From Tepidiforma bonchosmolovskayae (GTDB lineage Bacteria > Chloroflexota > Dehalococcoidia > Tepidiformales > Tepidiformaceae): a stretch of 64,000 nt of DNA. The stretch lies in NCBI RefSeq assembly GCF_008838325.1, contig NZ_CP042829.1:1426001-1490000 (forward strand), read 5' to 3'. Each line of letters begins with the position of its first letter. Position 1 is the first letter of the stretch. Below are positions 1 to 64,000 of this stretch, one piece after another. Made by a program: the position numbers and the translations under genes. Below the pieces are notes generated by a model. It had not been told where the DNA came from. It ran no database searches and saw only the letters and a program-made list of their open reading frames with translations.

Positions 1-2
1 TC

Positions 3-563
3 ACCCACACCTACTGCCTCGGTGGCCTCTCCTTCTTTATGTTCCTCGGGCTCACGGTCACCGGCATCCTGCTGATGTTCTACTACGTGCCCTCCGTCGA
101 ACGGGCCTACCTCGATATCCAGAACATCACCACCACCGTCCAGTTCGGCCAGCTGATGCGCAACATGCACCGCTGGATGGCCCACGCCATGGTCATCCTC
201 GTCTTCCTCCACATGATGCGCGTCTTCTACACCGGCGCCTATAAACCGCCGCGCGAATTCAACTGGGTCGTCGGCGTCATCCTCCTGGTCCTCACCTTCC
301 TCCTCAGCTTCACCGGCTACCTCCTCCCGTGGGACCAGCTCGCCTTCTGGGCCATCACCGTCGGCTCCGAAATCGCCGGCTCCGCCCCCGTCCTCGGCCC
401 GAAGACCCGCTTCTGGATGCTCGGCGGCTTCGAAGTCGGCCCTAACGCCCTCATCCGCTTCTACACGCTCCACGTCATCGGCCTGCCGCTGCTCGCCGCC
501 ATCTTCATGGCCGTCCACTTCTGGCGCATCCGCCGCGACGGCGGTCTCGCCCGGCCGCTCTAG
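3..563 (+). CDS. petB: Cytochrome b, N-terminal (b6-type) subunit, 5'-truncated by window
   Basis: Membrane di-heme subunit of a quinol:electron-acceptor oxidoreductase (cytochrome bc/b6f family). The reading frame is open to the window edge, so the true start lies upstream; the visible part begins in helix I ([10 protein letters not shown]). Four hydrophobic segments are seen. Paired heme histidines are visible in helix II (HRWMAH...FLH, 14 residues apart) and helix IV (HVIGL...VHF, 15 apart); 15 in helix IV is the b6 rather than the mitochondrial-b spacing. The gene stops before helices V-VIII, which are encoded by the next gene, as in b6f. It is the first visible gene of a four-gene electron-transfer operon. 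Confidence 0.93.
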
Positions 564-599
564 GCCCGGGCTTCACACCAGGTTGAGAGAGGGGAACGC

Positions 600-1490
600 A
601 TGGCAACCGCAGTCGTAGCCCGCCCCGTCGCGCGCCCGCAGCCCCGCGCGCGTGACGAAGAGGTCCTCGTCTGGCCCGACCTTATCTTCATCGAATTCAT
701 CTCGGCGCTCGTCTTCACGGTCGGTCTCCTCATCCTGTCGACCTTCATGAACGCGCCGCTCCTCGACCAGGCGAACCCCGACGTCACCCCCAACCCCTCC
801 AAGGCGCCGTGGTACCTCCTCAACCTGCAGGAGCTCCTCCTCCACATGAACGCGGCCATGGCCGGCATCATCGTGCCGACCGTCTGGCTCATCCTCCTCG
901 CCGCGTTCCCCTACTTCGACCGCGATAACGAAGGCCAGGGCGCCTGGTTCGCCACCGAAAACGCCTGGCGCATCACCATCATCTCCGGCATCGTCGCCTT
1001 CGTCGGCACCTGGCTCCTCATCCTCTGGGACACCGGCAAGATCGCCTACTTCCTCCATTCGTGGTTCGGGCTCTCCGGCGGCGATACCCTCCGCTTCCTC
1101 GAGAACGTCCGCTCCATGCAGTCGCAGCTCCCGTGGCCCGAATGGTCGCGCAGCATCACCTACCTCCCCTTCGAGCTGCGCATCCTCGATGGCACCGGCC
1201 GCGGCGGCCCGACCACCTTCCAGCATCTCGACTTCCCCGGCTGGCTCGTCGAACAGGCGATTCCGATCACCGCCCTCGTTGGCCTTCCCAGCCTGCTCAT
1301 CTACTCCCTCTGGCGCTCCGGGCTTGTCGTCAGCCGCCGCGATGCGCTTCTTGCGCTCTTCACCGGCTTCGTCGTCGTCTTCGGCGTTCTCACCCTGGTG
1401 GGCACGGCGTTCCGCGGCCAGGGCCAGGAGCTCGTCATGCCCTGGCAGCTCAAGGTGAGCGAAGGCATCCCGGGGCAGGAGGCACACTGA
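600..1490 (+). CDS. petD: Cytochrome b C-terminal domain subunit (subunit IV-like)
   Basis: Carries the C-terminal helices of cytochrome b that form part of the quinol-oxidation site. After an Ala/Arg-rich cytoplasmic tail of about 25 residues come a hydrophobic segment and the Qo motif region [19 protein letters not shown], in which PEWY is replaced by APWY, as I recall for menaquinol-oxidising Gram-positive complexes. Further hydrophobic segments lie at about residues 85-105, 120-140 and 215-275. At 296 residues it is longer than plastid subunit IV. The ATG follows a purine-rich stretch (gagagggg) 4-11 nt upstream. It lies 36 bp after the b6-type gene and is followed at 1 bp by the Rieske gene. 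Confidence 0.88.
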
Positions 1491-1491
1491 C

Positions 1492-2100
1492 ATGGCACAG
1501 GCTCAATCCGCTCCCCGTGCGACCGGGCGCATCGAGCGCGCCCGCCAGATCGAAGCCCGCAAACTCGCGCGCCGCTCCTTCCTCCGGGTCAGCGCCTTCT
1601 CCGGCCTCGCCCTCTTCACCGGGGGGCTGCTCGCCTCCTTCCTTGGGTTCTTCAACCTCCGGAAGCCGACCGGCTTCGGCGGTACCGTCACCGTCACCGC
1701 CGACCGCATCCCCCGCCCCGGCGCCGACCCGGTCCGCATCCCCGAGGGCAAGTTCTGGCTCGTCAACTTGAACGGCCCGGAGGGCGACGTCCTCCAGGTC
1801 GGCGGCACCGGCGGCATCCTCGCGCTCTACTGGAAGTGCCCCCACCTCGGCTGCACCGTCCCGTGGAACCCCGCGTTCAACGGCGCCACCGTCAACTTCC
1901 CCGGCATCATCGGCTGGTTCCGCTGCCCCTGCCATGGCTCGACCTACTCCAAGGCCGGGGTCCGCGTCTTCGGCCCCGCGCCGCGTCCGATGGACACCAT
2001 GGCCATCAAGGTGAATGGTGACGGCTCGGTGAGCGTCAACACCGGCCAGATCACCGCGGGCGCGATCGATAACCCCCTCCGCGCTATCCCCTACTCCTGA
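1492..2100 (+). CDS. petC: Rieske [2Fe-2S] protein of the cytochrome bc complex
   Basis: High-potential iron-sulfur subunit that takes an electron from quinol and passes it to the c-type or copper acceptor. A twin-arginine motif RRSFLR (residues 27-32) precedes a transmembrane anchor at about 33-54, so Tat-dependent insertion is expected. Both Rieske boxes are intact: CPHLGC (C116, H118, C121) and CPCHGS (C145, C147, H148); the two outer Cys form the structural disulfide and the other Cys/His bind the cluster. Its start lies 1 bp after the preceding stop codon, so the genes are translationally linked. The neighbour downstream is the probable electron acceptor. Confidence 0.95.
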
Positions 2101-2116
2101 CCCCGAGGAGGTTCGA

Positions 2117-3967
2117 TTGAACACCCAGAAGCAGATCATCCTGATCGTCGCCCTCCTCTTCATGACCGTGGGCGGCTGCGCGGCCTACGCCGCCATCGAC
2201 CTCCCCGTGCGCGCCGATTCCCAGTCGCAGTGGACGCTCGACCAGTCCCGCGAGCGCGGCGCCCTCCTCTACGCCAACAACTGCCGCACGTGCCACGGCA
2301 ACCGCGGGGAAGGCGGCGTCGGCCTGCCCCTCGATACGCCCGAGCTCAAGAACCAGGACCCCCTCGTCCTCGCCGCCAACAAGGCGATGATCCGCCGCAC
2401 CCTCTACTGCGGCCGTGCCGGCACCCGGATGCCTGCCTGGCTCAACACCAACGGCGGCTCCCTCAATGCCATCCAGATCGAGCACCTCATTAACCTCATC
2501 ACTGCGCCCGAAGACACCGAAGTCGACGGCGTCCCGACCTCGAAGTGGTGGCTCGAAGCTGAGCATTTTGCCCACAACCTGAACACTGAACTCTCGGCCC
2601 TCGTGGGCGGCGATACGCTCTCCACCATCGCGAAGGCCCACGGCATCGGCTACCGCGAAATCTTCGCAGCCAACGGCAACCGGAACGTCGACGAAATCCT
2701 TCCGAAGAACACCCGCGTCCAAATCCCCGGTTTCAAGGCCCGCCCGGATGGCTACATCTACACCGTCTACAAAGACAACGAAACGCTCCGCAAAATCGCC
2801 GACAGCCAGCTCGTCGGCCCGGTCATCATCGCCGACCTCAACGGGCTGAAGTACACCTTCGAAGAGAAGCGCGGCGTCGCTACCCTGCAGCTTCTCACCG
2901 AGGATGGCAAGCCCCGCGCCGGCCTCTTCCCCGGCGAGACGCTCAAGCTCCCCGAAGGCGCCACCTATATCGTGGCCGCCGGTGATACGCCTGCATCCAT
3001 CGCCCAGCAGCACGGCATCGCCGTCGCCGACCTCCGCCGCCTCAACCCGACGATCTTCCAGGGCGTCAACGATACCGATCCCCTGGAGCACCGCCGGCAG
3101 CTCAACCTGCCCAGCCTCGTCTACGTGGCGCGCGAAGGGGACACCCTCCAGTCCATCGCGGAAGCGCACGGCATCAAGGACGTCGTCGGCCTCGCCCAGC
3201 TGAACAACCTCGACGCCGGCGCCCCGGTCGTCAACCCGGGCCAGGAGATTCGCCTCCCGAGCGGTACCCGGTACATCGTCGGCCTCGCCGATACCTGGGA
3301 ATCCGTGGCCCGCAGCCACAAGACCACCGCCGCCGAACTCGCCCGCGCCAACGGCGGAGACCCGGCCACCCCGCTCAGCCAGGATGTCGTCCTCCAGCTG
3401 CCGAAGATCGACCGCTACACGGTCCGGGGCCAGACCCTCGAGGAGGTGGCGAAGGGCTTCGCCAACGTCACCGCCGCCACCCTCGCCGAAGCGAACGGCA
3501 TCCAGCCGAACTCCATCCTTGCCATCGGCACGACCCTGAAACTCCCGGATTCCGCCTGGGGCACCGCGCCGCCCGATGCCATCAACCCCGGCACCGCCTG
3601 CGTCCAGTACGCCGTCCCCAACGCCGTCTTCCAGACGCTCCCCGGCCTCGGCACGCCCGTCAGCGTGAAGAAGCCGGAGAACTTCAGCACCGACGTCCGC
3701 TTTGAGGCCCACGCCAACGACTGGACCATCGTCGCCGACGGCCAGGCCCAGCAGCCCAACCTCGGCGGCGTGAAGGTGAAGCCCGGCACCACCATCACCT
3801 TCACCTCCATCGTCGGCCTGCACAACATCGTCTTCAACGGCGAAGTCCAGGGCGCCGATCTCAAGCAGGGCGACACCCGCCAGATCACCATGAACACCCC
3901 CGGCGAGTACAAGGTCACCTGCGACTACCACCCGCCCATGCTCGGCTACATCTGGGTGGAGCAGTAG
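2117..3967 (+). CDS. Cytochrome c - LysM repeats - cupredoxin fusion protein
   Basis: Predicted exported electron carrier of 616 residues. An N-terminal hydrophobic segment (7-25, ending VGGCAA, a possible lipobox) is followed by a class I cytochrome c domain with CRTCH (C56, C59, H60) and a candidate axial Met at M105. Residues 158-476 hold about six LysM-like repeats (for example GDTLSTIAKAHGI and GDTLQSIAEAHGI), a fold that binds peptidoglycan or other N-acetylglucosamine polymers. The C-terminus (about 525-616) is a cupredoxin with ligands H569, C602, H605 and M608; the C-x2-H-x2-M spacing matches amicyanin. The start is TTG, with GAGGAGG 5 nt upstream. It ends the bc operon, so it probably accepts electrons from the Rieske protein while held in the wall. 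The function as a unit is inference. Confidence 0.85.
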   Translation: MNTQKQIILIVALLFMTVGGCAAYAAIDLPVRADSQSQWTLDQSRERGALLYANNCRTCHGNRGEGGVGLPLDTPELKNQDPLVLAANKAMIRRTLYCGRAGTRMPAWLNTNGGSLNAIQIEHLINLITAPEDTEVDGVPTSKWWLEAEHFAHNLNTELSALVGGDTLSTIAKAHGIGYREIFAANGNRNVDEILPKNTRVQIPGFKARPDGYIYTVYKDNETLRKIADSQLVGPVIIADLNGLKYTFEEKRGVATLQLLTEDGKPRAGLFPGETLKLPEGATYIVAAGDTPASIAQQHGIAVADLRRLNPTIFQGVNDTDPLEHRRQLNLPSLVYVAREGDTLQSIAEAHGIKDVVGLAQLNNLDAGAPVVNPGQEIRLPSGTRYIVGLADTWESVARSHKTTAAELARANGGDPATPLSQDVVLQLPKIDRYTVRGQTLEEVAKGFANVTAATLAEANGIQPNSILAIGTTLKLPDSAWGTAPPDAINPGTACVQYAVPNAVFQTLPGLGTPVSVKKPENFSTDVRFEAHANDWTIVADGQAQQPNLGGVKVKPGTTITFTSIVGLHNIVFNGEVQGADLKQGDTRQITMNTPGEYKVTCDYHPPMLGYIWVEQ

Positions 3968-3989
3968 CACCTCCCGTCCGGCTGAATGC

Positions 3990-4016
3990 GAAAGGGGCCT
4001 CCCCGAGGCCCCTTTC
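3990..4016 (+). terminator. Hairpin terminator after the bc operon
   Basis: A perfect 11-bp inverted repeat (GAAAGGGGCCT / AGGCCCCTTTC) with loop CCCCG lies 23 bp after the stop codon. Only a short T-containing tail follows (CGTTTG), so termination would rest mainly on the stem. Confidence 0.8.
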
Positions 4017-4106
4017 CGTTTGACCGCCGCATCCCCGCTCCGTACGATCCGGGCGAACTATCGCGCCCGCGCGCAGATCTCCAAATCAGGAACAGGGGTA
4101 GAAGGG

Positions 4107-4409
4107 ATGGCAGCAGCCCAGACAGGCAAGCGCTACGTCGTGCCCGGCGGCGTCGCAGAATTCATCGTCACCAAAGGCGGCAACGGCGAACTCCGCTGCG
4201 GCGACGTGCCCATGCAGATCCGCGGCCAGGAAGATCCGAACGTCACCGTCGATACCACCGGCATGGAAGTCGTCCAGCTCGGCAAGCGGTACCGCGACGA
4301 ACAGACCGGCATCGAGGTCCTCGTGGTCAAGCCCGGTCCGTGCGCGCTCAACGTCGACGGCCGGCCGATGGAGCTCCTCCAGCCGAAGGTCCTCCCCTCG
4401 GCCGACTGA
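4107..4409 (+). CDS. Small desulforedoxin-like tandem protein lacking metal cysteines
   Basis: A 100-residue cytosolic protein of unknown role. It contains two copies of one motif, GKRYVVPGGVAEFIVTKGG...CGDVPM (about residues 7-39) and GKRYRDEQTGIEVLVVKPG...DGRPM (about 61-91). The pattern resembles desulforedoxin (Y-x-C-x2-C-G ... L-x-C-C-G-x2-M), but the CxxC pair is VPGG or DEQT here and the CC pair is CG or VD, so rubredoxin-type iron binding is unlikely. The ATG at 4107 is chosen because it follows gtagaaggg and excludes an unconserved N-terminal extension. The family assignment comes from pattern recognition and is moderately sure. Confidence 0.7.
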   Translation: MAAAQTGKRYVVPGGVAEFIVTKGGNGELRCGDVPMQIRGQEDPNVTVDTTGMEVVQLGKRYRDEQTGIEVLVVKPGPCALNVDGRPMELLQPKVLPSAD

Positions 4410-4432
4410 CCGCGTCCAAACCGCACAACCGC

Positions 4433-4438
4433 TACCAT
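4433..4438 (+). promoter_or_regulatory. -10 hexamer TACCAT upstream of the DUF1992 gene
   Basis: TACCAT is the -10 form seen repeatedly in this window. Here it gives a leader of about 40 nt before the ATG at 4486 rather than a leaderless message; the predicted transcript starts within the hairpin described next. Confidence 0.4.
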
Positions 4439-4441
4439 CAG

Positions 4442-4465
4442 GTGGCCCGCTTCCCGGCGGGCCAC
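4442..4465 (+). other. GC-rich hairpin in the gap before the DUF1992 gene
   Basis: Perfect 9-bp stem GTGGCCCGC / GCGGGCCAC with a 6-nt loop. It could terminate the preceding small gene or structure the DUF1992 leader; the sequence does not decide which. Confidence 0.5.
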
Positions 4466-4485
4466 TCCCGTTTCCGGGCACCCGT

Positions 4486-4950
4486 ATGTCCCTCGAAAAG
4501 GCCATCGAATCGCAAATCCAGGAGGCCATGGCCGCCGGCCTCTTCGATAACCTCCCCGGCGCCGGGAAGCCGCTCCGCTTCGACGGCAACGAAAACGACC
4601 CGAACTGGCTCGGCCACCACATCCTCAAAAACGCGGGCGTCCTCCCCGAGTGGCTCAACCTCGCCCGCGAGATCGAGCGCGCCCTCGAACGCCTCGGCGG
4701 CATCGACGATGCCCACCGCCGGCTTTGCGAACAGGCCGCCGCCACCGGCGATTGGAACGGCCACCGCCTCGCCATCCTCCACGCCCGCCAGCGGTACGAA
4801 ACGCTCGCCCGCGAAATCCGCCGCATGCAGGACCGGTTCAACCTCGACGCCCCCGGCATCCGCAGCGAGCGGCCCGCCATCTGGGTCGAATACCACCTCG
4901 AACGGCTCGACGCCCGCATCCCCGAGAGCCAGCGCCAGCTGTTCGCCTGA
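4486..4950 (+). CDS. DUF1992 domain protein (DnaJ-C28-like)
   Basis: A 154-residue protein of the DUF1992 family, the conserved part of eukaryotic DNAJC28 without a J domain. The diagnostic N-terminus is present (IESQIQEAMAAGLFDNLPGAGKPL), followed by a mostly helical region with the conserved NVLPEWL-like stretch (here AGVLPEWLNL) and a repeated Arg/Glu helical pattern. No signal peptide or membrane segment is seen. The biochemical function of the bacterial family is unknown. It sits ahead of rpsU and yqeY on the same strand, separated by about 80 bp. Confidence 0.88.
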   Translation: MSLEKAIESQIQEAMAAGLFDNLPGAGKPLRFDGNENDPNWLGHHILKNAGVLPEWLNLAREIERALERLGGIDDAHRRLCEQAAATGDWNGHRLAILHARQRYETLAREIRRMQDRFNLDAPGIRSERPAIWVEYHLERLDARIPESQRQLFA

Positions 4951-5029
4951 GCCGCCGGCCCCGTGGTACCATAAGCGATGCGCCGCTGCGCGCAGCCATC
5001 CCAACCAGAAGGCGAGGTGAGAGCCGCTC

Positions 5030-5245
5030 TTGTCCGAAGTCATCGTTGCCGAAGGCGAGCCGTTTGAAGTAGCCCTCAAGCGCTTCAACAAGCGCGTCCA
5101 GCAGGACGGCATCCTTTCCGAAGCGCGCCGCCGTGAGCACTACGAAAAGCCCAGCGTCAAGCGCAAGAAGAAGGAAGCCGCGCGCCTTCGCAAACTCCGC
5201 AAGAAGCAGCTTCGCAGCGAAGCCCGAGCCGCAGCCCGGCGCTGA
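5030..5245 (+). CDS. rpsU: 30S ribosomal protein S21
   Basis: Small-subunit ribosomal protein of 71 residues, the normal family length. The sequence opens with [18 protein letters not shown] and ends in the Lys/Arg-rich tail typical of S21 ([14 protein letters not shown]). The start is TTG at 5030, preceded by ggcgaggtgagag; no other start is in frame at a suitable place. In many bacteria rpsU is next to yqeY, and that pairing is kept here with a hairpin in between. Confidence 0.95.
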
Positions 5246-5279
5246 GCCGCCTCGCAGCATCCGCAACCACCACCACGAT

Positions 5280-5301
5280 GGCCCGGCACCTTCGCCGGGC
5301 C
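5280..5301 (+). other. Hairpin between rpsU and yqeY
   Basis: Perfect 8-bp stem GGCCCGGC / GCCGGGCC with loop ACCTTC, 35 bp after the rpsU stop and 21 bp before the yqeY start. No T tract follows. It could partly terminate transcription or stabilise the rpsU 3' end, so that rpsU is expressed above yqeY. Confidence 0.55.
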
Positions 5302-5322
5302 GTCTCGATCTGGAGCACCGCC

Positions 5323-5820
5323 ATGTCCCTCCGCGACCGCATCCAGGCCGACCTCGCCGATGCCATGCGCACCCGCGACGAAACCCGCAAATCTACCCTC
5401 CGCATGCTCCTTTCCGCCATCAAAAACGCCGAAATCCGCACCCCGCCCGCCGGCGCCAGCGACGAAGAGCTCGCCCGCATGGCGGAACTCCCGCCCCTCG
5501 TGCTCGATGATGCCGCCGTCCTCGCCCTGATCCAGAAACAGATCAAGCAGCGGAAGGAGAGCATCGAGCAGTTCGCAAAGGCCGGCCGCCAGGACCTCGT
5601 CGAGAAGGAATCCGCCGAAGTCGCCGTCCTCGAAAGCTACCTCCCGCAGCAGGCCGGCCGCGACGAAATCGAAGCCGCCGCCCGCCGCGTCATCGCCGAA
5701 ACCGGCGCAAGCTCCCCGCGCGACCTCGGCAAAGTCATGCCCATCCTCACCAGGGAGTTCGCCGGCCGCGCTGACGGCCGCACCATCAACGAAATCGTCC
5801 GCAGCCTGCTCGGCAGCTGA
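5323..5820 (+). CDS. YqeY/GatB C-terminal-like domain protein
   Basis: A 165-residue YqeY-family protein. The whole sequence is the helical YqeY domain: N-terminal helical part (LRDRIQADLADAMRTRDETRKSTLRMLLSAIKN) and the C-terminal GatB-like tail domain (RDLGKVMPILTREFAGRADGRTINEIVRSLL), which in GatB recognises tRNA. No catalytic residues are known and the free-standing family has no agreed function. The start at 5323 is preferred over an upstream ATG because the family begins with MSLRDRI and GGAG lies 8 nt upstream. Confidence 0.9.
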   Translation: MSLRDRIQADLADAMRTRDETRKSTLRMLLSAIKNAEIRTPPAGASDEELARMAELPPLVLDDAAVLALIQKQIKQRKESIEQFAKAGRQDLVEKESAEVAVLESYLPQQAGRDEIEAAARRVIAETGASSPRDLGKVMPILTREFAGRADGRTINEIVRSLLGS

Positions 5821-5832
5821 GGCGCCCCGGCC

Positions 5833-6558
5833 ATGACCGTCCGCGCCGTCCTCTTCGACTGGGATGGCACCCTTGCCCGCGAGGGCCTCGGCGGTGTCCC
5901 TGCCGCCTGCGCCGCTGTCGCCGACTACGCGGCCCGCAATCTCGGCGTCGACGCCCGCCCCGCCGATGTCGAGCGCGCCTTCGCCGCCGTCCTCCCGCAC
6001 CGCGCCCCCGACGACGGCGACCGCGCCCCCGAGATCTGCGGCATCCTCGGCCAGGCGTTCACCTGGCTCGGCTGGCCGGCGTCCGCCGGCGACGTTGAAG
6101 CCGCCGCCCGTCTTTTCTTCGAAACTGCCTGCCGCGGCCAGCACATCTACGACGATGCCCGCGCCGTCCTCGCCTCCCTCAAGTACCGCGGCTACCGCGT
6201 CGGCGTCGTCACCAACTCCATCTTCGCCGCCGACTACTGGCGGCCCCTGGTCAACGGCCTCGGCCTCGCCGGCTACCTCGAAACCTTCGTCTCCTCCGCC
6301 GATGTCGGCCTCGCCAAGCCGAATCCCGCGCCCTTCCGCCGCGCCCTGGCCGACCTCGGCATCCCGCCCCACGAAGCGATCTTCGTCGGTGATACCCCGG
6401 CCACCGATATCGCCGGGGCGCGCGCCGCCGGCCTCCGCGCCATCCTCATCGACCGCCGGGGCCGCCGCCGCGAGGCCGCCGGCTACCTCGTCATCGAGCG
6501 GCTCAGCGCCCTCGCCGACGTCCTCGGCGAAGGGCTCTCCCCCCTCGCCGGGCCGTAG
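5833..6558 (+). CDS. HAD-superfamily hydrolase
   Basis: Phosphatase-type HAD protein of 241 residues. Motif I is FDWDGTL (D9, D11), motif II is VVTNS, the motif III lysine is in LAKPNPAPF, and motif IV is FVGDTPATDIAGA. A helical cap lies at about residues 25-105. The arrangement fits phosphoglycolate phosphatase or pyrophosphatase-like (subfamily IA) enzymes; the substrate cannot be read from the sequence. It starts 12 bp after yqeY and has no clear Shine-Dalgarno site, so it is probably co-transcribed. Confidence 0.88.
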   Translation: MTVRAVLFDWDGTLAREGLGGVPAACAAVADYAARNLGVDARPADVERAFAAVLPHRAPDDGDRAPEICGILGQAFTWLGWPASAGDVEAAARLFFETACRGQHIYDDARAVLASLKYRGYRVGVVTNSIFAADYWRPLVNGLGLAGYLETFVSSADVGLAKPNPAPFRRALADLGIPPHEAIFVGDTPATDIAGARAAGLRAILIDRRGRRREAAGYLVIERLSALADVLGEGLSPLAGP

Positions 6559-6590
6559 ACCCCGGCGGCGGGCGCCCCATCCCGCTCTGG

Positions 6591-6596
6591 TATGCT
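6591..6596 (+). promoter_or_regulatory. -10 hexamer TATGCT before the PgpH-like gene
   Basis: TATGCT lies 12 nt before the ATG at 6609 and no Shine-Dalgarno sequence follows, so a leader of only about 5 nt is predicted. Confidence 0.45.
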
Positions 6597-6608
6597 GGGG
6601 TCACCACG

Positions 6609-8786
6609 ATGATTCGCCCGCCTTCCCCGCCGGTTTCGCGCGCGGCCGCAGCCGCCTTTGGGCTCGTCCTCGCCGCCTGCGCCGCAGTCCTCGTCGCGCC
6701 CATCGACGGCCTCCGCACCGACCTCTCCGAAGGCGATTTCGCGCCCCGCACGCTCGAAGCGGCGCACGATGCCCAGTTCGTTTCCGAGGCCCTCACCGAG
6801 GCCGCCCGCGAACAGGCCGCCTCCGCCGTCGAAGCAGTCCCCCTCCCGCCGGACCCCCAGCTCACCGATGCGCGGGTTGCCGCCCTCCAGCGCTACCTCT
6901 CCGGCGTCCGCTCCATCGTGGCCCGGACCGACCTGACCACCCAGCAGAAGGTCGACATGGTCGCCGCCCTCGAAACGCCCTCCGCTATCGGCAGCACGGC
7001 CCGGCTCTACCTGATCGCCCTCGATGCCACCGGCCTCAGCCTCTTCGAATCCCGCGCCGCTGACCTCCTCCGCGCCCTCATGAACAGCCCCATCGGCCGC
7101 GGCGCCACCCCTGAGGAGCAGCAGCGCGACATCGCCGCCGCCGTCGAACAGCTCGTCGCCCAGCGAGGCGCCGCTTCCGAGGGTGAGCGGACCGCCCTCG
7201 CGGCGCTCCTCCGCGCCTTCGCCGTCCCCAACTTCCGGGTCGACACCGCCGCCACCGAGCGCGCCCGCGAACAGGCGCGCGCGGCCGTCGCCCCCGTCGT
7301 CCGCACCATCACCGCCGGCCAGGTGATCGTCACCGAAGGCCAGCGCATCACCGCCCAGGACATCGAAGCCCTCCGCGCCACGGGCACCCTGCGCTCCGGA
7401 CTCGACCCCTACGCCCTCGGCGGCGCCGGCCTGATCGCCGGCGGCTTCGGCGTCATTCTCGCCCTCTACTGCTACCTCCTCCAGCCGTTCGATGCCCCCG
7501 CGAACCGCCGGCTCCTGGCCGCCGCCCTCGCCATCGCCGGCGTGCTCCTCGCCGCCCGCGTGGCCTTCCCTGTCCTCACCCCCGATGCGGAGCGGACCTA
7601 CCTCCTCCACGCCATCCCGGTCTCCACCGCCGCGATTGTCGTCGCCTCCTTCTCCCGGGTCTCCTTCGCGGCGGTCGTTGCCGCGGCTGTCGGCGTTTTC
7701 GCCGCCTTCATCGGCGGCAGCTTCTCCCAGGTCGCCGGCTCGGCCTATATCGGCCCGCTGCAGGCGCTCGAATACGCGATGGTCGCCACGGCCGGCGGCC
7801 TCGCCGGCGCCGCCGCCGTCTCCCGCGCCGAGAAGGTCAACCGCTTCGCGCTCGCCGCGGTCACCACCACTCTCGCAACCGCCGCGGCCATGGCCGCCTT
7901 CTGGCTGTTCGAAATGCCGCGCGCCACCATCGACCTCGCCTGGATCGGCCTCGCCGCCGCCATCCATGGCGTGGGCAGCGCCGTCCTCGGCCTTGGCATC
8001 TTCGTCCTGCTCGCCTTCGCCCTCCGCATCACCTCGCGCATCCAGCTCCTTGAGCTCGCCCAGCCCGAGCACCCGCTCCTCCGCCGCCTTCAGGAGGAGG
8101 CCCCCGGCACCTACCACCACAGCATGCTCGTCGGCGCCCTCGCCGAGCGCGCCGCCGTCGCCGTCGGCGCCGATGCCCTCCTGGCCCGCGTCGGCGCCTA
8201 CTACCACGACATCGGCAAGCTCGCCATGCCCGGCTACTACATCGAAAACATGCTCGAAGCCGGCGCCGCCAATCCCCACGAGGGCCTCCCGCCCGAGGAG
8301 AGCGCCCGCATCATCCGCGCGCACGTCACCAACGGCCTTGAACTCGCCCGCAAGTACCGTCTCCCCGAGGCCGTCCGCGACTTCATCCCCCAGCACCACG
8401 GCACCCGGCTCGTCAGCTACTTCTACCGCATCGCCGTCCGCGATGGCCGCCAGCCCGACCCCGCCGACTACCGCTACGCCGGGCCCCGTCCCCAGACCCG
8501 CGAAGCTGCCATCGTCATGCTCGCCGACTCCTGTGAGGCCGTCATCCGCGCCGGCGACCACGACCCCGCCGCCATCGACGCCGCCGTCGACGCTGTCATC
8601 GCCGAGCGCCTCGCCGAAGGCCAGTTCGACGACTGCGATGTCACCATGCGCGACCTCCAGGCCATCGCCCGCACCTTCAAAGCCACCTTCCGCGCCGTCT
8701 ACCACCCGCGCGTGCGCTACCCCCAGCCCACCCCCGAAGAGCTCGCCTCCGTCGCCCGCGGCGAAACGCCCGTCCGCTCGTCCTGA
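6609..8786 (+). CDS. 7TM-HD membrane phosphodiesterase (PgpH/YqfF family)
   Basis: A 725-residue membrane protein. After an N-terminal anchor (12-32), an extracytoplasmic region (about 35-255) matches the 7TMR-HDED type, followed by seven hydrophobic segments (about 260-465) and a cytosolic HD-domain phosphohydrolase. Metal-binding HD residues are visible: YHHSMLVG, YYHDIGKL (H533, D534), ARIIRAHVTNG and PQHHGTRLVSYFY. In Firmicutes this family (PgpH) hydrolyses cyclic di-AMP. The usual neighbour ybeY is not adjacent; purQ follows. It probably helps control cyclic dinucleotide level here, by family analogy. Confidence 0.88.
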   Translation: MIRPPSPPVSRAAAAAFGLVLAACAAVLVAPIDGLRTDLSEGDFAPRTLEAAHDAQFVSEALTEAAREQAASAVEAVPLPPDPQLTDARVAALQRYLSGVRSIVARTDLTTQQKVDMVAALETPSAIGSTARLYLIALDATGLSLFESRAADLLRALMNSPIGRGATPEEQQRDIAAAVEQLVAQRGAASEGERTALAALLRAFAVPNFRVDTAATERAREQARAAVAPVVRTITAGQVIVTEGQRITAQDIEALRATGTLRSGLDPYALGGAGLIAGGFGVILALYCYLLQPFDAPANRRLLAAALAIAGVLLAARVAFPVLTPDAERTYLLHAIPVSTAAIVVASFSRVSFAAVVAAAVGVFAAFIGGSFSQVAGSAYIGPLQALEYAMVATAGGLAGAAAVSRAEKVNRFALAAVTTTLATAAAMAAFWLFEMPRATIDLAWIGLAAAIHGVGSAVLGLGIFVLLAFALRITSRIQLLELAQPEHPLLRRLQEEAPGTYHHSMLVGALAERAAVAVGADALLARVGAYYHDIGKLAMPGYYIENMLEAGAANPHEGLPPEESARIIRAHVTNGLELARKYRLPEAVRDFIPQHHGTRLVSYFYRIAVRDGRQPDPADYRYAGPRPQTREAAIVMLADSCEAVIRAGDHDPAAIDAAVDAVIAERLAEGQFDDCDVTMRDLQAIARTFKATFRAVYHPRVRYPQPTPEELASVARGETPVRSS

Positions 8787-8821
8787 CCTGCCGCCGTTCG
8801 ACACACCCGCGCGCCGCGCCG

Positions 8822-8827
8822 CACAAT
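8822..8827 (+). promoter_or_regulatory. -10 hexamer CACAAT, leaderless purQ
   Basis: CACAAT ends 6 nt before the purQ ATG (8834) and there is no Shine-Dalgarno sequence between them, so the message should begin at or within a base or two of the start codon. Confidence 0.5.
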
Positions 8828-8833
8828 CCGAGT

Positions 8834-9535
8834 ATGCGCTTCGCCATCATCCGCTTCCCCGGCACCTGGAGCGACCGCGATACCTACCACGTCCTCCACG
8901 ACATCCTCGAGCAGCAGGCCGAAATCGTCTGGCACCGCGAGACCGACCTTTCCCGCTTCGATGCCGTCGTTCTCCCGGGCGGCTTTTCCTACGGCGACTA
9001 CCTCCGCTGCGGCGCCATCGCCCGCTTCTCCCCCGTCATGGAGTCGGTCATCGCCTTCGCCGAGGCCGGGAAGCCGGTCATCGGCATCTGCAACGGCTTC
9101 CAGGTGCTCTGCGAAAGCCACCTCCTCCCCGGCGCGCTGGTGCGCAACGCCAGCCTCCAGTTCCGCTGCGAGTGGGTCTACCTCCGCCGCGAGGGCGGCT
9201 CCAGCCCCTGGGTCGATGCCATCCCCCAGGGCGCCGTCCTCCGCGTCCCCATCAGCCACGGCGAAGGCAACTACTACGCCGACCCCAAAACGCTCGACCG
9301 CCTCGAAGCCGCCGGCCGCGTCGTCTTCCGCTACTGCGATGCCGCCGGCAACGTCACGCCCGAGGCCAACCCGAACGGCTCCGCCCGCAACATCGCCGGC
9401 ATCATCAACGACCGCGGCAACGTCCTCGGCATGATGCCCCACCCTGAGCGCGCCGGCGAACCGCTCGTCGGCGGCACCGACGGCAACCGCATCTGGGAAT
9501 CCGTCATCCGCTGCGCCGTCGAAGCGGTCCGTTAG
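8834..9535 (+). CDS. purQ: Phosphoribosylformylglycinamidine synthase, glutaminase subunit
   Basis: Class I glutamine amidotransferase that supplies ammonia to PurL in the fourth step of purine synthesis. The 233-residue sequence has the nucleophile elbow GICNGFQ (C86) and the triad partners in MMPHPER (H203, E205). [13 protein letters not shown] is typical of PurQ. Small-type PurL needs PurQ plus PurS; no purS is seen in the gap on either side, so it must lie elsewhere if present. A membrane protein gene separates purQ from purL. Confidence 0.95.
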
Positions 9536-9568
9536 CCCGGGCGGAATCACTGTCCCTGCAACAAAATC

Positions 9569-9598
9569 TTTACACGGTAACATCGCGGCGCGCAGAAT
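9569..9598 (+). promoter_or_regulatory. Putative promoter before the DUF4389 gene
   Basis: TTTACA at 9569-9574 and CAGAAT at 9593-9598 are separated by 18 bp inside an unusually AT-rich patch. A short inverted repeat TTAC-ACG-GTAA overlaps the -35 element and could bind a regulator. Confidence 0.42.
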
Positions 9599-9662
9599 CC
9601 CGGCGCGAACCTGTCGCGTTCGCCGGCGCGGGCCCAGAGGGCCGGCCGCAGGGAGAATCGCC

Positions 9663-10250
9663 ATGTCTGCAGCGATGTCGCCAGCCTATCCGTTCGGCCT
9701 CGACGTCGATCCGCCCGCCAAACAGAACCGCCTGACCATCCTCTTCCGCGGCATCCTCGCGATCCCGCACCTCCTGATCGTCAACATCCTCGCCAACCTC
9801 ATCCAGGTCCTCGTCTTCTTCGCCTGGGTGGCCATCATCATCACCGGCAGGCTGCCGTCGGGCCTCGGCAACCTCATCCTCGGCGTCTTCCACTGGGAGA
9901 TGCGCGTCTGGGGCTACACCTACCTGCTTGCCGGCCGCTACCCGCCGTTCGCCTTCGGCGAAGACACCTCCTACCCCATCCGCCTCTGGGGCCAGCCCGA
10001 GCTTGAGGGCCGCAGCCGCCTCAGCGTCTTCTTCCGCATCATCCTCGTCATCCCGCACGTCATTCTCATCGCCATCCTCGCCGTCATCGCGCTCGTCCTG
10101 CTCTTCGTCGGCTGGATTGCGGGCATCATTACCGGCCAGCTGCCGGGCGGCATCCACAGCTTCCTCGCCGGCTTCAGCCGCTGGTACGCCCGCGTCACCG
10201 CCTACATGTACCTCCTCACCGACCGGTACCCGCCCTTCAGCCTGAGCTGA
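9663..10250 (+). CDS. DUF4389 membrane protein with internal duplication
   Basis: A 195-residue membrane protein of unknown function. Two homologous halves are visible: RLTILFRGILAIPHLLIV...GRYPPFAF (about 22-98) and RLSVFFRIILVIPHVILI...DRYPPFSL (about 118-194). Each has an R-x3-IP-H motif at the start of a hydrophobic hairpin and ends with RYPPF, the hallmark of DUF4389. Four main hydrophobic segments are predicted. It stands between purQ and purL and has its own putative promoter, so a role in purine synthesis is doubtful. Confidence 0.85.
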   Translation: MSAAMSPAYPFGLDVDPPAKQNRLTILFRGILAIPHLLIVNILANLIQVLVFFAWVAIIITGRLPSGLGNLILGVFHWEMRVWGYTYLLAGRYPPFAFGEDTSYPIRLWGQPELEGRSRLSVFFRIILVIPHVILIAILAVIALVLLFVGWIAGIITGQLPGGIHSFLAGFSRWYARVTAYMYLLTDRYPPFSLS

Positions 10251-10296
10251 CCGCCCCGGCCGGCCGCGCCCCCTCACCCGTACGCCCCATCCCGCG

Positions 10297-10302
10297 TACC
10301 AT
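10297..10302 (+). promoter_or_regulatory. -10 hexamer TACCAT, leaderless purL
   Basis: TACCAT is followed after exactly 6 nt (agcccc) by the purL ATG, with no Shine-Dalgarno sequence; a leaderless message is predicted. Confidence 0.55.
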
Positions 10303-10308
10303 AGCCCC

Positions 10309-12537
10309 ATGCCCGTCGACCAGACCGCCCTCGATGCCGTCGCACTCAGCCGCGACGAGTACGACCTCCTCGTGCAGCGGCTCGGCCGCGAACCGAACGA
10401 GGTCGAACTCGGCATGTTCGGCTCCCTCTGGAGCGAGCACTGCGGCTACAAGAACAGCAAGCCGCTCCTCCGCCTCCTCCCCTCCAGCGGCCCGCGCGTC
10501 CTCACCGCCGTCGGCGCCGAAAACGCCGGCGCCATCGATATCGGCGACGGCCGCTGCGTCGTCATGAAGGTCGAGTCGCACAACCACCCCTCCGCCATCG
10601 AGCCGTACCAGGGCGCGGCCACCGGCGTCGGCGGCATCGTCCGCGATATCTTCGCCATGGGCGCCTACCCCATCGCCATCCTCGACTCCCTCCGCTTCGG
10701 TCCCATCGAGAACCCCCAGGACCGCTATCTCTTTCACGGCGTCGTCGCCGGCATCGGCGGCTACGGCAACTGCCTCGGCATCCCCACCGTCGGCGGCGAA
10801 GTCTTCTTCGCCGAACCGTACGCCGGCACCCCGCTCGTCAATGCCATGTGCGTCGGCGTCGCCGAAACCGCGAAGCTCCTCAGCGCCCGCGCCCAGGGCG
10901 AAGGCAACGTCCTCCTCCTCGTCGGCGCCGATACCGGCCGCGACGGCATCCACGGCGCCAGCGGCCTCGCTTCCCGGACCGACCCCGAGGCCCGCTTCGA
11001 AGAGATGCGCCCTGCAGTCCAGGTCGGCAACCCCTTCCTCGAAAAGCTCCTCATGGAGGCCTGCTACGAGCTCGCCTCCGAGCACCGCGACTGGGTCGTC
11101 GGCCTCCAGGACCTCGGCGCCGCCGGCCTCACCAGCTCCGTCGTCGAATGCTGCGCAAAGGGCGGCTCCGGCGCCATCCTCGACCTCGAGAAGGTCCCGC
11201 GCCGCGAACAGGGCATGACCCCCTACGAAGTCATGCTTTCCGAAAGCCAGGAGCGTATGCTCGTCATCGCGAAGAAAGAGCACGTCGCCGATGTCACCGC
11301 CCTCTTCGAGCGCTGGGAGCTCCACTGCGCGCCCATCGGTGTCGTCACCGCAGGCAACGAAGTCGTCGTCCGCGAGCACGGCGTCGAAGTCGCCCGCGTC
11401 CCCGTCGATATCGCCACCGACCCGCCCCAGTACCGCCGCCAGGGCGTCCGCCCGGCCGAGCTCGCCGAACTGAACGCCTTCGACCCGGGCTCCCTGCCGG
11501 ACCTCGCCCCGGACCAGGCGGCCGGCGCCCTCCTCCGCCTGCTTGCCCGGCCCAACATCGCCTCGAAGCGCGGCGTCTACCGCCAGTACGACCACCAGGT
11601 CCTCGCGAACACCGTCGTCCCCCCGGGCGGCGATGCCGCCGTCCTGCGCGTGCCCGGCACCGGCCGCGGCATTGCCGTCAAAACCGACGGCAACGCCCGC
11701 CTCGTCTACCTCGACCCCTACACCGGCGGCGCCATCGCCGTCGCCGAGGCCGCCCGCAACGTCGTCTGCACCGGCGCTCAGCCCGTCGCCGTCACCGACT
11801 GCCTCAACTTCGGCAACCCCGAGCGCCCCGACGTCTACTACACCCTCGAGCACGCCATCCGCGGCATCGCCGAGGCCTGCCTCCAGCTCGAAACCCCCGT
11901 CGTCAGCGGCAACGTCTCGCTTTACAACGAGGCCGGCGGCCGCCCTGTCTACCCCACCCCCGTCATCGGCATGCTCGGCCTCCTCGACGACGTCGCCCGC
12001 CACCTGCGCGCCGCCTTCCCCGGCCCCGGGTGCCAGGTCGTCCTCCTCGGCGCCGGCCTCGAACAGCCGGCCAGCACCCTCGGCGGCTCCGAATACCTCG
12101 AAGCCGAGCACGGCCGCGTCGCCGGCATGCCCGCCATCGACCTCCCCCTCGAAAAGCGGCTCCAGCAGCTCGTCCTCCGCGCCCACGCCGAGGGGCTCCT
12201 CCTCAGCGCCCACGACTGCGCCGAAGGCGGCCTCGCCGTCGCCCTCGCCGAGAGCTGCATCCTCGGCGGCTGCGGCTTCGAAGGCCCGGCTGAGCTTCCC
12301 GGCCGGCTCGACGCCGCCCTCTTCGGCGAAGCCCAGTCCCGGATCGTTGTGGCCATCCCCGCCGATACCTACCGCCAGGGCGGCGGCTTCGCCCGCCTCC
12401 GCGACCTCGGCGCCGAACTCGGCGTGCCGGTCACTCCCCTCGGGCGCACCACCCGCGAGCCGCGCTTCTGCCTCGGCCCGGTCGACCTCGACCTCGCGGC
12501 CCTCCAGTCCGCCTACGAGTCGCTCATCGACGCCTGA
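10309..12537 (+). CDS. purL: Phosphoribosylformylglycinamidine synthase subunit PurL (small form)
   Basis: ATP-dependent synthetase subunit converting FGAR to FGAM. At 742 residues it is the small, three-subunit form. Recognisable PurL motifs include MFGSLWSEHCGYKNSK near the N-terminus, MKVESHNHPSAIEPYQGAATGVGGI, the SGLASRT-type loop and SAHDCAEGGLAVALAES in the C-terminal half. PurQ is encoded upstream but separated by the DUF4389 gene. The start at 10309 is fixed by the -10 element 6 nt upstream. Confidence 0.96.
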   Translation: MPVDQTALDAVALSRDEYDLLVQRLGREPNEVELGMFGSLWSEHCGYKNSKPLLRLLPSSGPRVLTAVGAENAGAIDIGDGRCVVMKVESHNHPSAIEPYQGAATGVGGIVRDIFAMGAYPIAILDSLRFGPIENPQDRYLFHGVVAGIGGYGNCLGIPTVGGEVFFAEPYAGTPLVNAMCVGVAETAKLLSARAQGEGNVLLLVGADTGRDGIHGASGLASRTDPEARFEEMRPAVQVGNPFLEKLLMEACYELASEHRDWVVGLQDLGAAGLTSSVVECCAKGGSGAILDLEKVPRREQGMTPYEVMLSESQERMLVIAKKEHVADVTALFERWELHCAPIGVVTAGNEVVVREHGVEVARVPVDIATDPPQYRRQGVRPAELAELNAFDPGSLPDLAPDQAAGALLRLLARPNIASKRGVYRQYDHQVLANTVVPPGGDAAVLRVPGTGRGIAVKTDGNARLVYLDPYTGGAIAVAEAARNVVCTGAQPVAVTDCLNFGNPERPDVYYTLEHAIRGIAEACLQLETPVVSGNVSLYNEAGGRPVYPTPVIGMLGLLDDVARHLRAAFPGPGCQVVLLGAGLEQPASTLGGSEYLEAEHGRVAGMPAIDLPLEKRLQQLVLRAHAEGLLLSAHDCAEGGLAVALAESCILGGCGFEGPAELPGRLDAALFGEAQSRIVVAIPADTYRQGGGFARLRDLGAELGVPVTPLGRTTREPRFCLGPVDLDLAALQSAYESLIDA

Positions 12538-12560
12538 CCGCGCCGATACCCGGTTTGGGG

Positions 12561-12566
12561 TATGCT
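12561..12566 (+). promoter_or_regulatory. -10 hexamer TATGCT, leaderless protease gene
   Basis: TATGCT precedes the GTG start at 12573 by 6 nt. This supports the GTG over an in-frame TTG at 12555 that lies upstream of the hexamer. Confidence 0.5.
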
Positions 12567-12572
12567 TGGCCT

Positions 12573-13745
12573 GTGTTCGGCGGCTCCTTTCGCGTGGCGC
12601 GCCTCTTCGGCATCGATATCGAAGTCCACCCGTCGTGGTTCCTGATCATCGCCTTCCTCTCCTACTCCCTTTCGGAAGGGCTCTTCCCGGCGCGCTACAA
12701 GGGCTGGGGCACCGGAACCTACTGGGCCATCGGCGTCACTGCCGCCTTCCTCCTCTTCTTCACCGTCCTCCTCCACGAGCTCGCCCACGCCCTCGTCGCG
12801 AAACGCCGCGGCCTCCCGGTGCCGCGGATCACGCTCTTCATCTTCGGCGGCGTCTCCCATCTCGCCCGCCAGCCGTCCTCCGCCGGCGAAGAGTTCCAGA
12901 TCGCCGCGGCCGGGCCGGCCACCAGCTTCGTCATCGCCGCCGTCACCGGGCTCGCCGGCCTCCTCCTCGGCTCCCTCAACGAGCAGCTCGAGGCCATCCT
13001 CTACTACCTCGCCGGCGTCAACGCCCTGCTCGGCGTCTTCAACATGCTCCCCGGCTTCCCGCTCGATGGCGGCCGCGTCCTCCGCTCCATCGCCTGGAAG
13101 CGGAGCGGCAGCTTCCGCAAGGCCACCCGCACCGCCGCCGGCGTCGGCGAGCTCTTCGGCTACCTGCTCATGACCGTCGGCTTCTTCCTCCTCCTCGGCG
13201 GCCTCCTGCTCGATGGCCTCTGGCTCATGTTCATCGGCTGGTTCCTCCTCGGCGCCGCCCGCGGCGAGGCCTCCAACCTCCAGCTCGAAGGCATCCTCCG
13301 GCGCCTCACCGCCCGCGATGTCATGCGCACCGACTTCCCCACCGTCGTGCCCGGCCTCCCCCTCCAGGCCGTCGTCGACGACTACATGGTCGGCCACGGC
13401 GAGCGCGCCGTGATCGTCGAACACGGCGGCGCTGTCCTCGGCATCCTCACCGTCACCGATATCCGACGCGTCCCGCGCACGGAGTGGCCCTCCACGCCAG
13501 CGCAGGCTGTCATGACCCCCCGCGAGCGCGTCGTCACCGTCGATGCCTCCACCCCCGCCGTCGAGGTCCTCACCCTCCTCGGCGAAAAGGCGCTGAACCA
13601 GGTCCCCGTGCTCGAAAACGGCCGGATGGTCGGCCTCGTCACCCGGCGCGAGATTCTCGACCGCCTCCAGCTCGCCGAGAGCCTCGGCGCCAACACCCCC
13701 GCCATCGACGAAGAGCGGCCCGCAGCTCCCACGCCCGGCGCCTGA
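12573..13745 (+). CDS. Site-2 protease family zinc metalloprotease with CBS domains
   Basis: Intramembrane zinc protease (M50) of 390 residues. The zinc motif HELAH lies in a membrane segment (H68, E69, H72) and the third ligand is in NMLPGFPLDGG (D165). Five to six hydrophobic segments occupy residues 20-230. The C-terminal half carries two CBS motifs (about 245-300 and 310-365), which usually bind adenosyl ligands and would gate the protease. This is the SpoIVFB-like CBS subclass. The GTG start is chosen from the -10 element 6 nt upstream. Substrate unknown. Confidence 0.9.
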   Translation: MFGGSFRVARLFGIDIEVHPSWFLIIAFLSYSLSEGLFPARYKGWGTGTYWAIGVTAAFLLFFTVLLHELAHALVAKRRGLPVPRITLFIFGGVSHLARQPSSAGEEFQIAAAGPATSFVIAAVTGLAGLLLGSLNEQLEAILYYLAGVNALLGVFNMLPGFPLDGGRVLRSIAWKRSGSFRKATRTAAGVGELFGYLLMTVGFFLLLGGLLLDGLWLMFIGWFLLGAARGEASNLQLEGILRRLTARDVMRTDFPTVVPGLPLQAVVDDYMVGHGERAVIVEHGGAVLGILTVTDIRRVPRTEWPSTPAQAVMTPRERVVTVDASTPAVEVLTLLGEKALNQVPVLENGRMVGLVTRREILDRLQLAESLGANTPAIDEERPAAPTPGA

Positions 13746-13760
13746 CCGCCGGTACGCCCA

Positions 13761-14951
13761 CTACCGCTGCCCCGCCGCCAGCGGACGCCGCGCCCATTCC
13801 TCCCAGAGCGCCCACGCCTGCTTGTTCGAACCGTCCGAGCGTCGCAGGCCGACATCCTTGAACGCCACCGCGGGGCCGGTCGTCGCGAAGGCCGGGTCGA
13901 GCGCCGCGAACCATACCACCCCGCTGAACCCGAGCTGCTCCGCCTCCGTCAGCACCCGCTGCAGGTACGCCTTCTGCTCCGCCTCCGTGCCCACCGCCTC
14001 CCGGCCCTCCACCGGCGCCGACGGGTAGCCCGTCTCCGCAACCAGGATCTCGCCGCTCCACCGCGTCCGAAGCTGGCGGTAGTAGTCCTCCCGGATGTCT
14101 GCCACGCTCCGCACCTCGCCGAGGAACGGGTACGTACTGATCGCCAGCACGTCCATCTTCCCGCGGAACCGTTCGATCAGCTCCCAGCGCGGCGGGTGCA
14201 CCTGCCCGAACGTCCCCTCGAGGTCCTCCAGCTGCCACGTCGGGAACACCTTCGTCCCCGGGCTGTTCCCCTTCACCACCGCGTACGCCTCATCGTACAG
14301 CGTCGCAAAGGCCTCGAACTGCCGCGGCGCCCGCTCGTAGGTCATATTGATCTCGAGCCCGAGCGCCATGTACGCCGGTTTGTAGTTCTTCGCGATGTAG
14401 GCCGCGTAGGCCACGAACGCCGCCCGCACGTCCGGGTCTTCAAACCCGGCCTGCACATCGACCGACGACGGCAGGTTCGCCAGCCGGCTCCGCTGCACCG
14501 CCCCATCCGTCGGGTCGATCGCGTAGTACAGCCGGAGGTTGCTGTATTGCTTCAGCAGCGCCGTCTCCAGCCGCGTCGTCTCCGCCGTTTCGTTCGAAAT
14601 CGTCCCGCCCGGGAGGAACTCCGCCCACGGCGGCGTCCGCTGGATGAGCAGGAGGTCGGCGTACTGTGCCGCTGTCGCGAACGCCTGGATGTACGACTGG
14701 CTCGTCAGCTCCGCCGGCAGCGAGCTGAACCCGAGCAGCACCGTCCGCGGCTCGCCCGCCGGCTCCGGCCGCACCACGGTCGGTCCCGGCCCGCCCGGCC
14801 CGGCCCCTGGCGTCCCGGAGCCGCTGCCGCTTCCGCTGCCGCAGGCGGTAAAGGCCAGCCCGGTGAGCGCCAGCAGCGCTGCTACAATCCAGCTGGCGGG
14901 GACCCACGAGGAGCGGCGCATGCCCGTGCGCGCAGTCTTCCTTGCAGCCAT
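13761..14951 (-). CDS. Secreted TIM-barrel glycosidase-like lipoprotein
   Basis: About 396 residues. A Lys/Arg-rich N-terminus and hydrophobic segment end in FTAC, followed by a Gly/Ser/Pro linker, so a lipid-anchored exported protein is likely. The body looks like a clan-A (beta/alpha)8 glycoside hydrolase: one candidate catalytic Glu in LGLEINM and a second in ILVAETGYPS, with aromatic-rich strand ends (ISTYPFLGEV, GVVWFAALDP). The exact GH family was not recognised; the GH53 type is one option. Three consecutive ATGs follow AGGAGG; 14951 gives the best spacing, with 14921 as an alternative. The 5' end overlaps the divergent PBP gene. Confidence 0.7.
   Translation of the reverse strand: MAARKTARTGMRRSSWVPASWIVAALLALTGLAFTACGSGSGSGSGTPGAGPGGPGPTVVRPEPAGEPRTVLLGFSSLPAELTSQSYIQAFATAAQYADLLLIQRTPPWAEFLPGGTISNETAETTRLETALLKQYSNLRLYYAIDPTDGAVQRSRLANLPSSVDVQAGFEDPDVRAAFVAYAAYIAKNYKPAYMALGLEINMTYERAPRQFEAFATLYDEAYAVVKGNSPGTKVFPTWQLEDLEGTFGQVHPPRWELIERFRGKMDVLAISTYPFLGEVRSVADIREDYYRQLRTRWSGEILVAETGYPSAPVEGREAVGTEAEQKAYLQRVLTEAEQLGFSGVVWFAALDPAFATTGPAVAFKDVGLRRSDGSNKQAWALWEEWARRPLAAGQR
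14883..14913 (+). promoter_or_regulatory. -10 TACAAT and Shine-Dalgarno GAGGAG of the PBP gene
   Basis: TACAAT (14883-14888) and GAGGAG (14908-14913, 6 nt before the ATG at 14920) lie inside the 5' coding end of the divergent lipoprotein gene. Confidence 0.55.
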
Positions 14952-16956
14952 CATCATTGGCCTCCTGGCCGGCGGCGCCGTGGCCGGCGCGCGGTGGGCC
15001 GCCTCCCGGGGCGGCAGCGATTCCCCGTCCGCCGCAGCGCCCGAGCCCGGCTCCCCCGCCGCAGCCGCCGCCGAGTTCGCGGCCGCCTGGGCCGCCGGCG
15101 ACCTCCAGGCCCTCTACCTGCTCCTCTCCCCGGCCGCGCAGCGCACGTACAGCTACGAGGCCTTCGCCGATGCCTACCGCACCTTCGAAGAGCAGGTCAC
15201 CGTGACCCAAACCGCCGTGCGCGCCGCCGATGTGAACGGCTCCGCCGCCCGCCTCGACGTGCGCCTCGCTACAGCCTATTTCGGCACGCTCGAATACTCC
15301 ACCGCCCTCCCCCTCGTCCCTGCACCAGGCCGTTACCTTGTCGAATGGACCCCTGCCGTCATCCATCCCCGCCTCGCCGGCGGCTACGCCTTCAGCTCCG
15401 TCATCCAGCGCCCTGTCCGCGGCACCATCTACGACCGGAACGGCATCGAACTCGCCGTCACCCGCGAAATCCGCCACGTCGGCCTTAACCGCGGCGTCAT
15501 CACCGATCGGCCCGGCCTCGAAGCAGCCCTCCTCGCCTTCGGCTTCACCCGCGAGCAGGTCGATGCCGCCTTCGCCTCCCCCGCGCCCCTCAACCACCGC
15601 GTCCGCGTCGGCCCCATCCCCGACGACCGCGTCGAAGAGGCCAATCGGCTCCTCCGCCCTTTCCAGGGCGTCATCATCTATGTCGAAACCCAGCGCGTGC
15701 ACCCCCTCGGCCCGGCCGCCGCCCACGTCGTTGGCTACACCCGCGAGTACACCGCCGAGGAGCTCAAAGCCCGCGCCGGCCAGGGCTTCCGCCCCGGCGA
15801 CCGCGTCGGCGCCGCCGGTCTCGAAGCCGTGTTCAACGACCGTCTCGCCGGGAGCATCGGCGCCGAACTCCGCCTCATCGGCCCCGACGGCGCCGTCGCC
15901 GAAGTGCTCATCTCCCGCCCCTTCCGCCAGGGCGAGGACCTCCGCACCACGCTCGACGCCCCGACCCTCCAGCGCGCCTACGAACGCCTCGGCGGCCGCG
16001 CTGGCGCAGCCGTCGTCGTCGACCCTGCGACCAACGGCCTCCTCGCCCTCGTCAGCTCCCCCAGCTTCGACCCCGACGCCTTCGAACGCGGCGATGCCGC
16101 TGCCCTCGCGGCCATCACGGCCGCGCCCGGCGCTCCCCTCGCCAACCGCGCCGCCACCGGCCTCTACTCGGCCGGCTCCACCTTCAAGCTGGTCACCGGC
16201 GCGGCCGGGATGGTCTACCTCGGGCTCACCCCGAACGACCGGCTCGATTGCGGCGCCATCTGGTACGGCGTCGACCCGCCCCGCCGCAACTGGGAAGGGA
16301 GCCAGGGTTCGCTCACCATCGCCGAGGCCCTCATGCGCTCCTGCAACCCCGTCTTCTACGAAATCGCCCTCCGCCTCTACAACCAGTTCGATGACGCCCT
16401 CGCCGCGATGGCCCGCCAGTTCGGCTTCGGCGCCCCCACCGGCACCCTCGGCGTCGTCGAAGAAGCCGGCCTCGTGCCCGATGCCGCCTGGAAGCGCCGG
16501 ACCACCGGCCAGCCCTGGTACCCCGGCGACGAAGTCAACCTCGGCATCGGCCAGGGCGACCTCCTCATCACCCCACTCCAGCTCGCCAACGCCTACAGCA
16601 CCTTCGTGACTGGCCAGCTCCGCACCCCGCGCCTCCTCGAGGAGGCCGAGGCGACGGTGCGCGGCACACTCCCGCTTACCCCGGAGCAGCACGCCCACCT
16701 CATGCGCGGACTCGAGCTCGTCACCGGCCCCCGCGGCACCGCCGCTGCCGCCTTCGCACTGGCCGGCTATACCGACTTCGCCGGCAAATCCGGCACCGCT
16801 GAAGACGCCGGGGCCCAGCAGCACGTCCTCTTCGTCGCCATGCGTCCCGCGAAGCAGCCCCGCGCCATCGCCGCAGTCGTCCTCGATGACGGCAAATCCG
16901 GCTCCATCGAAGCCGGGCCGATCGCCCGCGACATCCTCCTCGCTGCCCTCCGGTAG
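14920..16956 (+). CDS. Class B penicillin-binding protein with MecA-type N-terminal domain
   Basis: Peptidoglycan transpeptidase of 678 residues, membrane-anchored by residues 5-25. Order of domains: an NTF2-like MecA_N domain (about 48-140), a PBP dimerisation region starting RPVRGTIYDRNG (about 165-330) and a transpeptidase domain. All three active-site motifs are present: STFK (S420, K423), SCN (S474, N476) and KSGT (K623-T626). No transglycosylase domain. The architecture is that of PBP2a/PBP3-like class B enzymes. Its presence argues that this organism makes cross-linked peptidoglycan. ATG 14920 lies 6 nt after GAGGAG and within a CATG shared with the divergent gene. Confidence 0.92.
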   Translation: MPVRAVFLAAIIIGLLAGGAVAGARWAASRGGSDSPSAAAPEPGSPAAAAAEFAAAWAAGDLQALYLLLSPAAQRTYSYEAFADAYRTFEEQVTVTQTAVRAADVNGSAARLDVRLATAYFGTLEYSTALPLVPAPGRYLVEWTPAVIHPRLAGGYAFSSVIQRPVRGTIYDRNGIELAVTREIRHVGLNRGVITDRPGLEAALLAFGFTREQVDAAFASPAPLNHRVRVGPIPDDRVEEANRLLRPFQGVIIYVETQRVHPLGPAAAHVVGYTREYTAEELKARAGQGFRPGDRVGAAGLEAVFNDRLAGSIGAELRLIGPDGAVAEVLISRPFRQGEDLRTTLDAPTLQRAYERLGGRAGAAVVVDPATNGLLALVSSPSFDPDAFERGDAAALAAITAAPGAPLANRAATGLYSAGSTFKLVTGAAGMVYLGLTPNDRLDCGAIWYGVDPPRRNWEGSQGSLTIAEALMRSCNPVFYEIALRLYNQFDDALAAMARQFGFGAPTGTLGVVEEAGLVPDAAWKRRTTGQPWYPGDEVNLGIGQGDLLITPLQLANAYSTFVTGQLRTPRLLEEAEATVRGTLPLTPEQHAHLMRGLELVTGPRGTAAAAFALAGYTDFAGKSGTAEDAGAQQHVLFVAMRPAKQPRAIAAVVLDDGKSGSIEAGPIARDILLAALR

Positions 16957-16963
16957 GCGCTGC

Positions 16964-17734
16964 TCAGCACCCCTTCCATTGCGGCTCCCGGCGCTCCCGC
17001 GCGGCCGCCATCCCCTCGCGCGCGTCCTCCGTCGCCTGGGCCACCCGCCGCATCGTCTCGCCGAACCGGATCGCTTCCACCCACGGCATCTGCTGGCCCC
17101 GCCATGCGACCTCCTTCGTCGCCCGCACGGCCAGCGGCGCCGATTTCAGCAGCCGCTCCGCCAGCGCCCGGGCCTCGTCCATCAGCCGCTCGTGCGGGAC
17201 CACCTTCCAGGCGAGCCCCATCTCCTTCGCCCGGTAGGCATCGACCCGCTCCCCGATGAGCAGCAGCTCCATCGCGTACTGCCAGCCGACCTTCTGCGGC
17301 ATCCGCACCGCACCCTGGATCGTCGGGATGCCCAGCCGCACCTCCGGGAAGCCGAACTCCGCCCGTTCGCTCGCGATCACGAAGTCGCAGGCCGCTGCCA
17401 GCGTGCAGCCGAACCCGAGGCAGTAGCCGTTCACGGCCGCAATCGTGGGCTTCCAGATTTCGAGCCCGTTCTCCAGCGACGTCAGGCTCGGCGTCTCCCA
17501 GTGGGTTGCCCCGCGCGGCGGCGCTGCCCCCCGCAGGTCGGCCCCGGCGCAGAAGGCGCGCCCTGCCCCGGTCACGATCGCGACCCACGCCTCCTCGTCG
17601 TCCCGGAAGCGCACCCACGCCGCGTCGAGGTCCTCCCGCAGCTCCGCGTTGATGGCGTTGAGCGCCTCGGGCCGGTTGTAGGTGATCGTCGCGATCCGCC
17701 CCTCGCGTTCGTACAGCACGGTTCCCGGCATCAT
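16964..17734 (-). CDS. Enoyl-CoA hydratase/isomerase (crotonase) family protein
   Basis: A 256-residue crotonase-fold enzyme acting on acyl-CoA thioesters. The oxyanion-hole segments are FCAGADL and VNGYCLGFGCTLAAACD, and a candidate catalytic Glu is in FPEVRLGI. Arg is replaced at some substrate positions, so hydratase or isomerase specificity cannot be decided. Two adjacent ATGs follow GGAGGGACG; either could serve. Only 7 bp separate its stop from the convergent PBP stop. Related acyl-CoA genes are found further on at 37-41 kb. Confidence 0.9.
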   Translation of the reverse strand: MMPGTVLYEREGRIATITYNRPEALNAINAELREDLDAAWVRFRDDEEAWVAIVTGAGRAFCAGADLRGAAPPRGATHWETPSLTSLENGLEIWKPTIAAVNGYCLGFGCTLAAACDFVIASERAEFGFPEVRLGIPTIQGAVRMPQKVGWQYAMELLLIGERVDAYRAKEMGLAWKVVPHERLMDEARALAERLLKSAPLAVRATKEVAWRGQQMPWVEAIRFGETMRRVAQATEDAREGMAAARERREPQWKGC

Positions 17735-17784
17735 CGTCCCTCCCGGCCAGCGTCGCGCGGGAGTCTACACCAGCCGCCCGCTCC

Positions 17785-20256
17785 TCAGATCGCCCGGCCC
17801 CGCAGCCGCTCCTCTTTGCCCGGCTTCGCCGTCAGGAAGTCGAGCACCTGCTGCCAGTACCGGCTCAGCAGGTACTGGCCGATGAGCGCCCCCGCGACCG
17901 CCGTCAGCACGATCACCCAGTCGCCCGTGTGCACCTCGGTGAAATCGAAGAACGCGCGGAGCCGCGGCGTGTAGACCGTCACAAGGAAGCCCGCCACCAG
18001 CAGGATGCCGAGCACGCTCGTCAGCACCGGCCGGGTCAGGCTCCGCCACGAGGCGCCCTGGAACCCGAGCACCTCCACCATGAAGAACAGCCCCGTAATC
18101 CCCATCGTCAGCGAAACCAGCGTCCGCGCCTCCGCGATGTCCCGCCGGAGCAGCCCCTCGGTCAGCAGGTGCACCAGGATCGCCGCCACCGCCAGCGCCA
18201 CCGAGGCTGGCAGCGCCCAGCGCAGCACGTTCCGCGTGAAGTCGCGCCCTGCATCGGGCGGCGGCACGCTGATCGAAATAAACACCGCCGGGATGCCGAG
18301 CGTCAGCAGCGCCGTCAGCGAGCCGTGCCGCGGCAGGAAGGGGAAATCGAGGCCGAGCATGTTCGTCGCCACGATGATCAGGTAGGCGTACAGGCTCTTC
18401 GCGATGAACAGCTTGCTCAGCCGGGCCGCATTCCCGAGCACTGCCGTCGCCTCCTTCGCCCCCCGGATGAGCGCGAGGAACGAATCGTTCAGCAGCACGA
18501 TCCCGGCCACCGCCCGCGTCATCGATGTGCCGCTCGCCATGGCAACCGCCACGTCCGCCGTCCGCAGCGCCTGAACGTCGTTCGCGCCGTCGCCGACCAT
18601 CGCCACGAAGTGCCCGTTCTCCTTCAGCGCGTTCACGATGCGCGCCTTGAGCGCCGGCGTCACCCGCCCGAACACGCTGTGTTCCTCCACCGCCCGGAGG
18701 AACGCCTCCCCTTCGAGCGGCTCGAGCTGCGGCCCGGCCACCACCCCGCCCTTCAGCCGGATCCCGAGCTGCGCCAGCAGCGCCCGCACCGTCTCCGGGT
18801 TGTCGCCGGAGATGATCTTCGGCTCGATGCCCAGCTGCTCCATCATCGCAAACGCGTTCCGCACCTCAGGCCGCAGCTCGTCGGCCAGCGTCAGCAGCGC
18901 CAGCGCCCGGAGCGTGCCCGGGTCCTCGTCCGCGCCGGGCAGCCGCTCTGCCTCCGCGAAGATCACCCCGCGCAGGCCGTGTTCCGCTGCCTCCCGGTAG
19001 GCCTCCTCCAGCTCCGCGCCGTTCGCACACCGGGGCAGTACCGTCTCCGGCGCGCCGAGCACGAACGTCCGCACCTCGCCGTCCTTCTCGAGCCGGACGG
19101 CGCTCCACCGCCGCTCCGAATTGAAGGGCACCGAACCGGTCGGCCGGGCGAGATTCGTGGTGTTCCCCAGCGCCTCCGCCAGCGCCTCGGCCGTCTTGCT
19201 CTCCTCCCGGCTCGCTGCGGCGAACGCGCCCAGCCAGCCCACGTACCCCTCCGCCCCCGGCACCCACCGCACCTCCCGCAGGGTCATCCGGTTCGCCGTA
19301 ATCGTGCCCGTCTTGTCGAGGCAGATCACGTCGACGTAGTTCAGCGCCTCCACCGCATTGATGTCCTGCACGATCGCCCCCGCCCGCGACACCCGCACCG
19401 CCCCGACCGCGAACGCCACCGTCATCCCCAGCAGCAGCCCTGTCGGGACCACCGTCGTTACGGTCGCCGTCGTCGCCTTGAGCGCGTCGGCCAGCCCCCG
19501 GTCGTTCATCGTGTACTGGACCAGCAGCGCCGCCGCGAGCACACCCGTCGCCGTCAGCAGCACCCGCAGGATCCGCTTGAACCGGATCTGCAGCGGCGTC
19601 AGCCGCTTCACCAGCTGCCGGGCGTCGGCCGTGAGCCGCATCGCATACGCCTCCATCCCCACCTTCTCCGCCACGTAGTAGCAGTCCCCCGCCGTGCAGA
19701 AGCTCCCGCTCCGCAGCTCGTCGCCCGGCCGGCGTTTCACCGACTCCGATTCGCCCGTCAGCAGCGACTCGTCGATCTCCGCCTCGCGCGCAACAATCGG
19801 CCCGTCGGCCACCACCTGGTCCCCCTTCTTCAGGTGCACCAGGTCGCCCTGCACCACATCCTCCGCCGGGATTTCGATCTCCACCCCATCGCGCACCACC
19901 GTCACCTGGGGCGCCGTCAGCGCCCGCAGCTCCCGCAGCGTCCGCGTCGCCTTCAGCTCCTGCAGCGTGGCCACCAGCACGTTGGCGATGACCACAATCC
20001 CGACGAAAAACCCGTCCTTGAACTCGCCGATCGCCAGCAGCGCCAGGATGAGCGACCCGAGGATGACGTTGAAGAACGTCAGGACGTTCGCGCGGATAAC
20101 GTCCGCGTCGGTCCGGATCCGCCCGCCGTCCCGGTTGGTCAGCCCCGCGGCGGCCCGCGCCATTGCCTCCGCCGAGGTCAGTCCCCGGAGAGCCGGGTCG
20201 TGCAGCCCGGGCAGCGGTGCCTGTGCTGTCTGCGTCACCCGATTAGCCTGACGCAA
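17785..20256 (-). CDS. P-type cation-transporting ATPase (CtpE-like)
   Basis: An 823-residue ion pump. TGES is in the actuator domain, the phosphorylation motif is DKTGT (D314) and the hinge is GDGANDV. The membrane motif ahead of the phosphorylation site is VVPTGLL instead of PEGL or CPC, so a heavy-metal (P1B) pump is unlikely; no N-terminal metal domain is present. The overall pattern (short N-terminus, HPDTRAV-like MTRAVAGIVLLNDSF) resembles mycobacterial CtpE, implicated in calcium uptake. Ion specificity is inference. The start is TTG at 20256; an in-frame GTG at 20238 is possible. Confidence 0.85.
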   Translation of the reverse strand: MRQANRVTQTAQAPLPGLHDPALRGLTSAEAMARAAAGLTNRDGGRIRTDADVIRANVLTFFNVILGSLILALLAIGEFKDGFFVGIVVIANVLVATLQELKATRTLRELRALTAPQVTVVRDGVEIEIPAEDVVQGDLVHLKKGDQVVADGPIVAREAEIDESLLTGESESVKRRPGDELRSGSFCTAGDCYYVAEKVGMEAYAMRLTADARQLVKRLTPLQIRFKRILRVLLTATGVLAAALLVQYTMNDRGLADALKATTATVTTVVPTGLLLGMTVAFAVGAVRVSRAGAIVQDINAVEALNYVDVICLDKTGTITANRMTLREVRWVPGAEGYVGWLGAFAAASREESKTAEALAEALGNTTNLARPTGSVPFNSERRWSAVRLEKDGEVRTFVLGAPETVLPRCANGAELEEAYREAAEHGLRGVIFAEAERLPGADEDPGTLRALALLTLADELRPEVRNAFAMMEQLGIEPKIISGDNPETVRALLAQLGIRLKGGVVAGPQLEPLEGEAFLRAVEEHSVFGRVTPALKARIVNALKENGHFVAMVGDGANDVQALRTADVAVAMASGTSMTRAVAGIVLLNDSFLALIRGAKEATAVLGNAARLSKLFIAKSLYAYLIIVATNMLGLDFPFLPRHGSLTALLTLGIPAVFISISVPPPDAGRDFTRNVLRWALPASVALAVAAILVHLLTEGLLRRDIAEARTLVSLTMGITGLFFMVEVLGFQGASWRSLTRPVLTSVLGILLVAGFLVTVYTPRLRAFFDFTEVHTGDWVIVLTAVAGALIGQYLLSRYWQQVLDFLTAKPGKEERLRGRAI

Positions 20257-20357
20257 TCGCAGCCGGAATGAAAGGGCGGGCCGTTAACCATCGCCTAACA
20301 TCCCGCCGTGCACAGTACAGGTGCGCTGAGCATCTCCCCTCGGAGCATGCGCAAGAA

Positions 20358-20392
20358 ACGGCGGCCAGTCCTTCCCTCCGGCTGGCCGCCGT
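20358..20392 (-). terminator. Hairpin terminator after the 29-residue membrane protein gene
   Basis: Perfect 11-bp stem (ACGGCGGCCAG / CTGGCCGCCGT) with a 13-nt loop. On the - strand it is followed by TTTCTTGC, on the + strand by CCCATTTT after two bases, so it may work in both directions. Confidence 0.7.
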
Positions 20393-20444
20393 CCCATTTT
20401 CCCGTCCCTGACGCGGCAACCGCCCCCGCGGGCGTGCCCGCACC

Positions 20445-20534
20445 TCAGGCCTTGATGCCGATGATCGACAGCGAGATCAGCATCCCGATGAAAACCGCGC
20501 ACAGGAGCGTCAGGTAGCCAATCGTCTTCCACAT
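20445..20534 (-). CDS. 29-residue single-span membrane microprotein
   Basis: A short reading frame starting MWKTIGYLTLLCAV and ending SIIGIKA. About 20 residues in the middle are uninterrupted hydrophobic, with Lys3 and Lys28 at the two ends, so it should span the membrane once. GGGAGGGTGG lies 7 nt before the ATG, and a strong hairpin terminator follows 53 bp after the stop. A TAGGAT hexamer about 50 nt upstream may be its -10. Having ribosome site, membrane-like composition and terminator together makes it a real gene. The function is unknown; small subunits or regulators of membrane complexes look like this. It lies 188 bp upstream of the P-type ATPase gene on the same strand. Confidence 0.75.
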   Translation of the reverse strand: MWKTIGYLTLLCAVFIGMLISLSIIGIKA

Positions 20535-20582
20535 GGGCAGTCCACCCTCCCGTCGGACTCCGGGGTTTCGCCCGGCTTCCCC

Positions 20583-20588
20583 ATCCTA
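20583..20588 (-). promoter_or_regulatory. Possible -10 (TAGGAT) of the microprotein gene
   Basis: TAGGAT on the - strand would start a message of about 40 nt leader ahead of the microprotein ATG. No convincing -35 was seen. Confidence 0.35.
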
Positions 20589-20628
20589 ACTCCCGCCGGC
20601 CCGACACGCGACCCGCCGCTGCGCCCGC

Positions 20629-20670
20629 TACCATATCGGTATGCGCCATCCCGCCCGGGCCCGCCGGTGA
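20629..20670 (+). promoter_or_regulatory. -10 TACCAT plus leaderless 9-codon upstream reading frame
   Basis: TACCAT (20629-20634) is followed after 6 nt by an ATG (20641) that opens a nine-residue frame, MRHPARARR, whose stop TGA (20668-20670) overlaps the GTG start of the nucleotidyltransferase (GTGA). The Arg-rich leader would be translated from the mRNA 5' end and then couple to the main gene. Confidence 0.6.
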
Positions 20671-21386
20671 ACGCCGTCATCCTCGCCGCCGGCGATGGCG
20701 GCCGCCTCGGCACGCTCACCCGCGAACGCCCCAAGCCCCTCGTCGACATCGCCGGTCGGCCCATCATCAGCTACACCCTCGAAGCCCTCGCCGCCGCCGG
20801 CGTCCGCGAGGCCGCCGTCGTCGTCGGCTACCGCGCCGGCCAGTTGGGCGAAGCCCTCGCCGCCGATGCCCACGGCCTCGGCCTTTCCTTTATCTACAAC
20901 CCCCGCTTCCGAGAAGGCGCCTCGCTCTCCCTCGCCGCCGCCCGCCAGTGGGCCGGCAGCGAACCCTTCCTCCTCCTCATGGCCGACCACCTCCTCTCCG
21001 AACCGATCATCCGCCGCCTCCTCGATGCCCGCGCCGAAACACCGCCCGGCGTCTCCCTCGTCGCTGCCGATGCCCCCGCACGCTGGCCCGCCGACTACCT
21101 CGACGAAGCCACCCGCCTCGCCCTCGACCCCGACGGCTTCGTCACCGCCATCGGCAAGCACCTCGAACCCTACGACGCCCTCGATACCGGCGCCTTCCTC
21201 CTCGACCCCGCCGCTTGGACCGCCTTCGACGCCGCCCCCGAGAGCTGCGAACTCTCCACGATCTTCTCCATCCTCGCCGCCCGCCGCGCCCTCCGGGCCG
21301 TCGATATCGGCGGCGCCCACTGGTACGACATCGATACCGGCGCCGACCTCGAAGCCGCCGCCGCCATCCTCGCCGCCCGCCGATGA
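20667..21386 (+). CDS. Sugar/inositol-phosphate nucleotidyltransferase (IPCT-like)
   Basis: A 239-residue nucleotidyltransferase with the GT-A fingerprint LAAGDGGRLG...RPKPLVDIAGRPIISYTLE and metal-site aspartate in LLLMADHLL. The next gene, overlapping by ATGA, encodes a CDP-alcohol phosphotransferase. The pair matches the two halves of the IPCT/DIPPS enzyme that makes CDP-inositol and joins it to inositol-1-phosphate, giving phosphorylated di-myo-inositol phosphate, a solute of thermophiles. A different sugar-1-phosphate substrate is possible. The GTG start is fixed by the overlap with the upstream mini-frame. Confidence 0.82.
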   Translation: MNAVILAAGDGGRLGTLTRERPKPLVDIAGRPIISYTLEALAAAGVREAAVVVGYRAGQLGEALAADAHGLGLSFIYNPRFREGASLSLAAARQWAGSEPFLLLMADHLLSEPIIRRLLDARAETPPGVSLVAADAPARWPADYLDEATRLALDPDGFVTAIGKHLEPYDALDTGAFLLDPAAWTAFDAAPESCELSTIFSILAARRALRAVDIGGAHWYDIDTGADLEAAAAILAARR

Positions 21387-22018
21387 CCTACGACGGCCTC
21401 GTCTCCCGCTACCTCAACCGCCCCCTCAGCCGGCCCGCCGCCCGCGCCCTCCGGCACACCCCCGTCACCCCCAACCAGGTCACCGCCTTCACCCTCCTCC
21501 TCGCCGTCGCCGCGGGCGCCATGCTCGCCGCGGGCTGGCACATCGCCGGCGGCATCGCCATCCAGGCCGTCAGCGTCATCGACGGCGTCGACGGCGAACT
21601 CGCCCGCCTCAAGAATGCCGCCACCCGCTTCGGCGCCGTCTTCGACGCCGTCACCGACCGCTACGCCGATGCCGCCCTCATCGCCGGCATGACCGTCTAC
21701 GCCGTCCGCTTCGAAGCCTGGCCCCGCCCCGAGTTCGTCGGTATGCTCGCCCTCGGCGCCTCCCTCATCGTCAGCTACAGCCGCGCCCGCATCGAAGCCG
21801 ACCTCCCTCACGTCGCCCGCGGAGGCAGCCTCGACCGCATCTTCGGCCTCGCCAGCCGCGACGTTCGCTCCCTCCTCCTCGCCGTCGGCGCCGTCCTCGG
21901 CCAGTGCTACCTCGCCCTCGCCCTGGTCGCCGTCCTCGCCGGCCTCACCATCGCCTGGCGCCTCGCCTACCTCCGCTTCTCCCCCGCCGCCTCCGTCCCC
22001 CCGCCGCCCCAGGGATAA
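21383..22018 (+). CDS. CDP-alcohol phosphotransferase family protein (DIPPS-like)
   Basis: A 211-residue integral membrane enzyme that displaces CMP from a CDP-alcohol. The full family motif is present: DGELARLKNAATRFGAVFD followed by AVTD (D-G-x2-A-R-x8-G-x3-D-x3-D). About five to six hydrophobic segments follow the N-terminal amphipathic stretch RYLNRPLSRPAAR. It starts inside the stop codon of the nucleotidyltransferase (ATGA), so the two are translated together; the proposed joint product is di-myo-inositol phosphate phosphate. If the partner uses another alcohol, this could be a phospholipid head-group enzyme. Its stop borders the largest heptamer array. Confidence 0.85.
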   Translation: MTYDGLVSRYLNRPLSRPAARALRHTPVTPNQVTAFTLLLAVAAGAMLAAGWHIAGGIAIQAVSVIDGVDGELARLKNAATRFGAVFDAVTDRYADAALIAGMTVYAVRFEAWPRPEFVGMLALGASLIVSYSRARIEADLPHVARGGSLDRIFGLASRDVRSLLLAVGAVLGQCYLALALVAVLAGLTIAWRLAYLRFSPAASVPPPPQG

Positions 22019-22035
22019 GGGAGCCCCGCCGCCTC

Positions 22036-22339
22036 TTCTCCCTCCTCCCTCCTCCCTTCTCCCTCCTCCCTGCTCCCTCCTCCCTGCTCCCCGCTCCCCG
22101 CTCCCTGCTCCCCGCTCCCTGCTCCCCGCTCCCTGCTCCCCGCTCCCTGCTCCCCGCTCCCTGCTCCCCGCTCCCCGCTCCCTGCTCCCCGCTCCCTGCT
22201 CCCCGCTCCCCGCTCCCCGCTCCCCGCTCCCTGCTCCCCGCTCCCCGCTCCCTGCTCCCCGCTCCCCGCTCCCCGCTCCCTGCTCCCCGCTCCCCGCTCC
22301 CTGCTCCCCGCTCCCTGCTCCCCGCTCCCTGCTCCCCGC
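22036..22339. repeat. GGGAGCR heptamer array A (about 43 units)
   Basis: About 300 bp of tandem heptamers, written CTGCTCC / CCGCTCC on the + strand (GGGAGCR on the - strand). The left 60 bp are degenerate (CTCCTCC, CTTCTCC), while the rest is nearly uniform with frequent strict alternation of the two forms. It fills the whole gap between two convergent genes; the - strand gene's TAG stop is formed by the last degenerate unit. The G-rich strand has GGG every 7 nt, a G-quadruplex pattern. Confidence 0.95.
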
Positions 22340-22944
22340 TACTCCCACCTCACCTCCGCAACCCCGCCCCGGTCCCGCAGCTCAATCTCCACGAGCGCCG
22401 GCCCGCCACCGTGGCTGAACACCACCTCCAGCCGCCCCGCCTCCGACGGCCCCGCCGCCCGTGCCGCCTCCTCCCCGTCCACCCGCACCGTCACCTCCCC
22501 CCGGTAGACCAGCACAAACCGGTACCGCCCCGCCTCCGGCAGCTCCACCCGCGCGCTCGCCACCAGGCTCCACCGGTCGTCCACCAGGTCCGGGAACGGC
22601 GCACCCGCGTACGACAGCGCCAGCCCATCCACCGCGCCGTCAGCCACCTTCACATGCCCGCTCGTCGGCCGGTCGTCGAACACCTCCACCCGGAACCGCG
22701 CCGGCCGCGCCAGCTCCCGCAGCGGAAGCGGCGTCGGCGTCGCAGTCGGTGCAGCCGTCGGCGTCGGCGTCGAAACCGGCGGCGCCGCCTCCGCCGTGGC
22801 CGTGCGCGTCGCCGCCGGACCCTGCGTCGGCGTCGAACGCACCCCGCCCTCGCTCGCCGCCGGGTCGAGGAACTGCCACGAAATCACCCCGACCGCCGCG
22901 AGCGCCAGCAGCGCCACAACCTCCCGGAGCCCAAGGCCGCGCAT
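22339..22944 (-). CDS. Membrane-anchored extracytoplasmic protein with PA14-like domain
   Basis: A 201-residue protein: one transmembrane segment near the N-terminus (about 7-25), a Pro/Thr-rich linker (TPTPTAAPTATPTP) and a C-terminal beta-rich domain of about 120 residues. ARVELPEAGRYRFVLVYRGEVTVRVDGEEA resembles the PA14/jelly-roll pattern of carbohydrate-binding or surface proteins. The domain should be outside the cell. The start at 22944 is chosen because GACACT lies 7 nt upstream and upstream ATGs would precede the membrane segment by too much. The stop codon is the edge of array A. The function is unknown. Confidence 0.72.
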   Translation of the reverse strand: MRGLGLREVVALLALAAVGVISWQFLDPAASEGGVRSTPTQGPAATRTATAEAAPPVSTPTPTAAPTATPTPLPLRELARPARFRVEVFDDRPTSGHVKVADGAVDGLALSYAGAPFPDLVDDRWSLVASARVELPEAGRYRFVLVYRGEVTVRVDGEEAARAAGPSEAGRLEVVFSHGGGPALVEIELRDRGGVAEVRWE

Positions 22945-22951
22945 CACCCAC

Positions 22952-22957
22952 AGTGTC
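22952..22957 (-). promoter_or_regulatory. -10 hexamer GACACT, leaderless PA14-like gene
   Basis: GACACT on the - strand ends 7 nt before the ATG at 22944 and no Shine-Dalgarno sequence is present. The divergent gene has a similar element at 23057. Confidence 0.4.
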
Positions 22958-23056
22958 GCCCCGCCGGGCCGAACGCGGAACGCCGCATCCGCCCCCGCCG
23001 GCCACATTTTGCCCGCCGCTTACCTGCGCCCCGTTCCGGCAAACGCCGCCGTGCCC

Positions 23057-23062
23057 CACACT
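23057..23062 (+). promoter_or_regulatory. -10 hexamer CACACT, leaderless secreted-protein gene
   Basis: CACACT is followed after 6 nt (tccccc) by the ATG at 23069, without a Shine-Dalgarno sequence. Confidence 0.45.
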
Positions 23063-23068
23063 TCCCCC

Positions 23069-24160
23069 ATGCGCTCCCTCGCCGCACTCCTCACCGCCCT
23101 CCTCGGCGCGGCCCTCGTCCTCCTCGCCGCCGCGCCCGCGCCCCGGCCCCGCGCCCAGGCCCCCGCCGGCGGCCTCCCCTACCGCGCCGTCGCCCCCGCG
23201 CTCGCCGCCGACTCCGCCGCCGGCACCCCCACCCCCACCGCCACCCTCCCGCCCGCCTCCGCCTGCGGCTACCGCGCCGCCGTCCGCGCCCTCGCCGACC
23301 CCGCTGCCGCCGCCGTCGACCGCACCCCCGCGTCCGCCACCATCGGCGGCCTCCTCGCCCTCGACCGCCCCCCCGGCCTGGCCCCCGCCAGCCCCCGCCA
23401 GCTCCCCTCCGAAGGCCGCGCCGTCCAGCTCACCGCCTGGCTCCGCGGCGCCATCCGCACCCCCGACGGCGGCATCGACCTCCTCATCTCGACCAGCCCC
23501 GATGGCCCCCTCCTCCGCGCCCGCTTCCCCGGCCTCGATTGCACCGAAGGCGCCAGCGAAGCCGACCGCGCCGCCATCGAAGCCGCCCGCATCGCCTTCA
23601 TCAACCGCTGCGGCGTCCCCACCGCCGGCAGCTGGCGGCCCCTCGGCGGACAGGCCGTCCTCGTCGGCGTCCCCGCCTGGGGCGAACCGCGCCCCTCCGG
23701 CGCCGACGGCGCACCCACCGGCATCGAACTCGCCCCCGTCCTCGACTTCGCCATGCCCCAGGGCGCCACCTGCGACCCCAGCCAGCCCTTCGGCCCGACC
23801 CCCACGCCCACGCCCGGCGCCGCGCTCGAAATGCTCATCAACGTCAACCCCATCCGCGTCAGCCGTGGCGGACAGGTCACCGTCACCATCATCGTCCAGG
23901 AGCCGCCCCCGCCCGGCGGCACCCCCATCCCCGGCCCCGCCGGCATCCCCTGCAGCTACACCGCCTACGACCGCGCCCTCACCCCCATCGCCTCCGGCGG
24001 CCCCAGCCCCACCGGCCCCGGCGGCACCGTCAGCTGGACCTTCACCGTCCCGCCCGACGCCGCCCTCAGCGACTACAGCACCAACACCCACGGACGCGTC
24101 ACCCCCGCCTGCCAGGGCCTCACCGCCCGCGGCTCCGCCCGGCTGGAGATTGTCGAATGA
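23069..24160 (+). CDS. Secreted protein with OB-like and Ig-like regions, function unknown
   Basis: A 363-residue exported protein. Signal peptide at 1-31 (SLAALLTALLGAALVLLAAA), then a Thr/Pro linker (GTPTPTATLPP). Residues about 110-250 form a region that recalls OB-fold exported domains (GRAVQLTAWLRGAIRTPDGGIDLLISTSPDGPLLRARFP, cut here by unrelated residues). The C-terminus (about 250-363) looks like an Ig-like beta domain: VNPIRVSRGGQVTVTIIVQ ... GTVSWTFTVP. No enzyme motif was recognised. Its stop codon touches the short inverted heptamer array; the gap to the convergent S23-family gene is 33 bp. Confidence 0.72.
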   Translation: MRSLAALLTALLGAALVLLAAAPAPRPRAQAPAGGLPYRAVAPALAADSAAGTPTPTATLPPASACGYRAAVRALADPAAAAVDRTPASATIGGLLALDRPPGLAPASPRQLPSEGRAVQLTAWLRGAIRTPDGGIDLLISTSPDGPLLRARFPGLDCTEGASEADRAAIEAARIAFINRCGVPTAGSWRPLGGQAVLVGVPAWGEPRPSGADGAPTGIELAPVLDFAMPQGATCDPSQPFGPTPTPTPGAALEMLINVNPIRVSRGGQVTVTIIVQEPPPPGGTPIPGPAGIPCSYTAYDRALTPIASGGPSPTGPGGTVSWTFTVPPDAALSDYSTNTHGRVTPACQGLTARGSARLEIVE

Positions 24161-24161
24161 C

Positions 24162-24193
24162 GGGGAGCGGGGAGCAGGGAGCGGGGAGCAGGG
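24162..24193. repeat. GGGAGCR array G (short, inverted orientation)
   Basis: Thirty-two bases (about 4.5 heptamers) of GGGAGCG/GGGAGCA on the + strand, the only array in this orientation. It is the entire gap between the stop codons of two convergent genes and is an inverted copy of array B on the other side of the S23-family gene. Confidence 0.92.
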
Positions 24194-24583
24194 TCAGGGG
24201 TCGCGCGAGGGGAGGTTGCGCCGGCTGCGGAGCGAACGGGCGAGTTGAAACAGCCCGGCGCTGAGGCGGTCAATCCGTTCCGCGAAGCGGTCATATTCGG
24301 CCTGCTGAATCCAGGACAGCCGCCGCGCCATGTCCAGCCAGCAGTCCAGTTCGAACAGCGATGACCGCGCCCGGTCGACGAACGATGCGTAGTCCAGCGG
24401 CGTGCTTCGCCCGTTCCCTTCGGCGATGTTCGCGGACACGGACATGGCAGCGCCGCAGATCTGGTCGCGGAACCACTCCTCTTCCTTGATGTGGCGCCGA
24501 CGCGCGACCAGGAGGACCTGCTCCGCCAAATCCTGGGCGAGGTGCCAGACTTCGAGCTTTCGATACGGCAGCGGGCCCGACAT
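24194..24583 (-). CDS. S23-family four-helix-bundle protein
   Basis: A 129-residue protein of the four-helix-bundle (S23 / 23S rRNA intervening-sequence) family. The hallmark pieces are present: YRKLEVWHLAQDLAEQVL at the N-terminus, FRDQICGAAMSVSANIAEG in the second helix, DYASFVDRARSSLFELDCWL in the third and a final helix ending LARSLR. Relatives include the Avd protein of diversity-generating retroelements, but no reverse transcriptase is in this window. The start at 24583 is fixed by the family N-terminus and by TACAGT 8 nt upstream. Inverted GGGAGCR arrays flank the gene, so it may be, or derive from, a small mobile cassette. The biochemical role is unknown. Confidence 0.9.
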   Translation of the reverse strand: MSGPLPYRKLEVWHLAQDLAEQVLLVARRRHIKEEEWFRDQICGAAMSVSANIAEGNGRSTPLDYASFVDRARSSLFELDCWLDMARRLSWIQQAEYDRFAERIDRLSAGLFQLARSLRSRRNLPSRDP

Positions 24584-24591
24584 CGCCCCGG

Positions 24592-24597
24592 ACTGTA
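24592..24597 (-). promoter_or_regulatory. -10 hexamer TACAGT of the S23-family gene
   Basis: TACAGT on the - strand lies between array B and the ATG, 8 nt from it; no Shine-Dalgarno sequence. The gene therefore carries its own promoter inside the array-bounded cassette. Confidence 0.45.
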
Positions 24598-24621
24598 CTA
24601 CCCCGCCGGCCCCTGCATCCA

Positions 24622-24822
24622 CCCCGCTCCCTGCTCCCCGCTCCCTGCTCCCCGCTCCCTGCTCCCCGCTCCCTGCTCCCCGCTCCCTGCTCCCCGCTCC
24701 CTGCTCCCCGCTCCCTGCTCCCCGCTCCCTGCTCCCTGCTCCCCGCTCCCCGCTCCCCGCTCCCCGCTTCCTGCTCCCCGCTCCCCGCTCCCCGCTCCCC
24801 GCTCCCTGCTCCCCGCTCCCCG
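24622..24822. repeat. GGGAGCR heptamer array B (about 29 units)
   Basis: About 200 bp of heptamers, GGGAGCR on the - strand. The first half alternates CTGCTCC and CCGCTCC strictly, making a 14-bp higher-order repeat; one CCGCTTC variant occurs near 24770. It lies just upstream of the S23-family gene and is inverted relative to array G. Confidence 0.95.
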
Positions 24823-24919
24823 TTAACCCCCCCTTACCCCCGCGCGTTACTACCGCCGGACGGAGAGCACCCGCCGTGCTCGCCGTACCCGGCGCTTCCC
24901 CGCGCCTCCCACGAAAGGA

Positions 24920-24948
24920 TTGACCCTTGCACCACCGGTCAGTACCTT
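24920..24948 (+). promoter_or_regulatory. Promoter TTGACC-N17-TACCTT upstream of the surface-protein gene
   Basis: TTGACC (24920-24925) and TACCTT (24943-24948) have the ideal 17-bp spacing. It is one of only three well-formed -35/-10 pairs noticed in the window. Confidence 0.6.
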
Positions 24949-25041
24949 TCGCAAGACTTTACCCGCGCCCGGGGCACGCCCCGCGGCGCCCCATGCCGTC
25001 CACCACACCAGGAGGCCCCATGCCCCTGCCCACCCGCCCGC

Positions 25042-25077
25042 CGCTCCCTGCTCCCTGCTCCCTGCTCCCTGCTCCCC
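25042..25077. repeat. GGGAGCR array C (5 units)
   Basis: Five uniform CTCCCTG heptamers (GGGAGCA on the - strand) within the leader of the surface-protein gene. A purine site AGGAGG and ATG lie just upstream, but the frame they open is repeat translation. Confidence 0.85.
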
Positions 25078-25143
25078 CACGGGCGGGGCCGGCCCGGGCG
25101 GCGCTCCTCCCTCCTCCCTCGGCGGAGCGGAGCGGATGGGCTG

Positions 25144-25166
25144 GGCTCCCCGCTCCCCGCTCCCTC
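25144..25166. repeat. GGGAGCR array D (3 units)
   Basis: Three GGGAGCG heptamers on the - strand inside the same leader. Confidence 0.75.
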
Positions 25167-25190
25167 GGGGTGGCGGCGGTGCCGGGGCAC

Positions 25191-25231
25191 TGCTCCCTGC
25201 TCCCCGCTCCCCGCTCCCCGCTCCCCGCTCC
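25191..25231. repeat. GGGAGCR array E (about 6 units)
   Basis: Six heptamers, mostly CCGCTCC on the + strand, in the leader of the surface-protein gene. Confidence 0.85.
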
Positions 25232-25711
25232 AGCCTCCAACCTCGGCGCACCCGCGCCGGGTGGCAGGACATCCCACACTCGGTACGAAAGGAGGGCTTC
25301 GCTGAGCGCGGCCGGCCGCCCGGCGCCGGGAACGCCGTGACGCTCCCGTAGGGCAGCAGGGCCCCGCACCAACGAAATCCGCACACACCACCGTCCGACC
25401 ATGAGGGAAGCCCGGATCCGCCCCCGGCCAGCGCCAGGCCAGGCGCGGCAGACGAGCGGGCAACCTCGCCAGCAGCCGAAGCCGGCACCCGCCGGCGCCA
25501 CCTGCAGAACGAATGCCCGCAGTCCGGGCGCATCCGGAACACGGGAGCCGGCCCCCACCGGGGCAGGCCCCGCCAGCAACCCGAATCGAGATGGGGCCCG
25601 CGGCGAACGCCGCACCGCCCCGCAACCACAGCCAGGAGCGTTTCGCTCCGGACCCCGCACCCGCGGGGGAACGAACCGAAACGACTCACATGACTGGAGA
25701 GGTAACAGAAT

Positions 25712-28700
25712 TTGAGTAAGGAACTTGCTCAGACCGTTGGCGGAAAGCGGGTCGCGTGGCTCATCGCGATCCTCGCCGCCTTCGCCGTCATGGCAGCCCT
25801 GGGCAGCCAGTGGCGCGGCGCCAGCGCGCAGCTGCCGCTGACGACGACGAATGTGACCCAAAGCCCGGCGGCCGGGTCGACCATCAACCCCGGCAGCACC
25901 ATTACCTACACCCTCACCGCGACCCTCACCGCGAACCTGCCGAACACAGGCGATGAGCTCACGATGCAGATCGACCTGCCGGCGGGGGTCACCGTCGCCA
26001 GCGTCACCTGCAGCCCCCCGACGGGCGGTAACATTACTACTACCCTCGACACAACTGGTCCCGAAGTCGGCTGCAACTGGGTCGACGCGACGCCGGGTAT
26101 TCAGGCGGGTACGTATACCGCCACGATCACGGTAACCGCAGGCGTAGGCCCGACCATCGCTGCGCCGACCGATGCCGAGGTCTGCGCCGATACCAACGGG
26201 AACGAGGACTGCGACGACGAAACTGGCACCGATCTGCTGGCGATGACCCTCGCCTCGAGCGTCGGCACCCTCAATGTCAACGGCATTACGACCAACGCCA
26301 CCACGGCTGCTGCCGGTGGCCAGGTCACCGTCACCTTCAACATCCCCGCCGGCCTCACCTACTGCTCCGACGGCACGGGCGGGGATGCTCGCGCCTTCAC
26401 GGCTGCTGACCAGACGGTCACGGGCCTGAACGTCGTGAGTACGACCCCCACGACTGCCCTCGACACCGCGGCCGGCACGCACACCGTCGTCGTGACCGAC
26501 GATGCCACCGTCGGCGGCACCGTCAGCATCTCGACGCACCTCGCGGGGGCCGCCGCCGGCACCGGCTGCTCCTCCACGACGGTCAATATCACCTCCGCCA
26601 ACTTCGTGCTGCCGCAGCTCCGCCACATCGCGGATAACGGTACCGTCATCGCCGGCCAGGAAGTCAGCAACAACGTCCGCGGCTCGCAGCACACCATCTG
26701 CACCGTCAACCCGGCCAACAACCAGGGCATCCAGCTGCCGGTCGGCATCACGCTCTCGAACATCGTCGTCACCAACGGCGGCGGCTACGCGAGCACCGCG
26801 GATACCGACCCCACGTTCAGCGACGTCATCATCAACACGCAGACCATCGGCGGCCAGCCGGCCACCTGCGTCACCTGGCGCTCGCTCGATGCCGGCGACC
26901 AGACCATCAGCGTCCTCTACGTCGGCCTCGACGGCGTCCAGTACAACGTCCTCTGGAACGCCACCCAGGGCCTCGTCAAGGAGTGGAACACCCTCGAGGC
27001 GAGCACCATCACCTCGGGCACCGTCTCCGGCACCGGCGACAACGTCAGCGTGACGCGCACCCTCCCGGTGACCCTGAACCCGGTTACGGGCCAGTACCAG
27101 GGCACCGCGGTCAACATCACCGACACCTTCCTCGGCAGCCACACCAACTCGGCCGGCCAGAAGGAAGGCCCGATGTCGCTCGCTGGCGTCCAGTGGACCG
27201 TGACCAAGACGGGCTGCGGCACGCTCTCCGGCACGACCTCCGGCACGACGACCCTCACCTCGACCGGCGGCGTCGGCAATGAGCCGAGCGTCTCCTTCGA
27301 CCCCGACGGCTGCGCTCCGGGCAGCACCGCCACGGTCACCATCACCGGCTCGGAACCCGGCGCCCTCGGCTCCGGCACCCCGAAGACGGTGACCCAGTCG
27401 ATCACCTTCTCCTTCACGGCCCAGATCCCGGCGAAGCACGTCTTCCTCGCCTGGGCCGGCCAGCGCGTCGTCCTCGAGCACAACTGGGCCCTCGACCCGT
27501 CCAGCCTGACCTCGTCAGCTCAGACGTGCCCGACCGCGACCGGCTTCGACGGTCCTGATGTCCAGTACATCAAGGGTTCCGGCCCCGGCAACTTCCTGCC
27601 CGGCGGCACGGTCCAATCGATCGACACCGACAGCGAAGCCTTGGCGTTACTGACCACCGGCAGCCAGGTCGTCCAGGGCACCAACTACCCGGCCTGCACC
27701 TCCGTCGCCGTCTTTGAATCGGAAGACCAGGGCCAGGTCGATATCGAGGCCTTCATCGAGGACGCCCCGGCCTCCAAGGTCGCTTGGGTCGTCTACTACA
27801 TGAAGATCGAGCGCGTGAACCTCTCGCTGGTCACGCAGGTCTCCAAGCCGACCCACAACGGCTCCGCCGCTCCCGATTGGGCGCCCGGCAACCCGTGGGA
27901 CGCCTCGAAGGATGACGCCGACGGCGCCGCCGAGTGGAACGTCTCGAAGGACATCCTCGTCCGCGGCCGCGTCTCCGGCTGGTTCGTCAACAGCAACCCG
28001 TCCGGCCGCCCGGCCGATACGAGCAACCCGCTCAACGTCCTCCCGGCCAACCGCTGGGTCATGCCGAACGACTGGCCGCTCCTCGCCGGCGGTCCCGATG
28101 GCGAAGAGGCGTACGGCACTGCGGAGCAGTTCCGGCCCTACTACGACATCATGATCGCCCCGAACAACGTCCTCGGCCTGGCGCTCGCCAACCCGGACGG
28201 CACCGGCCTGAACCTCGTCGCCGTCGTCGCCGCGGGCAACACCGGGGTCGGCTCGTCGACCTCGCCGATCAAGGTCACGACCTGCGCCTCGCTCCAGGCC
28301 AACGACACCATTGTGATCGGCACCACCAGCAAGACGGTCTCGTCCTGCACGGGTACCTCTCTTGTCATCACCGCGCCGTTCACCGCGGCGCCGGCCGCAG
28401 GCACGCCGATCTTTGAGTCCTCTGGCGTTCCGTTCATCGGTCCGTACAGCGCCCTCGATATCGTCGGCCTCGCGAAGGACGGTTTCGGCGGCACCGCGCC
28501 CACCTCGTGGGCAACGGCCAGCGTCCGGGATACGGCCTGGAAGGACTTCGACGTCGACTGGTGGGACGCCCCGATGCCGCCCGCCCTGGTCAGCGTCGCC
28601 GTCCGCGGCACCGGCTTCATCAAGGCGGTCTACAAGGACGAGGTCTACTACCTCGGCACGCCCAACACCCCGTCGGTGGCTGCTGGCGGCACGCAGGTGT

Positions 28701-29971
28701 ACCCGAATCCGTACTACTGGACCGAGATCCCCGAGAGCCCGTTCATCAGCGCGGTCGCTGCCGGCGGCGGCTACCTCTGGGATAGCTGGGGCACGGTTGG
28801 CCCGTTCATGCGGCCGTACCCGTTCTGGAAGCCCGTCCGCATCGGCGTGAACAGCGCCGGCATCGGCGAAGCCCTCAGCTCGACCGACATCGCCGAGCTG
28901 ACCATCATCCGCAACGCCTACAACGACCAGACGATCGCCCGCGACCTGGTCGTCTACAGCGACAACCACGGCGAGTTCATGGTTGCCGCCAACGGCGACT
29001 TCAAGACCGACCTCTCGGCCTGCGCCACCAACGCGCTCGCCGGCGGCAAGCACTGCAAGCCCGGCGACAAGGTCGGCAAGGCCACCATCACCGCCACCGC
29101 CGACTACCCGGACTTCCGCGGCAAGCACTTCCCGGTCGCGTCCAACGCCGTCACGGTCGACTGGACCTGGGGCGGCTACAAGGACGTCACGATCGAGAAG
29201 GGCGAGACCGACCAGTTCGTCTACGTCGTCTTCCACGCGCTCGACCGCGATGGGTTCTGCTCCGTGCCGACCGGCGCGGTCAGCCTCCACCCGGTCCTCT
29301 CCAGCGCGGATGCGGGGAACGACTTCTCGAGCCTCGGCGCCCGCTACAACGGCGACCCGGTTGAGAACGTCGACTTCCTCATCGACAGCGGCGAGGGCAT
29401 CATCATCGCCCAGTCCGGCGGCGGCGCCATCAACGATGGCAAGCGGTTCGCTACCGGCGTGACGACCTTCTCCGTCGCTGCCAACGACCCGGCCGTCACC
29501 GGCCTCAAGGAGTTCCCGCTCAGCCCGCTCGCGGCGCAGGGCCAGACCGATGAGTGCCAGGCCTGGATCAAGGTCTCGAACAGCCTCCTCGGCATCGTCA
29601 ACGTCCTCGCCATCGCGCACGACGACGAAGGCAACATCGGCTTCGACCGGGTCATCGACCTCCAGACCACCACGAGCTACACGCTCAACTTCCGGTGGAG
29701 CCTCATCACCTGGGCTGGCGCCAACAACATCCCGGTGATGGATGCCATCAAGGGCACCGGCAAGAACGATGCCGGCAACGACATCTCCGCCAGCGTCACG
29801 GCCATCTACGGCTGGGATGCTGCGGGCCAGAAGTGGCTCGGGTTCTTCCCGGCGGGCGTGAATGTGCCCGGCGCGAACGACCTGAACGCCCTCAAGACTG
29901 GCGAGGCCTACTGGATCGCCATCACCGGTCCGTCGTCCGTCACCTGGACTATCGCGACCAACGTCGACTAG
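25712..29971 (+). CDS. Giant secreted surface protein (S-layer candidate)
   Basis: A 1419-residue exported protein. Signal peptide at about 1-40 (VAWLIAILAAFAVMAALGSQ, cleavage near GASAQ). The N-terminal third holds DUF11-like beta modules with Thr-rich strands (STINPGSTITYTLTATL; AAGGQVTVTFNIPAGLTYC). The middle is aromatic-rich and unrecognised. The last 95 residues form a module (LNFRWSLITWAGANNIPVMDA ... EAYWIAITG, split here) that recalls the LxxGWNLVGW end-domains of Chloroflexota surface proteins. The start is TTG with GGAGAGG 9 nt upstream. Length, export, long leader and codon choice unlike its neighbours (many ACG, CCG, AAG) suit an abundant envelope protein; an adhesin is the alternative. 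Confidence 0.8.
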   Translation: MSKELAQTVGGKRVAWLIAILAAFAVMAALGSQWRGASAQLPLTTTNVTQSPAAGSTINPGSTITYTLTATLTANLPNTGDELTMQIDLPAGVTVASVTCSPPTGGNITTTLDTTGPEVGCNWVDATPGIQAGTYTATITVTAGVGPTIAAPTDAEVCADTNGNEDCDDETGTDLLAMTLASSVGTLNVNGITTNATTAAAGGQVTVTFNIPAGLTYCSDGTGGDARAFTAADQTVTGLNVVSTTPTTALDTAAGTHTVVVTDDATVGGTVSISTHLAGAAAGTGCSSTTVNITSANFVLPQLRHIADNGTVIAGQEVSNNVRGSQHTICTVNPANNQGIQLPVGITLSNIVVTNGGGYASTADTDPTFSDVIINTQTIGGQPATCVTWRSLDAGDQTISVLYVGLDGVQYNVLWNATQGLVKEWNTLEASTITSGTVSGTGDNVSVTRTLPVTLNPVTGQYQGTAVNITDTFLGSHTNSAGQKEGPMSLAGVQWTVTKTGCGTLSGTTSGTTTLTSTGGVGNEPSVSFDPDGCAPGSTATVTITGSEPGALGSGTPKTVTQSITFSFTAQIPAKHVFLAWAGQRVVLEHNWALDPSSLTSSAQTCPTATGFDGPDVQYIKGSGPGNFLPGGTVQSIDTDSEALALLTTGSQVVQGTNYPACTSVAVFESEDQGQVDIEAFIEDAPASKVAWVVYYMKIERVNLSLVTQVSKPTHNGSAAPDWAPGNPWDASKDDADGAAEWNVSKDILVRGRVSGWFVNSNPSGRPADTSNPLNVLPANRWVMPNDWPLLAGGPDGEEAYGTAEQFRPYYDIMIAPNNVLGLALANPDGTGLNLVAVVAAGNTGVGSSTSPIKVTTCASLQANDTIVIGTTSKTVSSCTGTSLVITAPFTAAPAAGTPIFESSGVPFIGPYSALDIVGLAKDGFGGTAPTSWATASVRDTAWKDFDVDWWDAPMPPALVSVAVRGTGFIKAVYKDEVYYLGTPNTPSVAAGGTQVYPNPYYWTEIPESPFISAVAAGGGYLWDSWGTVGPFMRPYPFWKPVRIGVNSAGIGEALSSTDIAELTIIRNAYNDQTIARDLVVYSDNHGEFMVAANGDFKTDLSACATNALAGGKHCKPGDKVGKATITATADYPDFRGKHFPVASNAVTVDWTWGGYKDVTIEKGETDQFVYVVFHALDRDGFCSVPTGAVSLHPVLSSADAGNDFSSLGARYNGDPVENVDFLIDSGEGIIIAQSGGGAINDGKRFATGVTTFSVAANDPAVTGLKEFPLSPLAAQGQTDECQAWIKVSNSLLGIVNVLAIAHDDEGNIGFDRVIDLQTTTSYTLNFRWSLITWAGANNIPVMDAIKGTGKNDAGNDISASVTAIYGWDAAGQKWLGFFPAGVNVPGANDLNALKTGEAYWIAITGPSSVTWTIATNVD

Positions 29972-29989
29972 CACCGGCACTCCCGGAGG

Positions 29990-30016
29990 CCGGCCTGCCC
30001 CGCGCGGGCGGGCCGG
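29990..30016 (+). other. Hairpin between the surface protein and its small neighbour
   Basis: Imperfect GC-rich inverted repeat (CCGGCCTGCCCCGCG with CGGGCGGGCCGG) starting 19 bp after the stop codon. No T tract. It could lower expression of the downstream gene relative to the large one. Confidence 0.45.
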
Positions 30017-30070
30017 TCCCCGGGGCCCGGTCCGGTTGAAACGGTCGTACAGACAGGAATGGAGCAAACC

Positions 30071-30643
30071 ATGACGAAAGTTCTCAAGGTGCTCGCTGGC
30101 GGATGGCTGGCCGCAGTCCTCGGCATCGCGCTCTTCGCGGCGGCCGGCACCCTCGGTGCCTCCACCGTCTCCGCGGAGTCGCCGCCGAATCCGCCGGCCC
30201 GGTTCGCCGGGACGGTCACCATCGACGGCCAGCCGGCTCCCGCCGGCACGGTCATCGAAGCGCGCATCGGCAACGCTGCCTGCGGCGTCACGCAGGTGTT
30301 CACCCAGGGCGGGCAGTCCCGGTACGTCCTCGATGTGCCGGCGCTCGACCCGGGCGCGAACCCGAACTGCGGCGTCGATGGCGCGGTCGTCACCTTCTAC
30401 ATCGGCGGCAAGAAGGCCGCTGAGACCGGCTCGTGGAAGAACTACCAGCTCAACGAGCTGAACCTCAGCTACACGACGCCGACGCCCACCGCGTCGCCCT
30501 CGCCGACGGCAAGGCCGCCGGCCGCCGGCAACACGGTGACCGCCGACGGCGGCGCCTCGGCCAGCTGGCTCCTCGCCATCGCCGGCCTGGGCATCCTCGC
30601 CTTCGGCGTCAGCGGCATCGCGGTCGCCCGCCGCGCCCGCTAA
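30071..30643 (+). CDS. Small exported protein with C-terminal membrane anchor
   Basis: A 190-residue protein: signal peptide (about 1-35), an extracytoplasmic beta domain (about 42-130), a Thr/Pro/Ser stalk (TPTPTASPSPTARPP) and a C-terminal transmembrane helix ending ARRAR, so it is held at the outer face of the membrane. The domain carries PPARFAGTV at its start, then ACG, YVLDV, NCGVDG, VTFYIGG and ETGSW; the same pattern occurs in two other exported proteins of this window (47874 and 48385). The ATG at 30071 has GGAG 6 nt upstream. It lies 99 bp after the giant surface protein and may anchor it. Confidence 0.8.
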   Translation: MTKVLKVLAGGWLAAVLGIALFAAAGTLGASTVSAESPPNPPARFAGTVTIDGQPAPAGTVIEARIGNAACGVTQVFTQGGQSRYVLDVPALDPGANPNCGVDGAVVTFYIGGKKAAETGSWKNYQLNELNLSYTTPTPTASPSPTARPPAAGNTVTADGGASASWLLAIAGLGILAFGVSGIAVARRAR

Positions 30644-30667
30644 CCGTCACCCCTCGCGGTGACCGCC

Positions 30668-30695
30668 ACGGGGCCCTGCACCAGCGGGGCCCCGT
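30668..30695 (+). terminator. Hairpin terminator after the surface-protein operon
   Basis: Perfect 9-bp stem ACGGGGCCC / GGGCCCCGT with a 10-nt loop, followed by TTCCTG. It lies 24 bp after the stop and 18 bp before array F. Confidence 0.75.
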
Positions 30696-30713
30696 TTCCT
30701 GTCCCCGGCAACA

Positions 30714-30837
30714 GCTCCCCGCTCCCCGCTCCCCGCTCCCCGCTCCCTGCTCCCTGCTCCCCGCTCCCTGCTCCCTGCTCCCCGCTCCCCGCTCCCTGCT
30801 CCCCGCTCCCCGCTCCCCGCTCCCCGCTCCCTCCTCC
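30714..30837. repeat. GGGAGCR heptamer array F (about 17 units)
   Basis: About 124 bp of CTCCCYG heptamers on the + strand. It fills the gap between two convergent genes up to the TAG stop of the sensor kinase; the unit next to the stop is degenerate (CTCCTCC), as at one edge of array A. Confidence 0.95.
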
Positions 30838-33800
30838 CTATTTGCGCACCGGCCGCGCCCCCGCCGCCTCCAGCGCCCGCGCCAGCCGCTCCGCCGTGAA
30901 CGGCTTCTGGATGAGCCCGGCAATCCGCCGCTTCACATCCCGGTCGATGTGCGCGTCCGCCGCGTATCCGGTGCAGACCACCACCGGCAGGTCGGGCCGG
31001 ATGGCCGTCAGCGCCCGGAACGTCTCGGAACCGGTCATGCCCGGCATCACCAGGTCGAGCAGCACCGCTGCGAACCGGTCCGGCCGGGCCCGCACGATCT
31101 CGATCGCCGTCGCGCCGCCCGGCGCCTCTACGACGTTGTAGCCCAGGTCGCCGAGCGTAGCCGCCAGCGCCCGGCGCACCATCGGGTCGTCGTCTACCAC
31201 AAGGATGAGGTTCCCCTCGCCCGCGCTGAAGGCGTCGGCGGCGCCGTCCCGCTCGCCGGGCGCCAGCGGGAAGCTGAGGGTGAACGTCGTCCCGCGCCCG
31301 GGCTCGCTGTCGACGGTGATATCGCCGTGGTGCCCCTGCACGATGCCGTACGTAATCGCCATGCCGAGGCCGGTGCCCGAGCCGGGCGGCTTTGTCGTGT
31401 AGAACGGCTCGAAGATGCGCATCCGGACCTCGTCGGTCATCCCCGGGCCGGTGTCGGCGATCTCCACCCAGGCCAGCGGGCCGGTCGCGCCCGCCCGGAT
31501 GGCGATGCGGCCGCCTTCGGGCATCACATCGCGTGCGTTCAGCACGATGTTCATCAGCGCCTGCTCCAGCTGCCCCGAATCGCCCTCCACGATGAGGGGC
31601 GTCTCCGGCAGCTCCACATCGAGGGCAACGCGCGAATTGATCGCCGGCGCCACCAGCTGCAGCGTGTCCTCGATGACCGTCCGAAGGTCGACCCGCCCGA
31701 AGCGGACGAGCCCGCCGCGCGCGAACGAGAGCAGCCGCCCGGTGAGGTCGGCCGCCTTGCGCGCCGCCTCCTCGATAAGCGCCACGTTCTCCCGCTCGTC
31801 GATGTCGAGGTTGGGCGAGCGCTTCAGCAGGCCGGCGAACCCGAGGATCGTCGTCAGCAGGTTGTTGAAGTCGTGCGCCACAGCGCCGGCCATCGTCCCC
31901 AGCGACTCCATCTTCTGGCTCTGCATCAGCTGGGCCATCAGCGCCTTCCGCTCCGAAACATCGCGCGCGAGCACGAGCACCGCCTCGCGCCCGCCGTAGG
32001 CGACGAGCGAGGCGACCACCTCCACGTCCAGCGGCGAACCGTCGCGTTTGCGGTAGCGCACATCGGCGAGGTGCACCTCCCCATCGGCGTGGATGCGCGC
32101 CATGAACGCGCCGAGCTCGGCTTCGTCGGCCATCGAAATATCGTCGAGGCGCAGCGTCTGCAGCTCGCGCTGCGTGTAGCCGAGCACCCGGGCCGCGAAG
32201 GGGTTCGCGTCGAGGATGCGCCGGCTGGCCGCGTCGACCGTGAGGATCATCTCCTCCGCCTGCGCCACCAGCGAGCGGTACTTCAGCTCGCTCTCCGCCA
32301 GCGACTCCAGCGCCGAGGCCTTCTCCAGCGCCAGCGCGAGCGGCCCTGCCAGCGTCGCCAGCAGCTCGGCATCCTCAGCGCCGAACCGACCGGTGCCCTC
32401 GCCCCGGAGCTCGACCAGCCCGCGCACCGAATCGTGCACCACCAGCGGCGCCCGGATGACCGAGAAGAGGCCGGCCTCCAGCAGCGCCCGGTGCCCCGCG
32501 TGCAGCGGCAGCTCTTCGCGCGCGTCGGCCGCGAACTCCGGCGCGACCCGGCCGGCCGTTCCTGCGCCCCGCAGCCGGCCCACCGGCAATTCATCCGCGG
32601 AGGCTTCCGCGGGCAGCGCGATCCCGGCGTCCATGGCGAGGCGGCGGGCGGTCGCCTGCCCGGGTTCGACCACGAACACGGCGCCGAACTCCGCCCCGAA
32701 CAGCGCCCGGCAATCCGCGAGGAACCGCTGCGCCACCCGCTCGGCCGTGCCGCCGGCGTTCAGCCGGGCGAGGATGCGCGCGGTCGCCTCCAGGCGCGCC
32801 GTCCGCCGCGCCTGCTCCTCCCGGCCGCGGAAGTACCGGACCGCCAGCCCCAGGGGCTGGACCGCCTGGCCGAGCTGCTCGGCATCGGCCCGGCCAAATC
32901 GGCCCGGCTGGCGGGCACCGAGGGTCACCACCCCGCAGACGCTGTCGCCGTCGCGCACCGCCACCCGCATGCTCGACCGGATGCCGGCGTCCCGCTCTGC
33001 CATCGAAGCCGCCGTCAGCCGCGTCTCCGCGGCCAGGTCGTCGAAGACGTGCACCACGGGGCCTGCCGGCGGCCACGCATCGAACACCTGCTCTGCCGGC
33101 AGCACATCGCCTGCCCGCCACCCGGCGGCCTCCGGGTCGGCCGCCGCGACCCGCACGCTGCTCCCCTCGACGACCCCGATGGCGCACTGGTCCGCGCCGT
33201 ACATCGCCCGGAGCGCTCCCGCCACCTGCGCCGCCAGCTCCTCGAAACGGTCGTGCGCACCGAGCGCGCCCAGCAGGTCGAGCACGGCCCGTGCCCGCTG
33301 CGCCTGCTCGTGCGCCGAGGCGATGAGGTACGCCCGTTCGAGCACCGTCCCCAGCGTGCCGGCCAGCTCGCCGAACTGGGCCAGGTCCTCCGCGTCCCAG
33401 GCGCGCGGCGCCGGGGCTGCCACGGTCGCGATGCCCCGGACCACGCCCGCAGCATCCCGGATGGGCGCCCGCATCACGCTGCGCAGCCCGTGCTCCGCCA
33501 GCACCCGGGTCGCGCGGTCGTGCTGCCCGGTCCGGGCGTCTTCGGTCAGCGCCGGCCCGCCCCTGGCCAGGCCCTCCCAGGCGTCCGGCTCCTCCCGCAC
33601 CGCCCGCTCGAGTTCGGCCAGCTCCCCGGCCGAAAAATGGTCGCTCGAGGCCGAGAGCGTCGGCTGACGACCGGGGCCCGTGGTCAGGACCACCGCATGC
33701 GACGCGCCGAAGATGCGCCGCACCTCCCGTACGAACACGTCTCCCGCGTCCTGCATCGATGCGGCCGGCGTGAGCGCGAGCAGCACGCGGGTCTTCGCCT

Positions 33801-35445
33801 CCAGCAGCTCCGATTGCTCCGCAAGCCTCCCGAGCAGCCGCACCCGGTCGATCGCCACCGCCAGCGGCCGCGCAAGCTCCATCAGCCGCTCTTCGTCGCC
33901 CCGGGAGTACCGGTGCGCCTGCCGGCTGCCGACCGTCACCAGCCCCACCGTCCCGTCGGTGAGCCGGAAGGGCACGCGCATGCCCGAGAGCAGCCCGCGC
34001 TCCCGCCCGATCGCCGTTCCCGGGTTCGGCGGCAGGGTCGCAAAGATGTCGCCCGCGGGTTCGTCCCGGTGCGCCAGCGCCTCCCGGTAGGCTGCCACGT
34101 CAGCATCGGTCAGCGCCGGCTCAAACTCTCCCGGACCCATCACCCCCGAGCTCAGCCCGAGCAGCTCCCGGCGCCGCCGCTCCAGGTCGACCGTCCCGAG
34201 CGCGACATGGTCCGCCCCGAAGTAGTCGCGCAGCCGCTCGGCGATCGCCTGGCAGGCGGGGCCGAGTTCCCGCGCCTCCCAGAGCGTCTCCAAGAGCTCC
34301 GCGGCAACGTTGAGCATCCCGGCATGCTGCTCGAGCGCCAGCGCATGCGCAACGGCCAGTTCGCCGCGCCGCAGCCGCTCGACGCCCAGCTCGACGACCC
34401 TCCCCACCCGGGCGAGGAAGCTGCGCTCCGTCGAGCTCCACGCACCCGGCTCCCGCCGCAGCGCCACCACCGCGAGCCCCAGCCCGCCCCAGCGCCGCGC
34501 ACGCACCGCGGCCGCCAGCGACCGCATCCCCAGCGCGTCACGCGCAAACGCCTCTGCCGGCATCAGGTCCGGCTCGTCGAGCGACTCCCGGACCCACGTC
34601 TCGCCCGGCCGTTCTTCCGTCAGCCGCCGGTTCGCCGGGTCGGCGGCCGCCGCCATCGCCGCATCCCAGAGGCCTGCCGTCAGCAGCCCGGGCGGGGCCG
34701 ACCGCACCGTCCGTTCCCCGCCGGGCCCTCCCTCGACGAGCACGAATACTGCATCGGCGGCGAGCGCAGCCTGCACCCCGGCGGCCACGCGTTCGAGCAG
34801 GGCCGCCTCGTCTTCCGCCGCCGCAATCCTCCCCAGCAGGTCCGCCTCGGCCGTCCGGATCGCCCGTTCGAACTCCAGCCGTTCGAGCAGCAGCAGCGGC
34901 CGCAGCCCGGCCATCGCCGCGGCGGCAAGCTCGCCCAGCTTCCCAAGATCCTCCCGGCTGAAGTACCCGGGCGTTGTGCTCCCAACCAGCACGAACCCCA
35001 GCACCGTGCCCTGCTCGTCGGTAAGCGGGAGCCGCACCGTGCTCCGCACCCCCGCAGCGATCGCGGCCCGCTGCCCCGGACTCGGTGCTGGCAGGTCCAG
35101 TGTGTCCGCGATGACCGTTGCACCCTCCTGCTCCAGCACCCGGGTGAACGCCCGGTCGCTCCGCCGGTGGTCGAACGGCCAGTTCCCCGGCGAGAGCCGA
35201 CCCTCCAGCGGCCACCAGAACGCCCGCCTGCCCCGCCGGCTGAGCGCCACATAGGCGCAGTCGGCGCCCAGCTCCCGGGCAGCCAGCTCCGCAAGCCGGG
35301 CGGCTTCCGCCTCCACGTCGCGGCTGCTTCCCGGCACGGCCTCCCGCGCCGGCGGCGCAGCGTGGCCCTGCGTTCCCGCGGTCCCTCCGTGGTCCGCCGG
35401 TGAATGCTCCCCCATCTCCTTCCCCCGGGGGCCGGGCCCGCCCAC
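30838..35445 (-). CDS. Hybrid histidine kinase with about six GAF domains, PAS and receiver
   Basis: A 1535-residue soluble signalling protein without membrane segments. About six GAF-type sensory domains follow one another from roughly residue 45 to 1020 (repeated GVRSTVRLPL-, GLRSVMRAPI-, GIRSSMRVAV- and GLFSVIRAPL-type strands), then a PAS domain (about 1030-1150), a HisKA domain with H1191 in VAHDFNNLL, an ATPase domain with DTGPGM and GTGLGM, and a C-terminal receiver with phospho-acceptor D1464 in LLDLVMPG. No output domain, so the receiver probably passes phosphate on or regulates the kinase. GTG 35445 is used because TATCTG lies 12 nt upstream; ATG 35415 is an alternative. Confidence 0.9.
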   Translation of the reverse strand: MGGPGPRGKEMGEHSPADHGGTAGTQGHAAPPAREAVPGSSRDVEAEAARLAELAARELGADCAYVALSRRGRRAFWWPLEGRLSPGNWPFDHRRSDRAFTRVLEQEGATVIADTLDLPAPSPGQRAAIAAGVRSTVRLPLTDEQGTVLGFVLVGSTTPGYFSREDLGKLGELAAAAMAGLRPLLLLERLEFERAIRTAEADLLGRIAAAEDEAALLERVAAGVQAALAADAVFVLVEGGPGGERTVRSAPPGLLTAGLWDAAMAAAADPANRRLTEERPGETWVRESLDEPDLMPAEAFARDALGMRSLAAAVRARRWGGLGLAVVALRREPGAWSSTERSFLARVGRVVELGVERLRRGELAVAHALALEQHAGMLNVAAELLETLWEARELGPACQAIAERLRDYFGADHVALGTVDLERRRRELLGLSSGVMGPGEFEPALTDADVAAYREALAHRDEPAGDIFATLPPNPGTAIGRERGLLSGMRVPFRLTDGTVGLVTVGSRQAHRYSRGDEERLMELARPLAVAIDRVRLLGRLAEQSELLEAKTRVLLALTPAASMQDAGDVFVREVRRIFGASHAVVLTTGPGRQPTLSASSDHFSAGELAELERAVREEPDAWEGLARGGPALTEDARTGQHDRATRVLAEHGLRSVMRAPIRDAAGVVRGIATVAAPAPRAWDAEDLAQFGELAGTLGTVLERAYLIASAHEQAQRARAVLDLLGALGAHDRFEELAAQVAGALRAMYGADQCAIGVVEGSSVRVAAADPEAAGWRAGDVLPAEQVFDAWPPAGPVVHVFDDLAAETRLTAASMAERDAGIRSSMRVAVRDGDSVCGVVTLGARQPGRFGRADAEQLGQAVQPLGLAVRYFRGREEQARRTARLEATARILARLNAGGTAERVAQRFLADCRALFGAEFGAVFVVEPGQATARRLAMDAGIALPAEASADELPVGRLRGAGTAGRVAPEFAADAREELPLHAGHRALLEAGLFSVIRAPLVVHDSVRGLVELRGEGTGRFGAEDAELLATLAGPLALALEKASALESLAESELKYRSLVAQAEEMILTVDAASRRILDANPFAARVLGYTQRELQTLRLDDISMADEAELGAFMARIHADGEVHLADVRYRKRDGSPLDVEVVASLVAYGGREAVLVLARDVSERKALMAQLMQSQKMESLGTMAGAVAHDFNNLLTTILGFAGLLKRSPNLDIDERENVALIEEAARKAADLTGRLLSFARGGLVRFGRVDLRTVIEDTLQLVAPAINSRVALDVELPETPLIVEGDSGQLEQALMNIVLNARDVMPEGGRIAIRAGATGPLAWVEIADTGPGMTDEVRMRIFEPFYTTKPPGSGTGLGMAITYGIVQGHHGDITVDSEPGRGTTFTLSFPLAPGERDGAADAFSAGEGNLILVVDDDPMVRRALAATLGDLGYNVVEAPGGATAIEIVRARPDRFAAVLLDLVMPGMTGSETFRALTAIRPDLPVVVCTGYAADAHIDRDVKRRIAGLIQKPFTAERLARALEAAGARPVRK

Positions 35446-35629
35446 GTGCGGAACCGGCAGATACAGCCTCGGCAGGCGCCCGCATCCTACGTACTGGCAT
35501 TCCCTGCGCGATATCAGGGAGTTCCCGAAATTTCTCCGGGCAACAACCTTTTCGGCCCTGTTTCATGGGAATCTGCCCTCCCCTCCCGTCCTGCCCCGGT
35601 GCGCCCCGTGCCCGAGAGCGCCGGCGGAG

Positions 35630-35635
35630 TACCAT
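35630..35635 (+). promoter_or_regulatory. -10 hexamer TACCAT, leaderless fabF
   Basis: TACCAT precedes the ATG at 35643 by 7 nt with no Shine-Dalgarno sequence between. Confidence 0.5.
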
Positions 35636-35642
35636 ACGCACC

Positions 35643-36902
35643 ATGAACGAAACGTTGCGCTCGCGAACCCGTGTCGTCGTCACCGGCCTCGGCGCCATCA
35701 CGCCCGCCGGTCAGACCGTCGACGAGTTCTGGCAGAACCTCGTCGACGGCCGCTCGGGCATCGGCCACCTCACCATGGTCGACCCGACCGGCTACCCGTG
35801 TAAGTTCGCCGGCGAAGTCAAAGACTGGGACCCGACCCGCTACATCGAGCGCAAGGCCGCCCGCCGCATGGCCCGCTTCTCCCAGTTCATGGTCGCTGCG
35901 GCTGCCCAGGCCATCGCCGATGCCGCCCTCAACCTCGACGCCGAAGACCGCGACCGCATCGCCGTCCTCATCGGCAACGGCGGCGGCGGCTACCCCGACA
36001 TCCAGGAGGCCGCCCGCACCCTCTTCGAGCGGGGCGGCATGCGCATCGACCCCCTCTACCTCGCCCGCTCCCTCGGCAACATGGCCGCCGCCCAGGTCTC
36101 CCTCCAGTTCGGCCTCCGCGGCTACAACGGCACCATCGTTACCGCCTGTGCTGCCGGCACCCAGGCGATCGGCGAAGCTGCCTGGCTCATCCGCTCCGGC
36201 CGAGCTGAGATCGCCGTCACCGGCGGCTGCGAAGCCGGCATCTCCGAGCTCGGCCTCGCCGGCTTCTCCGTCATGCGCGCCCTCACCAGCTTCGACGGCC
36301 CGCCCGAGGAAGCCTCGCGGCCCTTCGACGCCACCCGCGACGGCTTCGTCCCCTGCGAAGGCGCCGGCGCCCTGGTCCTCGAGTCCGAAGCCCACGCCCG
36401 TGCCCGCGGGGCCCGCATCTACGCCGAGATCGCCGGCTTCGGCTGCACCAACGACGCCTTCCACGTCGCCGCGCCGCCCGACGACGGCGAAGGCGCCGCC
36501 CGCGCCATGGCCGAGGCCCTCCGCGACGCCGGCCTCTCCCCTGCCGACATCGACTACATCAACGCCCACGCCACCAGTACCCCGCTCGGCGATACCGCCG
36601 AGACCCGCGCCATCAAGCGCGTCTTCGGCGAAGACGCCTACCGCATCGCCATCAGCGCCACCAAGTCGCTCATCGGCCACGGCCTCGGCGCCAGCGGCGG
36701 CATGGAGACCGTCGCCACCATCAAGACCATCGAAACCGGCACCATCCACCCCACCATCAACCTCCACCACCCCGACCCCGACTGCGACCTCGACTACGTC
36801 CCCAACGTCGCCCGCAAGGCCGAGGTCCGCGCCGCCCTCAAGAACAGCTTCGGCTTCGGCGGCCAGAACAGCTCGCTCGCCATCGTCCGCTACGAACCGT
36901 AG
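35643..36902 (+). CDS. fabF: Beta-ketoacyl-ACP synthase II
   Basis: Condensing enzyme of fatty-acid elongation, 419 residues, the usual length. The catalytic triad is Cys-His-His: C169 in VTACAAGTQ, H309 in NAHATSTPLGD and H346 in SLIGHGLGASG. The N-terminal RVVVTGLGAITPAG and C-terminal NSFGFGGQNSSL are typical of FabF. It stands as a single transcription unit; the other fab genes are not in this window. A strong hairpin follows. Confidence 0.94.
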   Translation: MNETLRSRTRVVVTGLGAITPAGQTVDEFWQNLVDGRSGIGHLTMVDPTGYPCKFAGEVKDWDPTRYIERKAARRMARFSQFMVAAAAQAIADAALNLDAEDRDRIAVLIGNGGGGYPDIQEAARTLFERGGMRIDPLYLARSLGNMAAAQVSLQFGLRGYNGTIVTACAAGTQAIGEAAWLIRSGRAEIAVTGGCEAGISELGLAGFSVMRALTSFDGPPEEASRPFDATRDGFVPCEGAGALVLESEAHARARGARIYAEIAGFGCTNDAFHVAAPPDDGEGAARAMAEALRDAGLSPADIDYINAHATSTPLGDTAETRAIKRVFGEDAYRIAISATKSLIGHGLGASGGMETVATIKTIETGTIHPTINLHHPDPDCDLDYVPNVARKAEVRAALKNSFGFGGQNSSLAIVRYEP

Positions 36903-36946
36903 CCCCCGGCGGCGTCCCGCCCGCGCGGTGCATCGCAAACAGCAGC

Positions 36947-36976
36947 GCGGCCCCAGGGAAACCTCCCTGGGGCCGC
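36947..36976. terminator. Bidirectional hairpin between fabF and the EtfD-like gene
   Basis: Perfect 13-bp stem GCGGCCCCAGGGA / TCCCTGGGGCCGC with loop AACC in the gap of two convergent genes. No T tract on either strand. Confidence 0.8.
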
Positions 36977-37005
36977 TGAACGTTCGCTCCGGAGTGGGGC
37001 GCCGC

Positions 37006-39255
37006 CTAGACCACGCCCGGCGGCACTTCGACATCGCCGTCGCGCAGCGGACGCGCCGTCGGCCGCACCGCGACTTCCAGGAGCTCGGCGATATCGAACG
37101 CGCGGATCGTGCGCTTCTCCTCGTCCGGCTGCACCGCCGGGATGCCGTCCTCGAACATCTGGATGCAGAACGGGCAGGCGGTCGCCACGATGTTCGCGCC
37201 CGTGTTCGCGGCCTCTGCCGCGCGCAGGTGGTTCACCCGCGTGCCCGATTCCTCCTGCCACATGTTCCCGCCGCCGGCCCCGCAGCAGAGCCCGCGCTCC
37301 CGCGAACGCGGCATCTCCACCAGCTTCGCGCCCGGGATCGCCTCGATGACCTGCCGCGGCGTGTCGTAAATCCCGTTCCCCCGGCCGAGGTAGCAGCTGT
37401 CGTGCACCGTGATCGTCGCCCCGGTGCCCTCCTTCGGCTTCAGGTCGCCCTTCGCCAGCAGGAACTGGAGGAAATCCGCGTGGTGGGTCACCTCCCACTT
37501 CCCGCCGAAATCCGGGTACTCGTTCCGGAACGTGTTGAAGCAGTGCGGGCAGCTCGTGATCACCCGCTTCACGCCCATCTCATTCAGGGCGTCGGCGTTC
37601 GCCTGCGCCATCGTCGCGAACAGGAACTCATTGCCGAGCCGCCGCGCCGGTTCGCCGTTGCAGGTCTCCGCCTGCCCCAGCACACCAAAGCTGACGCCGG
37701 CCTCCAGCAGCAGCTTCACCACCGCCTGCGTAATTGGGATGTTCCGCTCCACCAGCGCGCCCGAGCAGCCGACCCAGTACAGGTACTCCTGCGACCCGTC
37801 GTAGATCGGTACGTCGATGCCCTGCGCGCGGAGCTGCTCGATCCACGTCTCCCGCGTGAGCTGCGTCCCGCGCCAGGGGTGGCCGCGCTGCTCCAGGTTC
37901 TGGAGCGCCGCCTGCGCCGTCGCCGGCACCCGCGCCTGCTCCATCACGAGGTACCGCCGCATCTCCACAATCGGCGGAACGTGCTCCACCAGCACCGGGC
38001 ACTCCTGCATGCACGCCCCGCAGGTGCGGCACGCCCAGAGCGTCTCATCCTTAATGTACCCGCCTACCAGCGGCTCCAGCTCCTCCTCCGGGTTCTTCCC
38101 CTTCAGGATGAGCGGCCCCGCATGGTTCATGTATGTCTTGATGTCCTGGATCAGCGCCATCGGCGAAAGCGGCTGCCCCGCCGTGTACGCCGGGCACACC
38201 TCCGTGCACCGCCCGCAGCGCACGCACGTGTCGGCATCGAAGAGCGTCTTCCACGTGAAGTCTTGCAGCCGGCCCGCGCCGAGCCCGGCGCCCTCCTCGA
38301 TCAGCTTCTCGATGTCGCCCATCGGCTCGAGGTAGAGCGGCGTCGTCGGCCGCTTGAAGAACGCGTTCACCGGCGCCAGCGCAATGTGCCGGAACTTCGT
38401 CAGCGCCATCAACGTCAGCAGCGTGAACGCGCCGACCACATGGAACCACCACCACCCCACGTGGAAGTCCAGCAGCGTATCGGGCGAAACGCTCCCCACC
38501 AGCTTCGCCACGACGTAGCCCGCCGGCGACCACTTCGACCACGATTCGTTCCCTGCCGGGATCTCGTCGGCCGCCAGCCGCAGCCCTTCGACTACGATGC
38601 CGCTGAACAGCACCACGCCCAGCAGGCCGACGATGATCGCGTCCTCCGTCCCGCGCCGGTCCCAGTTCAGCTTCGCCGGCGGCGAGATGTAGCGCCGGTA
38701 CACCGCCATGCCGATGCCGATCAGTCCGATGACGCCGAACACGTCGCCCACGAGCGAGTACACGAGGTAGGTGCCGCCCGTCAGGAACAGGTGCTCCCGG
38801 TCCGACCCGAAGATGAGCGGCAGGTAGTCGTCCAGCGCCAGCAGGATGGTCACGATCGTCAGCACGAGGAAGCTCGAGTAGATGAAGCCGTGCATCACGC
38901 CCGCGTAGCGGTCGTTCTTCACCCGGCTCGTCCCGGCTCCCAGCGTCAGCAGGTTCGTAATCCGCGCGCTCAGGCGCTGGTTCACCCGGTGCGGTTTCCC
39001 CAGCCGCCAGACGCGCACCCGCTGGAGGAGCGCCCCGAAGATCACCGCCATCGAAATGGCAAAGATGAAGTACATCAGCCACGGCGTCTTGATGTTGAAG
39101 AACACCTCGCGCGAGGCGTCCGTCGTCCGGGCCGTTTCGATCGCGGAGATAGCCGCCAGCACCGCGACCGGGACGACAATGCCGCCCCAGCTGCCGCGCA
39201 GCCGCGTGCCCTTCCGGCGCTCTCCCCCGTTGCCGGTCATCGAACCATGCTTCAT
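37006..39255 (-). CDS. EtfD-like membrane Fe-S oxidoreductase
   Basis: About 749 residues. The N-terminal half has about six hydrophobic segments of the NarI-like type with membrane histidines (for example LLDFHVGWWWFHVVGA). A ferredoxin-type domain follows with CVRCGRCTEVCPAY and CRTCGACMQECPVL, two [4Fe-4S] sites. The C-terminal half has two CCG (heterodisulfide reductase) domains: WVGCSG...ETCNGEPARRLG...CPHCF and HDSCYLG...LCCGAGGG...CPFC. This architecture is that of mycobacterial EtfD (Rv0338c), which takes electrons from ETF during fatty-acid oxidation and reduces menaquinone. The nearby crotonase and acyl-CoA ligase fit this. The start (39255) is uncertain by a few codons. Confidence 0.88.
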   Translation of the reverse strand: MKHGSMTGNGGERRKGTRLRGSWGGIVVPVAVLAAISAIETARTTDASREVFFNIKTPWLMYFIFAISMAVIFGALLQRVRVWRLGKPHRVNQRLSARITNLLTLGAGTSRVKNDRYAGVMHGFIYSSFLVLTIVTILLALDDYLPLIFGSDREHLFLTGGTYLVYSLVGDVFGVIGLIGIGMAVYRRYISPPAKLNWDRRGTEDAIIVGLLGVVLFSGIVVEGLRLAADEIPAGNESWSKWSPAGYVVAKLVGSVSPDTLLDFHVGWWWFHVVGAFTLLTLMALTKFRHIALAPVNAFFKRPTTPLYLEPMGDIEKLIEEGAGLGAGRLQDFTWKTLFDADTCVRCGRCTEVCPAYTAGQPLSPMALIQDIKTYMNHAGPLILKGKNPEEELEPLVGGYIKDETLWACRTCGACMQECPVLVEHVPPIVEMRRYLVMEQARVPATAQAALQNLEQRGHPWRGTQLTRETWIEQLRAQGIDVPIYDGSQEYLYWVGCSGALVERNIPITQAVVKLLLEAGVSFGVLGQAETCNGEPARRLGNEFLFATMAQANADALNEMGVKRVITSCPHCFNTFRNEYPDFGGKWEVTHHADFLQFLLAKGDLKPKEGTGATITVHDSCYLGRGNGIYDTPRQVIEAIPGAKLVEMPRSRERGLCCGAGGGNMWQEESGTRVNHLRAAEAANTGANIVATACPFCIQMFEDGIPAVQPDEEKRTIRAFDIAELLEVAVRPTARPLRDGDVEVPPGVV

Positions 39256-39417
39256 GTCACGCGTTCCCGTTGCAGGTTTCGAAACGGTGCGCGCCGGCTG
39301 GTCCCCGCGCGCACGATGTAGCCGCATCCTACCCGAGCCTCCCCTTCGGTGCGAACCCCGTTCACCCCGCCCGAACGGTGCTCCGCGTGGCCCGGCTTAC
39401 GCCGCCCCGGCACGCCG

Positions 39418-39443
39418 GCGCCCCGGCCGTCCGACCGGGGCGC
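39418..39443 (-). terminator. Weak hairpin after the acyl-CoA ligase gene
   Basis: Perfect 9-bp stem GCGCCCCGG / CCGGGGCGC with an 8-nt loop, 32 bp downstream of the ligase stop on the - strand. No T tract. Confidence 0.45.
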
Positions 39444-39474
39444 TGCTGCAGGAGCTGACCGTATCGGCCCGCCG

Positions 39475-41061
39475 CTATGACTTCGCCGGCAGCTCGTTGG
39501 TCGGCGTGCCGTACAGCTTCCGCAGGTCCGTCTTCAGGACCTTGCCCATCACGTTCCGCGGCAGCTCATCCACCACGGCCACGTACTGCGGCGCCTTGAA
39601 CGAGGCGAGCCGCGATTTCGCGTACTGCGTGATCTCCTCCGGCGTGATCGTTGCGCCCGGCTTCAGCACCACGATCGCCTTCACCACCTCGCCCCACTCG
39701 ACATCCGGCACGCCGATGACGGCCGCCTCCTCGATCGCCGGGTGCTCCTCCAGGACGTTCTCGATCTCCCCGGGCGAGATGTTCTCGCCGCCGCGGATGA
39801 TCAGGTCCTTCTTCCGGCCCGTGATGTACAGGTAGCCGCCCTCGTCCAGCTTGCCCACGTCGCCGGTGTGCAGCCACCCGTCGATGATCGCCGAGCTCGT
39901 CGCATCCTCCTGCTTGTAGTACCCCTTCATCACGCGGTCGGAGCGGACGCAGATCTCGCCCTCCTCGCCCGGCGGCAGCGGGCGGTTCCGCTCGTCCATA
40001 ATCGCCAGCTCCACATCCGGCATCGGCTTCCCGACCGAACGCAGCCGCTGCTCCTTGATCTCCGTGTCCGTGCTCAGGTCGTGGTCCTCCGGGCCGAGGA
40101 ACGTCAGCGTCGCCGTCGATTCCGTCTGCCCGTACGCGTTGATCAACCCGATGCCCTTCGGCGGGAAGATGTCGCACGCCTTCCGCACCACTTCGTACGG
40201 CATCGGCGCCGCCCCGTACGTAATCTGCTTCAGCGACGAGATGTCGTACTTGTCGAAGTCCGGCACCTCCATGATCCGCTTCAGCATCGTCGGCACCACG
40301 AAGGCGTGGGTGACCTTCTCCTGCTGCACCGCCTGCAGCCACAGCTCCGGCGAGAACTGCGGCAGGATCACCAGCGTCCGCCCCATCCAGACGCCGAGGA
40401 TCATCGCGGTCGCCCCCGCCACATGGAAGAACGGCGCCGAAACCAGCAGCTTCTCGTGCGTCTCCGGGTCGGCCGGCGGCTGGTTCGTCGCGTACGCCGT
40501 CACGTCGAGGAACGAAAGCTGCACGCCCTTCGGCTGCGCCGTCGTCCCCGAGGTAAAGATGATGATCGTCGCGTCTTTGTCGTCGACCTCCGTCCAGATC
40601 TCGTCCTCGGCGCCGCCCTCCAGCAGCTCCTCGTACCGGAGGTACCCCTCGGCCGCACCGCCGAGGCTGATGTAGTGCTGCACCGTCGTCAGCGTCGGCC
40701 GGATCCGCTCCACCAGCTCCCGGTACCGGTCCGAAACGAGCAGCACCTTCGTCTCGCTCACATTGACCATGTAGGTCAGCTCTTCATCCTTCGCCCGGTA
40801 GTTGAGCGGCACGAAGGTCGCGCCCAGCATCGCCGACGCGTAGTAGCTGATCACGAAGTCCGAGCTGTTGACGGCCATGATCGCCACGTGGTCGCCCTTC
40901 CCGACCCCGAGGCCCTGGAACGCATTCGCCAGCTTGCACACCTGGCGGTACATCTCCGCATAGGTGAGCCGCTTCCCGCCCCCGTTGCCGTCGAAGTCGA
41001 CCAGCGCCTCCCGGTCGGGCACAACCGACGACGTGATCTGCAGGAACTCGATCGTGTTCAT
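39475..41061 (-). CDS. AMP-binding acyl-CoA synthetase (long/medium-chain type)
   Basis: ANL-superfamily ligase of 528 residues that activates a carboxylic acid to its CoA thioester through an acyl-AMP. Motifs: IIIFTSGTTAQPKGVQ (P-loop), YGQTESTATLTFLG, GWLHTGDVGKLDEGGYLYITG and RKKDLIIRGGENISPGEIE, with the C-terminal catalytic Lys in PRNVMGKVLKTDLR. Chain-length preference cannot be read. GGAG lies 6 nt before the ATG. It precedes the EtfD-like gene on the same strand, separated by about 220 bp, and together they suggest fatty-acid use. Confidence 0.92.
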   Translation of the reverse strand: MNTIEFLQITSSVVPDREALVDFDGNGGGKRLTYAEMYRQVCKLANAFQGLGVGKGDHVAIMAVNSSDFVISYYASAMLGATFVPLNYRAKDEELTYMVNVSETKVLLVSDRYRELVERIRPTLTTVQHYISLGGAAEGYLRYEELLEGGAEDEIWTEVDDKDATIIIFTSGTTAQPKGVQLSFLDVTAYATNQPPADPETHEKLLVSAPFFHVAGATAMILGVWMGRTLVILPQFSPELWLQAVQQEKVTHAFVVPTMLKRIMEVPDFDKYDISSLKQITYGAAPMPYEVVRKACDIFPPKGIGLINAYGQTESTATLTFLGPEDHDLSTDTEIKEQRLRSVGKPMPDVELAIMDERNRPLPPGEEGEICVRSDRVMKGYYKQEDATSSAIIDGWLHTGDVGKLDEGGYLYITGRKKDLIIRGGENISPGEIENVLEEHPAIEEAAVIGVPDVEWGEVVKAIVVLKPGATITPEEITQYAKSRLASFKAPQYVAVVDELPRNVMGKVLKTDLRKLYGTPTNELPAKS

Positions 41062-41175
41062 TCAGACTCCAGAGAAGAAACGTAGGGACACCCTTGTGGC
41101 CGCCGATTCTACCGGAACCCGCCATCCCGGGCGAACCGGGGTCCCTCGCCCCGTCCCGCGCAGGTTTCCACGCCC

Positions 41176-41204
41176 TTGACAGCCCTTCCCGCCTTCTGCA
41201 CCAT
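41176..41204 (+). promoter_or_regulatory. Consensus promoter TTGACA-N17-CACCAT
   Basis: TTGACA (41176-41181) matches the -35 consensus fully and is 17 bp from CACCAT (41199-41204). It gives a leader of about 43 nt with AGGAG before the ATG at 41254. Confidence 0.72.
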
Positions 41205-41253
41205 CGCGGCCAACATTCTGGCCGTCCGGCCAAGATGCCGCAGGAGCCGCGCC

Positions 41254-41799
41254 ATGTCCGCCGATGCCGGGTCCGGCAGCACCACCCGCCCCGCCTGGTG
41301 GAGCCGCCAGTACATCGAACCGTTCACCCTCGACGATGACGAGCTCTGGCGCATCGTCCGCGAGTCCACCCGCGCCGCCGTCGCCTGGGTCACCAAATCC
41401 TGCGAGCCCGTCGTCGCCCAGATGTCCTATTGCTGGTACGACGGCCACATCTGGATCACCTCGACACCCAACCGCGACAAGTACCGCGCCCTGCGCCGCA
41501 ACCCCGCCATCTCCCTCTCCATCTTTGACCCGAACGACTGGTTCAAGCAGGTCACCATCCGCGGCCGCGTCACCTTCTTCGACGACCGCGAGTCCGTCCG
41601 CCGCTTCACCCACGAGCTGATCACCGCCGGCGGCCGCCGCACCGTCCCGGCCGACGTCTACCAGCGCGAATTCGAGCGCTTCGACAGCCCCGAGCGCGCC
41701 GTCATGCGCGTCGATATCGAGCGGGTCCGCAGCTACGACGGCCGCAAGATGTGGAAGACCGAAGTCGAAGGGCTCGACCCCTGGAGCGCCGACGCGTAG
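41254..41799 (+). CDS. Pyridoxamine 5'-phosphate oxidase-like FMN-binding protein
   Basis: A 181-residue split-barrel protein of the PNPOx-like superfamily, which binds FMN, F420 or heme. VAWVTKSCEPVVAQMSYCWYDGHIWI and TSTPNRDKYRALRRNPAISLSI form the typical first half of the barrel with the conserved K-x-R-x-L-R-x-N-P segment, followed by VTIRGRVTFFDD. The sequence does not decide the cofactor or substrate. The ATG at 41254 is preceded by AGGAG (8 nt) and by the best promoter of the window. Confidence 0.85.
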   Translation: MSADAGSGSTTRPAWWSRQYIEPFTLDDDELWRIVRESTRAAVAWVTKSCEPVVAQMSYCWYDGHIWITSTPNRDKYRALRRNPAISLSIFDPNDWFKQVTIRGRVTFFDDRESVRRFTHELITAGGRRTVPADVYQREFERFDSPERAVMRVDIERVRSYDGRKMWKTEVEGLDPWSADA

Positions 41800-41819
41800 C
41801 CATCCCCCCGGGCGGACGC

Positions 41820-41825
41820 TAGCAT
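41820..41825 (+). promoter_or_regulatory. -10 hexamer TAGCAT before the YciI-like gene
   Basis: TAGCAT ends 9 nt before the ATG at 41835. A GTG immediately after the hexamer (41826) would lie upstream of any transcript start, which favours the ATG. Confidence 0.4.
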
Positions 41826-41834
41826 GTGCCCGCC

Positions 41835-42104
41835 ATGTTCCACGTCCTCTTCTACGAGTACGTCCCCGACATCCTGGAGCGGCGGGAGCCCCACCGCCCG
41901 GCCCACCTCGCGCTCGCCCGCGAGTACCACGAAGCCGGCCGCCTCCGCCTCGCCGGCGCCGTCGGCGAGCCCGTCCACGGCGCCATGCTCGTCTTCACCG
42001 ACCCCGAATCCGCCGCCGACTTCGTCCTCCGCGACCCGTACGTGCTGAACGGGCTCGTCACCGCCCACCGGATCGAGCCCTGGCACGTCGTCATCGGCCT
42101 CTGA
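41835..42104 (+). CDS. YciI-like protein
   Basis: An 89-residue protein of the YciI / muconolactone-isomerase-like alpha+beta-barrel family. The typical N-terminus is present (FHVLFYEYVPDILERREPHRPAHLALAREYHEAGRLRLAGA, broken here by length), with conserved His in RPAHL, then DPESAADFVLRDPYV, the usual motif before the last strands. Members often dimerise and their reactions are mostly unknown. It is a single gene with its own -10 element. Confidence 0.85.
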   Translation: MFHVLFYEYVPDILERREPHRPAHLALAREYHEAGRLRLAGAVGEPVHGAMLVFTDPESAADFVLRDPYVLNGLVTAHRIEPWHVVIGL

Positions 42105-42150
42105 CAGCCTGGACGGCCCCGTCGGAACGAACCGAGGCGCCCGCCGGCCC

Positions 42151-43185
42151 TCACCGTCCCGTCCGCCGCCCGGGCCGGGTCCGTGTGCGCCGCGCCCGCG
42201 AAGGCTGCACCCGCGGCGGCTCCCCCGGCGCCTTCGGAAAGTGCGGCGGATACGGCGCCTCGCCCAGCCCGGCGCGCGCCTGCTCCTCAGCGAGCGCCAG
42301 CAGCGGCTCCAGCGAATACGCCCGCGCATCCAGCCCCGCCATCGCGTCGCCCCGCTGCGCCAGCAGGCCCGGCACCGTCGCCAGCGTGAACTGCCCCGGC
42401 TCGGCGCGCGGCAGCTCCTCCCACGTCAGCGGCATCGAAACCCGGGCGTCCGGCGTCGCCCGCACCGAATAGGCCGACGCAATCGTCCGGTCGCGCGCGT
42501 TCTGGTTGTAGTCGATGAACACCCCGTGCCGCTCCTCCTTCCACCACGCCGTCGTCACCAGCCCCGGCTCCCGCCGCTCCGCCTCGCGGCCCAGCGCCAG
42601 CGCTGCCCGCCGTACGTCCGCGAACTCCCACCGCCGCTCGACCCGCACATAGATATGGATGCCCCGGCTGCCCGAGGTCTTCGGATAGCCCTCCAGCCCG
42701 AACTCCCGCAGCAGCCCGCCGATGAGCAGCGCTGCCTCCCGCACCGCCCCGAACCCCGCCTCCGGCGTCGGGTCCAGGTCGAACCGCAGCTCATCGGGGT
42801 GGTCCGGGTCATCGGCGCGCACCGGCCACGGGTTCAGGTCGATGCACCCCAGGTTCGCCGCCCAGGCGAGCCCCGCCGCGCTGTCGATGACCGGCAGGCT
42901 GGCCGAACGCCCGCTCGGGTAGGTCACCCGCCCCGTCCGCACATACGGCGGCAGCCGCGCAGGCGCCCGCTTCTGGAAGAACGGCCGCCCGGCCGCGCCG
43001 TCCACGTACCGCTTCAGCACCAGCGGGCGGTCCCGCACGCCCCGGAGGGCCGCCTCCGCGACCGACAGGTAGTACCGCACGAGGTCCAGCTTCGTGTGCC
43101 CCGCCGCCGGGAAGAACAGCTTGCCCGGGTTCGAAACCGGCACCTGCACGCCGCCGGCATCCACCAGCACGCGCTCGGTCGGCAT
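42151..43185 (-). CDS. Stand-alone LigD-type DNA polymerase/primase domain
   Basis: A 344-residue archaeo-eukaryotic-type primase-polymerase as found in the polymerase domain of bacterial LigD. Metal-binding DxD is in LRFDLDPTPE, the nucleotide motif SGSRGIHIYV follows, and a third acidic residue is in HGVFIDYNQNARDRT. Ligase and nuclease domains are absent. Such stand-alone forms (PrimPol-D type) act in NHEJ or gap repair. No Ku or ligase gene is in this window. The C-terminal tail is Arg/Pro-rich. The start at 43185 is fixed by TATACT 6 nt upstream. Confidence 0.9.
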   Translation of the reverse strand: MPTERVLVDAGGVQVPVSNPGKLFFPAAGHTKLDLVRYYLSVAEAALRGVRDRPLVLKRYVDGAAGRPFFQKRAPARLPPYVRTGRVTYPSGRSASLPVIDSAAGLAWAANLGCIDLNPWPVRADDPDHPDELRFDLDPTPEAGFGAVREAALLIGGLLREFGLEGYPKTSGSRGIHIYVRVERRWEFADVRRAALALGREAERREPGLVTTAWWKEERHGVFIDYNQNARDRTIASAYSVRATPDARVSMPLTWEELPRAEPGQFTLATVPGLLAQRGDAMAGLDARAYSLEPLLALAEEQARAGLGEAPYPPHFPKAPGEPPRVQPSRARRTRTRPGRRTGR

Positions 43186-43191
43186 GGCGCC

Positions 43192-43197
43192 AGTATA
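43192..43197 (-). promoter_or_regulatory. -10 hexamer TATACT, leaderless LigD-polymerase gene
   Basis: TATACT on the - strand is followed by 6 nt (ggcgcc) and the ATG at 43185. Confidence 0.55.
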
Positions 43198-43208
43198 CGC
43201 GCGGCTGC

Positions 43209-43237
43209 TTGACGGCAAAGGAGTGCTGCTATATTTT
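43209..43237 (+). promoter_or_regulatory. Promoter TTGACG-N17-TATTTT of the VOC-family gene
   Basis: TTGACG (43209-43214) and TATTTT (43232-43237) have 17-bp spacing. The predicted message carries GGGAGG 6 nt before the ATG at 43266, so this gene is not leaderless. Confidence 0.65.
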
Positions 43238-43265
43238 CCCTCAATCACACGCCGGGGAGGCGGTC

Positions 43266-43769
43266 ATGGCTCCGAGGTTTGTCACCCACCTTTGGTTCGA
43301 ACGCGGCGCACTCGAGGCCGCGGAGTTCTACACGCAGCTCTTTCCCAACTCCCGCATCACCGCCGTCACGCACTACAGCGAGGTCGGCCGGGAGTTCCAC
43401 GGCCAGGAACCCGGCACCGTCATGACGGTCTCCCTCGAGCTCAACGGCCGTCCCTTCATGCTCCTCAACGGCGGACCCGAGTTTCGCCTCAGCCCTGCCT
43501 TCTCCATCCTGCTCGAGTGTGACACCCAGGAAGAGATCGACCGGTACTGGGACGCCCTTCTCGAAAACGGCGAAGCCCAGCAGTGCGGCTGGCTCGTCGA
43601 CCGCTTCGGCGTGAGCTGGCAGATTTCGGCCCCGATGGATGAGTGGCTCACGACGCTCGACGCCGCCGCACGCGACCGTGTCCTCGCCGCAATGTTCCAG
43701 ATGACGAAAATTGACCTCGCCGCGCTCGAGGCCGCCGCCCGCGGCGAACCCGCGCCGGCCGGCCGGTAA
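43266..43769 (+). CDS. VOC-superfamily protein (PhnB / 3-demethylubiquinone methyltransferase-like domain)
   Basis: A 167-residue VOC-fold protein. VTHLWFERGALEAAEFYTQLFPNSRI and GTVMTVSLELNGRPFMLLNGGPEF are the paired beta-alpha-beta signatures of the PhnB-like subgroup; the second half has CGWLVDRFGVSWQISAP. Despite the name of the Pfam family these proteins are not shown to methylate ubiquinone. Metal residues are incomplete. A clear Shine-Dalgarno site and promoter are present. The exported repeat protein gene follows 58 bp later with its own ribosome site. Confidence 0.87.
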   Translation: MAPRFVTHLWFERGALEAAEFYTQLFPNSRITAVTHYSEVGREFHGQEPGTVMTVSLELNGRPFMLLNGGPEFRLSPAFSILLECDTQEEIDRYWDALLENGEAQQCGWLVDRFGVSWQISAPMDEWLTTLDAAARDRVLAAMFQMTKIDLAALEAAARGEPAPAGR

Positions 43770-43827
43770 CCAACCCCAGGGAATCCCGCAGCCAAACGCT
43801 GCGACAGGGCAGGAAGGAGAACCACAG

Positions 43828-44997
43828 ATGCCCGGCACCACCCTCCTCATCGGCACCCGCAAGGCCTTCTTTATCTACCGCTCCGATGCGGCCCGCGAAC
43901 GGTGGGAGCTCTCACCCCCCATGCTCAAGGGCACCTCCGTCTACCAGGCCGCCGTCGATACCCGCCGCCGCCCGGCGCGCCTCCTCCTCGCCGCCAACCA
44001 CTGGGCCTGGGGCCGCTCCGTCGCCCGCAGCGACGACGGCGGCCACACCTGGGAGCAGCGCTCCCCCGGCCTCGGCTTCCCCCAGGATATGGGCATCACC
44101 ATCGACAACGTCTGGGGCATCGCCCCCGGCCACCCCGATGAACCCGGCGTGGTCTGGGCCGGCACCCAGCCCGCCGGCCTCTTCCGCTCCGCCGACTGGG
44201 GCGAAACCTGGGAGCCCGTCGATACCCTCAACCGCCTGCCCGACCGCAAGTTTTGGTACATGACCGGCGGCGGCCAGTCGGCCCTCACCGCCATCGAGCT
44301 CGACCCCCGCACGCCCCGCCGCATCTACGTCTCCATCGCCGCCGGCGGCGCCTACTGCTCCGAAGACGGCGGCCAGACCTGGGAGCCGCGCTGGCACACC
44401 GCCATCGCCACCACCCCCGAGGTCCGGGAGATGTTCGCCAAGATCGAAGAGCTGTTCCCCGAGATGGCTGCCCAGTTCCCCGCACCTGAAGGCGTCGACC
44501 CCCTCGCCGCCAACGAGTTCCACAAGTTCCGGCTCGACCCCAAGAACCCCGACCGCACCTGGGGACAGGCCCACATCGGCGTTTTCCGCTCCGACAACGG
44601 CGGCCGCAAATGGGTCGATGTCACAAAAGGCCTCCCCTCCTTCCACGGCTTCCCCCTCGCGGTCACCAAACAGGGCCGCGATGCCGTCTTCGTCGCCCCC
44701 CTCGAAATGGAGGCCGACAACTTCCGCGTCATGAACGGCCAGTTCGCCATCTACCGCACCACCGATGCCGGCGCCACCTGGGAGCGCCTCACCCGCGGCC
44801 TGCCCGGCCCCCACGACTACCAGAGCGTCTACCGCGACGCCATGGATACCGACGGCATCGACCCCGAAGGCGTCTATGTCGGCACCACCAACGGCGAGGT
44901 GTACTACGGCCGCGAGTGGGGCGAATCGTGGGTCCGTCTCCCCGGCACCCTGCCGCCCATCCTCTCCGTCACCGCGATCCCCAGCGACCTCCTTTAG
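43828..44997 (+). CDS. BNR/sialidase-type beta-propeller protein
   Basis: A 389-residue beta-propeller without signal peptide. Several Asp-box (BNR) motifs are visible: SDDGGHTWEQ, SADWGETWEP, SEDGGQTWEP, SDNGGRKWVD and TTDAGATWER, which mark successive blades. Similar to WD40/YVTN and VPS10-type exo-sialidase-like proteins; no sialidase Arg triad was identified, so a glycosidase role is not supported. AGGAAGGAG lies 9 nt before the ATG. It converges on the DinB-like gene, 6 bp apart. Confidence 0.83.
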   Translation: MPGTTLLIGTRKAFFIYRSDAARERWELSPPMLKGTSVYQAAVDTRRRPARLLLAANHWAWGRSVARSDDGGHTWEQRSPGLGFPQDMGITIDNVWGIAPGHPDEPGVVWAGTQPAGLFRSADWGETWEPVDTLNRLPDRKFWYMTGGGQSALTAIELDPRTPRRIYVSIAAGGAYCSEDGGQTWEPRWHTAIATTPEVREMFAKIEELFPEMAAQFPAPEGVDPLAANEFHKFRLDPKNPDRTWGQAHIGVFRSDNGGRKWVDVTKGLPSFHGFPLAVTKQGRDAVFVAPLEMEADNFRVMNGQFAIYRTTDAGATWERLTRGLPGPHDYQSVYRDAMDTDGIDPEGVYVGTTNGEVYYGREWGESWVRLPGTLPPILSVTAIPSDLL

Positions 44998-45003
44998 CCG
45001 CCC

Positions 45004-45519
45004 TCAGCCGTCCCGCCGGATGTAGTCGATCAGGTCCACGCTCTCCGGCGGGCGGCCGATGGTCGTCAGGATCGCCGCCGCTTCCGCCCGGTGGTGCGTC
45101 GAATGGTTGAACACATGGAGGATGAGCTGCCAGAGCGGCCGCGCATCCGGCACAGGCGGCTGATTCCGCCGGTAGCGGACCGTACTCCGCAGCCGCGCCT
45201 CGTCCAGCTCCGCAAAGAATCGCGCCCGCTCCGCCCGGCCGGCCTCCCACGCCTCCCGCACGGCCTCCAGCGTCGGCCACGTCGCCGGGCCGTCCAGCTT
45301 CGCCTCCGCGTCGCCCAGCCAGCGGCGCAGCCAGTGCCGCTCCGAGGCCACCACGTGCGCGAGCAGCGCATGGAGCGAACCGTCGCCGTAGCTCCCCGGG
45401 ATGCGCGCCGCCGCAGCCTCCGGCCTCGCCGCCACCGCGGCCCGCAGGATCCGTTCGTTCGCCCAGTCCTGGAACGCCGCCGTAAAACGGATCAATTCAA
45501 GCGAAAACGGCGGCTCCAT
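45004..45519 (-). CDS. DinB-family four-helix metal-binding protein
   Basis: A 171-residue DinB/YfiT-like protein. The three conserved histidines of the metal site appear as HVVASERHWLRRWLG and HVFNHSTHHRAEAAAIL, and the C-terminus VDLIDYIRRDG is typical. Such proteins include thiol-dependent transferases and hydrolases (bacillithiol- or mycothiol-linked), but the substrate is unknown. It forms a - strand pair with the gene at 45541. Confidence 0.88.
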   Translation of the reverse strand: MEPPFSLELIRFTAAFQDWANERILRAAVAARPEAAAARIPGSYGDGSLHALLAHVVASERHWLRRWLGDAEAKLDGPATWPTLEAVREAWEAGRAERARFFAELDEARLRSTVRYRRNQPPVPDARPLWQLILHVFNHSTHHRAEAAAILTTIGRPPESVDLIDYIRRDG

Positions 45520-45540
45520 CCCCCGTCGCCCCGGCCCGCC

Positions 45541-45975
45541 CTAGGCAACCCCCGCCGGGAACGTCGTCGGGATCTTCGCCGCCATGTCGAAGAACTCCTG
45601 GAACGTCTGGTTGAACCGGTAGAACGTATCGCGCCGGTGGTAGTCCTTCCCCCGCGCGAACTCCTCCGCGCTCCGAAGGTCCAGCGAGTTCAGCGTGTAC
45701 TCGTGCGTCGCCCGCCCGTTCTTCTGAATATCCTCGATCATCGCCCGCCAGTCCTCCGGCGACTGCACCAGCACGAAGTCGAGCTCCTCCGCCCGCTTCG
45801 CATCGATCTCCTTCACGTCCTTCACCTCGAACGCCTCGAAGTCGATCTCGAAGTACCGGTCGCCCACCTGCACGCCCATCTCGGCATCGCAGGTGCCCAG
45901 CCGCTTGAAGCTGTCCGAGGCGTTCAGCAGGTCGGCCGCGGCGCGGAACCATTCGACAGAAGGAAACTCAGGCAT
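45541..45975 (-). CDS. SCP2-like small protein
   Basis: A 144-residue cytosolic protein. The region MGVQVGDRYFEIDFEAFEVKDV and the helix SPEDWRAMIEDIQKNG suggest an SCP2/sterol-carrier-like fold; this match is from general pattern only. No catalytic residues are apparent. GGAGGTGA lies 4 nt before the ATG, a near-perfect anti-rRNA match. It is upstream of the DinB-like gene with 21 bp between them, so the two are likely co-transcribed. Confidence 0.65.
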   Translation of the reverse strand: MPEFPSVEWFRAAADLLNASDSFKRLGTCDAEMGVQVGDRYFEIDFEAFEVKDVKEIDAKRAEELDFVLVQSPEDWRAMIEDIQKNGRATHEYTLNSLDLRSAEEFARGKDYHRRDTFYRFNQTFQEFFDMAAKIPTTFPAGVA

Positions 45976-46079
45976 CGCGTCACCTCCAGGGACGGGGCCG
46001 ATGGCGCAGCATCGGCAGTGTGGGCGGGAGTGTACCCGCTTGGAGCCTGCCTGTCAGGCCGCCGGGTCGGCCGCGCCGG

Positions 46080-46085
46080 TATACT
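46080..46085 (+). promoter_or_regulatory. -10 hexamer TATACT upstream of the SDR gene
   Basis: TATACT gives a leader of about 43 nt with AGGAGGT before the GTG start; no clear -35. Confidence 0.45.
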
Positions 46086-46134
46086 CCGCCCGTCCGCGCA
46101 GAAGCCCGGATCTCCCGCCCGCAGGAGGTGCGCT

Positions 46135-46881
46135 GTGTTCGAACTCGAAGGTAGGCTCGCGGTCGTCACCGGCGCAGGGTCCGGAATCGGCCGCGCTATC
46201 GCCGAAACCCTTGCCGCCCAGGGCGCCCGCGTCGCCATCGCCGACATCGACCTCGAGGCCGCCCGCGCTGCCGCAGCGGCCATCGGCACCGCCCGCGCCG
46301 AGTCCTTCTCCGTCGACGTCGCCGACCAGGACTCCGTCGAAGCCCTCCGCGATGCGGTGCTCGGCCGCCTCGGCGTCCCCGATATCCTCGTCAACAACGC
46401 CGGCTGGGACCGCGCCCAGCCCTTCCTCCAGACCGACCGCCCCTTCTGGGAAAAGGTCGTCGCCATCAATCTGCTTGGGCCCATCGCCATCTGCCGCGCG
46501 TTCGTCCCGGCGATGGTCGAGCGCGGCGCCGGCGGGCGCGTCGTTAACATCGCCAGCGACGCCGGCCGCGTCGGCAGCACCGGCGAAACCGTCTACGCCG
46601 GCGCCAAGGGCGGCGTCATCGCGTTCACCAAATCGCTTGCCCGCGAAGTCGCCCGCGCCGGGATCACCGTCAACTGTGTCTGCCCGGGTCCGACCGATAC
46701 CCCGCTCTTCCGCCAGCAGCCCGAGCGCATCCAGGAAGCGCTCGCCAACGCCATCCCCTTCAAGCGGATCGCACGCCCCGCCGAGATCGCAGCCGCTGTC
46801 GCCTTCTTCGCCTCGCCCGAGGCCGGCTACATCACGGGGCAGGTCCTCAGCGTCAGCGGCGGCCTCACCATGGCCGGCTGA
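46135..46881 (+). CDS. Short-chain dehydrogenase/reductase
   Basis: NAD(P)-dependent oxidoreductase of 248 residues. Cofactor motif TGAGSGIG, NNAG and catalytic YAGAK (Y154, K158) are all present; D36-type acidic residue in IADIDLEAA after strand 2 favours NAD(H). The opening FELEGRLAVVTG and the tail GYITGQVLSVSGG are typical of the BadH / 3-oxoacyl reductase-like classical SDRs; a hydroxyacyl-CoA dehydrogenase role is possible but not shown. The GTG start follows AGGAGGT by 5 nt. Confidence 0.9.
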   Translation: MFELEGRLAVVTGAGSGIGRAIAETLAAQGARVAIADIDLEAARAAAAAIGTARAESFSVDVADQDSVEALRDAVLGRLGVPDILVNNAGWDRAQPFLQTDRPFWEKVVAINLLGPIAICRAFVPAMVERGAGGRVVNIASDAGRVGSTGETVYAGAKGGVIAFTKSLAREVARAGITVNCVCPGPTDTPLFRQQPERIQEALANAIPFKRIARPAEIAAAVAFFASPEAGYITGQVLSVSGGLTMAG

Positions 46882-46909
46882 GCGCTCGACAGCCGCCCGT
46901 TACCCGCGG

Positions 46910-46915
46910 CAGAAT
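46910..46915 (+). promoter_or_regulatory. -10 hexamer CAGAAT, leaderless lactonase gene
   Basis: CAGAAT ends 7 nt before the ATG at 46923 and no Shine-Dalgarno sequence is visible. Confidence 0.4.
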
Positions 46916-46922
46916 CCCGCCC

Positions 46923-47867
46923 ATGGCAACCGTCCAGACCGTCCTCGGCCCCGTCGATGCCGCAACCCTCGGCGTCACCCTCAGCCACGAGCACATCCTC
47001 GTCGGCATGGGCGAAGACAACCACCACTACCCCTGGCGCTTCGACTGGCACGCCACCCGCGCCGCCGCCATCCGCGAACTCCGCGAAGCCCGCGAGGGCG
47101 GCATCGGCACCATCATCGACCTCACCACCCCCGACCTCGGCCGCGACGTCGAATTCGTCCGCGACGTCGCCCGCGAGGCCGGCATCAACGTCGTCGTCGC
47201 TACCGGCATCTGGCGCGATATCCCCCGCTCCTTCTGGACCCGCGACCCCGACGAGATCGCCGACATCTTCGTCCACGAAATCGAAGTCGGCATCGGCACG
47301 ACCAATATCCGCGCCGGGGTCATCAAGGTCGCCAACGACATGGGCGGCGTCACCCCCGAGGGCGAGCGCATCCTCCGCGGCGCCGCCCGCGCCTGCAAGC
47401 GCACCGGCATCCCCATCAGCACCCACCAGTGGGCCCCCGAAGAGGTCGGCTGGCAGCAGGTCCGCATCTTCGAAGACGAAGGCGTCCAGATGGACCGCGT
47501 CGCCATCGGCCACAGCGCCGACACCACCGACGTCGACTACCTCGAACGGCTCCTCCAGCGCGGCGTCTACCTCTCGATGGACCGCTACCCCGGCGCGCCC
47601 GGCCGCCCCACCTGGGAGCAGCGCAACGCCACCGTCAAAGCGCTCATCGACCGCGGCTGGGCCGGCCGCCTCATGCTCGGCCACGACTACGCGCCCATGC
47701 CGGTCCTCAAAGGCCAGCAGCCGCCCGCTCCGCAGGGCCCGACCCGCTACCTCTTCGTGTCGACCGTGGCGGTCCCCGCCCTCCTCCGCGACGGCGTCCC
47801 GCAGGAGACCATCGACCTCATGCTCCGCGAGGTGCCGCGCCGCTTCCTCACCGGCGAAGCTGCCTGA
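46923..47867 (+). CDS. Phosphotriesterase-family metal hydrolase (PLL-like)
   Basis: A 314-residue amidohydrolase-fold enzyme with a binuclear metal site: SHEH (H22, H24), the bridging lysine in GVIKVAND (K135), H168 in STHQW, H197 in IGHSAD and D255 in LGHDY. This is the complete phosphotriesterase set. Most bacterial relatives are lactonases with weak phosphotriesterase activity, so a lactonase is most likely. No signal peptide. The C-terminus LLREVPRRFLTG is family-typical. Confidence 0.9.
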   Translation: MATVQTVLGPVDAATLGVTLSHEHILVGMGEDNHHYPWRFDWHATRAAAIRELREAREGGIGTIIDLTTPDLGRDVEFVRDVAREAGINVVVATGIWRDIPRSFWTRDPDEIADIFVHEIEVGIGTTNIRAGVIKVANDMGGVTPEGERILRGAARACKRTGIPISTHQWAPEEVGWQQVRIFEDEGVQMDRVAIGHSADTTDVDYLERLLQRGVYLSMDRYPGAPGRPTWEQRNATVKALIDRGWAGRLMLGHDYAPMPVLKGQQPPAPQGPTRYLFVSTVAVPALLRDGVPQETIDLMLREVPRRFLTGEAA

Positions 47868-47873
47868 CCTGCC

Positions 47874-48371
47874 TCAGTTCACGCCGTCGCTGGCAACCAG
47901 CGGCGCCGCCATCCGGAACGGCAGCGCCGGCCCCAGCTCCACGTCGACCCGCTGGCCGCCCGGCGCGAAGACCGGCTCCTGCACCGCGAACCGCCGCGCA
48001 ACCGGGAACCACAGCCGGATGCCTGCGCCCGGCGTGCCGCACCCCGGCCGCTGCCCCGGCCGGCTCCCGTCGGCCAGCACGTCCACCACGTACACCGTCT
48101 TCCCCACGTCGGATGCCGGCGTCCCCGGCCCCGGGGCCGCGACCCGGGTCAGGTCCTCCCCGCAGGCGCGGCCGTTCACCAGCGCAATCACCGGCTGCAC
48201 CGCCGGGTCGAGGTTCGCGCCATCAGCCTGCACAACCCCGTACGGCCAGGCGAAATCCGGCGGGGCGGGCGGCTCCTGGCCGCGCGCAGCCCCGGGAATG
48301 CACAGCGCCGCGGCGAGCAGGCCTGCCAGCAATCCCTGGCGGAGCGCGCTCCCGCGGCGCGGATCGGTCAT
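47874..48371 (-). CDS. Exported paralogue of the ACG/GCG-domain family (first copy)
   Basis: A 165-residue secreted protein: signal peptide (about 1-31, ending AARGQ), then a domain of about 125 residues with ACGED, YVVDV, GCGTPGAGIRLWF and a final AVQEPVF segment. The same spaced pattern is present in the next gene upstream and in the anchored protein at 30071. The start at 48371 follows CATACT by 6 nt, in the gap after the neighbouring paralogue's stop codon. The function is unknown. Confidence 0.75.
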   Translation of the reverse strand: MTDPRRGSALRQGLLAGLLAAALCIPGAARGQEPPAPPDFAWPYGVVQADGANLDPAVQPVIALVNGRACGEDLTRVAAPGPGTPASDVGKTVYVVDVLADGSRPGQRPGCGTPGAGIRLWFPVARRFAVQEPVFAPGGQRVDVELGPALPFRMAAPLVASDGVN

Positions 48372-48377
48372 CCCCCG

Positions 48378-48383
48378 AGTATG
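48378..48383 (-). promoter_or_regulatory. -10 hexamer CATACT, leaderless exported-protein gene
   Basis: CATACT on the - strand, 6 nt before the ATG at 48371 and just past the stop of the upstream paralogue, suggests separate transcription. Confidence 0.45.
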
Positions 48384-48384
48384 C

Positions 48385-48825
48385 CTAGTTCGTCCCGTCC
48401 TTCGCCACCTGCGGCCCGTAGTTCCGTGGCGTCAGCTGCGGCCCGAGGCCCGTCAGGTTCTTCTGCGAGGGCCCCGCGCCCGTCCAGCTCGCCGTATCCG
48501 TCGCCATCTGCCGGTTGCCCACGAAGTAGAACTGCACCGTCCGCCCCGGAGCGCCGCAGCCGGCCAGCTGGCTGTCGGAAATGACGTCCACGACATACAC
48601 CACGCCCGAACCATCCGCGATCGTCTGGCCAACCCCGCAGGTCTGCGAGCTCCCGCCGCTCGTCACAATCGCCAGCACCGACTGCCCGGGCCCCACGCCC
48701 GAGGGCACGGAACCGTAGAAGGTCGCCGGCGGCGAAGGCGGCGCACCCTGGGCCATCACCAGCGCCGGAATCGAAGCCGTCGCCGCCGCAGCGGCGCCAA
48801 TCGCAAGGAGGATCGCTCGTTTCAT
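48385..48825 (-). CDS. Exported paralogue of the ACG/GCG-domain family (second copy)
   Basis: A 146-residue secreted protein with signal peptide (MKRAILLAIGAAAAATA...AQG) and the domain PPSPPATFYGSVPSG, QTCGVGQ, VYVVDV, GCGAPGRTVQFYF and MATDTASW. GGAAGGTG lies 4-5 nt before the ATG at 48825. Closest in pattern to the domain at 30071 and to its neighbour at 47874; the pair looks like a tandem duplication. The function is unknown. Confidence 0.77.
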   Translation of the reverse strand: MKRAILLAIGAAAAATASIPALVMAQGAPPSPPATFYGSVPSGVGPGQSVLAIVTSGGSSQTCGVGQTIADGSGVVYVVDVISDSQLAGCGAPGRTVQFYFVGNRQMATDTASWTGAGPSQKNLTGLGPQLTPRNYGPQVAKDGTN

Positions 48826-48929
48826 TGCACCTTCCAATGGAGCGGGAACGCGCTCGCAGGTAGCAGCGTAGGCGGCGAAGATTATGCAGGCAAGCCGTTC
48901 CGGCGCCCCCGCCGGGCGCCCGCCAGACT

Positions 48930-48947
48930 GTTTACGGACAGTTTACA
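48930..48947 (+). promoter_or_regulatory. Direct repeat GTTTACR-N4-GTTTACR (Pho-box-like)
   Basis: Two heptamers, GTTTACG and GTTTACA, repeat with an 11-bp period 23 bp before the acetyltransferase start. The layout is that of actinobacterial PHO boxes (GTTCACC repeats every 11 bp). Identity of the regulator is inference. Confidence 0.4.
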
Positions 48948-48969
48948 GCCCGCCCGCGAGCCACCCGCC

Positions 48970-49563
48970 ATGCCAGCCCTCGCCGCCCTCCGCGCCGCCC
49001 TCCGCCCCATCGCCCGGCCCGCCCGGCAGGCGCTCGGGCCCCTTCGCCGCGCCCGCTGGCGCGCCCGCTACCTCCGCGACGGCATCGAAGGCATCGCCAT
49101 GGAGCTGCGCTCCGCCACCCACCACCACGACGAACTCCTCCGCATGTTCGGCGCCGCCGTCGGCCGCGATGTCTCCATCCACGGGCCCATCCACATCGTC
49201 AACGCCGGCGCCGATTTCCGGAACCTCCGCATCGGCAGCCGCGTCCACCTCGGCACCGACGTCCTCATCGACCTCGCCGACCGCGTCACCATCGAGGACG
49301 AGGCCACCCTCTCCATGCGCGCCAGCATCGTCACCCACATCGATGTCGGCCCCGGCCCCCTCCGCGAACGCCGCCCCCGCGAACAGGGCCCCGTCCGCAT
49401 CGGCCGCGGCGCCTACCTCGGCCTCGGCGCCACCGTCCTCCACGGCGTCACCGTCGGCGAAGGCGCCACCATCGGCGCCCACGCCCTCGTCGACCGCGAC
49501 GTCCCGCCCGGCGCCACCGTCCTCGCCCCCCGCGCCCGCCGCGCGCCGGAGCCTGCGGAGTGA
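48970..49563 (+). CDS. Hexapeptide-repeat acyltransferase
   Basis: A 197-residue left-handed beta-helix acyltransferase. Imperfect hexapeptide repeats run from about residue 70 to 185 (GRDVSIHGPIHIVNAG, IGSRVHLGTDVLIDLADR, IGRGAYLGLGATVLHG, VTVGEGATIGAHALVD), interrupted by a loop with the usual HID/VGPGP segment. This is the maltose/galactoside O-acetyltransferase type; it would modify a sugar of a surface polysaccharide. The basic N-terminal helix (about 1-40) may touch the membrane. It overlaps the following glycosyltransferase-like gene by GTGA. Confidence 0.87.
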   Translation: MPALAALRAALRPIARPARQALGPLRRARWRARYLRDGIEGIAMELRSATHHHDELLRMFGAAVGRDVSIHGPIHIVNAGADFRNLRIGSRVHLGTDVLIDLADRVTIEDEATLSMRASIVTHIDVGPGPLRERRPREQGPVRIGRGAYLGLGATVLHGVTVGEGATIGAHALVDRDVPPGATVLAPRARRAPEPAE

Positions 49564-50507
49564 CCGCCACGCCCCCCGGCCGCCGCGGCCGCGTCCTCGT
49601 CCTCGGGCTCCCCTATTTCGGCCGCAGGCTCGCCGCCGACCTCTCCCGGCTGGGCTGGCAGGCCCGCTACCTGCCCCACCCGGGCCGCAGCCTCCCCGGC
49701 TGGGCCCGCGTCGCCGCCGCCGTCGCCCGCGCCGATATCGTGTACCTCATCGGCAGCCGCCTCGACCGCGGCTCGCCGCAGGACCGTCTCCTCCGCGTAC
49801 GCCGCCGCCCCGTCGTCATCCACTGGGTCGGCACCGATGTCCAGATCGCGCTCGAGGAGCACCGCCGCCGCAACGCCTCGGCCCGCATCGCCGAGCGCGC
49901 CATCCACTGGACCGATGCTCCCTGGCTCGCCGAGGAGCTGCGCCTCGCCGGCATCCGCGCTGAGTACGTCCCCCTCCCGATCCCCCTCCCCGCTGCCGAC
50001 CCGCCCCCCCTGCCGGAGCAGTTCACCGTCCTCCTCTATTACCCGGTTGATGCCTTCGACCGCGAAGTCTTCGATATCGACACCATGCTCCGCCTGCCCC
50101 CGGCCTTCCCGGGCGTGCGCTTCATCCTGGTCCCCTCGCCGCCGGAGACGCTCCCCGCCCCGCTCCCGCCCAATCTCGAGGCCCGCGGCTGGGTCGACGA
50201 CATGGACGCCCTCTACCGCGAGGTCACCGTCCTCGTCCGGCTCACCAGCCACGACGGCCAGTCGTTCATGGCCGCCGAGGCCCTCGCCCGCGGCCGCTAC
50301 CTCATCTGGACGCACCCCATGCCCGGCGGCATCCAGGCCGCCGGCTTCGAGGCCGTGAGCGCGGCCCTCCGCCGCCTCCTCGAACGGCACCAGGCCGGCG
50401 CCCTGCCTCTCAACCTCGACGGCCGCCGCCAGGTGCTCGAACGGTTCGGCGGCGGCGCCCCCCTCCGCGAGATCGATGAGCGCCTGCAGGTGCTCCTCCC
50501 CCGCTAA
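49560..50507 (+). CDS. Glycosyltransferase family 4-like protein
   Basis: A 315-residue GT-B-fold protein. The N-terminal half has RVLVLGLPYFGRRLAADLSRLGW and IVYLIGS; the C-terminal half has the nucleotide-sugar-binding pattern ARGWVDDMDALYREVTVLVRLTSHDGQSFMAAEALARG, in which the usual E-x7-E is replaced by D...E. Active transferase is likely but the donor is unknown. It starts within the stop codon of the acetyltransferase gene (GTGA), so the two act in one pathway, most likely surface glycan. Confidence 0.78.
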   Translation: MTATPPGRRGRVLVLGLPYFGRRLAADLSRLGWQARYLPHPGRSLPGWARVAAAVARADIVYLIGSRLDRGSPQDRLLRVRRRPVVIHWVGTDVQIALEEHRRRNASARIAERAIHWTDAPWLAEELRLAGIRAEYVPLPIPLPAADPPPLPEQFTVLLYYPVDAFDREVFDIDTMLRLPPAFPGVRFILVPSPPETLPAPLPPNLEARGWVDDMDALYREVTVLVRLTSHDGQSFMAAEALARGRYLIWTHPMPGGIQAAGFEAVSAALRRLLERHQAGALPLNLDGRRQVLERFGGGAPLREIDERLQVLLPR

Positions 50508-50510
50508 AAC

Positions 50511-50539
50511 TCCCCGCCATCGGGGAATTGCGATACCCT
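50511..50539 (+). promoter_or_regulatory. Inverted repeat over the -35 and -10 TACCCT of the ArsR-type gene
   Basis: TCCCCG-N4-CGGGGA (50511-50526) ends 7 bp before the -10 hexamer TACCCT (50534-50539), thereby covering the -35 region. It is placed as an autorepressor operator. The ATG follows the -10 by 6 nt. Confidence 0.55.
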
Positions 50540-50545
50540 CGAACC

Positions 50546-50869
50546 ATGAAGGCCATCCCGACCCTCTCCACCGATGAGGAGCGCGCCGCCGCCATCTTCC
50601 GCGCCCTCGGCAACCCCGCCCGCGTGGCCATCGTCAGCGAGCTCGCCCGCCGCGCAGCCTGCGTCAGCGACCTCGTCGCGGCCCTCCCCCTCGCCCAGTC
50701 GACCGTCTCCCAGCACCTCAAGGTGCTGAAGGAGGCCGGCATCGTGCGGGGCGAAATCGAGGGCCCCGGCGCCTGCTACTGCCTCGACCCCGAGGCCATC
50801 CGCTGGATCGCAAAGTTCTGCTACGACCTCTGCTGCCCGCCCGGCGCCGGCGAACCCGCCTGCTCCTGA
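50546..50869 (+). CDS. ArsR/SmtB-family metal-responsive repressor
   Basis: A 107-residue winged-helix repressor. The helix-turn-helix is VSDLVAALPLAQSTVSQHLKVLKEAGIV and the wing contains GEIEGPGACYCLD. A Cys before the HTH (AACVSDL) and a Cys-rich tail (FCYDLCCPP...ACS) could form a soft-metal or arsenite site. The promoter holds an inverted repeat, so it probably represses itself. The ATG is fixed by the -10 element. The gene it controls besides itself may be the small frame at 50951. Confidence 0.9.
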   Translation: MKAIPTLSTDEERAAAIFRALGNPARVAIVSELARRAACVSDLVAALPLAQSTVSQHLKVLKEAGIVRGEIEGPGACYCLDPEAIRWIAKFCYDLCCPPGAGEPACS

Positions 50870-50950
50870 TCGGTCGCGTGCAGGGCCCGTCACCTGCCGC
50901 TGCCCCCGCGCCATAGGAACGGCGAACCCTTCGCGCGAGGTGCGTTCCTG

Positions 50951-51040
50951 GTGTTCCGGTTCCTCTTCCCCTTCCGGCGGTGGCGCCGCCGCCGGGGGTT
51001 CTTCCGCCGCCCGAGATTCCGGGCTGGCCCCCGCCTCTAG
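50951..51040 (+). CDS. Possible 29-residue Phe/Arg-rich microprotein
   Basis: A GTG-initiated frame of 29 residues starting FRFLFPFRRWRRRRGFF after the initiator, with 13 Arg and 7 Phe and no acidic residue. GAGGTG lies 8 nt before the GTG. It follows the ArsR gene by 81 bp on the same strand. Reasons for doubt: in GC-rich DNA Arg codons arise easily by chance, and no terminator is evident. If real it could be a nucleic-acid- or membrane-binding peptide. Confidence 0.38.
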   Translation: MFRFLFPFRRWRRRRGFFRRPRFRAGPRL

Positions 51041-51043
51041 CGC

Positions 51044-52006
51044 TCAGCCCTGCGGCAGCCCCCGCCCCGCAAGGAAGTCGAGCAGCAGGCGGTTCACCTC
51101 GTCCGGGCGCTCCTGCTGGGTCCAGTGCCCGCACCGCTCGAGGTGCTCCATCCGGATGCCCGGGATGAGCGCCGGCATTGCCGCCGCCATCTCCGGCTTC
51201 AGGATGGTGTCGTTCGCGGCCGTGATCATCATCGCCGGCACGTGCAGCTGGGGCCCCTGCGGCGCACCCTCCTCCTCGGCGTTCAGGTCGGCGGCCCGGT
51301 ACCAGTTCAGCCCCCCGCGGAACCCCGTCTTCCGGTACGCCTCCACGTACACCGCAATCTCCTCGTCCGAAAGGAACGAGCGCCGGTCGTCGGGGATGCG
51401 GGCCAGCACCCCGCTCCCGTCGCCGCCCACCCGCATGAAGGTCGTGAAGTCCTCCGCCCGCGTCCAGTCCATGAACACCTTGTGGAACGTCCGCTCGATG
51501 TCCGCCTCCAGCTCCGCTTCGGCCACCCCCGGCCGGAGGAAGTAGCGCATGTAGAACGTGTCGTCGGTCAGGCCGTGGTAGTCGCGCAGCGCCTCCGTCG
51601 TGCGCCGGTTCGATGGCGGCGCGTACGGCGTGTTCAGCCCCACGATCGCGGCCGTCCGCTCCGGGTAGCGCAGCCCCATCTGCCAGACCACCGCACCGCC
51701 CCAGTCGTGCCCCACGAACACGGCCCGCTCCAGCCCCAGCGCATCGAGCAGACCCGCCATGTCCGCGCAGAGCACCTTCATCGTGTACTGGCGCGGGTCC
51801 TCCGGCGCGTCGGTGCCGCCGTAGCCGCGCATATCCGGCGCGATCGCCCGGTAGCCCGCCTCCGCGAGCGCCCGCAGCTGGTGCCGCCACGAATACCACA
51901 GCTCCGGGAACCCGTGGCAGAACACCACCGGAAAGCCGCTCCCGGCCTCCGCCACGTGCATCCGGATTCCGTTCGCCTGCACCTCGCGGTGCACGATGTC
52001 GCCCAC
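51044..52006 (-). CDS. Alpha/beta-hydrolase, epoxide-hydrolase type
   Basis: A 320-residue soluble epoxide hydrolase-like enzyme. The oxyanion motif is HGFPELWYSWRHQL, the nucleophile is D101 in VGHDWGG, the acid is in AANDTILKP and the base is His in RCGHWTQQERP. Cap-domain Tyr residues (YMRYFLRPG; NWYRA) fit the epoxide-polarising pair. Haloalkane dehalogenase would need a different halide site, so epoxide hydrolase is preferred. The GTG at 52006 follows CAGGAGG by 7 nt. It is divergent from the aminotransferase gene. Confidence 0.88.
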   Translation of the reverse strand: MGDIVHREVQANGIRMHVAEAGSGFPVVFCHGFPELWYSWRHQLRALAEAGYRAIAPDMRGYGGTDAPEDPRQYTMKVLCADMAGLLDALGLERAVFVGHDWGGAVVWQMGLRYPERTAAIVGLNTPYAPPSNRRTTEALRDYHGLTDDTFYMRYFLRPGVAEAELEADIERTFHKVFMDWTRAEDFTTFMRVGGDGSGVLARIPDDRRSFLSDEEIAVYVEAYRKTGFRGGLNWYRAADLNAEEEGAPQGPQLHVPAMMITAANDTILKPEMAAAMPALIPGIRMEHLERCGHWTQQERPDEVNRLLLDFLAGRGLPQG

Positions 52007-52056
52007 GCTGCTGCCTCCTGCGCTGCCTGCTCGCTGTCTGCTACGGGGCCACATCC

Positions 52057-52062
52057 TACACT
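52057..52062 (+). promoter_or_regulatory. -10 hexamer TACACT, leaderless aminotransferase gene
   Basis: TACACT is followed after 6 nt (gtcccc) by the ATG at 52069. Confidence 0.55.
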
Positions 52063-52068
52063 GTCCCC

Positions 52069-53223
52069 ATGGCCGAACTGCGCATCCCCTTCTTCCGCCC
52101 CGCCATCGACGACGACGATATCGCCGCCGTCGCCGATACCCTGCGCAGCGGCTGGCTCACCAGCGGCCCCAACCTCCGCGAATTCGAACGCGAGCTCTCC
52201 GCCGCCTGCGGAGCACCGTACGTCAACGCCGTCAACTCCTGCACCGCCGCCCTCCACCTCTGCCTCCGCGCGTGGGACATCGGCCCCGGCGACGAAGTCA
52301 TCGTCCCCGCCTACACCTTCTCCGCCACCGCCACCGTCGTCGTCCATACCGGCGCCCGGCCTGTCCTCGTCGACGTCCGCGAACGCGACGCCAATCTCGA
52401 CCCCGAGGCGTTCGAGCGCGCCATCACCCCCCGCACGAAGGCCGTCATCCCCGTCCACTTCGCCGGCGAACCGTGCGACATGGACGCCATCCTCGCGATC
52501 GCCCGCCCCCGCGGCATCCGTGTCCTCGAAGATGCCGCTCACGCCATCGGCGCCGCCTACCGCGGCCGCCCCATCGGCTCCATCGGCGACGCCACTGCCT
52601 TCAGCTTCTACGCCACCAAGAACATCACCACCGGCGAAGGCGGCGCACTCGCCACCTTCGACCAGGCCCTCAGCGACCGCGTCCGCATCCTCACCCTCCA
52701 CGGCATGACCCGCGACGCCTGGAACCGCTACGACGCCGGCGGCAGCTGGCGGTACGACATCGTCGAATTCGGCTTCAAGGACAACCTCACCGACCTCGCC
52801 GCCGCGCTCGGCCGTCGCCAGCTCGCGAAGCTCGAGCGCCTCACCGAGGCCCGCACCCGCATCGCCATGCGCTACATCGCCAACCTCCGCGATGAGCCGC
52901 TCCTCACCCTCCCCGCCTTCGACGAGGCCAACCGCCACGCCTGGCACCTCTTCATGGTCCGCGTCGATAACCGGCGCTCCCCAGTGCACCGCGACGACGT
53001 CATTCGCCGCCTTGCCGAGCGCGGCATCGGCACCTCCGTCCACTTCATCCCGCTCCATTTCCACACCGCCTACCGCAAACTCGGCTACCAGCCCGGCGAT
53101 TTCCCCGTTTCCGAACGAATTTTCGACGGCGCAATCAGTCTCCCCCTCTTCCCGGCGATGACGGACGAAGACGTCGATTTCGTCTGCGAAAATCTGCGCG
53201 AAATTCTTCACCCGAACGCTTGA
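52069..53223 (+). CDS. DegT/DnrJ/EryC1/StrS sugar aminotransferase
   Basis: PLP-dependent aminotransferase of 384 residues that aminates a keto-sugar nucleotide. Family motifs: IPFFRPAIDDDDIAAV near the start, NSCTAALHLCLRA, DEVIVPAYTFSATA, VLEDAAHAIGA and the PLP lysine K184 in FYATKNITTGEGG. The C-terminal HAWHLFMVRVD and GIGTSVHFIPLHFHTAY are typical. The substrate sugar is not determined; a role in surface glycan is likely in view of the acetyltransferase and glycosyltransferase 2 kb upstream. Confidence 0.93.
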   Translation: MAELRIPFFRPAIDDDDIAAVADTLRSGWLTSGPNLREFERELSAACGAPYVNAVNSCTAALHLCLRAWDIGPGDEVIVPAYTFSATATVVVHTGARPVLVDVRERDANLDPEAFERAITPRTKAVIPVHFAGEPCDMDAILAIARPRGIRVLEDAAHAIGAAYRGRPIGSIGDATAFSFYATKNITTGEGGALATFDQALSDRVRILTLHGMTRDAWNRYDAGGSWRYDIVEFGFKDNLTDLAAALGRRQLAKLERLTEARTRIAMRYIANLRDEPLLTLPAFDEANRHAWHLFMVRVDNRRSPVHRDDVIRRLAERGIGTSVHFIPLHFHTAYRKLGYQPGDFPVSERIFDGAISLPLFPAMTDEDVDFVCENLREILHPNA

Positions 53224-53286
53224 GCCCGACCGTGCTCCTGCCGAACAATGAGGCGAACGGCCCAATTCGGCCCGAGGTGGCAGTCC

Positions 53287-54321
53287 ATGTCCCCCACGTA
53301 CCGCCTGGCTGCCGCCCTGCTCCTTCCCCTCGCCCTCATCGCCGCCTCCTGCGGCGACTCCACCAGGAAGGCGCCCCTCGCCGACTGGGTCGACGGCCTC
53401 TGCCGGGCCGCAGCAGCGCTGGACCGCGACCGCGACGCCGCGCTCGAAACCTTCACCTCCGCCGACCTCACCAACACCGCTGCCGCGAAACAGGTCTTCG
53501 TCACCACCGTCGAGAAGCAGCGCGAGGTGCAGAAGACCTTCCGCGCGGCCGTCAACGACCTCGGTCAGCCCGACATCGACGGCGGGAAAGAGGTTGTCAA
53601 GGCCTTCCAGGACCAGTTCAAGGAGAACGACCAGCGGACCGACGACGTCGCAAAGCGCGTCGCCGCCATCCCCGACCGCGCCGACTTCCTCACTGAGTTC
53701 CAGCGCATCGTCGACCAGGCCGGCGAACCCGACTTCCGCGCGAAGCTCGTCCTCGTCGCCAAAGACCACCCGCGGGTCGACGACCTTATCGCCGCCATCG
53801 ACAAAGACCCCGACTGCTCACGGGTCATCTTCAGCGCCAGCCCGGCCGCCAATCCCCAATCCGAGGCATGGGTGAGCGGCGTCTGCACCGCCCTCGGGAC
53901 CTGGATCAACGCGCTCAGCACCGGCGCCGATTCCATCAACCGCAAACTCGATGCCGCCCAAACCCCGGCCGAGGTGAAGCGCATCCTCGTCGACTTCTTC
54001 GAACAGGGCCTGGCCGATACCCGCGCCCTCGACCGCGCGCTCAAGCGGCTGGACCCGCCCCCTGTCCGCGACGGCAAAGAGATCAACCGCGTCTTCGTAA
54101 CCGCCGGCGAAGACCTCGTCGCCGCCATGGAGCGGCTCAACCGCGAGGTCCGCTCCGCCGACTTCTCCACCATCCAGCAGGCCGACGCCGAAGCCGCCCG
54201 CTTCATCGCCCTCATCGACCAGCTCTTCGGCGACGTCGCCGCGAGCTTCGACGAACTCCAGCAGTACGACCCCGAGGGCCTCGACATCCTCTTCCAGGAA
54301 CTCCCGGAGTGCCAGTTCTGA
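53287..54321 (+). CDS. Lipoprotein with tandem-duplicated helical domain
   Basis: A 344-residue predicted lipoprotein: signal peptide with lipobox IAASC at about 18-22. The mature part consists of two similar mainly helical halves, each beginning W-V-x-G-[LV]-C (WVDGLC, WVSGVC) and ending with a Cys (DPDC; LPEC), so one disulfide per half is plausible. The halves have many charged residues and heptad-like Leu/Val spacing. GAGGTGG lies 8 nt before the ATG at 53287. The family was not recognised and function is unknown. Confidence 0.72.
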   Translation: MSPTYRLAAALLLPLALIAASCGDSTRKAPLADWVDGLCRAAAALDRDRDAALETFTSADLTNTAAAKQVFVTTVEKQREVQKTFRAAVNDLGQPDIDGGKEVVKAFQDQFKENDQRTDDVAKRVAAIPDRADFLTEFQRIVDQAGEPDFRAKLVLVAKDHPRVDDLIAAIDKDPDCSRVIFSASPAANPQSEAWVSGVCTALGTWINALSTGADSINRKLDAAQTPAEVKRILVDFFEQGLADTRALDRALKRLDPPPVRDGKEINRVFVTAGEDLVAAMERLNREVRSADFSTIQQADAEAARFIALIDQLFGDVAASFDELQQYDPEGLDILFQELPECQF

Positions 54322-54437
54322 CCGGCTGACGCCGCTGCCCCGCCCGAGGCCGGCGCGCCCGGGTTTCCGGCCGCCCGGACAGGCCCCACCCCCGCTGAGG
54401 TGCAGGGGCGGGCAACCGCGGGCCGGCCGGCGCGCCC

Positions 54438-55694
54438 TTACTCCGCAAGTCTCACCACCCCAACGACGACGCCTGACCTCGCCGTTGCGATCGGCCGCCC
54501 CGCCACCGAAACCTCCCCGCCGCCGGGACACCACATCTGCCAGGGCAGCCCCAGGCCGACGGCCGGCTCTGTCTGCCCCGGGCACGAGACCGTCGGCACC
54601 GCCGGCAGCAGCCGCTCTCGCCAGCCCGCCACCACAGCACCCGGGTCCGCAACCGGTTCGAGCTTCCCCGTCGCCGGGAAGAACAGCCACGTCTCGTTGC
54701 CTTCCCAGGTCCAGCACCGTTCTGTCGCCCCGGCGAGGCGCTGGAACGGCGCCGCCCGCATGAGCACCCCGTTGCCGCCAGGCTCGAAGTCGAACGACAC
54801 CAGCGCGTAGCCGTCGAGCCGGCCTCGCGCCAGCTCCCGCCCTCCCGCCGGCTCGACGAACACGACCTCCTCTCCGCCCAGCCCGAGCTCCTCGCAGGCG
54901 AGCGTCCAGCCCCCGGGGACCGTTGCCAGCACCTGGCCACCGGGGTCCACCGCGGCCACGGTCGCCCCTCGCCTCGTCACGGCCCCGTCAAGCCGCACCG
55001 ACGCGAAGACCCCCGGCCCGTCGTGGTGCGCAAACCCCATCACCTCCAGCCCGCCGTCGTCGGCGTGCCAGGCGATTGGCGCCGGCCACGCCCCGAGTGC
55101 CTCCAGGAGCATATCCATCCCCCAGCGGTGCAGCACCCGCCCTGTGGCCATCTCGAGGACGATAAGTTCGCCCCGGTCGCGGTCCCGGAGGTCGGCACTC
55201 TCCCAGCCGACCGCAAGCATCCGCCCGTCGTGCGAAGGGACCGCCGTCGTCGGCCGCTGCGCTGGGTCAAACCGCAGCAGCGTGGCCAGCTCCCGCCCAT
55301 CGAGGCTCCACCGCACCACCCGCCGCTCGCTCATCGTGACCACCTCGCGCCCGGCTGCGAAGACCCACCCGGGCAGCACGAACTCATCGGTCGAGCCCAC
55401 CCGGAACGAGGCAACCCTCCGCCCGCTTGTCGGGTCGACGGTCACAATCTCGACCATCGGGTAGCTCCGCGTGTCCGTCTGCTCCGTGCCAGCCTCAAGA
55501 GCAAGCACGAGCAGGTCTCTCCCCGGCGGCACGGTCTGCGTCGGTCCGGGTGTCTGCGTTGCCGCCGCCTCCGTCGGAGCGGGTGTTGCGCGGCTGCCCC
55601 CGTCGGTATCGCTGCACGCTCCCGCCAGAACCGTCCCCGCCAGCGCGGCAGCCAGCACCAGCGTCGCGCCCCGCAACCGTGTTCTCCCGGTCAT
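54438..55694 (-). CDS. Beta-propeller-type lipoprotein
   Basis: A 418-residue lipoprotein with a signal peptide ending LAGACSDTDGG and a Thr/Pro/Ala linker (TPAPTEAAATQTPGPTQT). The rest is repeated four-stranded beta units with W/G/D spacing typical of propellers (REVVTMSERRVVRWSLDGRE; DGRMLAVGWESADLRDRDRGE), as in PQQ/YVTN-like proteins. No enzyme motif. The start is placed by the lipobox and by AGGAGG 7 nt upstream of 55694. Probably an extracytoplasmic binding or sensory protein; function unknown. Confidence 0.75.
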   Translation of the reverse strand: MTGRTRLRGATLVLAAALAGTVLAGACSDTDGGSRATPAPTEAAATQTPGPTQTVPPGRDLLVLALEAGTEQTDTRSYPMVEIVTVDPTSGRRVASFRVGSTDEFVLPGWVFAAGREVVTMSERRVVRWSLDGRELATLLRFDPAQRPTTAVPSHDGRMLAVGWESADLRDRDRGELIVLEMATGRVLHRWGMDMLLEALGAWPAPIAWHADDGGLEVMGFAHHDGPGVFASVRLDGAVTRRGATVAAVDPGGQVLATVPGGWTLACEELGLGGEEVVFVEPAGGRELARGRLDGYALVSFDFEPGGNGVLMRAAPFQRLAGATERCWTWEGNETWLFFPATGKLEPVADPGAVVAGWRERLLPAVPTVSCPGQTEPAVGLGLPWQMWCPGGGEVSVAGRPIATARSGVVVGVVRLAE

Positions 55695-55762
55695 GCGTAC
55701 CCTCCTGCCCGCCCTGCACGGTACAACGCCGCCGCACCCCCGATTGTTCCGTTTCCCCCCCG

Positions 55763-55772
55763 CCCCCCCCCC
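55763..55772. repeat. C10 homopolymer tract before the MFS gene
   Basis: Ten consecutive C, preceded by C7-G. It ends 17 bp before the -10 hexamer (55790), that is at the -35 position, where length changes would alter promoter spacing. Confidence 0.9.
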
Positions 55773-55789
55773 GCCCCGCCCCCGCCGCG

Positions 55790-55795
55790 TACCAT
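55790..55795 (+). promoter_or_regulatory. -10 hexamer TACCAT of the MFS gene
   Basis: TACCAT lies 8 nt before the GTG at 55804 and has no Shine-Dalgarno sequence after it. Confidence 0.5.
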
Positions 55796-55803
55796 TCCCC
55801 TTC

Positions 55804-57084
55804 GTGGCTGCCGCTGCACCCTCCTCCCGCGTCGAACGCCCGGCCGCGACCGCTGTCCTCGTCGGCATCGCGGCCCTCGCCCCGATCGCCGTCGACGTCT
55901 TCCTTCCCTCCATGCCGGCCATGGCCCGCGAGTTCGACACGAGCACCGGCACGCTCTCGCTCGCGGTCACCCTCTTCATCGTCGCCTTCGCCGGCGCCCA
56001 GCTCTTCTGGGGCCCCCTCTCCGACCGTGCCGGCCGCCGCCCGGCGCTCCTCGCCGGGCTCGCCCTCTTCGTCGCCGGCAGCCTCCTCTGCCTCGCCGCC
56101 AGCAGCATCCCCCTCCTGCTCGCCGGCCGCATCCTGCAGGGCCTCGGCGGCGGCGCCGGCCCCGCCATCGCCAACGCCGTCGTCATCGATACCTACCGCC
56201 GCGAACGCGCCATCGGCGTCCTCGCCCTGATTACCCTCTCCATCGCCCTCGCCCCGATGATTGCGCCCGTCTTCGGCGGCCTCATCCAGGAGTACGCCAC
56301 CTGGCGCGTCGTCTTCGTCCTCCAGGGCGGCGTCGGGGTGCTGCTCGCCGCCACATTCTTCGCGCTCATCCCGGAAACGAACCGCGCCCCCGACCCGTCC
56401 GCCCTCCGGCCGTCCCGGCTGGCCGCCAACTACCGCCGCCTCTTCCGCTCCCGCACGTTCGCCACGGCCGCCGTCCTCATGGGCCTCCTCTTCGCCGGCC
56501 AGCTCATCTTCATCTCCACCAGCTCCTTCGTCCTGGTCGATGACCTCGGCGCCAGCCCCGTCGTCTTCGGCCTCAGCTTCGGTTTCGTCTCCTTCGGGAT
56601 CATGGCCGGCGCAACCATCTGCCGCCGCCTCAGCCGGCGGTGGCCCCCCGGGCGCATCGTCTTCGTCGCTGCTGCGATGGGCTGGGCCGCCGCGCTCGCC
56701 ATGGCCGCGCTGGCCGTCGCCGGGCTTGCCAGCCTCCCCGCCACCGTGCTGCCCGCGTTCATCATCCTCGCCGGCAACGGTATGGCCCGCCCCGCCGCGA
56801 CCGCCACCGCCCTCGCCGACTTCCCCGAGACCGCCGGCCTCGCCTCGGCCGTCCTCGGCTTCACCCAGATGGCGATCGCCTCCGGCTGCAGCATCCTCTT
56901 CAGCGCCCTCGTCGAGCCCGGGCCCGGCACCCTCGCCGGCGGCATGGCGCTCGCCTCCACGGCAGCGTTCGCGCTCTTCGCGCTCGCCCGGCCCCCTGCC
57001 TTCAGCCTCCGCTCGCCTGGGCCGGGAACGGGTGCTGCCGCCGCCACAGGTACGCCAGCGCCCCCGTCGCCACGGCCACGTTGA
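55804..57084 (+). CDS. MFS multidrug transporter (Bcr/CflA type)
   Basis: A 426-residue 12-span major-facilitator exporter. The start of the first span has LAPIAVDVFLPSMPAMAREF, the Bcr/CflA signature, followed by the loop 2-3 motif GPLSDRAGRRPALL and RILQGLGGGAGPAIANAVV in span 4/5. Relatives export bicyclomycin, chloramphenicol or sulfonamide-type drugs by proton antiport. The substrate is not known here. The GTG start is set by the -10 element; the 3' end overlaps the convergent rlmB gene by 83 bp. Confidence 0.9.
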   Translation: MAAAAPSSRVERPAATAVLVGIAALAPIAVDVFLPSMPAMAREFDTSTGTLSLAVTLFIVAFAGAQLFWGPLSDRAGRRPALLAGLALFVAGSLLCLAASSIPLLLAGRILQGLGGGAGPAIANAVVIDTYRRERAIGVLALITLSIALAPMIAPVFGGLIQEYATWRVVFVLQGGVGVLLAATFFALIPETNRAPDPSALRPSRLAANYRRLFRSRTFATAAVLMGLLFAGQLIFISTSSFVLVDDLGASPVVFGLSFGFVSFGIMAGATICRRLSRRWPPGRIVFVAAAMGWAAALAMAALAVAGLASLPATVLPAFIILAGNGMARPAATATALADFPETAGLASAVLGFTQMAIASGCSILFSALVEPGPGTLAGGMALASTAAFALFALARPPAFSLRSPGPGTGAAAATGTPAPPSPRPR

Positions 57085-57781
57085 GCGATTCCACCCGCGG
57101 GTCCATCGGCAGCGCCACCCGGAAGTCGCTCTCCCGCAGCAGGAGCTGCCCCACGCCCTCGCCCTCGCTCCCCACGATCAGCGCCGTCCGCCCCGGCCAG
57201 TCGAATTCCGTTGCCGCCGCACTCCCCTCGCCCGCGTCCGCGGCCACCACCCAGTAGTTCGCCTCTTTCAGCGTCCGCACGGCCATCGCAAGGTTCTGCG
57301 GCGCAGCGACCGGCGCAACGAAGCTCAGCCCTGCGCTCGCCCGGTGCACCCCCGGCGTGATCAGCGCGCCCCGCCGCAGCGGCAGCACCACCGCATCGGC
57401 CCCGACCGCCACCGCCGTCCGCAGGATCGCCCCCACGTTCTGCGGGTCGGTCACCCGGTCGAGCAGCAGCACCAGCGACCGCTGCCCGGCCTGCCGCGCC
57501 GCCGCCTTCAGGTCGATCGGCTCCACTGGCCGCACCCTGGCCAGGATCCCCTGGTGCACCCCGTCGCCGGTCAGCTCATCGAGCCGCTGCGCCTCCACCC
57601 CCTCGACCCGCAGGCCGGCTTCCCGCGCCCGCTCGGCCAGCGCCAGCACCCGGTCGTTCGAAGTCTCCCGGTAGAAAAGCACCGACTTCGCGTGCCCCGT
57701 CGCAATCGCCATCGACACCGCGTTGATGCCGAACGCGATATCGTCCGGAGTGCTGTGCGGCTTCGGGCGGAGGCGCGCCAT
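57002..57781 (-). CDS. rlmB: 23S rRNA 2'-O-ribose methyltransferase (TrmH/SpoU family)
   Basis: A 259-residue SPOUT methyltransferase. An N-terminal substrate-binding domain (FGINAVSMAIATGHAKSVLFYRE) is followed by the knotted SAM domain with motif 1 LDRVTDPQNVGAILRTA, motif 2 ALIVGSEGEGV and motif 3 ALPMDPRVESLNVAVATGALAY. These match RlmB, which modifies G2251 of 23S rRNA; TrmH-like tRNA specificity cannot be fully excluded. The gene is divergent from mtaB with 63-66 bp between starts, and its 3' end overlaps the MFS gene. Confidence 0.9.
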   Translation of the reverse strand: MARLRPKPHSTPDDIAFGINAVSMAIATGHAKSVLFYRETSNDRVLALAERAREAGLRVEGVEAQRLDELTGDGVHQGILARVRPVEPIDLKAAARQAGQRSLVLLLDRVTDPQNVGAILRTAVAVGADAVVLPLRRGALITPGVHRASAGLSFVAPVAAPQNLAMAVRTLKEANYWVVAADAGEGSAAATEFDWPGRTALIVGSEGEGVGQLLLRESDFRVALPMDPRVESLNVAVATGALAYLWRRQHPFPAQASGG

Positions 57782-57832
57782 GCACGGAGTTTCGCACGCC
57801 CGCCCCGGAGGCGCGCCGCCGCTCCTATGCCG

Positions 57833-57838
57833 TACCCT
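57833..57838 (+). promoter_or_regulatory. -10 hexamer TACCCT, leaderless mtaB
   Basis: TACCCT ends 5 nt before a GTG (57844) and 8 nt before the ATG (57847). Confidence 0.5.
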
Positions 57839-57846
57839 GTTTCGTG

Positions 57847-59145
57847 ATGGCTTCCCGAACCGGCCGCCCCGTCGCCGCTGTGCTCACGCTCGGCTGCAAG
57901 CTCAACCTCGCCGATTCCGGCGAAATCGCCGCCGGGCTCCGCAGCGCCGGCTTCGAAGTCGTCGACCAGGTCTGCGAAGCCGACGCCTACGTCATCAACA
58001 CCTGCTCCGTCACCCACGTCGCCGACGCCAAGTCGCGCAAGCTGATCCGGTCGATGCGCCGGCTCGCGCCCCAGGCCCGTGTCGCCGTCACCGGCTGCTA
58101 CCCCCAGTCGGCCGGGTTCGATGCCGTGCGCGAACTCGGCGCCGACTTCGTCGCCGGCACCCGCGACGCCGACAAGTCCGAACTCGTCCGCTTCCTCGCC
58201 GCCGGCGCCGCTGCCCCGGCCGCGCCGGGCGAATCCTCGCCGGCTCCGCTCGCGCCCGGGCTCACCCGCGCCTTCGTCAAGGCCCAGGAAGGCTGCAACG
58301 ATGTCTGCGCCTTCTGCATCGTGCCCCGCACCCGCGGCCGCGAAGAGAGCCGCCCGGTCGAGGCCGTCGCCGCCGAAGTCCAGCGCGCCGTCGAGGCCGG
58401 CGCCCGCGAGGTCGTCGTCACCGGCACCCAGCTCGGCGCCTGGGGCCGCGACCTCGACCCGCCGCTCCGCCCGCACCACCTCATTTCCGGCATCCTCGAA
58501 CGCACCGAAGTCCTCCGCCTCCGCTTCAGCTCGCTCCAGCCCCAGGACATCACGCCCGAGCTGCTGGCCCTCTGGCAGGACCCCCGGCTCATGCCCCACT
58601 TCCACCTCGCCCTCCAGTCCGGCTCCGAAGCCATCCTCGCCGCGATGCGCCGCCGCTACACCGCCGCCGAATTCCTCCGGGCCGCCGAGCGGATCCGCGC
58701 CGCCGTCCCGGGCGTCGCCATCACCACCGACGTCATCGCCGGCTTCCCCGGCGAAACCGAGGCCGACTTCGCCGCCACCCTCGCCCTCTGCCGCGAAGTC
58801 GGCTTCGCCCGCATCCACGCCTTCCCCTACTCGCAGCGGAGCCGCACCGCGGCTGCCCGGATGCCGGGCCAGCTTGGCCCCGAGGTGAAGAAAGAGCGGA
58901 TGGCCCGCCTCCTCGCCCTCGCCGAGGAACTCTCCCTCGCCTTCCGCCGGGCCCACGCCGGCACCGTCCGGCCGGTCCTCTGGGAAGAGGAGAAAGCCGG
59001 CTGCTGGTTCGGCCACACCGACAACTACATCCCGGTCTATGCCGTTGCCCCCGGCCAGGACCTCCGCAACCGCGTGACGCCCGTTCACCTGGGTGAGGTG
59101 TACCATGACGGCGTCCGGGGAACCCTCCCCACGGAGGCACCGTGA
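57847..59145 (+). CDS. mtaB: tRNA t6A37 methylthiotransferase MtaB
   Basis: Radical-SAM methylthiotransferase of 432 residues that converts t6A37 to ms2t6A in ANN-decoding tRNAs. The N-terminal cluster ligands are LGCKLN, INTCSV and VTGCYP; the radical-SAM cluster is CNDVCAFC in QEGCNDVCAFCIVPRTRG. A C-terminal TRAM-like domain starts near AGTVRPVLWEEE. The LGCKLN opening and overall length fit MtaB better than MiaB or RimO. The gene overlaps amaP by GTGA. The ATG is used; a GTG one codon upstream is equally possible. Confidence 0.92.
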   Translation: MASRTGRPVAAVLTLGCKLNLADSGEIAAGLRSAGFEVVDQVCEADAYVINTCSVTHVADAKSRKLIRSMRRLAPQARVAVTGCYPQSAGFDAVRELGADFVAGTRDADKSELVRFLAAGAAAPAAPGESSPAPLAPGLTRAFVKAQEGCNDVCAFCIVPRTRGREESRPVEAVAAEVQRAVEAGAREVVVTGTQLGAWGRDLDPPLRPHHLISGILERTEVLRLRFSSLQPQDITPELLALWQDPRLMPHFHLALQSGSEAILAAMRRRYTAAEFLRAAERIRAAVPGVAITTDVIAGFPGETEADFAATLALCREVGFARIHAFPYSQRSRTAAARMPGQLGPEVKKERMARLLALAEELSLAFRRAHAGTVRPVLWEEEKAGCWFGHTDNYIPVYAVAPGQDLRNRVTPVHLGEVYHDGVRGTLPTEAP

Positions 59146-59846
59146 ACGCCCTGCGCCGCATCCTCCTCGCCCTCTACAGCATCCTCCTCCTCGCCGCCTG
59201 CGGCGGGCTCTTCGCCCTCGCCTGGAACCAGGACAAGAAGCTCGATATCCAGGTCCGTAGCTTCAACCTCCAGGCCTTCGTCGTTTCGAGCGATACCGCC
59301 CGCGCCCTCTTCGCCCTCGTCCTCGCCGCCGTCGCGCTCCTCGCCTTCCTCTCCCTCCTGGCCGCCGTCTGGCGCAGCGGCCCGGCCCGCTCGCGCGGCG
59401 TCCTCAGCCTTCGCCAGGAAGATGGCGGCATCGTCGAGGTCTCCGCCCAGACCCTCGAAGCACTCCTCCGCGATGCCCTCCAGGCCCTGCCCGAAGTCCG
59501 CCGCGCCGAACCGCGCGTCGATGTCCGCGCCGGCGCGGTCGACTGCCGCATCGACGCCACCATCGAAGGCAGCGTCAGCATCGCCGCCGCCACGAAGCTC
59601 ATGGTCGATACCGTCCACGCCGTCCTCCGCGAGCAGGTCGGCGTCACGAACGTCCGGCGCCCGGCGATCCGCATCACCTACGACGAGCTGGCGGCGCGCC
59701 CGGCCGGGTCCGCACCGCAGCGTTCGGCCTACCCGCCTGCCCCGCCGCCGCCCGGCCCCGCCGCCCCGCCGGCCCCCATCTTCCCGGCCGCCCGCCGCGC
59801 CGACCAGCCCGACCAGCCCCCGTCCGGAGGCCCCGGCAATGACTGA
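59142..59846 (+). CDS. amaP: AmaP-like membrane-anchored Asp23-family protein
   Basis: A 234-residue protein with two transmembrane segments (about 5-27 and 55-78) and a cytosolic Asp23/alkaline-shock-like domain (about 90-185: IVEVSAQTLEALLRDALQALPEVR ... LREQVGVTNVRRPAIRITYDE, cut here). The tail is Pro/Ala-rich. In Firmicutes AmaP anchors Asp23 and takes part in envelope stress. No asp23 gene is adjacent. The GTG start overlaps the mtaB stop and the 3' end overlaps scpB, so these three are translationally coupled. Confidence 0.82.
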   Translation: MNALRRILLALYSILLLAACGGLFALAWNQDKKLDIQVRSFNLQAFVVSSDTARALFALVLAAVALLAFLSLLAAVWRSGPARSRGVLSLRQEDGGIVEVSAQTLEALLRDALQALPEVRRAEPRVDVRAGAVDCRIDATIEGSVSIAAATKLMVDTVHAVLREQVGVTNVRRPAIRITYDELAARPAGSAPQRSAYPPAPPPPGPAAPPAPIFPAARRADQPDQPPSGGPGND

Positions 59847-60402
59847 CCAGCGCGCGCCCCTGCCCCCGTCGGCCAATGAACTGCCGTGGGTGCTTGAGGC
59901 CCTCCTCTTCGTCGCTGATGAGCCGCAGCCCCTCGGCGCGCTCGCCCGCGCCGCTGGCGTCAGCGAGGCCGCCGCCCGCCGCGCCCTCGCCCAGCTCGCC
60001 GCCGACTACGAGGCCCGCGGCCTCCGCCTCATCGAAGACGGCCAGAAGTACCAGCTCGGCGCGGCCCCGGAATACGCCCCCTACATCGAGCAGCTCCTCG
60101 GCGGCGGACCCGGGCAGCGCCTCAGCCGCGCCGCCCTCGAAACGCTCACCATCATCGCCTACCGCCAGCCCTGCACCCGCGCCGAGATCGAAGCAATCCG
60201 CGGCGTCAACAGCGACCGCCACGTCGCCATCCTCGAGCAGCGCGGCCTCATCGAGCAGGCCGGCGTCGGCGACGGCCCTGGCCGCCCGAAGCTCTACCGC
60301 ACCACCATCCGCTTCCTCGAGCACTTCGGCATCAGCAGCCCGAAGGAGCTTCCCCCGCTCCCCGAAGCCCCCGAGGACGAGGTCGTGCAGGCCGAAATCT
60401 AA
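59839..60402 (+). CDS. scpB: Segregation and condensation protein B
   Basis: A 187-residue ScpB with two winged-helix domains. Typical elements: LPWVLEALLFVADEPQPLGALA at the start and LSRAALETLTIIAYRQPCTRAEIEAIRGVNSDRHVAILEQRGLIEQAG, the most conserved part of the family. ScpB binds ScpA and the SMC ring in chromosome condensation. scpA is usually upstream but is not here. It overlaps amaP by 8 bp. Confidence 0.95.
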   Translation: MTDQRAPLPPSANELPWVLEALLFVADEPQPLGALARAAGVSEAAARRALAQLAADYEARGLRLIEDGQKYQLGAAPEYAPYIEQLLGGGPGQRLSRAALETLTIIAYRQPCTRAEIEAIRGVNSDRHVAILEQRGLIEQAGVGDGPGRPKLYRTTIRFLEHFGISSPKELPPLPEAPEDEVVQAEI

Positions 60403-60447
60403 CCCGCCGGCCCGGCCGGCATGGTACGGTAGAACGAGCACAGCATC

Positions 60448-60470
60448 GCTGCCCGGCCCCGCAGGGCAGC
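60448..60470 (+). other. Leader hairpin before the RRM gene
   Basis: Stem GCTGCCC / GGGCAGC with a 9-nt loop in the gap upstream of the RRM frame, 16-19 nt after the TACGGT hexamer (60425-60430). It may terminate scpB or regulate the RRM message. Confidence 0.45.
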
Positions 60471-60478
60471 AGCGGGCG

Positions 60479-60488
60479 CCCCCCCCCC
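60479..60488. repeat. C10 homopolymer tract before the RRM gene
   Basis: Ten consecutive C within the leader, 16 nt upstream of the CTG start and next to the AAAGGT ribosome site. The second C10 tract of the window. Confidence 0.9.
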
Positions 60489-60504
60489 GCGAAAGGTCCC
60501 TCCT

Positions 60505-60750
60505 CTGCACCTCTATCTCGGCAACCTCAGCTACCTCACGACTGCCGAGGAGCTCGCCGCCCTCCTCGCCCCCTTCGGCCCCTTCGCGGCGCCGCAGCTC
60601 GTCCTCGACCCTGCCACCGGCCTCTCCCGCGGCTACGCCCTCGTCGAATTCGATGACCCGGCCGCCGCCGCGGCCGCCGCCGCAGCCCTCAACGGCAGCT
60701 TCCTCCACGGGCGGGTGCTCATCGTCCGCCCGGCCCACGCCGGCGAGTAG
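60505..60750 (+). CDS. RNA-recognition-motif (RRM) protein with apparent CTG start
   Basis: An 81-residue frame that encodes one RRM, as in cold-related Rbp proteins of cyanobacteria and others. RNP2 is LYLGNLSYLT and RNP1 is LSRGYALVEF, both complete; the helix after it is an Ala run (DDPAAAAAAAAALNG). There is no ATG, GTG or TTG in frame upstream of the domain; the codon before HLYLGNLSY is CTG at 60505, preceded by AAAGGT at 8 nt. So CTG initiation is the simplest reading. The fold starts immediately at the N-terminus as in Rbp. Single-stranded RNA binding is expected; targets are unknown. Confidence 0.8.
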   Translation: MHLYLGNLSYLTTAEELAALLAPFGPFAAPQLVLDPATGLSRGYALVEFDDPAAAAAAAAALNGSFLHGRVLIVRPAHAGE

Positions 60751-60785
60751 CCCACGGCCTCGCACCCGGCACCCCCGAAGCCTGC

Positions 60786-60791
60786 TACCCT
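60786..60791 (+). promoter_or_regulatory. -10 hexamer TACCCT, leaderless gatD
   Basis: TACCCT is followed after 6 nt (ctccct) by the GTG at 60798. Confidence 0.55.
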
Positions 60792-60797
60792 CTCCCT

Positions 60798-61544
60798 GTG
60801 GAACTCCGCGTCGCCCACCTCTACCCCGAGGTGATGAACCTCTACGGAGACCGCGGCAACGCCATCGCCCTCCGCGCCCGCTGCCAGCGGCGCGGCATCG
60901 CCTGCACCATCCTCCCCGTCAACATCGGCGACCCCCTCGACCCCGGCGAGGTCGACATCGTCCTCGTCGGCGGCGGGCAGGACCGCGAGCAGCGGCGCAT
61001 CGCCCCCGACCTCCTCCGGCGCGGCCCCGCCCTCCGCGACGCGGTCGATGCAGGCCTGCCCGTGCTCGCCGTCTGCGGCGGCTACCAGCTCTTCGGCCAT
61101 CGCTACGTCGACCACGACGGCAGCGTCATCCCCGGCATCGGCGTCTTCGACGCGGAGACGCGCCACCCCGGCCCCGTCGCCGACCGCTGCATCGGCGACA
61201 TCGTCGTCGAAACCCCCTTCGGCGAGGTGGTCGGCTTCGAAAACCACGGCGGCCGCACCTACCTTGCCCCCGGGCAGGAGCCGCTCGGCACCGTCCGCCT
61301 CGGCCGCGGCAACAACGCCGAAGACCGCACCGAAGGCGCCCGCCGGAAGAACGCCATCGGCACCTACCTCCACGGCAGTGTCCTGCCGAAAAACCCCGCC
61401 CTCGCCGACGCGCTCATCCTCGCCGCCCTCCGCCGCCGGTACGGCCCGTCGGTCGAGCTCCCCCCGCTCGACGATGCCCCCGAACGCCGCGCCCACGAAG
61501 CCGCCCTCCGCACCGCCCTCGCCCGCGCCCGCAGTCCGGTCTGA
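60798..61544 (+). CDS. gatD: Lipid II isoglutaminyl synthase, glutaminase subunit GatD
   Basis: A 248-residue class I glutamine amidotransferase of the CobB/CobQ-like type. The N-terminus LRVAHLYPEVMNLYGDRGNAIALR is typical of GatD; the nucleophile is in LAVCGGYQLFG and the base His in GTYLHGSVL. GatD supplies ammonia to MurT, which amidates D-Glu of lipid II. murT is normally adjacent but is not within this window on either side. A cobyric-acid-synthase-like role is the alternative. The GTG start is fixed by the -10 element. Confidence 0.87.
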   Translation: MELRVAHLYPEVMNLYGDRGNAIALRARCQRRGIACTILPVNIGDPLDPGEVDIVLVGGGQDREQRRIAPDLLRRGPALRDAVDAGLPVLAVCGGYQLFGHRYVDHDGSVIPGIGVFDAETRHPGPVADRCIGDIVVETPFGEVVGFENHGGRTYLAPGQEPLGTVRLGRGNNAEDRTEGARRKNAIGTYLHGSVLPKNPALADALILAALRRRYGPSVELPPLDDAPERRAHEAALRTALARARSPV

Positions 61545-61608
61545 ACCTCTGCTTTCCCGCCCGGCGCCGCCGCCCAACCCGGAACTATCGCGTCCGGCCC
61601 CGCGGCGC

Positions 61609-61614
61609 TACCCT
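61609..61614 (+). promoter_or_regulatory. -10 hexamer TACCCT before lgt
   Basis: TACCCT ends 11 nt before the ATG at 61626, giving a leader of only about 5 nt. Confidence 0.42.
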
Positions 61615-61625
61615 TTCCCCCAGCT

Positions 61626-62576
61626 ATGGGCGCCATCTCCACCCTCTTCCTCGCCATCACCATCGATATCAACCCGGTCATGGCCAAATTCGGGCCCTTC
61701 ACCCTCACCTGGCACGGGCTCTTCACCGCCGTCGGCATCCTCGCCGGCGTCACCCTCTCCGTCTGGCTGGCGAAGCGCGACGGCATCCCCGTCGAAGTCG
61801 CCCAGGAGATCGCCCTCGTCGGCGTCCCCTGCGCCATCGTCGGCGCCCGCCTCTTCTACGTCATCGAACACTGGGACCGCTTCCAGCACGACCTCCCGGG
61901 CATCGTCTTCGGCATCACCGAAGGCGGCATCACCCTCTACGGCGGCCTCCTCGGCGGCGTCCTCGGCGGCCTCATTTACGCCATCTGGCACAAATGGCCG
62001 ATCGGCATCGGCCTCGATGCCGCCGCCCCCGGCATGATCCTCGGCCAGGGCATCGGCCGCATCGGCGACCTCATCAACGGCGAGCACATCGCCAAGCGCA
62101 CCGACCTCCCCTGGGGCGTCAAGTACCTCCACCCCGACAGCCCCCAGTACCAGTACAACCTCCTCCACCAGGACCCGAACAACCCGCTCCGCCCGCTCGA
62201 TACCTACGCCGTCCACCCCGTCGCCGGCGGCTACGAGCTCCTCGGCGACTTCATCATCCTCGGCATCCTCCTCTTCGTCTGCTACCGCGTCATCAAGGTG
62301 CCGGGCTGGGTCTTCTGCTCCTACGTCGCCATGTACGGCATCATGCGCTTCTTCCTCTCCTACTTCCGCATCGATGAGCAGACCTTCGCCGGCATCCCCG
62401 TGCCCCAGCTGACCGCGGCCATCACCCTCGGGATCGCAGTGATCGCCGCTGGCATCCTGTACAAGAAGCCCGGCCCCATCACCCCCGAGTACGCGCTCCG
62501 CGTCTGGGGCCGCCTCCCCGACGACATCGCCCCGCCCCAGGGCGGCGCCGCCGAAGCCGAGCCCTCCCGCGCCTGA
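61626..62576 (+). CDS. lgt: Prolipoprotein diacylglyceryl transferase
   Basis: Membrane enzyme of 316 residues that adds diacylglycerol to the lipobox cysteine of prolipoproteins. About seven hydrophobic segments. The family signature is present: LGQGIGRIGDLINGEHIAKRT (signature Arg in GRIGDxxNxE), with the conserved His in LTWHGLFTAVG. It serves the several lipoproteins of this window (13.8, 53.3, 54.4 kb). A glutaredoxin-like gene starts 1 bp after its stop. Confidence 0.95.
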   Translation: MGAISTLFLAITIDINPVMAKFGPFTLTWHGLFTAVGILAGVTLSVWLAKRDGIPVEVAQEIALVGVPCAIVGARLFYVIEHWDRFQHDLPGIVFGITEGGITLYGGLLGGVLGGLIYAIWHKWPIGIGLDAAAPGMILGQGIGRIGDLINGEHIAKRTDLPWGVKYLHPDSPQYQYNLLHQDPNNPLRPLDTYAVHPVAGGYELLGDFIILGILLFVCYRVIKVPGWVFCSYVAMYGIMRFFLSYFRIDEQTFAGIPVPQLTAAITLGIAVIAAGILYKKPGPITPEYALRVWGRLPDDIAPPQGGAAEAEPSRA

Positions 62577-62577
62577 G

Positions 62578-62844
62578 ATGCCCGGCCTCCTCGCCGTCAC
62601 GCTCTACCGGGCCCCGGGCTGCGGCCTCTGCGACCGCGCCGAAGCGATCCTTGCCCGCCTCGCCCGCGAGCTCCCCATCGCCGTCACCGCCGTCGACATC
62701 TCCAGCGACCCTGCCCTCGAAGCCCGGTACTTCCTCGAGATACCCGTCATCGAAGCCGACGGCCGCATCATCGCCCGGGCGCCCATCGCCGAGGCGGCCC
62801 TCCGCGCCGAACTCGAAGCCCTCCTCGAGTCCCCGGCCCGCTGA
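62578..62844 (+). CDS. Glutaredoxin-like (DUF836) thiol protein
   Basis: An 88-residue thioredoxin-fold protein. The active-site motif is CGLC in YRAPGCGLCDRAEAIL, and the cis-Pro is in LEIPVIEADG. The length and the CDRAxxxL context are those of DUF836 glutaredoxin-like proteins, which reduce thiols or deliver Fe-S clusters; the exact partner is unknown. It starts 1 bp after lgt and has no separate promoter, so it is co-transcribed. Confidence 0.88.
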   Translation: MPGLLAVTLYRAPGCGLCDRAEAILARLARELPIAVTAVDISSDPALEARYFLEIPVIEADGRIIARAPIAEAALRAELEALLESPAR

Positions 62845-62923
62845 GAACCGGCCGCCAGCTGACCCGTTCGACACCCCGCCCCCGCCCTGCCACCATGGAG
62901 CCACCATCCCCGGGGGTGCACCC

Positions 62924-63682
62924 ATGGCCGGCAACGTCCAGGACCAGTTCGGGCCTGCCGCACACGCCTACGCCGCCTTCTCCTACCACGCCGCGGGCCC
63001 CGACCTCCCCGTCATCGTCGAGGCCGCCGCTCTCACCGGCGCCGAGACCGTGCTCGACCTCGGCACCGGCGCCGGCCACACCGCCATGGCCTGCGCCCGC
63101 CACGCCGCGGCCGTCGTCGCCCTCGATATCACCCCTGAGATGCTCGCCGCCGCCGCTGAACTCGCCGCCAGCCGCCGCATCGACAATATCACCTTCGAAC
63201 TCGGCGATGCCGCCCGCCTCCCCTTCCCCGATGCCGCTTTCGACGTCGTGACCTGCCGCGTGGCTGCCCACCACTTCCCCGACCTCCCCCGCGTCATCCG
63301 CGAGACGTGGCGCGTGCTCCGCCCCGGCGGCCGGTTCATCATCGCCGATACCATCGCCCCCGAAGACGCCGCCGCCGATACCTTCCTCAACACGATCGAG
63401 TTCCTCCGCGACCCCTCCCACGTGCGCGACTGCCGCGGCTCCGAGTGGCTCCGCCTGCTCCGCGCCGCCGGCTTCGAAGCCCAGATGGTCTTCCGCATGG
63501 TCCTCGCCCTCGACGGCGCCGACTGGGTCGCACGCCAGCGCACCCCGGCCGAGAAAGTCGGCGTGATCCGGCGCCTCCTCGACGAGGCGCCGCCCGCCAT
63601 CCGCGCCCAGTTCGAAATCCGCGACGACCCGTGGGGCTTCTCCCAGCCCATCGCCGTCATCCGCGCCGTCCGCCCCGCCTGA
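62924..63682 (+). CDS. Class I SAM-dependent methyltransferase (UbiE-like)
   Basis: A 252-residue methyltransferase. SAM-binding motif I is VLDLGTGAGHTAMACA, the acidic end of strand 2 is VVALDITPEML, and FELGDAARLPFPDAAFDVVTCR with HHFPDLPRVIRETWRVLRPGGRFIIAD are the motifs of the Methyltransf_11/UbiE group. Menaquinone or small-molecule methylation is possible; the substrate is not known. The ATG at 62924 follows GGGGGTG by 4-5 nt. Confidence 0.88.
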   Translation: MAGNVQDQFGPAAHAYAAFSYHAAGPDLPVIVEAAALTGAETVLDLGTGAGHTAMACARHAAAVVALDITPEMLAAAAELAASRRIDNITFELGDAARLPFPDAAFDVVTCRVAAHHFPDLPRVIRETWRVLRPGGRFIIADTIAPEDAAADTFLNTIEFLRDPSHVRDCRGSEWLRLLRAAGFEAQMVFRMVLALDGADWVARQRTPAEKVGVIRRLLDEAPPAIRAQFEIRDDPWGFSQPIAVIRAVRPA

Positions 63683-63685
63683 GCC

Positions 63686-64000
63686 CTACCGCCCCGCCCG
63701 GTCCTCCAGCCGCAGGCGCAGCACCTCGCGGGGAGCCCCGCCGAGCCGCCGCTTGTACTCCTCGCTCCCCCGCAGGAAGTCAAACCGCCGCAGCCCCCGC
63801 TCCAGCGCGTCGCGCAGCGTCCACGCCTTGCTCACCAGCCCCGCCGCCAGCGGCGCAAACGCCGGGTCGTAGCCGCTGTTGTAGAGGTACGCCGTCTGCC
63901 CGTCCTCGAACGCCAGCGTGACCGCCGCCGGCCGGCCGTCCAGCCGTGTCACGCCCAGCGACAGCATCCCCCGCCCGCCGAACTCCGCCGCCAGCGCGCC
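63686..64000 (-). CDS. GNAT-like (CelD/BcsL) acyltransferase, N-terminus beyond window
   Basis: The C-terminal 104 residues of a - strand gene that continues past the right edge. TRLDGRPAAVTLAFEDGQTAYLYNSGYDPAFAPLAAG and RGLRRFDFLRGSEEYKRRLG are typical of the second GNAT half of BioF2/CelD-type proteins, which often act on polysaccharides or peptidoglycan-like substrates; the YNSGYDP motif is the best marker. The acetyl donor and acceptor are unknown. It converges on the methyltransferase gene with a gap of 3 bp. Confidence 0.82.
   Translation of the reverse strand, partial: GALAAEFGGRGMLSLGVTRLDGRPAAVTLAFEDGQTAYLYNSGYDPAFAPLAAGLVSKAWTLRDALERGLRRFDFLRGSEEYKRRLGGAPREVLRLRLEDRAGR

Follow-up and report, generated by a model that had tools for sequence, protein, structure and literature searches.

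A LysM-bearing heme-copper protein at the end of a Tepidiforma bc operon, a candidate membrane-anchored and wall-docked electron carrier

What is a protein that combines a cytochrome c, a row of LysM repeats and a copper domain doing directly behind the Rieske gene of a bc operon? The question is raised by the genome of Tepidiforma bonchosmolovskayae (Chloroflexota, Dehalococcoidia; one contig, 2.75 Mb), a member of a family of heat-loving bacteria of soil and hot springs. The window considered here is the whole 64,000-nt stretch from 1,426,001 to 1,490,000 of NZ_CP042829.1, the contig being cited as C1 where genome coordinates are given. An initial annotation had proposed a wall-tethered electron carrier that replaces a diffusible cytochrome c. 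The reading favored here is that the carrier is probably a membrane-anchored bc subunit resembling the actinobacterial QcrC, with an on-board copper relay, and that it is also docked to the wall.

The first evidence is positional. In window coordinates, the genes concerned are:

3 to 563, plus strand: cytochrome b6-type subunit, cut by the window start (whole gene C1:1425781-1426563, 260 aa)
600 to 1490, plus strand: subunit IV-like C-terminal cytochrome b half, 296 aa (Cytochrom_B_C 23.8 bits; conserved order)
1492 to 2100, plus strand: Rieske iron-sulfur protein, 202 aa (PF00355 28.7 bits; b6f PetC model 60.6 bits)
2104 to 2111, plus strand: ribosome-binding site of the carrier gene, a GAGGAGG Shine-Dalgarno sequence ahead of the TTG start
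2117 to 3964, stop codon 3965-3967, plus strand: carrier gene, 616 aa, TTG start

The cytochrome b6-type subunit, read as a complete gene in L021, matches Cytochrome_B (160 bits) and the NCBIfam cytochrome b6 model (207 bits), and a family 2 glycosyltransferase gene lies upstream of it. The order b6, IV, Rieske, carrier is found in every relative examined within the class whose contig reaches that far, with or without LysM repeats, and this recurrence beside the cytochrome b and Rieske genes makes the carrier, by position, the cytochrome partner of the bc complex. The annotation's placement of the gene at the end of a bc operon is thus borne out in the window and in relatives, and its suggested look for the gene next to bc operons elsewhere gave this position at every examined carrier locus in the class that reaches the bc genes.

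Within the carrier, all on the plus strand, the following parts can be distinguished:

2117 to 2221: N-terminal membrane segment, residues 1-35, with invariant C21 (AlphaFold helix)
2246 to 2506: monoheme cytochrome c domain, residues 44-130, with CRTCH (56-60), M105 and invariant C98
2594 to 3541: six LysM-like units, residues about 160-475 (Pfam LysM and AlphaFold model)
3599 to 3601: C495, invariant, the predicted disulfide partner of C98
3689 to 3964: amicyanin-type cupredoxin, residues 525-616, with H569, C602, H605 and M608

The heme domain passes the Pfam cut-offs for Cytochrome_CBB3 (29.2 bits; cut-off 27) and Cytochrom_C (23.1; cut-off 21.3), and has both the CxxCH motif and the distal Met of a class I cytochrome c; among 23 family f1 members, C56, C59 and H60 are invariant and M105 nearly so. 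Ahead of it, the AlphaFold model (built from 23 family f1 members; pLDDT 81, pTM 0.60) has a helix at residues 3-32. The membrane segment is kept in most other families of the class, mostly without the Cys; C21, invariant in 23/23 family f1 proteins, possibly marks a lipobox, and otherwise the segment would be an uncleaved anchor.

The LysM block scores 138.1 bits with Pfam PF01476 (cut-off 20.9) over five stretches, and five units pass Pfam singly on the genome (E 1.8e-7 to 1.6e-4). The AlphaFold model has six beta-alpha-alpha-beta units, at about 160-203, 213-260, 283-330, 335-379, 385-427 and 433-475, of which the second is degenerate. LysM repeats are shared with peptidoglycan-binding proteins such as murein transglycosylase D and DipM; unlike these, the carrier has no hydrolase, and its repeats are fused to redox domains. 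The annotation's central observation, a single frame with CRTCH (C56-H60), about six LysM repeats and a cupredoxin, therefore holds up by Pfam and AlphaFold across the 616-aa ORF, including the profile homology on which it had staked its LysM assignment.

The copper domain needs slightly more caution. The C-terminal beta-sandwich (527-614 in the model) retrieves amicyanin, plastocyanin and other cupredoxins with Foldseek (E about 1e-5), and the four proposed ligands are all there: H569, C602 and H605 are invariant, and M608 is kept in all but one of the 23 family f1 members, being Gln in L019, so that both the fold and the ligand set are those of a type-1 copper cupredoxin, M608 being absent in that one relative. 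The Copper-bind profile gives 19.1 bits by hmmscan (cut-off 21.2) and 24.4 bits, above the cut-off, with genome-level scoring that includes in-frame neighbors. The description as amicyanin-like stands for the fold and ligand loop; it fails against the amicyanin model itself (TIGR02657, 20.7 bits; equivalog cut-off 110.2), and “amicyanin-type” is used here for the ligand loop only. The fold and the C-x2-H-x2-M loop are those of amicyanin, plastocyanin and pseudoazurin, but in the carrier the cupredoxin is the terminal domain of a membrane-anchored multidomain protein. The exceptional L019 / L064 protein has CDFHPEQ, with Gln for the axial Met in a stellacyanin-like ligand set, a change that should shift the copper potential.

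With up to six LysM units between them, how could the heme and the copper exchange electrons? A clue may lie in the cysteines. Exactly six, at identical positions, occur in 23/23 family f1 proteins: C56 and C59 serve the heme, C602 the copper, and C21 lies in the membrane segment, leaving C98 and C495 without a cofactor role. Elsewhere in the class, the Cys at the C98 site (CGR) pairs with the Cys of a CGQ motif preceding either a cupredoxin or a second heme, and the C98 and linker cysteines are, with few exceptions, jointly present or jointly absent. An automatic count flagged 5 of 104 proteins as discordant: L016 actually has C495 and was flagged through a misread motif, the L026 protein (13816-15999) is not a bc-linked carrier, and L029, L187 and L188 have no C98. 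Because the two cysteines co-occur across the class, the likeliest arrangement is a C98-C495 disulfide, probably tying the cupredoxin base to the cytochrome. The loop so closed would contain the LysM units, and the beginning of the C-terminal redox domain would come to lie at the heme domain, which would solve the separation that six LysM units otherwise impose. In the two AlphaFold models (pTM 0.60 and 0.54), the placement of cytochrome and cupredoxin relative to each other is not fixed. Outside the class but in the same phylum, two comparable cysteines occur in the heme-cupredoxin proteins L182 and L193 (family f104): one lies close to the C98 site (YVCG) and the other ahead of the cupredoxin (PACW, PDCW).

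Comparison across the class separates the LysM block from the rest. In a first survey, most family f1 genomes proved to have a full-length LysM carrier; the named genome collection gave 37 loci, four of them more distant matches outside that family. In the class sample, the heme domain is present in 128/294 genomes, and LysM is absent from all of the approximately 46 heme-domain carriers read from other families. One cupredoxin is the commonest state among these; two have tandem cupredoxins, in two others the place of the cupredoxin behind the cysteine pair is taken by a second CxxCH domain, and a few without the pair carry two or more hemes. LysM is likewise missing from twenty more examples taken from the rest of the phylum, which carry either two or three hemes or a cupredoxin. 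The annotation's suggested check for the same domain order in other Chloroflexota thus had a split outcome: the order of heme and cupredoxin extends beyond family f1, but LysM is confined to it. LysM-less proteins at bc operon ends in Dehalococcoidia and Chloroflexota (L024, L103, L106, L138, L193) share the heme and cupredoxin, the operon position where checked and, within the class, the Cys pair; they differ in lacking LysM and sometimes in having two cupredoxins, a plastocyanin/sulfocyanin-like site or a second heme. Since LysM-less relatives hold the same operon position, LysM does not define the carrier.

A tree built from 104 heme domains separates the 32 LysM proteins from all others by a single branch (support 100/99, recovered in 100% of 200 bootstrap trees), with the two tandem-cupredoxin proteins adjoining them; the simplest reading of this placement is a single acquisition of LysM at the base of family f1. 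The block is a lineage-specific insertion inside a conserved loop that is itself probably closed by a disulfide, and the comparison suggests an evolution of modular carriers in Dehalococcoidia at one fixed operon position, with copper, double copper, a second heme or no cap. The loop has other occupants: a different repeat (LRIG-E-V...VERG-GT-A-H--G) lies between C98 and CGQ in L108-L113, L115, L119-L121, L124, L125 and L130, with carriers of up to 769 aa, and in L109 and L119 it has no Pfam match.

The nearest described system is the actinobacterial bcc-aa3 supercomplex with its diheme cytochrome cc, QcrC, which is likewise membrane-anchored, encoded with the bc genes and equipped with two redox centers per chain, and whose bc complex needs no soluble cytochrome c, as in mycobacteria, which lack one (PMC4505504). 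The likeness is weak at the profile level (21 bits for the carrier heme domain and 34 for that of L024, with a cut-off of 200 for NF050122), and with a single CxxCH the carrier falls outside QcrC proper. It differs in having one heme and one type-1 copper, a LysM insert and an extra conserved Cys pair, and in an operon with split cytochrome b (b6, IV, Rieske, carrier) rather than qcrCAB.

The rest of the respiratory chain, as far as it can be read from the genome, fits a carrier of this kind. Among the two Pfam cytochrome c families counted, the genome has just two domains, that of the carrier and one fused to a membrane protein that reads as CopD-like; the proposal that the carrier replaces a free cytochrome c gains from this. 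There are two COX1 genes, and the COX2 protein that goes with each has the CuA-type motif and lacks CxxCH; one COX2 resembles actinobacterial CtaC (238 bits, cut-off 250), a further likeness to the QcrC system, and scores 201 bits with CoxB (cut-off 148). Three small cupredoxin genes are found at other places in the genome, and the products of at least two have lipoprotein-like signals. A membrane protein with a C-terminal cupredoxin is encoded beside the cox genes (L160:2280-3632, minus strand, about C1:2310280-2311632) and is a possible next station between the carrier and CuA; it and the small cupredoxins could also be further or alternative carriers.

On the favored reading, the N-terminal segment would hold the carrier in the membrane, and heme c (His60, Met105) would take electrons from the Rieske protein. 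The C98-C495 disulfide would keep the cupredoxin base beside the cytochrome, allowing the heme to pass its electron to the type-1 copper, which would deliver it to the CuA center of an aa3-type oxidase. Between the two cysteines, five or six LysM units would bind peptidoglycan, and this contact would fix or space the bc complex against the wall. We infer the cofactor loading, the disulfide, the electron path and the wall binding alike. The full assembly, in which a LysM-bound bc cytochrome subunit is stapled to the wall and disulfide-held copper replaces the mobile carrier en route to the oxidase, is put forward tentatively, its odds being somewhat short of even. If it is correct, a single heme together with a single copper stands in for cytochrome c1 as well as for the mobile carrier, and there is a direct physical link from the respiratory chain to the cell wall. 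The original term “wall-tethered” is apt in that LysM occurs here in a peptidoglycan-bearing organism (PMC10284905), but incomplete: because the N-terminal membrane segment is conserved, the carrier would be anchored at the membrane as well.

The strongest competitor keeps the bc carrier and the copper relay and takes LysM as a mere spacer or stabilizing insert with no wall binding. We consider this somewhat unlikely, though there is a case for it: in other families the C98-CGQ loop holds repeats of an unrelated kind, a helical stretch or next to nothing, the number of LysM units varies from 3 (a truncated version in L034) to 6 among family f1 carriers, unit 2 is degenerate, and the block is the least conserved part (mean identity 44%, compared with 71% in the cytochrome and 53% in the cupredoxin). 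Against a passive role, five units each pass Pfam, dN/dS of the LysM part stays below 0.26 within the genus, and the peptidoglycan layer is thick in the studied members of family f1: the envelope of T. flava and T. thermophila comprises a cytoplasmic membrane, a 40 nm periplasm with about 20 nm of peptidoglycan, and an S-layer, and sacculi and beta-lactam sensitivity are described for Tepidiforma (PMC10284905).

Does LysM then follow the wall? Peptidoglycan biosynthesis is present in Dehalococcoidia orders 1-9, Tepidiformales included, and lost in orders 10-25 (PMC10284905), and every LysM-carrier genome of the class sample has an mraY match (only a partial one in G003). For the carrier N-domain and mraY among 294 genomes, 110 have both, 146 neither and 38 are discordant, a descriptive count with relatedness uncontrolled. 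Many mraY-positive families of the class carry a LysM-less bc partner, from which it follows that wall binding is not required for the carrier's job. The wall would be a precondition permitting LysM and not a predictor of it, which is consistent with LysM binding the wall. The idea that LysM tracks peptidoglycan class-wide was rejected, most mraY-bearing carrier families being without LysM. A link to peptidoglycan history may be seen in that the LysM form belongs to a family whose studied members retain peptidoglycan and later orders are reported to lose it (PMC10284905).

A second alternative, which we judge unlikely, and less likely than the spacer model, accepts the heme domain as a bc subunit and assigns the cupredoxin to copper delivery to CuA or to copper sensing, with electrons leaving the heme through a different carrier, for instance the small lipoprotein cupredoxins. 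The three small cupredoxin genes and the cox-linked cupredoxin protein make such a route conceivable, and family f21 carriers do without a cap beyond the linker Cys. Yet the His-Cys-His-Met type-1 ligands are invariant or nearly so, and typical copper chaperones differ from this ligand set. Family f2 also speaks against delivery: in the same terminal place, some of its genomes have a second heme c and others a cupredoxin (L131 and L133 compared with L132 and L134), an exchange that points to an electron-relay role for the terminal module. The family f21 carriers themselves (L023, L135, L136, L137, L146, L147) end just past the CGQ Cys, with no second redox domain and an insert that is largely helical-looking by sequence.

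It is very improbable that the carrier conducts electrons across the wall to an external acceptor and not to the oxidase: LysM could bring redox centers toward the wall, but COX1 is present in every family f1 genome, no multiheme cytochrome appears among the genome's Pfam cytochrome c matches, and the studied Tepidiforma (T. flava, T. thermophila) are strictly aerobic and oxidase-positive (PMC10284905). Nor is the carrier credible as a chance fusion or assembly artefact, a suggestion we rejected because full-length relatives at 43-93% identity occur in most family f1 genomes, in independent assemblies, with purifying selection (dN/dS 0.04-0.28 across the cytochrome, LysM and cupredoxin parts in comparisons within the genus); the carrier of T. 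flava YIM 72310, at 86% identity, is among the closest named relatives.

How new is this architecture? The claim that no such bc partner had been described agrees with the open-access literature searched, which yielded neither a protein joining LysM to cytochrome c and cupredoxin nor a cupredoxin-fused bc partner, and no description of the LysM-less heme-cupredoxin partners. Within that literature and one phylum's genomes, what is new is that LysM has been inserted into a bc partner and that a conserved Cys pair bounds the insertion; the heme-copper bc partner as such is apparently a wider, undescribed feature of Chloroflexota.

A few features of the gene itself deserve mention. TTG is the start codon in 19 of 23 family f1 carriers (GTG in 3, ATG in 1), and a GGAGG-like site with TTG is retained in most relatives; the conserved TTG directly behind the Rieske gene (window 2117; L001-L019, L030-L034) may keep carrier stoichiometry low. 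A consensus scan for a terminator downstream of the carrier found none; by eye, there is a GC-rich inverted repeat at about 3988-4017. Beyond it, at 4107-4409 (plus strand), lies a 100-aa ORF of no Pfam or NCBIfam family that is present in most family f1 loci and in several other families of the class.
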